Shown here piece after piece: positions 1 through 35,872 of a stretch of DNA of 35,872 nt. Positions within the stretch are counted from its first letter, which is position 1, and every line of letters begins with the position of its first letter. A model generated the notes under the pieces. It worked only from the letters and a program-made list of their open reading frames with translations. It made no database searches and was not told the origin of the DNA. This stretch comes from a bacterium (lineage in GTDB: Bacteria > Bacillota > Clostridia > Lachnospirales > Lachnospiraceae). The position numbers and the translations under genes were made by a program. The DNA is taken from assembly GCA_030535455.1 (NCBI GenBank), contig JAUNJY010000040.1, forward strand, positions 4,535-40,406, read 5' to 3'.

Positions 1-192
1 ATTGGGACAGAAGGATGCATAATATTAGGGATTTTCATCATTCTTATTTTTATTATTACATGGAAGTTACATTCTGTAAAACTATTTTTGCTTCTTTTTT
101 CACATTCTTTTTGGTTCTTCGATAAATCTCATGAATATTTGTGTCTTTCTGACAAAAACTATCTATATCATGATTAAATTGGAGGTTTTTTA
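1..192 (+). other. Left-edge sequence upstream of the flavin reductase
   Basis: No recognisable gene. One plus-strand frame is open from base 1 to a TAA at about 175-177 and reads a very hydrophobic stretch followed by mixed residues. It could be the end of a membrane protein cut by the window edge or chance in AT-rich DNA. A GGAGG at about 181-185 serves as the ribosome site of the next gene. I see no convincing promoter; CTGACA near 150 with a weak -10 is the best candidate. Confidence 0.3.
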
Positions 193-2154
193 ATGAGTCA
201 TTTTAAAAAAACACTTGTCACATGCGGACTTATTCTTTCCCTGGCATGTAACCTGGTTGGCTGTAATAAGGATTCAGATAATTCAGAAAATGCAGAAAAT
301 GGTGCCAATACTGAAGATAATTCCGCACCATCTGACTCGTCCCTTTCCTTTAAGTCTGGAAACTATCAGGCAATCGGACAGGGTAAATACGGTGATGTCG
401 TGGTTGACGTGGTTTTTTCCGACACAGAAATTGATTCTGTTACCATCGGTGCAAACTCCGAGACTGCCGATATTGCAAAACCTGCATTTGAACAAATTCC
501 ATCTGCTATCGTGGATGGACAGACTTTAAATGTGGATGTCGTTACTGGCGCTACTTATACTTCCAACGCCATCCTTGATGCCGTTGCCAATTGTGTGGAG
601 CAGGCAGGCGGGGACGTAGAAGCATTAAAGAGCAAAGAGGCTCCTCAAAAAGATGAGGCAAAAGCTGCTGAAGAATATACGACGGATATCGTTATCGTTG
701 GTGGCGGTGCTGCTGGACTTACTGCCGGCATCAATGCTACATCCAATGGCGCTTCTGCAATCATCATTGAAAAAGGTGCTTCTCTTGCAGTAAGCAATGG
801 CGCCAATGCCGGCGGACCTATCGCTGTTGGCACACGGGTTCAGAAAGAAGAAGGCGAAAAATTAACCCTTGAGAAACTATATACCCATATGAACGACTAT
901 GCAAATAGTACGATCAACAGTGCGTTACTTCGTAATGTATTGGCGGAAAGCGGTGCTACCATCGACCTATTCCAAGACCTGGGCTTAACCATTACCTTAC
1001 GTCAGGATGCTTATGGCGTTGGATTTAGAGCCCGTCATAAGATTGCTGAAAAAGGTGAAGACAGAACTGCTCCTCAAGCAGATAAAATCATTGAAAATGG
1101 TGGACAGATCATGCTTAATACTACCGGTACTTCCATTATTAAAGATGAAAACAATGTAGTTACCGGCATTAAGGCTGTTAAATCAGATGGTACCGAGGTT
1201 ACCATTCATGCAAAAGCTGTTTTGATTTGTACTGGCGGTTACCTTGGAAGCCAGGAAATCATTGATGCAAAATTTGGCAAGGTTACAATCAATCCTCTTG
1301 GAAATACTCTTTCTACCGGCGATGGACTTAATATGATTAAAGAAGCCGGCGGTGTAGAAGACCGCAACTGGGGCATTGTTGCAAATGAGTTCTCTGCAAC
1401 AAACAAAAAAGCTGGTGACTGGACATTTACTTCAAATGAAAACTTACGTTTTGGCATTTACGGCGGCTTACTTGTAAATCGTGATGGCAATCGTTTCTTC
1501 AATGAGGAGATTATGGCTACGGATCCTTTAAGCGGCGCAGAAGCAACCCTTCGCCAAGGACATTATTATGCAGTTATGGATGCAAGCTATTATGACAGTG
1601 TTTGCGAAAAAGGTATCTTTAAGACACTAGGCTCTCCTAAGAGCTGGGTTGCAGGCTTACGTAATCTTTCTGATGAAGCTCCTGAAAGCAAGGCACATGT
1701 AAGAGTCTTAACAAATGCTAAAGACCAGCTACAAGAAGCGATTGATCAAGGCTGGGCTTACAAGGCTGATACGTTAGAAGACGCAGCAGAACACTTTGGC
1801 CTTACTAACCTTGTTTCTACGGTAGAAACTTATAACAAGATGTGTAAAGACAAGAAAGATACGCAGTTCTATAAAGATAAGACCTTCTTAACTGCTGTTG
1901 ACAAAGGTCCTTACTATGTATTTGAATATGAGCCAAGTGCATGGTGTACCATCGGTGGTGTGAAGGTGGATCAATACCTTCGTGTACTTGATAATACCAA
2001 CACTCCAATCAAGGGACTTTATGCAGCAGGTATTGACGCCGGCAGTATGTATTCTTCTCCTTACTATGACAATGAAGGTTCTGCCTTAGGATTATCCTTT
2101 GCTTCCGGAACTTACGCAGGACAGATGATGAGAAACTATATTAATGCAGAATAA
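193..2154 (+). CDS. Secreted lipoprotein FMN/FAD reductase of the fumarate/urocanate reductase family
   Basis: 653 aa. Residues 1-24 form a lipoprotein signal ending in the lipobox LVGC (Cys24), so the protein should sit on the outer face of the membrane. Residues about 50-140 are an FMN_bind domain with DVVTGAT (115-121); in this family the last Thr is the covalent FMN attachment site made by ApbE. From about residue 165 comes a FAD_binding_2 flavoprotein domain starting with the dinucleotide-binding motif VGGGAAGLTAG, and it ends in the family's typical NEGSALGLSFASG segment. Such proteins pass electrons from a membrane flavin chain to an external acceptor such as fumarate, urocanate or another enoate. 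The sequence does not fix the substrate. There is no heme motif. It has its own ribosome site (GGAGG, about 8 nt upstream) and its own terminator, so it is probably monocistronic. Confidence 0.9.
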   Translation: MSHFKKTLVTCGLILSLACNLVGCNKDSDNSENAENGANTEDNSAPSDSSLSFKSGNYQAIGQGKYGDVVVDVVFSDTEIDSVTIGANSETADIAKPAFEQIPSAIVDGQTLNVDVVTGATYTSNAILDAVANCVEQAGGDVEALKSKEAPQKDEAKAAEEYTTDIVIVGGGAAGLTAGINATSNGASAIIIEKGASLAVSNGANAGGPIAVGTRVQKEEGEKLTLEKLYTHMNDYANSTINSALLRNVLAESGATIDLFQDLGLTITLRQDAYGVGFRARHKIAEKGEDRTAPQADKIIENGGQIMLNTTGTSIIKDENNVVTGIKAVKSDGTEVTIHAKAVLICTGGYLGSQEIIDAKFGKVTINPLGNTLSTGDGLNMIKEAGGVEDRNWGIVANEFSATNKKAGDWTFTSNENLRFGIYGGLLVNRDGNRFFNEEIMATDPLSGAEATLRQGHYYAVMDASYYDSVCEKGIFKTLGSPKSWVAGLRNLSDEAPESKAHVRVLTNAKDQLQEAIDQGWAYKADTLEDAAEHFGLTNLVSTVETYNKMCKDKKDTQFYKDKTFLTAVDKGPYYVFEYEPSAWCTIGGVKVDQYLRVLDNTNTPIKGLYAAGIDAGSMYSSPYYDNEGSALGLSFASGTYAGQMMRNYINAE

Positions 2155-2172
2155 TTAAAGAACTTAAAAAAT

Positions 2173-2216
2173 GAACCCTTTGTACGAGAATGCTCTTACA
2201 GAGGGTTCGTTTTTTT
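2173..2216. terminator. Bidirectional terminator between converging genes
   Basis: GAACCCTTTGT (2173-2183) pairs with ACAGAGGGTTC (2198-2208), 11 bp including one wobble. Seven T follow on the plus strand, and on the minus strand the stem is followed by ATTTTTT. It can therefore end both the reductase transcript and the ior-paaK transcript. Confidence 0.85.
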
Positions 2217-3462
2217 AGTATCTATAATCAAAAATTCTGGTTGATTTCTTTTCGCTTCTTGGCAGGTCGCCAATTTCTACGGCTTTTGGTATGATCGTTA
2301 CGCCAATCCTTGTCTTGAACATTTCCATTACCGTCTTTTCTAAGTAACGTTTTACATTTTCGTTATCTTCCTGTACAGCGTCAGTTTCAAAGAAGACCGT
2401 CATCTGGTCTTTTCCATTTAAATGGTCGATAAATACCTGGTATTCACTGGACACTCCATCCACTTCTTTTAGCAGGTCATCGATCTGTCCTGGGAAGATA
2501 TTGACGCCTTTTACTTTTACCATGTCATCAGTACGTCCTAAGATAACGTCAATTCTTGGATACTCTCTGCCACATGGACATTTGCCTGGAACAATTCTTG
2601 TAAGGTCATGGGTGCGGTAACGAATAAGTGGTGCGCCTTCCTTCTTCAGTGTGGTAATGACTAGCTCGCCAAGCTCACCGTCTGGAACCGTCTTTCCTGT
2701 CTTTGGATCGATAATTTCAAAATATAGATAATCATCATAATAATGCATTCCTGTATTATGTTCACAGTTAATTGCAATTCCAGGGCCGTATACTTCGGTC
2801 AATCCATAGATGTCGTAAAGCTCTACGCCAAGTTCTTTTGCAATTCTTGCTCTCATCTTTTCTCCCCAGCGCTCGGAACCAATGATTGCTTTCTTCAGAT
2901 GAATGTTCTCTCCACATTTTCTCTTTTCAATTTCTTCTGCCAATAAAAGTGCGTAGGAGGAAGTTGCACAGACTACGGTGGACTTCATATCCTGCATAAA
3001 CTTAATCTGCTTATCAGTATTTCCTGGTCCCATTGGAACGGTCATTGCACCAAACTTTTCTGCACCCAGCTGGAAGCCAATGCCTGCTGTCCACAAGCCA
3101 TATCCAGGGGTGATCTGTATACGGTCCATCTTTGTTAAACCTGCAATTTCATAACATCTGGCAAATAACGTAGCCCAGTCCTCCACGTCCTGTTTTGTAT
3201 AAGGGATGATGACCGGCGTTCCTGTCGTTCCTGAAGAAGAATGAATTCGGACGATTTCTTCTTCTGGCACTGCTGCAAGTCCTAGTGGATACGCATCTCT
3301 TAAGTTATCCTTTTCAGAAAATGGCAATGCTTCAAAATCTTCCTGGCTCTCAATTGCCTCAATATCAATATCTTTTAACTTTTCAGCGTAAAATCCGTTG
3401 GCAGCCATGACACGTCTAAGCTGTACTTTGATTTGCTCTAATGTTTCATTACTCATCTTCAT
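2215..3462 (-). CDS. paaK: Phenylacetate-CoA ligase family protein (arylacetate-CoA ligase, AMP-forming)
   Basis: 415 aa, ANL superfamily, PaaK type. The AMP/ATP loop SSSGTTGTP is at residues 75-83, the YGLTEVYGPG adenine-binding motif near 220 and YRTHDLT near 280, and the C-terminal PaaK domain is complete. Expected reaction: arylacetate + ATP + CoA to arylacetyl-CoA + AMP + PPi in the cytoplasm. It is the last gene of the iorA-iorB-paaK operon; its ATG overlaps the iorB stop (ATGA), so translation is probably coupled. A ligase that spends ATP to make the CoA ester fits uptake of indoleacetate or phenylacetate followed by reductive carboxylation by IorAB. This agrees with the Trp T-box upstream. 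Which arylacetate is preferred cannot be read from the sequence. Confidence 0.9.
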   Translation of the reverse strand: MKMSNETLEQIKVQLRRVMAANGFYAEKLKDIDIEAIESQEDFEALPFSEKDNLRDAYPLGLAAVPEEEIVRIHSSSGTTGTPVIIPYTKQDVEDWATLFARCYEIAGLTKMDRIQITPGYGLWTAGIGFQLGAEKFGAMTVPMGPGNTDKQIKFMQDMKSTVVCATSSYALLLAEEIEKRKCGENIHLKKAIIGSERWGEKMRARIAKELGVELYDIYGLTEVYGPGIAINCEHNTGMHYYDDYLYFEIIDPKTGKTVPDGELGELVITTLKKEGAPLIRYRTHDLTRIVPGKCPCGREYPRIDVILGRTDDMVKVKGVNIFPGQIDDLLKEVDGVSSEYQVFIDHLNGKDQMTVFFETDAVQEDNENVKRYLEKTVMEMFKTRIGVTIIPKAVEIGDLPRSEKKSTRIFDYRY

Positions 3463-4037
3463 AATGCTTCTCCTCCAATTCTTAACGCCTTTTTATTCAT
3501 TTCTAAAAATGCTTCTTTTACTTTTTCTTTTAAGATGTTTTCTACATCTTCTGTTGTCAGGTCGATCACGCCACTCTTTGCAAGTGCTCCTACTAACGCA
3601 ACATTTAATGGCTTGATGGAACCACATTCCTCTATGATCTTATGGGTATCAATCACATAGCACCTATCTACATTATTTTTCAGAAATTCTAGCATCTCAT
3701 CGGCATCATAGGATGTTCCTGATAAGGATACAGTAACTGGCTGGATGGCACGGTCTGAAGTAATCAAAACACCATCTTTTTTTAAGTAAGGAAGGTTTCT
3801 TACTGCCTCGCTTGGCTCAAAGGCAATGATTACATCTGCACTTCCCATTGGTACCAAGGATGTCTCTGCATCTGTTCCAATACGGACATGGCTTACTACA
3901 CATCCTCCACGCTGCGCCATGCCAATGGTTTCGGCAGTCTGTACAAACTCGCCTTTTTCCATAGCTGCTGCCGCAATGATCCTTGAGGCAAGAACTGTTC
4001 CTTGCCCGCCTACTCCACATAAAATAACATTTGTCAT
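3459..4037 (-). CDS. iorB: Indolepyruvate ferredoxin oxidoreductase, beta subunit
   Basis: 192 aa, 2-oxoacid:ferredoxin oxidoreductase gamma-type domain. The N-terminus has GVGGQGTVLASRI, and AQRGGCVVSHVRIG follows near residue 45; both are hallmarks of IorB. With IorA it interconverts arylpyruvate + CoA + oxidised ferredoxin and arylacetyl-CoA + CO2 + reduced ferredoxin. It starts 1 nt after the iorA stop with a GGAGGCG ribosome site inside the iorA end, and it overlaps paaK by 4 nt. Length is normal for the family. Confidence 0.93.
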   Translation of the reverse strand: MTNVILCGVGGQGTVLASRIIAAAAMEKGEFVQTAETIGMAQRGGCVVSHVRIGTDAETSLVPMGSADVIIAFEPSEAVRNLPYLKKDGVLITSDRAIQPVTVSLSGTSYDADEMLEFLKNNVDRCYVIDTHKIIEECGSIKPLNVALVGALAKSGVIDLTTEDVENILKEKVKEAFLEMNKKALRIGGEAL

Positions 4038-4038
4038 G

Positions 4039-5829
4039 TTAGTTCGCCTCCTTACTTAGTGCTCCAAAAGAACAGACTTGACTGCATAATCCACAACCGG
4101 TGCAAAGACTTGCATCTACTTCAATCTTTCCTTCTTTCATACTTAATGCCGGACATCCCAGCTCTCTAATACATTTCTTACATCCTGTACACTTCTCTTT
4201 ATTTACCGTTAGCTGTTCTCGTTTTTTCGTAATTGCAATACAAGGAGATTTGAATATGATCACGCGGACCCCTTCCATGCTTGCTGCCTCTTTTACCGTT
4301 GCTACTGCTTCTTTAAGATCTAATGGATTTACCTCTTTTAAATAGGCTACTCCAATGGCCTCTACCAGCTTCTTAATGCTTACAACTGGGGCAATCTCTC
4401 CCATTACGGTCTTTCCAATGCCTGGATGTACCTGGTGGCCAGTCATTGCCGTTGTATGGTTATCTAAGATAATGACGACTTCATTGGTCTTGTTGTACAC
4501 GGCGTTGATCAGTCCTGTAATACCAGAGGCAAAGAAAGTAGAGTCGCCAATAAATGCAAAATTAGTGGTATCGTTTTGTGCCCTTTCAATTCCCTGTGCC
4601 ACCGTAATGCCTGCTCCCATACAGAGACATGTATCTACCATGTCAAGTGGTGCTGCATTTCCTAAGGTATAGCATCCGATATCTCCGCAAAATACTGCTT
4701 CTTTTCCTTTCATAGCCTGTTTTACAGCATAGAAGGAAGCTCGGTGAGGACATCCTGCACATAATACCGGCGGACGCATTGGCATGGCTGGCTGGCCTTC
4801 TAATTTTTCCGTCTGGATGTGATACTCTTTTCCAAATAAGTCGCTGATACAATCTGCTGCAATGGTGGTTGAGAGTTCTCCTGCATTTGGGACCTTTCCA
4901 TTCCGTTTTCCCATGATTTCTACTGAAAGGTTGTGCTTGCCACATAGATAGATCAGTGCATCCTCAATTACAGGATCTAGTTCTTCAAATACAAGGACCT
5001 TTTCTAGTCCTTCTAAGAAACTTAGTGCTAGTTCTTCTGGAAATGGAAATGGAGTTGCGACTTTTAATAGCTTATATTCTTCCTTAGTCTTATTTAATTC
5101 TTCTTTTATGTATGTGTAGGATACACCGCCACAGGCAATGCCTAATTTTCCGGTTCCTGTCAATTTGTTATATGATAACTCTGAGAAGTCCTTGCTTAAG
5201 ATACTTTCTCTTGCTTCTAGCTTGATTTTATTCTGATAGCTTAACCGTGGGAAGATCACCCAACGTTTATCTTTTATAAATCCCTCTGGTTTTGTAAGTG
5301 CTGGCAGCTTACCGACTTCGATGGATGCGCAGGCGTGGGAGACTCTTGTTGTAGACCTGAAGATGACCGGCGTTTTATATTTTTCCGAGTAGTCAAATGC
5401 CGTCTGGATCATCTCAAATGCTTCTACTGGATTAACAGGGTCAAAGACTGGAATTTTTGCATATTTTGCAAAGTGTCTGGTATCTTGCTCGGTCTGGGAG
5501 GAGATTGGGCCTGGATCATCACAGACTAATACGACCATGCCGCCTTTTACTCCGATGTAGTTGACACACATTAATGGGTCTGAGGCTACATTTAGTCCAA
5601 CCTGTTTCATAGTTACCATGGTTCTTGCTCCGGAATAGGCTGCTCCTGCGCTTACTTCCAGGGCTGATTTTTCATTGACGGACCATTCTACATAGACTTC
5701 TCCGGGATTGCGTTTGGCAATGGTTTCTAGTACTTCTGTAGATGGTGTTCCTGGATATCCGGATACTACCTGGACTCCGGCTTTTAATGCTCCTAGTGCT
5801 ATGGCTTCATTTCCCATTAATAATTCCAT
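4039..5829 (-). CDS. iorA: Indolepyruvate ferredoxin oxidoreductase, alpha subunit
   Basis: 596 aa. The N-terminal pyruvate:ferredoxin oxidoreductase domain contains SGYPGTPSTEV at residues 23-33. The TPP-binding domain follows, with GDIGCYTLG and GDSTFFASG and the downstream ILDNHTTAMTGHQ. The C-terminal ~60 residues are a 2x[4Fe-4S] ferredoxin domain with CTGCKKC and CTGCGLCSQVC. The enzyme acts on aryl-2-oxoacids (indolepyruvate, phenylpyruvate, hydroxyphenylpyruvate). It is the first gene of iorA-iorB-paaK and lies behind a Trp-type T-box, with about 300 nt of leader between the T-box terminator and its ATG. The start is supported by AAAGGATG upstream. Confidence 0.95.
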   Translation of the reverse strand: MELLMGNEAIALGALKAGVQVVSGYPGTPSTEVLETIAKRNPGEVYVEWSVNEKSALEVSAGAAYSGARTMVTMKQVGLNVASDPLMCVNYIGVKGGMVVLVCDDPGPISSQTEQDTRHFAKYAKIPVFDPVNPVEAFEMIQTAFDYSEKYKTPVIFRSTTRVSHACASIEVGKLPALTKPEGFIKDKRWVIFPRLSYQNKIKLEARESILSKDFSELSYNKLTGTGKLGIACGGVSYTYIKEELNKTKEEYKLLKVATPFPFPEELALSFLEGLEKVLVFEELDPVIEDALIYLCGKHNLSVEIMGKRNGKVPNAGELSTTIAADCISDLFGKEYHIQTEKLEGQPAMPMRPPVLCAGCPHRASFYAVKQAMKGKEAVFCGDIGCYTLGNAAPLDMVDTCLCMGAGITVAQGIERAQNDTTNFAFIGDSTFFASGITGLINAVYNKTNEVVIILDNHTTAMTGHQVHPGIGKTVMGEIAPVVSIKKLVEAIGVAYLKEVNPLDLKEAVATVKEAASMEGVRVIIFKSPCIAITKKREQLTVNKEKCTGCKKCIRELGCPALSMKEGKIEVDASLCTGCGLCSQVCSFGALSKEAN

Positions 5830-6131
5830 ATTGTTGTCATCCTTTCTTTTTTGGTGTTGTTGGATTGTTTTTTATAATTGCAGGTGGCTTTGGCATAGTT
5901 CTATTTTTAGGTGCGGGGTTCTTGTGTTGGGTATATTGGAAGATTAGCTTTCCTATTTGTCCATTCTCACTATGATTCTTGTAGACTTTGTGTCTTTTTT
6001 TCCATATAGAAACTTTTCCTGTCTGTATGCCCATGATTTCCAGCTTTTTGTGGGTATATCGCATTATAAAGCTCAAAATATGCCCGAACGAACACACTTT
6101 TTCGTGCTCGACGAGAAGTTTCCAATCAATT
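5830..6131 (-). other. Unexplained 300-nt leader segment between the T-box terminator and iorA
   Basis: This is unusually long for a T-box leader. A minus-strand frame of 86 codons (5837-6097) ends 7 nt before iorA, but its product is low-complexity (Lys/Pro/Asn-rich) and it has no good ribosome site, so I do not call it. The part next to the T-box terminator (6106-6140) resembles the repeat hairpins at 14087-14145 and 31049-31106 through a shared GCTCGA.GAGAAGTTTCC. Otherwise I see no recognisable feature. Confidence 0.4.
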
Positions 6132-6174
6132 AAAAAAAGCTCCTATCCTATATATCACTATAGGACAGAAGCTT
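6132..6174 (-). terminator. T-box intrinsic terminator
   Basis: On the minus strand AAGCTTCTGTCCTATA pairs, with a few G-U wobbles, with TATAGGATAGGAGCTT and is followed by a run of T (complement of 6132-6138). It competes with the antiterminator that contains the T-box sequence at 6181-6195. Confidence 0.88.
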
Positions 6175-6424
6175 ATATTCTGCGGTGCCACCTAATTTCA
6201 TCTTGACCCTTACGAGGGGATTTAAGATGCTCTCATTTATGTACTAACATACATGTTGCGCGGTAACGTGCGCCTTACGTTTCCCCTACTTCCTTTTCAC
6301 AGGGTTCAGTTTGCCCTCACAAGTCCATTCACCAGTTTATCCATTGCTGCAATCTCACCACCTGCAGCTCTCTTTGAATGTTGTAAAAAGGTTACTCCTC
6401 TTGATCAACGGTTTGCTTTTATTT
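6132..6424 (-). promoter_or_regulatory. T-box riboswitch, Trp specifier, controlling iorA-iorB-paaK
   Basis: Minus-strand leader with all T-box landmarks. The K-turn region has AGAGGAGTA (near 6398). The stem I distal part has AGAGAGCTGCAGGTGGTGAG (6370-6351). A specifier-loop GAATGGAC places TGG (Trp) at 6327-6325. The T-box proper TTAGGTGGCACCGCA spans 6195-6181, followed by a terminator at 6174-6132. The antiterminator bulge reads TGGC, complementary to a tRNA 3' end GCCA. That fits tRNA-Trp, whose discriminator base is G, and not tRNA-Phe or tRNA-Tyr (A). Known mechanism: uncharged cognate tRNA stabilises the antiterminator and turns transcription on. The next downstream gene on this strand is iorA. 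Confidence 0.9.
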
Positions 6425-6430
6425 ATTGGT

Positions 6431-6459
6431 AGTATATACCAATTTAATAATATTGTCAA
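6431..6459 (-). promoter_or_regulatory. Promoter of the T-box/ior operon
   Basis: Minus strand: TTGACA (6459-6454), 17-nt spacer, TATACT (6436-6431). Transcription should start near 6424, just before stem I of the T-box. Confidence 0.85.
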
Positions 6460-6537
6460 TGAAAGATTTATTTTGTCAAAATTATCATATCTCTTATTGA
6501 CACTTATTTATGTAATATATGCTGCCTACATTTTGTC

Positions 6538-8040
6538 CTATGCATATTCTTCCATGGTATTGCCTGCTTTTTCTTCCTTTACCGTTTCCATTAAGGACTG
6601 ATCTAACTGTACATCGATATGGGATCCAAATTCACTGCCAAATTTATATTTTGAGTAAGCATAGAAGATTACTCCTAATGCAATCCATACGCCTACTACG
6701 ATCCATTCTGGAAGGATCAAGGCACTGCTTGAAAATGGAAGTGGAATAATGTAAAGAGCGGATAGGAAACCTGATAAAACAATAGCAACGATACCAACTA
6801 ATTCTCCGTGTTTTACTTTATATGGACGCTCTAATTCCGGCTGTTTCTTTCTTAATATGTAGAAGGAAATGGATACAAATAAGTATGCTACGCAACATCC
6901 AAAACTTGCTGCATCTACTAACCAAACAAGAACTGATTTTCCGAAAAATGGAGCAATAAAGCATGCTACACCAACTAAAAGGATTGCTGCTGTTGGTGTT
7001 TTGTATTTTGGATGTAACTTGCTGAATATGCCAGGAAGCATCTTGGATTCACCCATAGAGTAAAGGGCACGGCTTCCTCCTAACAAGAAGGAGTTCCAGC
7101 TTGTGATGATACCGCACATACCGCCAATGATCAATACGTTTGCCATTGCATCTAAGTTAAATGCCTTGGCCATCGCATCTGCTGTAACAAGTCCATTGTT
7201 CATAGAGTCCATGATTTCTGCTTTTGGCATTACATAAGCTACTGCTGAAATGATTAATAAATACCATACGACTGCCATGACGATGGAGAATAACATGATC
7301 TTACCAATCTTCTTATAAGCAACATTGATTTCTTCTGCTGCCTGTGGAATAACGTCGAAACCGATAAATAAGAATGGTGTCATACAAGCAACTGTCAAAA
7401 TTCCGCCTAACGTTGTCTTAACATCAGCGCTTCCGCCAGCTCCCATATTAAATAAGTTTGATGTGATATTAGCAGTATCTCCACGAACTGCACTGGCAGC
7501 AATTAATAATAAACCTGCTGTTGCAATGATGATCGTTAAGATCTTTTGTAATTTTGCTGCTGTCTGAATTCCTCGAATATTGATATAGGTAATGATGACT
7601 GATAATACACAGCCTACGATTACATAAGAAGCATAGATTTTTGTTTCACCAACATTATACATATACCCTTTCATAAAGCCATCACCAAGCACATATCTGA
7701 CTACAGTTGGAAATGCAGCTGCTTCAAAGGCTGCAGTTGCCACATATCCTAATATAATTCCCCATGTGCATATAAACGATCCGGTTGCTCCCATTGCCTT
7801 ATAGCTAAATACATGCTCTCCACCACATTGTGGCATCGCAGAGGTCAGTTCTGCATAAGTAAGTCCTACAAACACTACCATTGCACCACCTATTATGAAA
7901 GCAATGATGGAACCTAAAAATCCTGCATTGGTTAACCAATCTCCTGAATTGATTACCCATCCCCAGCCAATCATTGCGCCAAATGCAATTGCAAAGATAT
8001 CTTTTCCGCCTAATACTTTATTGAATTTCGATTTACCCAT
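6538..8040 (-). CDS. APC-family amino acid permease, probable GABA/glutamate transporter
   Basis: About 500 aa with 12 or more hydrophobic segments. The N-terminal first helix carries AFGAMIGWGWV, the substrate-backbone binding motif of amino acid/polyamine/organocation transporters. The start at 8040 (MGKSKFNK) is chosen over an upstream in-frame start because GGGAGG lies 7 nt before it. It lies directly downstream of gabT on the same strand, so GABA or a GABA/glutamate exchange is the likely substrate; that is inference from context. No clear terminator follows its stop, so some read-through toward the ior operon is possible. The leader hairpin at 8076-8137 resembles those before gabT and 4hbD. 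Confidence 0.85.
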   Translation of the reverse strand: MGKSKFNKVLGGKDIFAIAFGAMIGWGWVINSGDWLTNAGFLGSIIAFIIGGAMVVFVGLTYAELTSAMPQCGGEHVFSYKAMGATGSFICTWGIILGYVATAAFEAAAFPTVVRYVLGDGFMKGYMYNVGETKIYASYVIVGCVLSVIITYINIRGIQTAAKLQKILTIIIATAGLLLIAASAVRGDTANITSNLFNMGAGGSADVKTTLGGILTVACMTPFLFIGFDVIPQAAEEINVAYKKIGKIMLFSIVMAVVWYLLIISAVAYVMPKAEIMDSMNNGLVTADAMAKAFNLDAMANVLIIGGMCGIITSWNSFLLGGSRALYSMGESKMLPGIFSKLHPKYKTPTAAILLVGVACFIAPFFGKSVLVWLVDAASFGCCVAYLFVSISFYILRKKQPELERPYKVKHGELVGIVAIVLSGFLSALYIIPLPFSSSALILPEWIVVGVWIALGVIFYAYSKYKFGSEFGSHIDVQLDQSLMETVKEEKAGNTMEEYA

Positions 8041-8075
8041 AGAATTCCTCCCTTTTATGAAAAATTGTCTTTGTT

Positions 8076-8137
8076 CCATCTGTCTTTCAGAAAGCGAAAA
8101 GGCGCCCACAGTAAGTAATTCTTACTGAAGACGCCTT
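8076..8137 (-). promoter_or_regulatory. Leader hairpin and shared motif upstream of the permease
   Basis: Minus strand: AAGGCG (8137-8132) pairs with CGCCTT (8103-8098), and nested CAGTAAG (8127-8121) pairs with CTTACTG (8115-8109). TTTT follows, so it can act as an attenuator or weak terminator between gabT and the permease. Immediately after it CTGAAAGACAGATG (8090-8077) differs by one base from CTGAAAGACGGATG in the gabT leader (9644-9631). The shared segment suggests a common regulatory RNA or operator. Confidence 0.55.
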
Positions 8138-8172
8138 CGTCATTCTAATTTATATAAGTTACCTAGTTTTCA

Positions 8173-9546
8173 CTATGCGTTCATGCATTTTTCAATTGCT
8201 GCTTCAAAGATATTTAAACCAGCCTCTAATTGTTCATCAGTGATTACAAGTGGAGCTAAGAAACGTACTACGTTGCCATAAGTTCCAGCACCTTCAATGA
8301 GTAAGCCATGTCCGGCACATTCATTGATGATTGCTGAAGTAAGTTCTGGAGCAGGTTCTTTTGTTTCTTTATCTTTAACGAACTCAATACCGATCATTCC
8401 GCCAAGTCCTCTGATATCTCCTACTACTGGATATTTCTTCATCCATTCATAATAGCGAGTGGATACGATTTCACCGATATCTAAAGAACGGTCTGCCAAA
8501 TGGTCACGTTCCATAATTTCGATTGTCTTTAAGGATGCTGCACATGCAAGTGGGTTACCACAGTAAGTACCACCAATGGTTCCTGGCGCTGGAGCTTCCA
8601 TAATTTCATCTCTTGCGATGATTGCAGATAATGGAACACCTGCTGCAATAGATTTTGCTGTTGCAATAATATCTGGCTGAACACCAGCTTCTTTCCAGTA
8701 CTCAGAAGCAAACATTCTTCCTGTTCTGCAGAAACCAGATTGTACTTCATCTGCAATTAAAAGGATGCCGTTTTCATCACAGATTTTACGAACTGCCTGT
8801 ACCCATTCGATTGGAGCTGGAATAAATCCGCCTTCCCCTTGAAGTGGTTCTACTACCATTGCTGCAATGGTATCTGCTGCTGCACATTGTTCAAATACTG
8901 CTTTAATTGAGTCAATATAGTAATCCACTGCTTTTTCTTGTGGCATTCCTTCTGGATTGCGGTAGAAATATGGGAATTGTGCTCTGAATACGCCGTATGG
9001 GAAAGGTCCCATATCTTTTGCATATGCTTTTTTACTTGTCATAGACATGGTAAGTAATGTTCTTCCATGAAATGCTCCAGAGAATACAATGATATTTTGT
9101 CTCTTTGTATAGGCTTTTGCAATCTTAACTGCATTTTCATCTGCTTCTGCACCACTGTTTGCAAAGAATACTTTTTTGTGATCACCTTTGACTGGAGCAA
9201 TGCTTGCTAATTTTTCTGCTAAAGTAACATATCCTTCATGAGTAACTACATTGAACATGCCATGAAAATATTTTTCTGCTTGTTCTTTTACTGCTTCTAC
9301 TACTTCTGGCTGAGAGAAACCGATATTTAATACGCCTACGCCACCGATCCAGTCTAAGAATTTATTGCCATCTACATCTTCGATCATTGCGCCTTCGCCT
9401 CGTTCAATTACCACTGGGTAGCCACAACGAATTGCTGTTGGTACTGCATCAGCTCTTCGATCAATGATTGCCTGAGCTTTTGGCCCTGGTAAAGTCTCTG
9501 TAGTGATTTCTGGTAAAGCGGTTCCTAATGTTTTTGTTTCTAACAT
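8173..9546 (-). CDS. gabT: 4-aminobutyrate aminotransferase (class III PLP aminotransferase)
   Basis: 457 aa, full length. FANSGAEADENAVKIA is at 128-143, the PLP-ring-binding DEVQSGFCRTG at 266-276 and the Schiff-base lysine K298 in ATAKSIAAGVPLSA. Expected reaction: GABA + 2-oxoglutarate to succinic semialdehyde + glutamate, in the cytoplasm. The ATG is preceded by AGGAGG. A permease follows and 4-hydroxybutyrate dehydrogenase lies 3.3 kb upstream, together giving the opening of the clostridial GABA fermentation route. The CoA-transferase and 4-hydroxybutyryl-CoA dehydratase needed to reach crotonyl-CoA are not in the window. Another omega-amine substrate cannot be excluded. Confidence 0.88.
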   Translation of the reverse strand: MLETKTLGTALPEITTETLPGPKAQAIIDRRADAVPTAIRCGYPVVIERGEGAMIEDVDGNKFLDWIGGVGVLNIGFSQPEVVEAVKEQAEKYFHGMFNVVTHEGYVTLAEKLASIAPVKGDHKKVFFANSGAEADENAVKIAKAYTKRQNIIVFSGAFHGRTLLTMSMTSKKAYAKDMGPFPYGVFRAQFPYFYRNPEGMPQEKAVDYYIDSIKAVFEQCAAADTIAAMVVEPLQGEGGFIPAPIEWVQAVRKICDENGILLIADEVQSGFCRTGRMFASEYWKEAGVQPDIIATAKSIAAGVPLSAIIARDEIMEAPAPGTIGGTYCGNPLACAASLKTIEIMERDHLADRSLDIGEIVSTRYYEWMKKYPVVGDIRGLGGMIGIEFVKDKETKEPAPELTSAIINECAGHGLLIEGAGTYGNVVRFLAPLVITDEQLEAGLNIFEAAIEKCMNA

Positions 9547-9595
9547 AATGAATTCCTCCTGTATGGTTAATTTTATTTATTTACTGATTATGTCA

Positions 9596-9655
9596 AGCGA
9601 CCTCTTCCTTTCCGGTGAGTGCGCATTGTGCATCCGTCTTTCAGGGTGCTTTTTT
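9596..9655. repeat. Interspersed repeat, copy 1 (gabT leader)
   Basis: About 60 nt that aligns without gaps to 30997-31057 with about 75% identity. The shared core is AGCGAC, then TCCTTTC, GTGAGTGCGCAT and a small hairpin ending in a T-run. On the minus strand it lies in the gabT 5' leader, 50-110 nt upstream of the ATG. The hairpin (GCATCC/GGGTGC, 9630-9649) has the loop GTCTTTCA. Not a family I can name. Confidence 0.6.
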
Positions 9656-9695
9656 ATTTCCTTGGAAACCCATTAACAACAGATTTCCTAGGCAA

Positions 9696-9749
9696 TAAAA
9701 AATGGCACGACAGTAGGAGCTTTCTCATGTGCAACTCCTTTGTCGTACC
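9696..9749 (-). terminator. Strong hairpin with T-run upstream of gabT (attenuator or terminator)
   Basis: On the minus strand GGTACGACAAAGGAG (9749-9735) pairs with CTCCTACTGTCGTGCC (9719-9704) and is followed by ATTTTTTATT. It lies after the gltX terminator and before gabT, so it most likely acts on a gabT leader transcript. A -10-like TATACA is at 9756-9751 on the minus strand, but I see no good -35; the promoter may need an activator. Confidence 0.6.
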
Positions 9750-9882
9750 ATGTGTATATTGTGCCATAACCATGCCGTCCTTGAAATATACCTGTAACAC
9801 AAGGATTGGTTCTATAGTTTGTGCTGAGTGCACAACTGTTTTTCCACGTTGCTTCATTGCCGACAAATACTCTTATGAAAGC
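9750..9882 (-). other. Non-coding gap between the gltX terminator and the gabT leader
   Basis: A minus-strand frame of 70 codons spans part of this stretch (9866-9654) but runs through the attenuator hairpin, has no ribosome site and resembles nothing known to me. I treat the stretch as promoter/leader DNA of gabT. Confidence 0.4.
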
Positions 9883-9912
9883 AAAAAAGTACCCCTATTG
9901 GAGTACTTTTTA
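9883..9912. terminator. Terminator after gltX
   Basis: AAAAAGTACCCC and GGAGTACTTTTT form an inverted repeat with a 4-nt loop and T-runs on both strands. It starts 9 nt downstream of the gltX stop. Confidence 0.8.
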
Positions 9913-9920
9913 TGCGGTGT

Positions 9921-11594
9921 TTACTTTGTGGAAGCAACGACCTGGTTCATGGACAGCGTTATTCTGTCTCTCATCTGTCCCTCTCCCATAATCTGAATGA
10001 TGCTCCAAAGATCTGGGGTGTTCTCATAACCGGTAACTGCAATACGGATGATTTCTGCAATGTCAGTCACACTTCCAGGATATGCTTCTTTATTTTTCTT
10101 ATAGGCTTTCATATCAGTTGCAAACTGATGGTCTGCTGCAATCTTCTTTACCTTCTCAAACCATGCAGAGTTATCGTCATTAAAGTCAAAGGTCTTAAGA
10201 TATGCATGTAAGACACTAGAAACCAGTTCTTTGTCGTAATGGTATTCTGATGCCACCTCTTTAGGCATTTCAAATAAATAAGCAAGCATAGAAAAGACTT
10301 GTTTCGCATAAATAAAGTCTTTTCTTCTTCGTTTCGCCTGCGTTCCCATATAAAGACGTAAGATAGACATCATTTTTTCTTGATCGGCAAACCAAACCTT
10401 TGCCTGTTCTGGCTCATTTTCCACTGCCCAAGTATGTAAAAACTTATATACTTCTTCTTCGGATAGCTTGGAAAACTCATTTTTACAAACGCTGTGCAGC
10501 TTATCTTTATCAAACAAGGCGCCTGACTGGCTCATCTTCTCCACTGAAAATGGGAATTCATTAATGTCCTTATCCGGATATTTTTCATGCCATTCTTCAA
10601 AATTAGAATTTAGAAGGGTCATTAGATATACTTTCATGCAATATGGATGATAGCCATCTTTTCTATAGTAATCCAGGGAAAGCTCAGGGTCTTTACGCTT
10701 GGATAGTTTTCGTTTTCCGCCTGTTTCTTCATCAAACTTCATAAGGTGGGCCGTATGTCCATAAGCTGGCATCTTAAATCCTAGTAAATGAAACAGTTCG
10801 TAGTGGATGGGAGCGCTGTCTAACCATTCTACTCCCCTTATAACCATGGTGGTTCGCATTAAATGGTCATCCACTGCATGGGCAAAATGATAGGTTGGTA
10901 TGCCATCTGACTTTAACAAAACAATATCATGAATATTTTCAGGAAGACGGATTTTTCCCTTGATCTTATCCTCAAATACAATTTCCTTGTCCGGGGAGCC
11001 TTGGGAACGAAGTCGTAATACAAAGCTTAAGCCCTCCTCTAACCTTTCCTTAATCTGTTCGATCGTTAGGTCTCTGCAGGTTGCATACTTTCCATAGTAG
11101 CCAGTCAGTTCTTTTGCTTCTTCCTGTTCTTCTCTGACCTTATTAAGTTCCTCTGCTGTACAAAAGCAAGGGTAAGCAAGACCTTGTTCCACTAAACGTT
11201 TTGCATACGCATGGTAAATCTGCACCCTCTGTCTTTGAAAATAAGGGCCATAAGTGTTTTGTGGCGCCTCTGCCTTATATCCTGCACCTTCATCAAATTC
11301 AATATCAAAATATCTTAGTACGTTGATGATGGTTTCTACTGCCCCGTCCACCTTACGTTTTTCGTCCGTATCCTCGATTCGAAGATAGAACACGCCGTCT
11401 GTGGTATGGGCAATCCTCTCATCTGCCAGGGCACTGTATAGGTTTCCAAGATGGATAAATCCAGTTGGACTTGGCGCCATTCTGGTCACCTGGGCATTAT
11501 TTTTCAACTTTCTATAAGGGAACTTCTCTTCATAATATTCTGGTGTTTCTACATCCTTGTCGAATAAAATACTTGCTAATTCTTTATAATCCAT
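9921..11594 (-). CDS. gltX: Glutamyl-tRNA synthetase
   Basis: 557 aa, class I synthetase. HIGH-type motif PSPTGFIHLGN is at residues 42-52, the catalytic-domain segment LRIEDTDEKR near 96 and the KMSKS-type motif KRKLSKRKD near 296-304. The C-terminal half is the anticodon-binding region. It charges tRNA-Glu (possibly also tRNA-Gln if the organism uses GatCAB). The start is supported by AGGAGG 7 nt upstream. It is divergent from the PucR-type regulator, with under 100 nt between the two start codons, and ends in its own terminator. It is somewhat longer than the classical ~490 aa enzyme. Confidence 0.9.
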   Translation of the reverse strand: MDYKELASILFDKDVETPEYYEEKFPYRKLKNNAQVTRMAPSPTGFIHLGNLYSALADERIAHTTDGVFYLRIEDTDEKRKVDGAVETIINVLRYFDIEFDEGAGYKAEAPQNTYGPYFQRQRVQIYHAYAKRLVEQGLAYPCFCTAEELNKVREEQEEAKELTGYYGKYATCRDLTIEQIKERLEEGLSFVLRLRSQGSPDKEIVFEDKIKGKIRLPENIHDIVLLKSDGIPTYHFAHAVDDHLMRTTMVIRGVEWLDSAPIHYELFHLLGFKMPAYGHTAHLMKFDEETGGKRKLSKRKDPELSLDYYRKDGYHPYCMKVYLMTLLNSNFEEWHEKYPDKDINEFPFSVEKMSQSGALFDKDKLHSVCKNEFSKLSEEEVYKFLHTWAVENEPEQAKVWFADQEKMMSILRLYMGTQAKRRRKDFIYAKQVFSMLAYLFEMPKEVASEYHYDKELVSSVLHAYLKTFDFNDDNSAWFEKVKKIAADHQFATDMKAYKKNKEAYPGSVTDIAEIIRIAVTGYENTPDLWSIIQIMGEGQMRDRITLSMNQVVASTK

Positions 11595-11612
11595 CTTATT
11601 TCCTCCTATTTC

Positions 11613-11641
11613 TTGTTTATGAACCCAATATATGCTAGACT
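11613..11641 (+). promoter_or_regulatory. Possible promoter of the PucR-type regulator
   Basis: TTGTTT (11613-11618), 17-nt spacer, TAGACT (11636-11641). Only moderate matches; it lies about 50 nt upstream of the chosen ATG. Confidence 0.4.
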
Positions 11642-11688
11642 TAGCGATAAATAAATTTACACTAATAAATATAAGAAAGGATTCTTCT

Positions 11689-12876
11689 ATGGCTTTAACA
11701 TTAAATGAAATACTGGTTACGTCTAAATCAAAGTATCGGCTGACTCAGCTTTGTGGTGAAAATGGTCTTAACAATGTGGTCAGCTGGGTTTACATCTCAG
11801 AAGATATTTCTACTGCCAGCTTCTTAAAGGGCGGAGAGCTGATTATTACAACCGGCGTCAGCTGCCGGACTCCTACCTGGCTTTACGATTTTACAAAAAC
11901 GGTCATTGAACAAGGCACTTGCGGCCTGATTCTCAATATCGGAACCTACATAAAAGAAGAAGACATCACTGAGGATCTGATTTCCTTATGTGAAGCTCAT
12001 TCTTTTCCGTTGTTTACCATGCCTTGGGAAACGCATATCTATGATATCACCAGAGACTACTACAACCGAATCTTAATTGACTCCCAGACCGACACAGTCA
12101 TAACCAATGCCTTTTTAAGTGTGATCCGCAATACAGAAGCGCTTGCACAGGTAGTCGAGGTGCTAGAACAATATAATTATACTGTAACTGGTTCTTACAG
12201 TGCTTGCGTCGTAAATTACACTGCGGATGCCTCATTCCTGACTCCTAGTTCTGAGGAACTGCATCCTAAGATCCAGGCACTTATGAAACGTTTTGTAAAA
12301 CGTAATCATCTGAACTGCCATATCATCCTATATAAAAATGATTTCCTCTTAATTTTCCATGATGAAGAGCTTTCTTCACTTACAAAATATATGGAACAAT
12401 TACTTGATGCTTTGTCTTCTGCCTTTGAAGGAGTAAACTTCCACATTGGGATTGGCAGCATGGTAGATGACCTTACTAAACTGTCGACTAGCTATCAGCG
12501 TGGTATGGCCGCCTTGTCTATGTCCCATTTTCATGATAAGCAGCTTTACCGATATGACGATATGGGATTTTTAAAAATTCTTCTTTCGGCCAATGACAAA
12601 GAGTTATTGACCAACTATATGAATGATCATTTAAAAAAGATCATGGATTACGATGCTATACATAATACTGAGTATTTAGAAACTTTACATAATTATTTAC
12701 TTCATAATGGAAGCATTCAGCTGATTGCAGGCGCAATGTTCTGTCACCGTAATACGGTCAACTATCGCATCCATGTAATCAAAGACGTTCTTGATTTTGA
12801 CCTGGATTCCACAGATGTCCGCTTTAACCTGATGGTCTCCTTTGCAATTAAAGAATACTTAGAGGTCCTGGCCTAA
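11689..12876 (+). CDS. PucR-family transcriptional regulator
   Basis: About 395 aa. The N-terminal PucR ligand-sensing domain begins at MALTLNEILVTSK. A GGDEF-like CdaR middle domain follows. The C-terminal PucR HTH_30 domain has the typical LLHNGSIQLIAGAMFCHRNT, where the helix-turn-helix pattern is followed by N.V.YR. The start at 11689 is preferred over 11632 because GAAAGGA lies just upstream and the domain starts there. This family commonly activates catabolic genes for purines, amino acids or GABA in Firmicutes and Actinobacteria. Standing between gltX/gabT and 4hbD, the only transcription factor in the window is a natural candidate to control the GABA genes; this is inference. Confidence 0.85.
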   Translation: MALTLNEILVTSKSKYRLTQLCGENGLNNVVSWVYISEDISTASFLKGGELIITTGVSCRTPTWLYDFTKTVIEQGTCGLILNIGTYIKEEDITEDLISLCEAHSFPLFTMPWETHIYDITRDYYNRILIDSQTDTVITNAFLSVIRNTEALAQVVEVLEQYNYTVTGSYSACVVNYTADASFLTPSSEELHPKIQALMKRFVKRNHLNCHIILYKNDFLLIFHDEELSSLTKYMEQLLDALSSAFEGVNFHIGIGSMVDDLTKLSTSYQRGMAALSMSHFHDKQLYRYDDMGFLKILLSANDKELLTNYMNDHLKKIMDYDAIHNTEYLETLHNYLLHNGSIQLIAGAMFCHRNTVNYRIHVIKDVLDFDLDSTDVRFNLMVSFAIKEYLEVLA

Positions 12877-12893
12877 AAGCTGACCTCTACTCT
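12861..12893. terminator. Weak hairpin between converging pucR-type gene and 4hbD
   Basis: AGAGGTC (12861-12867) and GACCTCT (12882-12888) form a 7-bp stem over the stop codon of the regulator, followed by ACTCTTTTA. The T-run is poor, so termination is uncertain. Confidence 0.4.
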
Positions 12894-12894
12894 T

Positions 12895-14010
12895 TTAGTA
12901 AAGCTCTTTATAGATCGCAAGTACGGTGTCGCGAGTAAGCTCCACGTAGTTATTTGCCATAAGGCGTCCTTGCTTTTCCATTACGGTTGTCGTAAATACT
13001 TCTAATTCTTCTTCTTTTACTCCATACTCATGAAGCGGTTTCTTTGTAATGATATGATTTAATAAGGTTTCGATTTCTTCATATACTTCGGTGTCCTTAC
13101 ATCCAAGGATGCCGGCTAAGTATGTATTTAATTCTGTGATGCTGCCGTTAGGATCAAGCTTTTGATATGTTTTGTAAACGCCTGTGAACATGGCATAATT
13201 TGCTTCTCCATGGGCTACATGGTAGGCTGCTCCTAGTGGGTAACTCATGGCATGGACTGCTGCACAGCCTGCATTACCAAATGCAATTCCTGCGTAAGTG
13301 CTTGCCACTAATAAATCCCCAAGTAACGGAATTCTTGCTTCCTCACCATCTCTTACGATCACTTTATATGCTTCTAAAATTAATTCCATTGCTTTTAATG
13401 AGAACATTTTTGTAAATGGATTTGCCTTTGGTGAGGTAAAGGATTCGATGGAATGGATTAAGGCGTCGATGGAACTTGTTGCAAAGAACTTAAATGGCAA
13501 GTCATGAAGAAGCTCTGGAATTAAGACTGCATCATCTGCATACAATTCCTCTACTGCCAGTCCCATTTTTGTATTTTTTGTAGTTAACTCTAAAATAGAG
13601 ATATTGGTCACTTCAGAACCGGTTCCACATGTGGTTGGTACCAGGATCAACTCTTTCTCTTTTGCAATCTCAAGCTTTTTGTCGTATAAGTCTACTACCG
13701 GCGATATGTTCTTTAATGCAAATAACTTTGCAACGTCTAAAATTGTACCTCCGCCAATTGCAAAGACACGTGCGTAGTCTAAGTCTTTGATATCGTTGTA
13801 AATACCTTCTACCATAAGGTCGGTAGGCTCACCTGCTCCGTAATTTCTATAATTAATTACAGTTGCTCCTTCTACTTTTTCTTTTAAGAATTTTCCGTAA
13901 GTAGAACCGCTTGCAAATACCAAATCTCCCTGGCCAATCTTATATTCTGATAAAAACTCAGTTACTGTATCAAATTGTTTAATTGTTGGTTTTACGCTAA
14001 ATTGTTTCAT
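12895..14010 (-). CDS. 4hbD: 4-hydroxybutyrate dehydrogenase (iron-containing alcohol dehydrogenase)
   Basis: 371 aa, the length I recall for the Clostridium kluyveri/C. aminobutyricum enzyme, and recognisably similar over its whole length. Matching landmarks are FAIGGGTILDVAKL, LVPTTCGTGSEVTN, ATSSIDALIHSIESF and FGNAGCAAVHAMSYPLGAAYH. The histidines in the last segments and in HGEAN are the metal ligands of iron alcohol dehydrogenases. Expected reaction: succinic semialdehyde + NADH to 4-hydroxybutyrate + NAD+. Together with gabT and the permease it gives GABA to 4-hydroxybutyrate. AGAAGGAGAA precedes the ATG. A long leader (about 180 nt) with stacked hairpins precedes it. Confidence 0.9.
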   Translation of the reverse strand: MKQFSVKPTIKQFDTVTEFLSEYKIGQGDLVFASGSTYGKFLKEKVEGATVINYRNYGAGEPTDLMVEGIYNDIKDLDYARVFAIGGGTILDVAKLFALKNISPVVDLYDKKLEIAKEKELILVPTTCGTGSEVTNISILELTTKNTKMGLAVEELYADDAVLIPELLHDLPFKFFATSSIDALIHSIESFTSPKANPFTKMFSLKAMELILEAYKVIVRDGEEARIPLLGDLLVASTYAGIAFGNAGCAAVHAMSYPLGAAYHVAHGEANYAMFTGVYKTYQKLDPNGSITELNTYLAGILGCKDTEVYEEIETLLNHIITKKPLHEYGVKEEELEVFTTTVMEKQGRLMANNYVELTRDTVLAIYKELY

Positions 14011-14071
14011 ATTTGGTTTCTCCTTCTAAATAATTATCTGGTTTTAATAATGTATGTGTTTCGCACACTTT

Positions 14072-14088
14072 GCCCTGTCTTCTAGGGC
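14072..14088. other. Small hairpin in the 4hbD leader
   Basis: GCCCT (14072-14076) pairs with AGGGC (14084-14088) around GTCTTCT. It corresponds in position and loop to the small hairpins at 9630-9649 (loop GTCTTTCA) and about 31032-31049 in the related elements. Confidence 0.5.
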
Positions 14089-14145
14089 ACTTTTAATTTA
14101 TAGGAGGCTGCTCGAAGAGACGTATCCTATAAACTAAAAAAATGC
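14087..14145. repeat. Interspersed hairpin repeat, copy 2 (4hbD leader)
   Basis: Long inverted repeat GCACTTTTAATTTATAGGA ... TCCTATAAACTAAAAAAATGC around the loop GGCTGCTCGAAGAGACGTA. The inner 27 nt (14102-14128) match 31064-31090 at 25 of 27 positions. It sits in the minus-strand leader of 4hbD, directly after the hairpin at 14143-14176, whose T-run forms one arm of this hairpin. The two structures are therefore mutually exclusive. Confidence 0.6.
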
Positions 14146-14176
14146 GGCAACAAAGCTATATGGCTTCATTGTCACA
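14136..14176 (-). terminator. Hairpin with T-run at the start of the 4hbD leader
   Basis: Minus strand: TGTGACAATGAAGC (14176-14163) pairs with GCTTTGTTGCCGCA (14156-14143), with wobbles, followed by TTTTTTT. It lies about 15-20 nt after the predicted start site of the 4hbD transcript, so it may be an attenuator. It could also stop read-through from CRISPR array 1. Confidence 0.6.
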
Positions 14177-14198
14177 TTTTTAATCTCTCTATTTTAGT

Positions 14199-14207
14199 AT
14201 TATACCA
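14199..14207 (-). promoter_or_regulatory. Extended -10 promoter for 4hbD
   Basis: Minus strand TGGTATAAT (14207-14199), a perfect extended -10; no clear -35. The start should fall near 14192, giving a ~180-nt leader before the ATG at 14010. Confidence 0.55.
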
Positions 14208-14342
14208 GTGTTTTTTTCAATAGATATGGGATGTAAATACAAACCTAAGGTGGATTCTTGGGCTTGGAGCACAAAAGATGTATACAGGGTTTAAATTATA
14301 TTAAGCTGTCTATGTTATTTAGCCATACATATATATACGAGT

Positions 14343-15805
14343 ATTTCAAAACATCCTATGTTAAGGTTCTATAAAGTACAATTTGCAGCGTGCAAAATTC
14401 TTCCCTTAATTTCAAAACATCCTATGTTAAGGTTCTATTGCTATAAATGTGGATAGTTCTTGCATCTCCAGTTATTTCAAAACATGCTATGTTAAGGTTC
14501 TATGAAGCAACCTGATTTGTTTGGTCAATGTCCATTGGAATTTCAAAACATCCTATCTTAAGGTTCTATCCGTTAGCATTTGTTTTTATTAATTTACTGG
14601 AAGCATTTCAAAACATCCTATGTTAAGGTTCTATATTTTATCATACTTATCAATTAAGCTCCTACTTGATTTCAAAACATCCTATGTTAAGGTTCTATGA
14701 TAATAAGATATAAAAATTAACAGAGGTAATGATAATTTCAAAACATCCTATGTTAAGGTTCTATTGTTACAGTGGCTTAAAGTGCAACGGGTACTGGAAT
14801 TTCAAAACATCCTATGTTAAGGTTCTATAGGCAGGACCAGAGGCAATTACTCCAATTGACAAATATTTCAAAACATCCTATGTTAAGGTTCTATCATGTG
14901 AAATGACTTACGATTTTAGACCATTATCATTATTTCAAAACATCCTATGTTAAGGTTCTATTAATATGGCTTGCTTTTCTCTTGTTTCTTTACTGATTTC
15001 AAAACATCCTATGTTAAGGTTCTATAAGTATTGCGTTCTTACTAAACGCGTTATAAGGCATTTCAAAACATCCTATGTTAAGGTTCTATTCAGTGCTGAC
15101 ACGCACGTAGCAAGCTGTCCTCAATTTCAAAACATCCTATGTTAAGGTTCTATATAAAAAAAGCTAAAAAGAATTATATTCCGGACAATTTCAAAACATC
15201 CTATGTTAAGGTTCTATCTGTTACTAGGAGCAGGTGCATACTTCAAAGATTTATTTCAAAACATCCTATGTTAAGGTTCTATGGATAAGTCAAAAATGAA
15301 ACTGTTACATAGACATTTATTTCAAAACATCCTATGTTAAGGTTCTATACATTAGATTACTTCGAGGCATTGGATAAGGAGCATTTCAAAACATCCTATG
15401 TTAAGGTTCTATGTTTTTTGAGCTTCTATGCCTGCTACTGATGTTTATTTCAAAACATCCTATGTTAAGGTTCTATTTCTTAATGAGAGGTAACAAACAT
15501 GCATACTTTGCAAATTTCAAAACATCCTATGTTAAGGTTCTATGAATGGACTTCCTTAACAACTTGCCAATGTTAATCGAATTTCAAAACATCCTATGTT
15601 AAGGTTCTATGGAAAATCAAAAAAATGCAATGTCATTATTCTTAAATTTCAAAACATCCTATGTTAAGGTTCTATAAATTCGAGCAGATTATTAAGGCTT
15701 ACAAGAAGGCATTTCAAAACATCCTATGTTAAGGTTCTATCTTCATAAATGTATCTGCATTGTATCCATAAGCCAATTTCAAAACATCCTATGTTAAGGT
15801 TCTAT
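14343..15805 (-). CRISPR. CRISPR array 1 (23 repeats, 22 spacers), type I-B
   Basis: 30-nt repeats begin every 64-67 nt (14343, 14409, 14474, 14540, 14605 ... 15711, 15776); spacers are 34-37 nt. Plus-strand repeat: ATTTCAAAACAT, CCTA, TGTTAAGG, TTCTAT. Repeat 3 (14474) carries one G change and repeat 4 (14540) one C change, both at the low-coordinate end, which marks the old end. The leader therefore lies on the right and the array is transcribed on the minus strand. In that orientation AACAT/ATGTT form a 5-bp hairpin and the 8-nt 5' handle would be UUUGAAAU. Confidence 0.98.
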
Positions 15806-15976
15806 CCACGTATTTAGGCATTTCCTCAATATATGTATAGCCCAGGATCATAGTTAAACAAGGCTTTTATGTTTTTTTACCAGCCAGTCTTCATTTTTTT
15901 CTTGTTTTAATAATATAGCCTAAATACAGTATAAACTAGGGGATAATACTTATTTTACATTTTTTGCGCTTGGTAA
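15806..15976 (-). promoter_or_regulatory. Leader of CRISPR array 1
   Basis: AT-rich, non-coding, between array 1 and cas2. On the minus strand GGCTGGTAAAAAAA (15885-15872) starts 80 nt from the first repeat, and TATACA (15839-15834) is a -10-like box 30 nt from it, with TTGTTT 16 nt further upstream. Both elements recur at the same distances in the array 2 leader. Confidence 0.75.
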
Positions 15977-16270
<294 letters not shown>

Positions 16271-17269
16271 TTAGACTCCCTCCTTGATTGAATAAGGAAT
16301 AAACTCTTGATCTTCTAGAATATATTTTATTAATTTATAGCAGTCTAGTTTCATTGCTGTTCTGTAACTTACCTTTCTTTTTAACTTTGAATGCAAAAAG
16401 ATACTCTCCATTCGTTCCTCAAATGCCTCAATAAATATTTTTCTTCCTTCTTCATTTAGCAAGCAGTAATTTACTTTCTTATCAAAATGCTTTTCAACTT
16501 GGATACGTCTATTATTTACTAAATCAAATATTGTTCGAAAAACTATGATTGGCTTAAACACCTCACATAGATCTAAGCTTAATGAAAATCTTCCTTCTGA
16601 TGGTTCATGTAAAAAGCTTATTCTTTGATCAAGATGTGTTTGATATATTGCTGCTATTGTTTTTGTATACAATAATGAATTTCCAAAAGATATGAGCGCG
16701 TTTATTGGATTATCAGGCGGACGTTTAACTCGTTTGTTCATAAGAAACTCTTGTGGTAAATAATATTGAAATGTCGAATAAAATCGTTGCCACAAATCTC
16801 CTTCTGCCCCCAATACTTGCTTTATATTATCTGCCTGCTCGATCTGATTATTTAGATTTATTTTTATCCAATCTAATGTTTCTTTCACCTCTTTTTTATC
16901 ATGTTTATAATAGTGATAAAGTACCTCATAAATGTTTACTCCAATTCCCTTTACTATTGCCTTTGCTACAATTATTCTTTTTTTATCAAACGCTTCTACT
17001 TGCTTTACAAGCAGTCTTCCACTACAGTAATGCTCTTTGGGATAAAATGTGCCGCTATAGCCTTGATAATAATTAAAGAAATGTACAATAACATGGTTTT
17101 GTGATAGAAAATCAAGTAATTTTGTATTTATCCCTACTTCATTCATACAATAGATTTCCCTTGTATTTTCAATTGGTATGTACACATTTTTGCCCTCTTT
17201 TCGAAAACAGAGCGAATTATCCTTTCGACTAAGCTCTCCCATTGAAGTAATATATCTTGTACTTCCCAC
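16271..17269 (-). CDS. cas1: CRISPR integrase Cas1
   Basis: 332 aa, type I-B Cas1. The N-terminal segment MGSTRYITSMGELSRKDNSL is typical. The catalytic metal ligands are visible: E156 in GAEGD, H221 in FLHEPSEG and D233/E236 in SLDLCEVFKP. It integrates new spacers at the leader-repeat junction with Cas2. The start codon is GTG at 17269, preceded by GGGAGTGAGG and 15 nt after the cas4 stop. The protein looks intact. Confidence 0.97.
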   Translation of the reverse strand: MGSTRYITSMGELSRKDNSLCFRKEGKNVYIPIENTREIYCMNEVGINTKLLDFLSQNHVIVHFFNYYQGYSGTFYPKEHYCSGRLLVKQVEAFDKKRIIVAKAIVKGIGVNIYEVLYHYYKHDKKEVKETLDWIKINLNNQIEQADNIKQVLGAEGDLWQRFYSTFQYYLPQEFLMNKRVKRPPDNPINALISFGNSLLYTKTIAAIYQTHLDQRISFLHEPSEGRFSLSLDLCEVFKPIIVFRTIFDLVNNRRIQVEKHFDKKVNYCLLNEEGRKIFIEAFEERMESIFLHSKLKRKVSYRTAMKLDCYKLIKYILEDQEFIPYSIKEGV

Positions 17270-17284
17270 AGCCTCACTCCCATT

Positions 17285-17776
17285 CTAAATATAACAATAT
17301 TCATAGTAAGCACATTTTTTACAGCTTGCCTTATGTAATACCTCAGGAATTTGACTCTTGCTACTTAGGGCCTCAATTTCCTCAATATACCGCTTTAACT
17401 GTTCCTCCAAATCATCCGTTAATTCAACATATTCAATTTTATGTATTTCCTTTTTCTTTTCAATAAACTCTATTCTTCCCTTTCGTATAATCCCCTTTTT
17501 CTTCAGTTCCCATAAATAAAGTAATACTTGCCATTTACAAGCTGTTACATCAGCATCTGATTTCTTATACTCTACAACATACTCATTTGTTAATCCATCT
17601 ATTTTGACTTGTTCAATTTGAATTTCTGTATTTTTATGATGCTCTGCTTTTTCTTCATGCATCGCTTTTCCATTTTTTACCTGTTCACTATTATCTTCAA
17701 GATTTAAACGATTTGCAAATAAATAGCATTGTCTTTTGCAGTGAAAATAATAATTCATCATTGTTCCTGTGACCAT
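17285..17776 (-). CDS. cas4: CRISPR-associated exonuclease Cas4
   Basis: 163 aa, RecB-like nuclease with an iron-sulfur cluster. Cysteines C13/C17 at the N-terminus and C152, C155, C161 near the C-terminus can hold the cluster. D60, E69 and K71 form the PD-(D/E)xK-type site (KID...VVEYKKS). It trims prespacers and helps select the PAM end. The ribosome site is GAGGAGGTG. It starts 80 nt from the old end of array 2, so cas4-cas1-cas2 is either read through from the array or has its own weak promoter that I could not identify. Confidence 0.95.
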   Translation of the reverse strand: MVTGTMMNYYFHCKRQCYLFANRLNLEDNSEQVKNGKAMHEEKAEHHKNTEIQIEQVKIDGLTNEYVVEYKKSDADVTACKWQVLLYLWELKKKGIIRKGRIEFIEKKKEIHKIEYVELTDDLEEQLKRYIEEIEALSSKSQIPEVLHKASCKKCAYYEYCYI

Positions 17777-17854
17777 TTTTTCACCTCCTCTCCATTATCG
17801 TACTTCTTTTAATATTCATTTTAAATGGTCGTATGATAGAAATTTTTGAAGCTT

Positions 17855-20045
17855 ATTTCAAAACATTCAATGTTAAGGTTCGATAATGCCATTAGCGTAG
17901 CCGCAAATGACCCACGTCTATATCAAAACATCTCATGTTAAGGTTCAATACCTATTCTTTTCATCTCCCCAAGCAGCAACAGACATATTTCAAAACATCT
18001 CATGTTAAGGTTCAATGGCAGAAACGGAACTTGATAATTTAATTAGTAGCAAATTTCAAAACATCTCATGTTAAGTTTCAATTATGTTCTGTTTTTGTTT
18101 TGGTAAAGGGGGGACATAATTTCAAAACATCTCATGTTAAGGTTCAATAAACGAGGAGCTAAAACAACAGGTTCAAGCCCTTCAATTTCAAAACATCTCA
18201 TGTTAAGGTTCAATGGAAACCAAATCATACAGTGCGTTTTCACATGCTTCATTTCAAAACATCTCATGTTAAGGTTCAATCCTGCTCTGCCACGACGTCC
18301 TGTCCGTTATACTTCTATTTCAAAACATCTCATGTTAAGGTTCAATTTACAGTGTTACGATCATCAAACATCAAGTTCAAATTTCAAAACATCTCATGTT
18401 AAGGTTCAATCAATATCACGGTTCAAGTGGGAGGGGTTATCTCTATTTCAAAACATCTCATGTTAAGGTTCAATAACATCATCTGTGGCTGCATCCCGTT
18501 TGCCTGCGCTATTTCAAAACATCTCATGTTAAGGTTCAATGCTAAATGGAAATAACTTAATTGCATTCAGACCATCATTTCAAAACATCTCATGTTAAGG
18601 TTCAATATAATTAAACTTGGCTTCCATTTGCTTCTTAAAAAATTTCAAAACATCTCATGTTAAGGTTCAATTGATGGCAAGCAAATTCTAAAAAAATCAA
18701 TAGAACTATTTCAAAACATCTCATGTTAAGGTTCAATAAAGATGGAGTTATCCTAAGCCATGTAGAAGGACAATTTCAAAACATCTCATGTTAAGGTTCA
18801 ATTCTTTGTATGTATCATCATCTTCTGACTCTTGATTATTTCAAAACATCTCATGTTAAGGTTCAATTTACATTTTGCGGAACGGTAAAACTATTGGTAA
18901 TTTTATTTCAAAACATCTCATGTTAAGGTTCAATGCCGATTTTGATTAAGCAACCCGGTCTGTTCATTAATATTTCAAAACATCTCATGTTAAGGTTCAA
19001 TTGCCACCAAACCTTGTATACCGCTAATCTGTTGCAATTTCAAAACATCTCATGTTAAGGTTCAATACAGAACATCAGAATAATTTGTAATCTTATGCCC
19101 ATTTCAAAACATCTCATGTTAAGGTTCAATTGCAAGGAGGCGCAGTAAACCGTATCTTTGACGTATTTCAAAACATCTCATGTTAAGGTTCAATTATGGT
19201 AGCTTGTTGCGCAGCATTAATGGGAAAAATTTCAAAACATCTCATGTTAAGGTTCAATACGGTGCCTGGACCTACATTATCAGTTCTAAGTTATTTCAAA
19301 ACATCTCATGTTAAGGTTCAATGACGAGTAATGAGCAATAAAGCAAACGGTACCGCATTATTTCAAAACATCTCATGTTAAGGTTCAATATTTACCGTTT
19401 GTGGACTCTAATTCGGAGAATTCACTATTTCAAAACATCTCATGTTAAGGTTCAATTTAATATCAATTGCTTCGTTTAACATCGCATAAAGCATTTCAAA
19501 ACATCTCATGTTAAGGTTCAATTTTCAGCTTGTTTTGCAGCTCGTTTTTCTTCTAAATACATTTCAAAACATCTCATGTTAAGGTTCAATATTTCTCTCT
19601 TTGTTCTCTACTAGATACTTAATATTTCAAAACATCTCATGTTAAGGTTCAATTATCCAATGGCCATTAATACGATACATCCTTCCAAATTTCAAAACAT
19701 CTCATGTTAAGGTTCAATAGCCAGAGCAGAACGAGCACAGGCATTAGAGGATATTTCAAAACATCTCATGTTAAGGTTCAATAGAAGCAAAGAGTCGTTT
19801 TGATGGATACAAAATTGGATTTCAAAACATCTCATGTTAAGGTTCAATAAGTCAACATTTGCAATCCTTGGTCCGGTTGTTTAATTTCAAAACATCTCAT
19901 GTTAAGGTTCAATAGAAGCAAATGTCGGATTAAAGATTGTGGATGATGTGATTTCAAAACATCTCATGTTAAGGTTCAATGGAGTATTATGACGAAGTAC
20001 GAGAGATTTCTATATATTTCAAAACATCTCATGTTAAGGTTCAAT
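17855..20045 (-). CRISPR. CRISPR array 2 (34 repeats, 33 spacers), type I-B
   Basis: 30-nt repeats at 17855, 17920, 17987, 18053 ... 19951, 20016; period 63-67 nt. Plus-strand repeat: ATTTCAAAACAT, CTCA, TGTTAAGG, TTCAAT. It differs from array 1 at three positions, two of them in the hairpin loop. Degenerate repeats are at the low-coordinate end: 17855 has five changes, 17920 one and 18053 one. The leader is therefore at 20046 and beyond, and transcription is on the minus strand. The array separates cas3 from cas4. Confidence 0.98.
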
Positions 20046-20289
20046 CCTCATTTTTTCAGTATTCTAAACTTAAGTATACTCCAAAAACCTAATAAAATCC
20101 TGTGTTCTAATCTTTTTTACCAGCCGTAATGTAGATTTACATCTCTATTTAAAAAAGCTATCTAAACCCTTTATTTACCAGGATTGTACCTGGTATGGCA
20201 TTTATTCCGCCTGGTAATTTAATTGTATGGTGAAATAACATTGCGCTGTTATATCATTTCTTTTTATCCTATGTATATTATCTTATTAT
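20046..20289 (-). promoter_or_regulatory. Leader of CRISPR array 2
   Basis: Non-coding, between cas3 and the array. Minus-strand GGCTGGTAAAAAA starts at 20125 and TATACT at 20078, matching the array 1 leader in sequence and distance (80 and about 30 nt from the first repeat). Further out is a perfect palindrome TACCAGG-attgta-CCTGGTA (20176-20195) and a third CCTGGTA (20210-20216). A short hairpin ATAACA/TGTTAT lies at 20235-20252. No clear cas3 terminator is seen, so array transcription may add to read-through from cas3. Confidence 0.7.
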
Positions 20290-22860
20290 TTAAATAAACA
20301 TTCCAAAAGTAGTTTCAAATTTCTGTCGATTAAACTTTCCGTCTTCAAAATAATTTTCTCCGCTATCTACGTAATACATTTCTCCAATCTGTTCACCGTC
20401 AGAATCATCATATTGGAACATAACATTTGACTTTACATTATAAATAAAATAGTTCATCTTGCTTTTTATGTCACTCAATAATACTTGTTTTCTTGCATAG
20501 CTTAACTTTTGATCTTTCAATAGCTCCTTATACTGTTTCCATATTTCTTTTCCAACTAGCTGTTCATTTCCCACCTGGATTTTTTGATTAAAGAAAACAC
20601 TTACCTGCCACTCATTATCACAAATCAGCTTCATTCGTTCACTGACTATTAGAGAATTCAACCTTCCTACTTGTTTTTCAAAAAAGTCTTCTAAATTCTC
20701 TCTTGTATCACATGTTAAATTGAGCATATGCAATCGTTCCATGACCTGAGCGTAGTAACTATCATACTCTTTATGTTCAAGTACATTTCTCATCTCTTTA
20801 TTTTGCAATGTTAGCTCTTGATCAACCCTGACATCATCTCTATAAATAAGACGGGCTGTATCAAGATTAAAGAAATAAACCTCTCCGATTTTACTCATAT
20901 TGCAGGAGCGATTAATTCGTCCCATAAATTGCTCCTCTGAGTCAAGAATTGAACAATCCTTAAAACCAACGTCTATATTATTTAAATCTACCCCAGCCTC
21001 TATTACTTGAGTTGCTACTAAAATAAAAGGTTCCTCTTCTGAAGCATTACAAAGGCGGTTTAAAATTCTCTTTCTTTCAATGGCATTATCATCACCTGTA
21101 ATCAGCTCTAGCTTATATTCTCCCACATTACATTCCTTAAGCTTCTGATAAAAGTCCGTTGCTGATTTCTTTGTAATAAATTCGATTAACAATTTCTTTC
21201 CCTTACCGGTAAATTCTAATACCTTTTCAAACAAGGCCTCTTTGGGATTTTCAGATGCAAGCAATTCATAATGAATGTTGGAACGATGTAGATATAGTGG
21301 ATGACTATAATATTTTTGTACATTAGGAAGTAACACCATAGGTGCTTTTGTATAAAGTGCAAGATGACTAAGTTTTGGAAGGGTCGCAGACATAATGATT
21401 ACTTTTATATTCAATAGGTCTGCAAATCCATTTAGAAATGTAATAATTTCTGACCATATTGTATTTCGGTAACTCTGAATTTCATCTAATACAATTACGC
21501 TATTCGCAAGTTGATGGAATGAAAATGCAGACTCTCTTCGGTTTCCAAACATAATGTCAAATAGAGTCACATGTGTTGATAGCGTAATGGGGTAATTTAA
21601 GAACTGGCGATCAAGAAGAATATTTTGATAGCTCTGCTCACTTAACTGTTTCTTACTATTATCTAAAAGAGAATGCAATGAATTCACAATATGTATTTGC
21701 TTTATCAACTCATTATGATTCCCAAATATTTGATTGAATATTTCCTCATTCTGCTCAACTAGGGTGTTGAAGGGGTAGATATATAATATTTTATTAATCT
21801 CTGTACTATTTTTAATTATTTGAAAGCTTAGATTAATCGCAACATTGGTCTTTCCCATTCCTGTAGGTGCCTGAAAATAAATTTGGTTCTCCTGCTTTAA
21901 TTGCTGGAAGTTATGCTCTGCATCAAGAAACAGCTCACATCTTAACTCATTTATCCCGCTAATCTTATTTTGTGTGTTGTTTCCCATGTTATATGACTGC
22001 TTCTGGTATTTTCTTATGGAATGCATCAATTCTGTATCTTCGTATATTTTTACAAATGGCCGTATATCGCCAATCACACCAAACTCAGTAATACTCACTT
22101 GACTATTCTGCTCGCTGGTAGCATAGTAATCACAAGCAAGCAATAACGAAAACATAAAACGTTCATAGGTAAATACAGTAATATTGTCCTCAGTTGCTTT
22201 AGAATAGGCTCTTTTTAACTTTTTCTGATGCTTTCCTATCCTATTTCCCTTCAATAATGGTGTGTTTTCATCTGTGTACTGTATTATATAAGTTCTTATT
22301 TCATCTATCGTGTTATTATATATTCCTTCATATGCATCGAATTCGTTAACAAACGCCTCAAACTCCCCAAGATTACCATGATGTTTTGATATGATATATC
22401 CATTTATAAAAATCAGAAATACCAGATGTCTTACCTGTTTCCCTTCAAGTTCATACTCCCTTGTTAATTCCTCCAACTTTCCTAAATAATAATCCATATA
22501 AAGGATCGCTGATATGATTGAATGGGTAGAGTTTAAACTATAGCTGATTGAAACTTTTCGAAATAACGGATTATGCATCTTATCCTTTTGAAACAACGGA
22601 TTTATTTTACCAATATCATGGAGCGTAATGGTACTCACCATTACGCTCCATATAAAATCATTGACCTGATTATAAAGCTTTGACTGTTGCTCTATAATAT
22701 TCCAAAACTTTTTTAACCTGTCTAAAACTGGCTGCAAATTACGTTCTTTGATTATATGTAGCCAATATTTATACACCTTGTCTGTATGCTCTGAAATGGT
22801 TTCCCCAGGATGCGCATAAAAAACATAATTCTTATTCAATAACTCTTCTATGCAACTCAT
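20290..22860 (-). CDS. cas3: Cas3 helicase-nuclease (HD + SF2 helicase)
   Basis: 856 aa, fused form. The N-terminal HD nuclease has H81-D82 in TLHDIGK, H113 and the SKHHGNL pair near 159. The SF2 helicase follows with Walker A QAPTGMGKT (330-338), the Walker B box DEIQ (459-462), SATLP (491-495), QVIEAGVDLNN and the motif VI region FMGRINRS. It is recruited by DNA-bound Cascade and degrades the target. AGGAGG lies 5 nt before the ATG. Last gene of cas6-cas8b-cas7-cas5-cas3. Confidence 0.97.
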   Translation of the reverse strand: MSCIEELLNKNYVFYAHPGETISEHTDKVYKYWLHIIKERNLQPVLDRLKKFWNIIEQQSKLYNQVNDFIWSVMVSTITLHDIGKINPLFQKDKMHNPLFRKVSISYSLNSTHSIISAILYMDYYLGKLEELTREYELEGKQVRHLVFLIFINGYIISKHHGNLGEFEAFVNEFDAYEGIYNNTIDEIRTYIIQYTDENTPLLKGNRIGKHQKKLKRAYSKATEDNITVFTYERFMFSLLLACDYYATSEQNSQVSITEFGVIGDIRPFVKIYEDTELMHSIRKYQKQSYNMGNNTQNKISGINELRCELFLDAEHNFQQLKQENQIYFQAPTGMGKTNVAINLSFQIIKNSTEINKILYIYPFNTLVEQNEEIFNQIFGNHNELIKQIHIVNSLHSLLDNSKKQLSEQSYQNILLDRQFLNYPITLSTHVTLFDIMFGNRRESAFSFHQLANSVIVLDEIQSYRNTIWSEIITFLNGFADLLNIKVIIMSATLPKLSHLALYTKAPMVLLPNVQKYYSHPLYLHRSNIHYELLASENPKEALFEKVLEFTGKGKKLLIEFITKKSATDFYQKLKECNVGEYKLELITGDDNAIERKRILNRLCNASEEEPFILVATQVIEAGVDLNNIDVGFKDCSILDSEEQFMGRINRSCNMSKIGEVYFFNLDTARLIYRDDVRVDQELTLQNKEMRNVLEHKEYDSYYAQVMERLHMLNLTCDTRENLEDFFEKQVGRLNSLIVSERMKLICDNEWQVSVFFNQKIQVGNEQLVGKEIWKQYKELLKDQKLSYARKQVLLSDIKSKMNYFIYNVKSNVMFQYDDSDGEQIGEMYYVDSGENYFEDGKFNRQKFETTFGMFI

Positions 22861-22872
22861 GTTTTCCTCCTG

Positions 22873-23610
22873 TCAGAAAAATACTACATTCTTACCACCA
22901 ATTAAGAACACCTCATCTTTATATTGCTTAATTGGTATATTGGAAGCAGCAAACTCTTTTAATTGGTATAGATGAAGTATAGCATCAAGTGCAACTGGTA
23001 ACTCTTCTTCATACAGAAAGATTCGTTCCTTCATGTTATCCTCATATTCGTCATACTCCATATATTGTACTTTTTCTTTTTCGTAAAGGGAATGTATCCT
23101 TAAACATTTTGACAGTGGGTCTATTTGATTAAATTCTTGAACGTTAGTGATATCCGCTAAATGATCATTACTTCCCAAATATGGTATATACGTTGTCTGC
23201 CTGTTTAGCAGTTTATTTGCAAGCTGCCTTGTAATTGGATCCTCAATTACAAAGCAAATATCCCAACTCGGATTTTCTAACCACTGCTGCTTAATATTTA
23301 AAGTCCCCCCCTGCTCTTTTGATGCATAACCTACAGTGTTATTAAAAATCTGCATCTTCTTAGGAATATATCCATCCTTTGCATTTGGTGCAATGGATAC
23401 TTTCATGTGATGAAGTTTCTCATAAAATTCTGCATATTCCTTTGACTTTTCTTCCCGTTGTCCGTATCCGTTCAGGCCTAATACCGCCCCAAACAAACCA
23501 AGCAATGCAACCTTATGAATGCTCCCATAGGTAAAATAATAATAGGAGTTTACCTCAGGCTTCTTAAAAAAAGCCGTCTTTCCAGTCAATGTAAATTTCA
23601 GAATATCCAT
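22873..23610 (-). CDS. cas5: Cascade subunit Cas5 (type I-B)
   Basis: 245 aa, RAMP fold. The N-terminal LKFTLTGKTAFFKKPEVN and the Gly-rich segment HKVALLGLFGAVLGLNGYG are typical of Cas5b. It holds the 5' handle of the crRNA and contacts Cas8. It starts 3 nt after the cas7 stop with AAAGAGGTG as ribosome site, so translation is probably coupled. Confidence 0.93.
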   Translation of the reverse strand: MDILKFTLTGKTAFFKKPEVNSYYYFTYGSIHKVALLGLFGAVLGLNGYGQREEKSKEYAEFYEKLHHMKVSIAPNAKDGYIPKKMQIFNNTVGYASKEQGGTLNIKQQWLENPSWDICFVIEDPITRQLANKLLNRQTTYIPYLGSNDHLADITNVQEFNQIDPLSKCLRIHSLYEKEKVQYMEYDEYEDNMKERIFLYEEELPVALDAILHLYQLKEFAASNIPIKQYKDEVFLIGGKNVVFF

Positions 23611-23613
23611 CCA

Positions 23614-24558
23614 TTACACCTCTTTATTGGTAAAAATATTATAAAGTTTTGCGCCATTTATCTCCTGTTCAACAACTGTAGTATAAGGATTGTAGTAAAT
23701 CTCAACAGATAAGATCTGATCTTTTACTTCATTTAACAGTTTGTCAAACTGCAAGGAAATCACGTTCTTTTCTGCTTTTCTAAATGTTACATACTCCGAA
23801 AGATTCGGTAAATATAAGTCTTTCTCAGTTTCTATGTAAATTGCCAGCTCATTCTCGCATCCTACTTTAGCATTTGTTGCATATGCAGTGACTGCTGATT
23901 TGGATGCTTCTTTGAATTTCATATAATCATCCTCTGTATATCCTTCCGTAACCCCAAGTTTTACAAATCCATTGTAAGCAGATGGATTGATTACAAATGG
24001 ATAAACATAATGTGCTTCTTTACTCACAATCTTGGTTCCTAAGGTTGAGTTTTTTGCTTCTTCATCTTTCACAGCATCCTTCGATCCATCTCGGAAAGGT
24101 GATAGAATTTGCTGCTCCTCCACGGAAATTCCTTCATATTTATTAAACCCCTGACCAATCTGTACTGCACCAGTAATTGAGATATTATTTCCTTCCTCAG
24201 CAAATGTAGCACCAAAGTTCTTTACATCTATCGCAGAAAATAGATTTTTCAAAACTTCACTTGTATCCTTGCAATCCTTTAAATTTGCTATATCAAACAG
24301 CTGCTCATATCGTTCTTTTAATGATCTTGGAACTAATGATGTTATATCTTTTTTCTTATCCTCAGATAAACGCATGGACTTAATATAGACCACCTTTTCC
24401 CCATTATTTTCCCACATCTTTTTTATAGGGTACTTTAGCGCTTTATCACTGCCGAATACTTCACCATCTGAAGTACTCTTTGGATATCCTGAAAAATCAG
24501 CATTCCAATTGGACATAATCGTTGAAACTCCTAAAACACCATATATTCTCTTCTCCAT
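23614..24558 (-). CDS. cas7: Cascade backbone subunit Cas7 (Csh2 type)
   Basis: About 314 aa. MEKRIYGVLGVSTIMSNWNADFSG is the Csh2-type start. GAVQIGQGFNKYEG and KEAHYVYPFVINPSAYNGF follow, typical of type I-B Cas7. Six or so copies polymerise along the spacer part of the crRNA and kink it every sixth base. The start at 24558 is chosen over 24585 because AGGAGG lies 9 nt upstream of it and it begins 1 nt after the cas8b stop. Confidence 0.95.
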   Translation of the reverse strand: MEKRIYGVLGVSTIMSNWNADFSGYPKSTSDGEVFGSDKALKYPIKKMWENNGEKVVYIKSMRLSEDKKKDITSLVPRSLKERYEQLFDIANLKDCKDTSEVLKNLFSAIDVKNFGATFAEEGNNISITGAVQIGQGFNKYEGISVEEQQILSPFRDGSKDAVKDEEAKNSTLGTKIVSKEAHYVYPFVINPSAYNGFVKLGVTEGYTEDDYMKFKEASKSAVTAYATNAKVGCENELAIYIETEKDLYLPNLSEYVTFRKAEKNVISLQFDKLLNEVKDQILSVEIYYNPYTTVVEQEINGAKLYNIFTNKEV

Positions 24559-24559
24559 A

Positions 24560-26311
24560 TCATTGTTCCTCCTTATTTTTTTCATAGATTAAATTTCCCG
24601 ATATGTATCCAGCTATTAAATAATCCTGCTTTACTGGTGTACCTACCTGATACGATAAAATCATACTATAAAGGTTATTAAACCGTTTAGAGTTAGCATC
24701 AATATCATAATTATATCTCTTAAACAACACGGTTAATTTCTGCTTTAAGATATTATCCGTCTTTGCATTTAAAAAACCATTGATTAACGAATGCTCCCTC
24801 TTCTTTGACTTATTCTTAGAAAGTAAATAAGAAGATAACTGTCCAACTGCATAATAATATTCTTCATCATTCTCTATACTCTGATATTCTTTAGCATTTA
24901 TTTTATCCCGCAAATTGCTTCTTACCTGTATCATTACATCTGCCATATTGGTTTTTCCCCCTTTAAAATAAGCTAATACTGCAAGTCTCATATTAAACTG
25001 ATGATTTGCTTTTATTATATATCCAAGTTCCATGGAACACTTAATTATGTTTAGAGAAATCTTGTCCCAGATTGCTTTTACAGAACTTGAATCATCCTTG
25101 TAAAACCAGTTAAAGAACGCCGTCCTGGATAATACAAGATTTCGCTTTAACTTTGGTTCTATTCCAGTAATATTACCGGGTTCTGTAAAGTAATTATTTG
25201 TCAAGAAATTAGAAAACATCACATCATTTATCCGACCTGACAGTTCTTTAAGATCCTTAATTTGTCCATATACCGGGCTTTTTAATAGCTCTGTTCCTAC
25301 TTCGGTTATGTTTCTCACATTAATTGGCTTCTCTAACTTTGAACAATAATTCGTTAGCTGGTCCATTTCCTGTATACAGGCTTCATTCTTTTCCTTATAT
25401 ACTCTTAGGTAATATCCATATCCGCTTTTTATCTTTGGCAGCTCTTTGTTCGTTAAGGGCCTGATTTGATAATCATCCTGTTCTTCCATTTCCTTAATAA
25501 AGTAAATATTATAAAGGCCACCTGAAGCACAATTCTGTAAATAATCAAAGAATAGTTTTTGCTCTAGCACATGTTCTGAAGTTTGTAAAAGGGGGACTTT
25601 CGTTACTCTATTTTTATATTCTAAATATGGTTTTTTCGAATTCATCTGCATATTATTATTGGGGAGTCCATAAATCTCGCCATTCACTTTAGTGTTAAAG
25701 TCGTTTTTATTAAATAGGTTTGGAATAAAATAGCGTTTTCCTTCTGCCTTTATGTCAATATCCTCAAATTCAAAAAATATCTTTAGATAATCTTTCCCTT
25801 CTATCTCGTAAGGTAAATTAAAGATATTTTCTTTTACCCAAGTCTTTACTAATGCTAAACGTTCTCTATTAACGGGGCCTAATTCCTTTTCAACACTTTC
25901 ATATAGCTCCTGATCATGTTTTTTTGTATATTTGGTATAGGGATTTTCTAATACTTCATAGTATCTGTCAATGATATCCTTCGTTAGTTTACCACTAGTC
26001 AGATTATCTTTTTTTATCCAGAAGGATAGATAGTTGTTAGAGTGGATTACTTTTTTAGGGTCAATCGGCTTGTTCATTTCCACCAGCTTAGAGTAGTAAT
26101 CCAATTGCGAGATTTTGTATTTTTCTAGCGGTGAAAGATTTAAAGTCCTGGTCTTCTTATCCTGCTTCACCTTAATATGTAATTTCTCTATAAATTTTTC
26201 ATCTTGATATTTCATAACGATATAGTCTCCATCTGCAGGAACATAGGTATCCAGTACAAACTTCTCCATATCTGGCTGTCTTTTGAATATTTTAATACAA
26301 TTATTAAGCAT
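24560..26311 (-). CDS. cas8b: Cascade large subunit Cas8b (Csh1/TM1802 family)
   Basis: 583 aa. The gene lies between cas6 and cas7, where type I-B carries the large subunit, and the sequence has the TM1802-type pattern (SFWIKKDNL, YFKGGKTNMADVM). Cas8b reads the PAM and, through an internal start in some systems, may also supply a small subunit. No zinc-finger cysteines are visible. The ribosome site GGAGGGG is 4 nt before the ATG; the cas6 stop is 10 nt upstream. Confidence 0.9.
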   Translation of the reverse strand: MLNNCIKIFKRQPDMEKFVLDTYVPADGDYIVMKYQDEKFIEKLHIKVKQDKKTRTLNLSPLEKYKISQLDYYSKLVEMNKPIDPKKVIHSNNYLSFWIKKDNLTSGKLTKDIIDRYYEVLENPYTKYTKKHDQELYESVEKELGPVNRERLALVKTWVKENIFNLPYEIEGKDYLKIFFEFEDIDIKAEGKRYFIPNLFNKNDFNTKVNGEIYGLPNNNMQMNSKKPYLEYKNRVTKVPLLQTSEHVLEQKLFFDYLQNCASGGLYNIYFIKEMEEQDDYQIRPLTNKELPKIKSGYGYYLRVYKEKNEACIQEMDQLTNYCSKLEKPINVRNITEVGTELLKSPVYGQIKDLKELSGRINDVMFSNFLTNNYFTEPGNITGIEPKLKRNLVLSRTAFFNWFYKDDSSSVKAIWDKISLNIIKCSMELGYIIKANHQFNMRLAVLAYFKGGKTNMADVMIQVRSNLRDKINAKEYQSIENDEEYYYAVGQLSSYLLSKNKSKKREHSLINGFLNAKTDNILKQKLTVLFKRYNYDIDANSKRFNNLYSMILSYQVGTPVKQDYLIAGYISGNLIYEKNKEEQ

Positions 26312-26321
26312 TTAACCCCTC

Positions 26322-27023
26322 CTACATTGCTCTATAATTAGCATATCCATAGCCTCTACTGTTAAGTTCACAGATTCCTGTACCCAATAGGAAATAGGCT
26401 ATGCTTTGTGCTGTTTCATTTTCAGCAATGTATAGTTCAAACTTATCCCCTAATAGGCTTATGTTCTTGTATCTGATTTTCATGGGTTTATCATTTAACA
26501 TCTTAATATTTGTATATAGCTTAAAATCCTCAGCTATTTTTTCTCCGGTATACTGATTATATTTTTTTACTGCATTTTGAAATATTCGGTGCTGAAACTC
26601 CTCAAAGCTATGAGATTTTTTCCAGTATCCATCATTGAATTTCATTATTGCCGGTGTAAGTAAATATAGTTTTTCAATCATGCATCTCTTAATTGTCACC
26701 ATTTCGCAACTTAGGCCTTTCATTGTCTCTGTATAGGCAATCGCTAATTCTTTCTCAAAATACTTTGCTAATTTCTCATCCAGACAACGGATTGAAAACG
26801 TATATAGTTTTCCTTCCTGATAACAGCGGTTCTTTTCTATTGGCTTTAATCCATCAAATACGTAATTTTTATAGCAGTTCTTATTATGTAATTGACTATA
26901 CTCTTCTGTCTTTAACAGGGTACTATCTACCAAGTATGCAAGTTCAATCTGCATTCTTTCAAATGGTACACTTTTCATCATATAGACCTTGCAATTGACC
27001 TGATATACCGCTAACTTTCTCAT
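26322..27023 (-). CDS. cas6: crRNA-processing endoribonuclease Cas6
   Basis: About 233 aa, RAMP superfamily. The C-terminal glycine-rich loop GTGICELNSRGYGYANYR is the Cas6 signature. It cuts the repeats of both arrays, leaving an 8-nt 5' handle, and would also have to cut the degenerate repeats of the small RNA at 27160-27304. First gene of the effector operon. ATG at 27023 has GGAGGTGA at good distance; a TTG one codon earlier is an alternative. Confidence 0.93.
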   Translation of the reverse strand: MRKLAVYQVNCKVYMMKSVPFERMQIELAYLVDSTLLKTEEYSQLHNKNCYKNYVFDGLKPIEKNRCYQEGKLYTFSIRCLDEKLAKYFEKELAIAYTETMKGLSCEMVTIKRCMIEKLYLLTPAIMKFNDGYWKKSHSFEEFQHRIFQNAVKKYNQYTGEKIAEDFKLYTNIKMLNDKPMKIRYKNISLLGDKFELYIAENETAQSIAYFLLGTGICELNSRGYGYANYRAM

Positions 27024-27055
27024 CAAAACTTCACCTCCCTATATCTGATACACAT

Positions 27056-27084
27056 ACCATAAATCAATTGTAAATATATGTCAA
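27056..27084 (-). promoter_or_regulatory. Promoter of the cas effector operon
   Basis: Minus strand: TTGACA (27084-27079), exact 17-nt spacer, TATGGT (27061-27056). The start should fall near 27049, about 25 nt before the cas6 ATG. Confidence 0.8.
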
Positions 27085-27102
27085 TCATTTTAATGATATA
27101 TA
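27085..27102. promoter_or_regulatory. Predicted Cascade target of the mini-CRISPR RNA at the cas promoter
   Basis: Plus-strand TCA (27085-27087) is followed by TTTTAATGATATATA (27088-27102). It equals the first 15 nt of the guide at 27192-27206 except at positions 6 and 12. TCA abuts the -35 box of the cas promoter (27079-27084) and is a PAM known from several clostridial type I-B systems. Match ends after position 15. Binding of Cascade here would cover the cas promoter without enough pairing for Cas3 recruitment. Function is inferred. Confidence 0.65.
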
Positions 27103-27126
27103 GCTTAATGTTTCTTGTTGCAGTTT

Positions 27127-27155
27127 TTGTACTTCATTTATTACTATGTTATAAT
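27127..27155 (+). promoter_or_regulatory. Promoter of the mini-CRISPR RNA
   Basis: TTGTAC (27127-27132), 17-nt spacer, TATAAT (27150-27155), with TG one base upstream of the -10 (extended -10). It is divergent from the cas promoter; the two -35 boxes are about 42 nt apart with the predicted target between them. Confidence 0.8.
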
Positions 27156-27159
27156 GATA

Positions 27160-27191
27160 ATCGGAGCGTAACAGATTTACTGTTTTTAAAT
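27160..27191 (+). repeat. Degenerate CRISPR repeat 1 of the mini-CRISPR RNA
   Basis: Aligns to the transcribed-strand repeat of array 2 at 20 of 30 positions with a 2-nt insertion in the loop. The hairpin arms changed together: AACAT/ATGTT in the arrays is AACAG/CTGTT here (27170-27174 with 27180-27184), keeping five pairs. The 3' end TTTTTAAAT replaces TTTTGAAAT. Confidence 0.7.
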
Positions 27192-27224
27192 TTTTATTGA
27201 TACATAATAAATAAAAATTAGCAT

Positions 27225-27254
27225 AACGAACCGTAACATTATATGTAAGAAGGA
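27225..27254 (+). repeat. Degenerate CRISPR repeat 2 of the mini-CRISPR RNA
   Basis: GAACCGTAACATTATATGT (27228-27246) matches the array 2 repeat core GAACCTTAACATGAGATGT at 16 of 19 positions; two of the three differences are in the hairpin loop. ACAT/ATGT pairing is kept. The 3' third of the repeat is lost and runs into the terminator. Confidence 0.75.
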
Positions 27255-27303
27255 GCATCATCCCTTGCTTTTTACTAAAGCCAAGGGATGATGCTCCTTT
27301 TTT
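27251..27303. terminator. Perfect terminator shared by the mini-CRISPR RNA and groEL
   Basis: AGGAGCATCATCCCTTG (27251-27267) and CAAGGGATGATGCTCCT (27282-27298) pair over 17 bp, extended by CTTT/AAAG. On the plus strand TTTTTT follows, ideal for the small RNA. On the minus strand the tail is TTCTTAC, weaker, but it still lies 20 nt after groEL. Confidence 0.85.
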
Positions 27304-27321
27304 ATTAGAACTATTTTTTTA

Positions 27322-29230
<1,909 letters not shown>

Positions 29231-29303
29231 GTTAATTCCTTCTTTCTATATTACATCTTATTGTTTGCATGTTATATAGCATGTAGAACTTTTCTTTAAC
29301 TAT

Positions 29304-29332
29304 GTTATAGCACTAGGTATTAGCACTGTCAA
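29304..29332 (-). promoter_or_regulatory. groES-groEL promoter
   Basis: Minus strand TTGACA (29332-29327), 17-nt spacer, TATAAC (29309-29304). The -35 lies inside the CIRCE operator, so HrcA binding would block polymerase. Confidence 0.9.
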
Positions 29333-29346
29333 GAGGTGAGTGCTAA
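29320..29346. promoter_or_regulatory. CIRCE operator (HrcA binding site)
   Basis: TTAGCACTG, 9-nt spacer, GAGTGCTAA. It matches the CIRCE consensus TTAGCACTC-N9-GAGTGCTAA with a single change at 29328. HrcA represses groESL at normal temperature. Confidence 0.95.
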
Positions 29347-29484
29347 TGTTTTTGCATTATTTTTGTAACGCCTGTTTTTATGCGGGTTGTGTGGTTCTAA
29401 AAATTTTATAAATTACTCAAAATGGCTAATGAGGACCAATTAAGACCATTCTTTCACTCTTTATCCAAGCACCTTCTATAAGAG

Positions 29485-29597
29485 TCACATCTCTTCCTTC
29501 GCTTCCTGATCGGTGACTAGATGATTATACATCTCCGTAAAAGTACAGCAGAGCTGTCTTCCGTTTGTGAGAGTTTTATATTCCTTCTTGTCCCTCT
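29485..29597 (-). pseudogene. Coding-like fragment, unidentified
   Basis: A minus-strand frame ending at TGA 29485 reads about 38 residues with protein-like composition (KEYKTLTNGRQLCCTFTEM and on to KEEM), but has no start codon or ribosome site. It directly follows the decayed nitrilase gene. It may be the end of another lost gene. I do not recognise the family. The rest of 29231-29575 holds only the CIRCE/promoter region. Confidence 0.25.
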
Positions 29598-29882
29598 CTC
29601 CTAAATGGATCCTTAATTTCTTTATTCAACAATTCAGTATAAGAATTAACTTTTCTAAATGTATTTCCCATCATTTCGTAACTTCGATAGTTTCCTTTTT
29701 CATCCCAGCAAATTGGACTAAACGCACACGAGCAACCCGCATTTTCACCATTAGGATTTGCCATTGCTACTCCAACCATATTTTCATATGCCCTTGTTGA
29801 CAACGCTTGTACTCTTGGTAGTATTTTCAGCTATATGTGCGTTTTTTGCACGTTTTTGCATAATAGCACCTTTAAAATTCAT
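29576..29882 (-). pseudogene. Decayed carbon-nitrogen hydrolase (nitrilase family)
   Basis: The first ~20 codons from ATG 29882 (MNFKGAIMQKRAKNAHIAEN) look like a nitrilase N-terminus. After a large internal loss and a frame change, the C-terminal part is recognisable: RVQALSTRAYENMVGVAMAN, then GCSCAFSPICWDEKGNY. That joins directly to EMMGNTFRKVNSYTELLNKE, where about 30 residues seem to be missing. The catalytic Glu-Lys-Cys region is gone. A normal member has about 250-300 aa, so the gene is dead. Family assignment is from recall of the RAYENM...NPNGENAG pattern. Confidence 0.65.
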
Positions 29883-29937
29883 AATACTTCGTCACTCCCT
29901 CTAAATTTTGTGGTTAATTATAATTTAATCCAGTAAA

Positions 29938-29968
29938 GGAGCTGCAGATTTTATAATCCTGCAGCTCC
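29938..29968. terminator. Hairpin after the MBL-fold hydrolase
   Basis: GGAGCTGCAG (29938-29947) pairs perfectly with CTGCAGCTCC (29959-29968). On the minus strand only TTTA follows, so termination may be partial. Confidence 0.55.
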
Positions 29969-29988
29969 CCAATTTGAGCCGTCATAGT

Positions 29989-30711
29989 TTAACTTGTATG
30001 TTCTAATTCATGCAGATATTTCAATGCACCATCACGACAATCCGGTTTATCATGTCCAATAAAATAATGTTCAAAATCTAAGTTTTCAATAAATCTAATC
30101 ATAGAAATCAATCGACTTTGATCAATTGCACCGTTGTTCTCATAATGATCTTCGCAGTCGCCATCTCCCACAAACAACGATTTCTCTTCTGGGACAAATA
30201 TAAACAATGCATCTCGTGAATGTGTCGAATCATGTGGGATTAAATGTATATGTATATCTCCTGCATCTAAAATTATCGGTTTCTTAATCCCGATATCTAC
30301 AGTTTTTACCTGTATATCTGACAAATTCTGATATTCCTTTTGAATACACTTATTACAAAAGGCTATATCTTCTCCAGTTTTTTCACGTTCTTGCATCTTT
30401 TCATTCGTCCACTTCCACTTACTTACTTTCAATAATTTATCCTTCGTCATCTCACTACCAATGGATGTTCCATTTATATAATATAGTCCAAAGGTATGAT
30501 CCCAATGCCAATGTGTAATGATGGTGTATTTAGGCAAAGATAACCCAGCTTCTGTCAACGCCTGATAAAATGTTTCAACATGTTTCTTTGAATTACCCGC
30601 ATCAATCGCTACGCTATATTTCTCCCCGTTAATATAATATAAATATGGCCTGTCTGTATCACTATTACCTGGTAAGTAATAAATTCTTGAAGTCGCTTTT
30701 TTTAATTTCAT
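29989..30711 (-). CDS. MBL-fold metallo-hydrolase
   Basis: 240 aa. The zinc motif HWHWDH is at 67-72; further ligands are probably the His in PHDSTHSRDALF, the Asp in FVGDGDCED and the His in YFIGHDKPD. The fold is that of metallo-beta-lactamase hydrolases; the natural substrate is unknown. FCNKC near residue 118 is an extra CxxC. GAGGA lies 8 nt before the ATG. It stands alone, 300 nt downstream of a repeat and a foldable GC-rich element. Confidence 0.85.
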   Translation of the reverse strand: MKLKKATSRIYYLPGNSDTDRPYLYYINGEKYSVAIDAGNSKKHVETFYQALTEAGLSLPKYTIITHWHWDHTFGLYYINGTSIGSEMTKDKLLKVSKWKWTNEKMQEREKTGEDIAFCNKCIQKEYQNLSDIQVKTVDIGIKKPIILDAGDIHIHLIPHDSTHSRDALFIFVPEEKSLFVGDGDCEDHYENNGAIDQSRLISMIRFIENLDFEHYFIGHDKPDCRDGALKYLHELEHTS

Positions 30712-30912
30712 TTTGTTATCCTCACAATTGTCCCAATACTTTTTGCATAAATATCAATTTGTTATCTTCTTATTTTATCACTTCTCTCTTTCTGAATATT
30801 GCTTATTGCACGAACTGAACCTTTAGCTACTTTTCGAGAAGCATCATCTCACAAACACCATCACGACTTCATCGCTATACTATGGCATAGAAAGCAAATG
30901 GTAAACTGATAG
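30712..30912. other. Non-coding upstream region of the MBL-fold gene
   Basis: AT-rich; I see no convincing promoter, repeat or gene. A short frame crossing 30861-31052 is a by-product of the GC-rich element and the repeat, not a protein gene. Confidence 0.4.
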
Positions 30913-30991
30913 AACCAAGTGTCTTCGACACTCGTGGCGCCCCTTCCCTCAATCCGCCGGGAGAAGACACTTTGCCACGCCGAACTTGGTT
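30913..30991. other. GC-rich, highly foldable element with competing inverted repeats
   Basis: AACCAAGT (30913-30920) pairs with ACTTGGTT (30984-30991). AAGTGTCTTC (30917-30926) pairs with GAAGACACTT (30963-30972), and CGTGGC (30933-30938) with GCCACG (30974-30979). AGTGT/ACACT around CTTCG (30918-30932) can also form a local hairpin, so the pairings compete. It is clearly richer in G+C than its surroundings. It could be a structured RNA or a mobile palindromic element. Family unknown to me. Confidence 0.5.
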
Positions 30992-30996
30992 GCGAC

Positions 30997-31106
30997 AGCG
31001 ACATTCTCCTTTCGAGTGAGTGCGCATCTTGTCCCCGCTTTTTAGGGAGCATTTTTAATTGATAGGAGGCTGCTCGAAGAGAAGTTTCCTCATTAATTAA
31101 AAATGC
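30997..31106. repeat. Interspersed repeat, copy 3, joined to a hairpin repeat
   Basis: 30997-31057 aligns to the gabT-leader repeat (9596-9655) at about 75% without gaps. 31049-31106 is a hairpin GCATTTTTAATT ... AATTAAAAATGC whose inner part matches the 4hbD-leader hairpin (25/27 over 31064-31090). A shorter similarity, GCTCGA.GAGAAGTTTCC, recurs at 6106-6124. So this copy carries both halves that occur at the GABA genes. Confidence 0.65.
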
Positions 31107-31136
31107 AGTGAAACTAAATTTACAATTTCACTGCAT
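31099..31136 (-). terminator. Terminator after the phospholipase C-like gene
   Basis: Minus strand: ATGCAGTGAAA (31136-31126) pairs with TTTCACTGCAT (31113-31103) and is followed by TTTTTAATT. Its T-run is one arm of the neighbouring hairpin repeat. Confidence 0.8.
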
Positions 31137-31176
31137 AGTAAGAATATCAACAGTTCCTATACTTCTAATGGTAATA

Positions 31177-31794
31177 TCAGTTAACATAATTCCAACAATA
31201 TTTTGAACTAATCAAGGCATAGCGTTCTTTCTCATACACTTTAATTCCAGGAAGGAGCTCGCTGCTCAAATACTTGCAAATATGGCAAATGTAGCGTATA
31301 TCATCTTTGATCGTTTCACGCTCGTCCAGATACATTTGATGCAGCTCCTGAAACTTCTGCATTAAAAGCCATTTTTTCTGATCCCTACGTTCTAAAATAA
31401 AAGCCTTTAACTCAATGCTCTCTTCAAACAGCTGATGGAGCCTATCCTCATATTCTATATGTGCCTTCAGCGACTCCTTAAATTGGGAATTATGAGGAAA
31501 CGTGAATGCGTCTGCTGCATAATGAATAAGTTTTCCCATTTTGTAATAGTACATGTTGGACCAACGGTCAATGGCATTTAGCTCGCTTACGTATCCCTTT
31601 ATGACCTTACATGCATTCTCATAGTTATGTCCGTGGAATTTCTTTAAATGTAAACTTCCTTTTAAATAAGTGAATAGGTTTATGTCGGGTTCCACACAGC
31701 CAATTAAAAACAGTTTTCTCTGAAATGATGTCGTCTGCTTTGACATATTTTCCGCTATTTTCTTGCCAATTTTGTAATGGTCAATTGTTTTCAT
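31177..31794 (-). CDS. Zinc-dependent phospholipase C-like protein
   Basis: 205 aa. IGCVEPDIN near residue 32 and MGKLIHYAADAFTFPHN near 86 are hallmarks of the zinc-dependent phospholipase C-like family, where His and Asp bind zinc. No signal peptide is visible, so it seems cytoplasmic or its export is unclear, unlike classical secreted PLC. Activity is unproven. Ribosome site AGGACTGAGG. It has its own terminator downstream; a 135-nt gap with no clear feature separates it from the isomerase gene. Confidence 0.8.
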   Translation of the reverse strand: MKTIDHYKIGKKIAENMSKQTTSFQRKLFLIGCVEPDINLFTYLKGSLHLKKFHGHNYENACKVIKGYVSELNAIDRWSNMYYYKMGKLIHYAADAFTFPHNSQFKESLKAHIEYEDRLHQLFEESIELKAFILERRDQKKWLLMQKFQELHQMYLDERETIKDDIRYICHICKYLSSELLPGIKVYEKERYALISSKYCWNYVN

Positions 31795-31929
31795 AACCCT
31801 CAGTCCTTTCTTATCCTTTTCTAATCACATCAGATACAGTCACAGTATCTTGCCCTGCCTCCTTAATTAAAAGTATAGCAAGAAGATGTGAAGAGAGTCT
31901 GAAAAAGGTGAGTCTTATTTCTAAACAAT

Positions 31930-32727
31930 TTATAAATATTTCTCCTCTCTTAACCAATCCACCGACTTCTTTAACGCTTCCACCGTCTTTGTCTCAATAA
32001 CGCATCTGCATTCTAGCTTCCTTGCAAGGTCCAAACGCTCTCTTACATTGATTTCTCCACTTCCCAGTATCATATGGTTTTGTTCTTCCAAGGCATCATG
32101 AATATGAAAATGACTTAGTCTGGACTGTCGCTTTCTGATCAATGGCTCATCTACCTCTTTTGCAGTATGAGAATGTCCAATATCCCAAGTAAGCCCAAAC
32201 ACCTTGCTTTCTAGAAGCATATCAATTGCATTTATTTCATATGGATAAAATCCTTCCGTATTCTCAATGCAAAGCTTTATGTCATCTGTTCCGATTGCTG
32301 TTTCACACATCTTGCGAAACTGTATCATTTCCCTTAGATACTCCTGCTCATACTGTTGAAATAACTGCACCTTTCGGTCTGGTAAGGTAAAATGTACCCC
32401 ATGGTTCATATGCATATTTAGAATAGGGATCGCAAGGATTTTTGCTACCTGTATGGCACTTAAAACTGTATTTTGATATGCCTTTGCTACCTCCTTGTTA
32501 AAATCACTGACATTCAGATTTTCATCTAAATGGACGGTATAATAGCTTTGATAGCGGTTCGTTAACTTCTGTAAATGCTTCACCTCTTTTAATTGGTCGA
32601 CCTGATACTGAGGCAAATTCATATTAAGCTCAACAAAGTCAAGTCCCAGCTCTTTGCATAACTCTAATGTGTCTTCTAGGCTGTCACATTCAATCAGTGT
32701 TGGCATTCCAAAACTCATTTTCTTCAA
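31930..32727 (-). CDS. Sugar phosphate isomerase/epimerase-like TIM-barrel protein
   Basis: 265 aa, AP_endonuc_2/xylose-isomerase-like fold. Metal-site segments are visible: LNMHMNHG near 110, LCIENTEGF near 160, TWDIGHSH near 186, SHFHIHDA near 211 and the terminal VIETKT. Substrate unknown; the family includes sugar isomerases and endonuclease IV. The first codon is probably TTG (32727) since GGAGTGAG lies 6 nt before it; an ATG three codons later is possible. It may be part of the gpmA-zupT transcript. Confidence 0.82.
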   Translation of the reverse strand: MKKMSFGMPTLIECDSLEDTLELCKELGLDFVELNMNLPQYQVDQLKEVKHLQKLTNRYQSYYTVHLDENLNVSDFNKEVAKAYQNTVLSAIQVAKILAIPILNMHMNHGVHFTLPDRKVQLFQQYEQEYLREMIQFRKMCETAIGTDDIKLCIENTEGFYPYEINAIDMLLESKVFGLTWDIGHSHTAKEVDEPLIRKRQSRLSHFHIHDALEEQNHMILGSGEINVRERLDLARKLECRCVIETKTVEALKKSVDWLREEKYL

Positions 32728-32747
32728 AGGTATCTCACTCCATCCAA

Positions 32748-33091
32748 TTACTTTTTCTTGCAGACCACAAAGCTTATTGGGAAATTATGTCCTGTGATCA
32801 CTTTATGTTTTGTTATGACAAGTCCTTGCCGCCGTAAAAATCTAAGATAGGTTTGATCGGTTCTGGCATGATATGTAGGGCATTGGCAATTACGACTGCA
32901 TCAAATCGTCCGTCTTCATATTGAAGATTAGTTGCATCCGCTGCTGCAAATGTCACATTCTTAGGGAGTCCTTTTTTCTTCTCCTGAGCTAACATTTCTG
33001 TTGAAAAATCTGTAACCTCTAAAGATTCACAAGATAAGGCGATTGCCTTTGATAACATGGCCGGACCTGCTGCCAGCTCTAATACTTTCAT
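32748..33091 (-). pseudogene. Decayed class I SAM-dependent methyltransferase
   Basis: The open part (92 aa) begins at the SAM-binding motif VLELAAGPAMLS, lacking the usual 40 or so residues before it, and runs through VTDFSTEML, ADATNLQYEDGRFDAVV and NALHIMPEP. It then jumps to a C-terminal piece. After TAA at 32813 another frame continues GLVITKHKVITG and HNFPISFVVCKKK to a stop at 32748, the normal end of such enzymes. So the gene has lost its N-terminus and about 70 central residues and carries a frameshift. Motif I GPAM replaces the usual G.G.G. Confidence 0.75.
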
Positions 33092-33120
33092 GTCCTACCT
33101 TCTCCCATCTTATCTGCTCT

Positions 33121-33903
33121 TTATCCTAATGCCACATCCAATGTCATCATAAGCGTAAAGCCTACGGCAAAGAAAATGGTTCCAAGATCTGAATGTTCTC
33201 CTTCTGACATTTCCGGAATAAGTTCTTCTACGACTACATACATCATGGCTCCTGCTGCAAAGCTTAACAGATAAGGTAAGGCTGGAACAACCAAAGTAGC
33301 TGCAAGTATGGTAAGGATAGCACCAATTGGCTCTACCACTCCTGATAATACACCCAATACAAATGCCTTCGATTTCTTCATTCCTTCGCTGCATAATGGC
33401 ATGGAGATAATGGCTCCTTCAGGGAAGTTTTGAATGGCAATTCCAATGGAGAGTACTAAGGCACCCATTACTGTAATCTCTGAACTATTTGTCAAGCATC
33501 CGGCATACACAACGCCTACTGCCATCCCTTCAGGTATATTATGCAAGGTGACTGCCAACACAAGCATGGTAGTTCGTTGTAACTGGCTTCTAGGGCCTTC
33601 TGCCTGGTCACTGTTCATATGTAAATGAGGAATGACATGGTCTAACAATAGTAAGAATAGGATGCCAATCCAGAACCCTACTGCGGCCGGTACAAAGGAC
33701 CATTTTCCCATGGACGATGACTGTTCAATGGCTGGAATGATCAGGCTCCAGATCGATGCCGCTACCATGACACCTGCGGCAAATCCCGTTAAGCTTCTTT
33801 GCACTTTGTTATTCAAGGTTCCTTTCATAAAGAAAACACAGGCTGCTCCTAGGGATGTCCCTAAAAATGGGATCAGGATGCCTCTTAGTACATCTACTGT
33901 CAT
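33121..33903 (-). CDS. zupT: ZIP-family divalent metal transporter
   Basis: 260 aa, about eight membrane segments. The ZIP metal site is seen as [15 protein letters not shown] (helix 4) and [15 protein letters not shown] (helix 5); a His-rich loop [11 protein letters not shown] precedes. It imports zinc or related metals. Its ATG overlaps the gpmA stop (ATGA), so the two are co-translated. Confidence 0.88.
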
Positions 33904-34646
33904 TTCTCTGCACTTCCTTGCTTTGCAACTGCCTTCATCTTTGCCTCGATCAAAGACTGGTCTCCAAGATACTGTTTGCTGATAAAGTTTCCCTGGTCAT
34001 CAAATTCATATACTAACGGTACGCCTGTTGGAATATTTATTGTTACGATTTCCTCTTCCGATAGCTTCTCAAAATATTTCACAAGGGCACGAATAGAATT
34101 ACCATGGGCTGCAATGATGACGCGCTTTCCTTCCAGCATATTTTGCAAAATGTTCTTTTCATAGTATGGAACGACTCTGGCTATGGTATCCTTTAGACTC
34201 TCTCCCAGTGGCAACAGTGACTGTTCTTCCTTTCGGTACTGCTCCTGGACTCTTGGATTTCTCTCATCGTTGTCATCTAACGATGGTGGATTGACGTCAA
34301 AAGACCGTCTCCATATTTTCACTTGCTCTTCTCCGTATTTTAGAGCAGTTTCTGATTTATTTAATCCTTGTAATGCCCCGTAATGGCGTTCATTTAGTTT
34401 CCATGACTTGATTACTGGAAGCCATGCACGGTCCATTTCATCCAATGCTAAATTTAAAGTATGTATTGCACGTTTTAAGTAGGAGGTATAGCAAATATCA
34501 AAATCATATCCGTTTTCTTTTAAAATTCTTCCGGCTTCTTTTGCTTCTTCTTTTCCTTTATCGGACAGTTCTACATCGGTCCAGCCTGTAAACAGGTTCT
34601 CTTTGTTCCAGACACTCTCTCCGTGACGTAATAGTACTAATTTCAT
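33900..34646 (-). CDS. gpmA: 2,3-bisphosphoglycerate-dependent phosphoglycerate mutase
   Basis: 248 aa. Phosphohistidine motif [10 protein letters not shown] near the N-terminus, [10 protein letters not shown], the second His in [15 protein letters not shown], and [12 protein letters not shown] are all present. Converts 3-phosphoglycerate to 2-phosphoglycerate in glycolysis. The start at 34646 (MKLVLL) is chosen over a GTG four codons earlier because AGAAGGGTGG lies upstream. Heads a likely operon gpmA-zupT-(methyltransferase remnant)-isomerase. Confidence 0.95.
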
Positions 34647-34690
34647 AGAAAAAACCACCCTTCTCTTTGTAGTTAGTCTTAGCTAACTTC

Positions 34691-34719
34691 ATACTATACC
34701 TTTCCCCTTAAATTGTCAA
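34691..34719 (-). promoter_or_regulatory. gpmA promoter
   Basis: Minus strand TTGACA (34719-34714), 17-nt spacer, TAGTAT (34696-34691). Confidence 0.7.
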
Positions 34720-34736
34720 TTGTATTTTTCTCTGAG

Positions 34737-35516
34737 TCAGTTTAGTTTCTCTTTGCTCTCTTCTGTTCCTTTAGTTAGAAATTCAACAACTGCGTCGATT
34801 GCCTTTTCTTGATCTTCTCCCTCTATTCCATGACCTAATTTGGAAAAGATCTTCAATTTGCAATTACTCATACAATTCCTGTAACGAACTGCTGCCTTCA
34901 GATCCACTACTGAATCCTTTTTACCATGGACCACAAGGGCAGGTCCTTGAAATTCCTTTGTCACTTTGTAGATTGGTAAGAACTTGGCGATTCTAAAATA
35001 TTTTCCTCCTACATCAATAGAACCATTATGAATGGAAACAACTTCTGGAATATGGTTTGTATCATATTTGGTATCCATGCAGGTACCATGTTTTGCATCC
35101 TCCTTTAATGTCGCGGCAGGAGCTAGTAACACGAGTTTATCAATGACATCTGCATACATGCCTGCTACCATTCCTCCAACCACGCCTCCCTGGGAATGAC
35201 CAAGGATATACACTTCACTTACAAACTCTAATGTCCTTACATAATTTAGAATTGCGATTGCATCTTCAATTTCATTTAATACATCCATATCTACAAAGTT
35301 TCCTGCACTCTTGCCATGTCCATTAAAGTCAAATCTTGCTACCGCAATTTTTTTCTCCAACAAACGATTGGAAATCAAGGTGAATAGGGAGTCTTTGGTA
35401 TCTCCCATGTCTCCTGTAAATCCATGAAACATAATGACGATTGGACATTTCTCGGTTGCCGGTTTTTCTAACTTTCCGTTTAGCTTGATGCCATCTCTAT
35501 GTATTGTAACTTCCAT
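34737..35516 (-). CDS. Alpha/beta hydrolase (feruloyl/cinnamoyl-esterase-like)
   Basis: About 259 aa. Oxyanion segment MFHGFTGDMG, nucleophile elbow GHSQGG, a likely acid Asp in GKKDSVVD and the catalytic His in LGHGIEG form a complete triad. The overall pattern resembles esterases such as the Butyrivibrio cinnamoyl esterases, but the substrate is not certain. The start at 35516 (MEVTIHRDG) has AAGGAGG 7 nt upstream; a further upstream in-frame ATG has none. No signal peptide. Confidence 0.85.
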   Translation of the reverse strand: MEVTIHRDGIKLNGKLEKPATEKCPIVIMFHGFTGDMGDTKDSLFTLISNRLLEKKIAVARFDFNGHGKSAGNFVDMDVLNEIEDAIAILNYVRTLEFVSEVYILGHSQGGVVGGMVAGMYADVIDKLVLLAPAATLKEDAKHGTCMDTKYDTNHIPEVVSIHNGSIDVGGKYFRIAKFLPIYKVTKEFQGPALVVHGKKDSVVDLKAAVRYRNCMSNCKLKIFSKLGHGIEGEDQEKAIDAVVEFLTKGTEESKEKLN

Positions 35517-35872
35517 GATATTTCCTCCTTTTGCTTTCTTACAAACTTTCTTATTTTTATTATAATACCGAATTGTTCCGCAATATTCCATGTACTATGT
35601 TAGCTTAGAGCTATGTTTCTAAAGGCTTTTGTGTCCTTTATGGCAAGTACAATATTTTGGTAGTGCGAATGTCCACGGTTATTGTCGTTCCCCGGGCATG
35701 CCGATGATTTTTTTGATATATCCACCCAAACACTCCAATTTTAGTCCATTTTCAGTCCTACTTTGGGCATACAGTGAGATTTCTTTACCATATACCCCAA
35801 TCAGTCACAACTTGCCCTTTATAATGGACCCCATGTAGTGGACACATTACTTTTTAATTTTTACCCAAAAAT
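35517..35872. other. Right-edge region without a callable gene
   Basis: Contains the upstream region of the esterase and about 260 nt of less AT-rich DNA. A minus-strand frame at about 35690-35810 reads a protein-like stretch (GKEISLYAQSRTENGLKLE ...) but is broken by stops on both sides. Near the edge GTGTCCACTACATGG resembles ends of some IS3-type elements. A decayed insertion element or gene remnant is possible but not supported enough to call. Confidence 0.25.

Follow-up and report, generated by a model that had tools for sequence, protein, structure and literature searches.

We found that positions 27162-27306 (+ strand) of the window, the whole stretch of 35,872 nucleotides of Lachnospiraceae DNA analyzed here, very probably form a creR gene whose RNA guides the cell's own type I-B Cascade to repress the cas operon. 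The locus has a mini-CRISPR anatomy, its guide matches the DNA upstream of cas6 above chance, and the same architecture recurs in relatives; from these features we infer transcription, processing, binding, repression and sensing. The original report of CreR is said to be that of Liu et al., 2023, in Cell Host Microbe 31:1481. Our locus is well supported by its sequence as one more example of this already known kind, the cas-regulating RNAs that the available parts of three papers report for types I-B, I-E and V-A (PMC13131331, PMC12737573, PMC12948488).

The cas locus and the putative creR gene

The features on which the argument depends are as follows.

27127..27155, + strand: putative creR promoter TTGTAC-17-TATAAT with an extended -10 TG (read from the sequence)
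27162..27191, + strand: pseudo-repeat 1, with a hairpin ACAG-ATTTA-CTGT (27171-27183) and then the 8-nt handle TTTTAAAT (27184-27191; predicted fold)
27192..27224, + strand: 33-nt guide, positions 1-15 of which match the cas promoter region (sequence comparison)
27225..27254, + strand: pseudo-repeat 2, with the repeat kept in its first 22 nt (27225-27246) and the handle lost (shuffles)
27247..27306, + strand: strong hairpin and then a T-run, a probable terminator (predicted fold)
27056..27084, - strand: predicted cas promoter TTGACA-17-TATGGT (consensus match only, 10 of 12 letters)
26325..27023, - strand: cas6, first gene of the operon (Cas6b profile, E 5.6e-88; NCBIfam below cut-off)
24560..26311, - strand: cas8b (profile, E 3.3e-177; no Pfam or NCBIfam match)
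23614..24585, - strand: cas7 (profile matches)
22873..23610, - strand: cas5b (profile matches)
20290..22860, - strand: cas3, HD and helicase parts (profile matches)
17855..20045, - strand: CRISPR array 2, repeat ATTGAACCTTAACATGAGATGTTTTGAAAT, 34 repeats found (array search)
15977..17776, - strand: cas4, cas1 and cas2 (profile matches)
14343..15805, - strand: CRISPR array 1, repeat ATAGAACCTTAACATAGGATGTTTTGAAAT (array search)

Along the minus strand the genes thus run cas6, cas8b, cas7, cas5b, cas3, array, cas4, cas1, cas2 and second array, and the effector set (Cas6b, Cas8b, Cas7, Cas5b, Cas3) is complete and of type I-B, as is Cas1. The promoter upstream of this operon is predicted: a scan of 26950-27330 gives two promoter-like sites, no more than in shuffled sequence (mean 2.8), and TTGACA-17-TATGGT is the better match. 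The arrays at 14343-15805 (ATAGAACC...AGGATG) and 17855-20045 (ATTGAACC...GAGATG) flank cas4-cas1-cas2 with slightly differing repeats. Elsewhere in the window, a T-box leader (Rfam RF00230, 105.8 bits) at 6158-6417 (- strand) precedes minus-strand ORFs at 5837-6097 and 4039-5829.

The putative creR gene points away from cas6 and towards groEL. Its -10 box TATAAT occupies 27150-27155, placing the predicted RNA start near 27162; the promoter is missing from the list of our promoter scan, whose rule demands four of six -35 letters where three are present here. The mini-CRISPR arrangement lies near the cas genes and outside the arrays, and pseudo-repeat 1 was recognized by its hairpin, handle and spacing rather than by its letters, which are not significant either in the best match of the 3' 14 nt (10/14, equalled by 1305 of 2000 shuffles) or when all 30 nt of the repeat are compared (equalled by 447 of 2000). 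Compared to the array stem ACAT/ATGT, its stem ACAG/CTGT has one pair altered on both sides. Over its first 22 nt, pseudo-repeat 2 agrees with the array-2 repeat at 17 of 22 positions (0 of 2000 shuffles as good) and with the array-1 repeat at 16 of 22 (20 of 2000), and its handle is lost, as it likewise is in several relatives. The whole of 27162-27306 folds with a predicted energy of -50.3 kcal/mol (z -8.8), and a simple terminator scan lists none for this region. Lying where the creR-like gene and groEL converge, the very stable hairpin at 27247-27306 may end both transcripts. A hydrophobic ORF of 40 codons (27078-27200, + strand) passes through the target, the creR promoter and the guide.

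Guide positions 1-15 (27192-27206, TTTTATTGATACATA) equal target 27088-27102 (TTTTAATGATATATA) at every position except 6 and 12, and TCA (27085-27087) lies immediately 5' of the target. Positions 16-19 mismatch and matches beyond them are scattered. Because the predicted promoter occupies 27084-27056 (- strand), TCA abuts its -35 box TTGACA (27084-27079, minus strand). An earlier note on this DNA had described the match, its end after position 15 and a TCA touching the cas -35; these readings proved exact, letter for letter, the -35 box itself being predicted.

We assessed how often such a match arises by chance using the region 26996-27162, both strands, which has 11 TCA sites. A run as good (13 matches, with positions 6, 12 and 18 free) was reached at TCA sites by 6 of 300,000 shuffled guides, and by 1 of 20,000 when the PAM was not required. 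A weaker test, 13 of 15 matches with mismatches anywhere, was passed by 108 of 200,000 shuffled guides at TCA sites and by 88 of 10,000 at any site. The 53 array spacers that we extracted reached runs of at most 8 in the same cas-upstream region. The pattern TTTTANTGATANATA occurs four times in the assembly, as the guide, the target and two other copies preceded by TAG and TGA, and the target is the only one of the four behind TCA.

Guide-target pairs upstream of cas6 in relatives

Loci for comparison were collected with Cas6 as the query, which yielded at least 68 loci from named genomes; five of 61 genomes searched matched at E 0.001 and 17 of 397 at E 1e-20, own genome included in each case, and none of three same-genus genomes searched (one of them 76% complete) held a cas6 match. 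Four archaeal loci (L092-L095) were left out of the 68-locus set, ten extra loci were added (L003, L008, L009, L010, L014, L018, L019, L020, L022, L023) and other extra loci were left out (L004-L007, L011-L013, L015-L017, L021); six of the latter (L011, L012, L013, L016, L017, L021) lie on contigs equal in length to one in the 68-locus set. The resulting 75 regions, the window among them, were reduced to 69 by dropping three same-contig copies (L010, L014, L018) and three regions shorter than 400 bp (L028, L065, L083). Cas6 identity to the window is at most 48% across the 68 relatives used and at most 47% for the named relatives, and cas6 starts in relatives were taken from the match, not from annotation.

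Pseudo-repeats outside arrays are common upstream of cas6 in these relatives. When we screened for a handle followed by a guide whose target stands behind TCA, 30 of the 69 upstream regions had a run of at least 11 and 39 had no pair, compared to a mean of 0.2 and a maximum of 2 in 20 dinucleotide shuffles. TCA ranked first of all 64 triplets in this screen, followed by AAT (13) and AAA (6). An identity rule (12/14 at any positions, with TCA) also selected 30 of 69 loci, whereas 20 shuffles averaged 2.6. Eleven other triplets were put through this rule: TTA gave 14, TAA 12 and the rest at most 7. The expected number of chance pairs is thus 0.2 by the run rule and 2.6 by the identity rule. A looser cut of 11/14 passed 45 of 69 loci and was not used, because 10-18 also passed in ten shuffles. 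The earlier note had proposed comparing this site in related strains for co-variation with the guide; guides do match their own cas-upstream DNA behind TCA (30/69), but the loci available are from distant relatives, not strains, in which the co-variation of this particular guide is not traceable.

We also compared guides behind pseudo-repeats with their own upstream regions, with no PAM imposed; the 121 guides include array spacers, same-contig copies and the guide of the window, which was added by hand. A run of at least 11 was found at 26 distinct loci, window included, with TCA before the target in 25 and TCG in one, and when each guide was tested on other loci at most about one was as good. 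L071 and L076 (TCG, far from cas6) pass this comparison and fail the handle and TCA screen, while L040, L047, L048, L050, L075 and L078 pass only the latter.

The 29 CreR-like pairs beyond that of the window (L020, L030, L031, L034-L041, L047, L048, L050, L052, L053, L057-L059, L064, L068, L075, L078, L080, L081, L084, L088, L089, L091), of which one or two may be chance pairs, come from records that bear the names Clostridium, Eubacterium, Mediterraneibacter, Muricomes, Peptostreptococcus, Sarcina, Eisenbergiella and others. Since L064 and L068 have like guides, as do L052 and L057, we count about 28 independent pairs. Pseudo-repeat 1 is identical to the array repeat in L089 and degenerate in most loci.

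A 4-bp stem beside the handle is present in 29 of 30 loci, whereas shuffles give 22% when G-T pairs and loops of 2-8 are permitted; 12 of these 29 stems depart from ACAT/ATGT, including that of the window (ACAG/CTGT). If the complex is taken to cover 36 nt at the target, its footprint reaches a predicted cas-sense promoter in 17 of 30 pairs (23% for random places) and reaches none in 13. Guide and target lie on the cas strand in 23 of 30 pairs, and L020 and L078 resemble the window's divergent arrangement.

Within guide positions 1-13 of the 30 loci chosen by identity, the only mismatches are 16 at position 6 and 15 at position 12. As the choice of best hit in this count prefers runs with positions 6 and 12 free, we recounted over all 35 hits without selection; position 6 then had 18 mismatches, position 12 had 15 and the other positions had 6 in total. 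The match in relatives fades between about positions 16 and 22. For the type I-E Cascade of E. coli, the available part of PMC5904413 reports that every sixth base is flipped out, with position 6 not wholly neutral, and that Cascade binds in vivo at short PAM-proximal matches while interference takes about 18-25 bp. The pattern of our pairs fits a complex that flips out every sixth base and a match length that would allow binding but not interference. The earlier note had asserted both points: flipped-out sixth bases accounted there for the two mismatches, which about 28 independent pairs bear out by mismatching almost exclusively at 6 and 12, and a short PAM-proximal match was held to permit binding without Cas3 cutting, in agreement with the E. 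coli findings.

We suggest that TCA is the PAM of this Cascade. Its use by several clostridial I-B systems, stated in the earlier note, is reported in the available parts of PMC4860712 and PMC10328091, and the same table that lists the clostridial TCA gives CCA/CCT for C. difficile. Spacers of both arrays matched no phage or plasmid in a search in distant mode, and eight spacer patterns (the first 27-28 nt of eight of the 53 spacers, with any base at positions 6, 12 and 18 and otherwise exact) matched no viral contig; with no protospacer found, it is the comparison with relatives that points to TCA.

Alternative readings and known systems

The window's RNA resembles the CreA RNAs of CreTA and CrePA modules in having a single guide flanked by pseudo-repeats and a partial match to a promoter behind a putative PAM, an anatomy described for CreA in the available part of PMC9458426, and in the proposed role of Cascade as the repressor. 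Were it such an antitoxin RNA, the repressed promoter would drive a toxin rather than cas, and the hydrophobic ORF at 27078-27200, which crosses the target and the creR promoter, offers itself as a candidate; yet this ORF has no ribosome site before its ATG and no promoter-like site on the + strand upstream, and by eye no ORF of 4-40 codons in 27027-27321 resembles a known toxin. The promoter adjoining the target instead leads into cas6, which is preceded by the ribosome site GGGAGGTG, and the target lies upstream of cas6 in relatives too. We consequently rejected a toxin-gene promoter as the guide's target, finding no convincing toxin ORF in 27027-27321, and consider the antitoxin reading very improbable. 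A literature search for CreA in Clostridium yielded mostly unrelated matches.

Degenerate repeats and the 39 of 69 regions with no pair would also suit a worn-out CRISPR remnant with no present role, whose promoter match is accidental or left by past self-acquisition. Decay, however, would neither limit the mismatches of about 28 independent pairs to positions 6 and 12 nor preserve paired stems with altered letters, and the locus has its own predicted promoter and terminator, so that we think it very unlikely that this is a relic. Mere similarity of two AT-rich stretches gains some credit from the 88 of 10,000 shuffled guides that reach 13/15 when mismatches are allowed anywhere and no PAM is demanded, but with the PAM and the flipped positions imposed only 6 of 300,000 do so, and the pattern recurs in relatives far above shuffles; chance is extremely unlikely to account for it.

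The preferred assignment is thus to CreR, with which the locus shares a mini-CRISPR beside the cas genes, partial complementarity of the guide to the (here predicted) cas promoter, a type I-B effector with no toxin gene found, and a sensitivity to crRNA load and anti-CRISPR proteins that has been proposed for CreR and would apply here as well. No difference in kind was seen; in the window creR and cas6 point away from each other, and the target abuts the predicted -35 box with its PAM end. Autorepression of SpyCas9 is guided by a long-form tracrRNA. There too a CRISPR effector lowers its own expression and anti-CRISPR proteins relieve it, as we suppose for the present system, in a type II setting with another RNA and another effector (available part of PMC13131331). 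No paper among the matches listed in our literature search describes CreR in this clade, a weak negative given that subscription journals lie mostly outside its coverage; among the papers listed for CreR together with clostridia, the only one about CreR was the review PMC12737573, the available part of which mentions clostridia once, in a reference on C. difficile.

Proposed autorepression of the cas operon

We propose that creR is transcribed into a short RNA that Cas6 would trim at the pseudo-repeat 1 hairpin to give the 8-nt handle and 33-nt guide, so that the trimmed RNA would start TTTTAAAT-TTTTATTG and end in pseudo-repeat 2. Loaded into the I-B Cascade, it would direct the complex to TCA at 27085-27087, where about 15 bp would be opened just upstream of the cas -35. 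The complex would sit against the -35 and block RNA polymerase, and Cascade would therefore limit its own synthesis, while the R-loop would be too short to license Cas3. Repression would ease when Cascade is scarce, when ordinary crRNAs occupy it or when an anti-CRISPR blocks it; relief of the CreR loop by crRNA load or anti-CRISPR is described in the available parts of PMC13131331, PMC12737573 and PMC12948488. Such feedback of Cascade and the RNA on cas was already suggested in the earlier note, and the comparison with relatives, together with analogy to the CreR reviews, lends it support. A single bound complex may also turn off creR along with the cas operon, since the promoters of creR and cas6 diverge here with the target between them. 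Guide and effector would then each control how much of the other is made, in a double feedback that we view as rather unlikely; the guide-long footprint (27088-27120) ends 6 nt short of the creR -35 at 27127.

With these findings a Lachnospiraceae I-B system joins those that seem to regulate their own abundance through an RNA guide. The roughly 28 independent pairs, with mismatches on the flipped bases 6 and 12, form a natural record of how type I complexes read their targets, and, with no protospacer needed, they point to TCA as the PAM of this clade. For users of such endogenous systems, they suggest that the system itself holds down cas expression and that removing this RNA would raise it.
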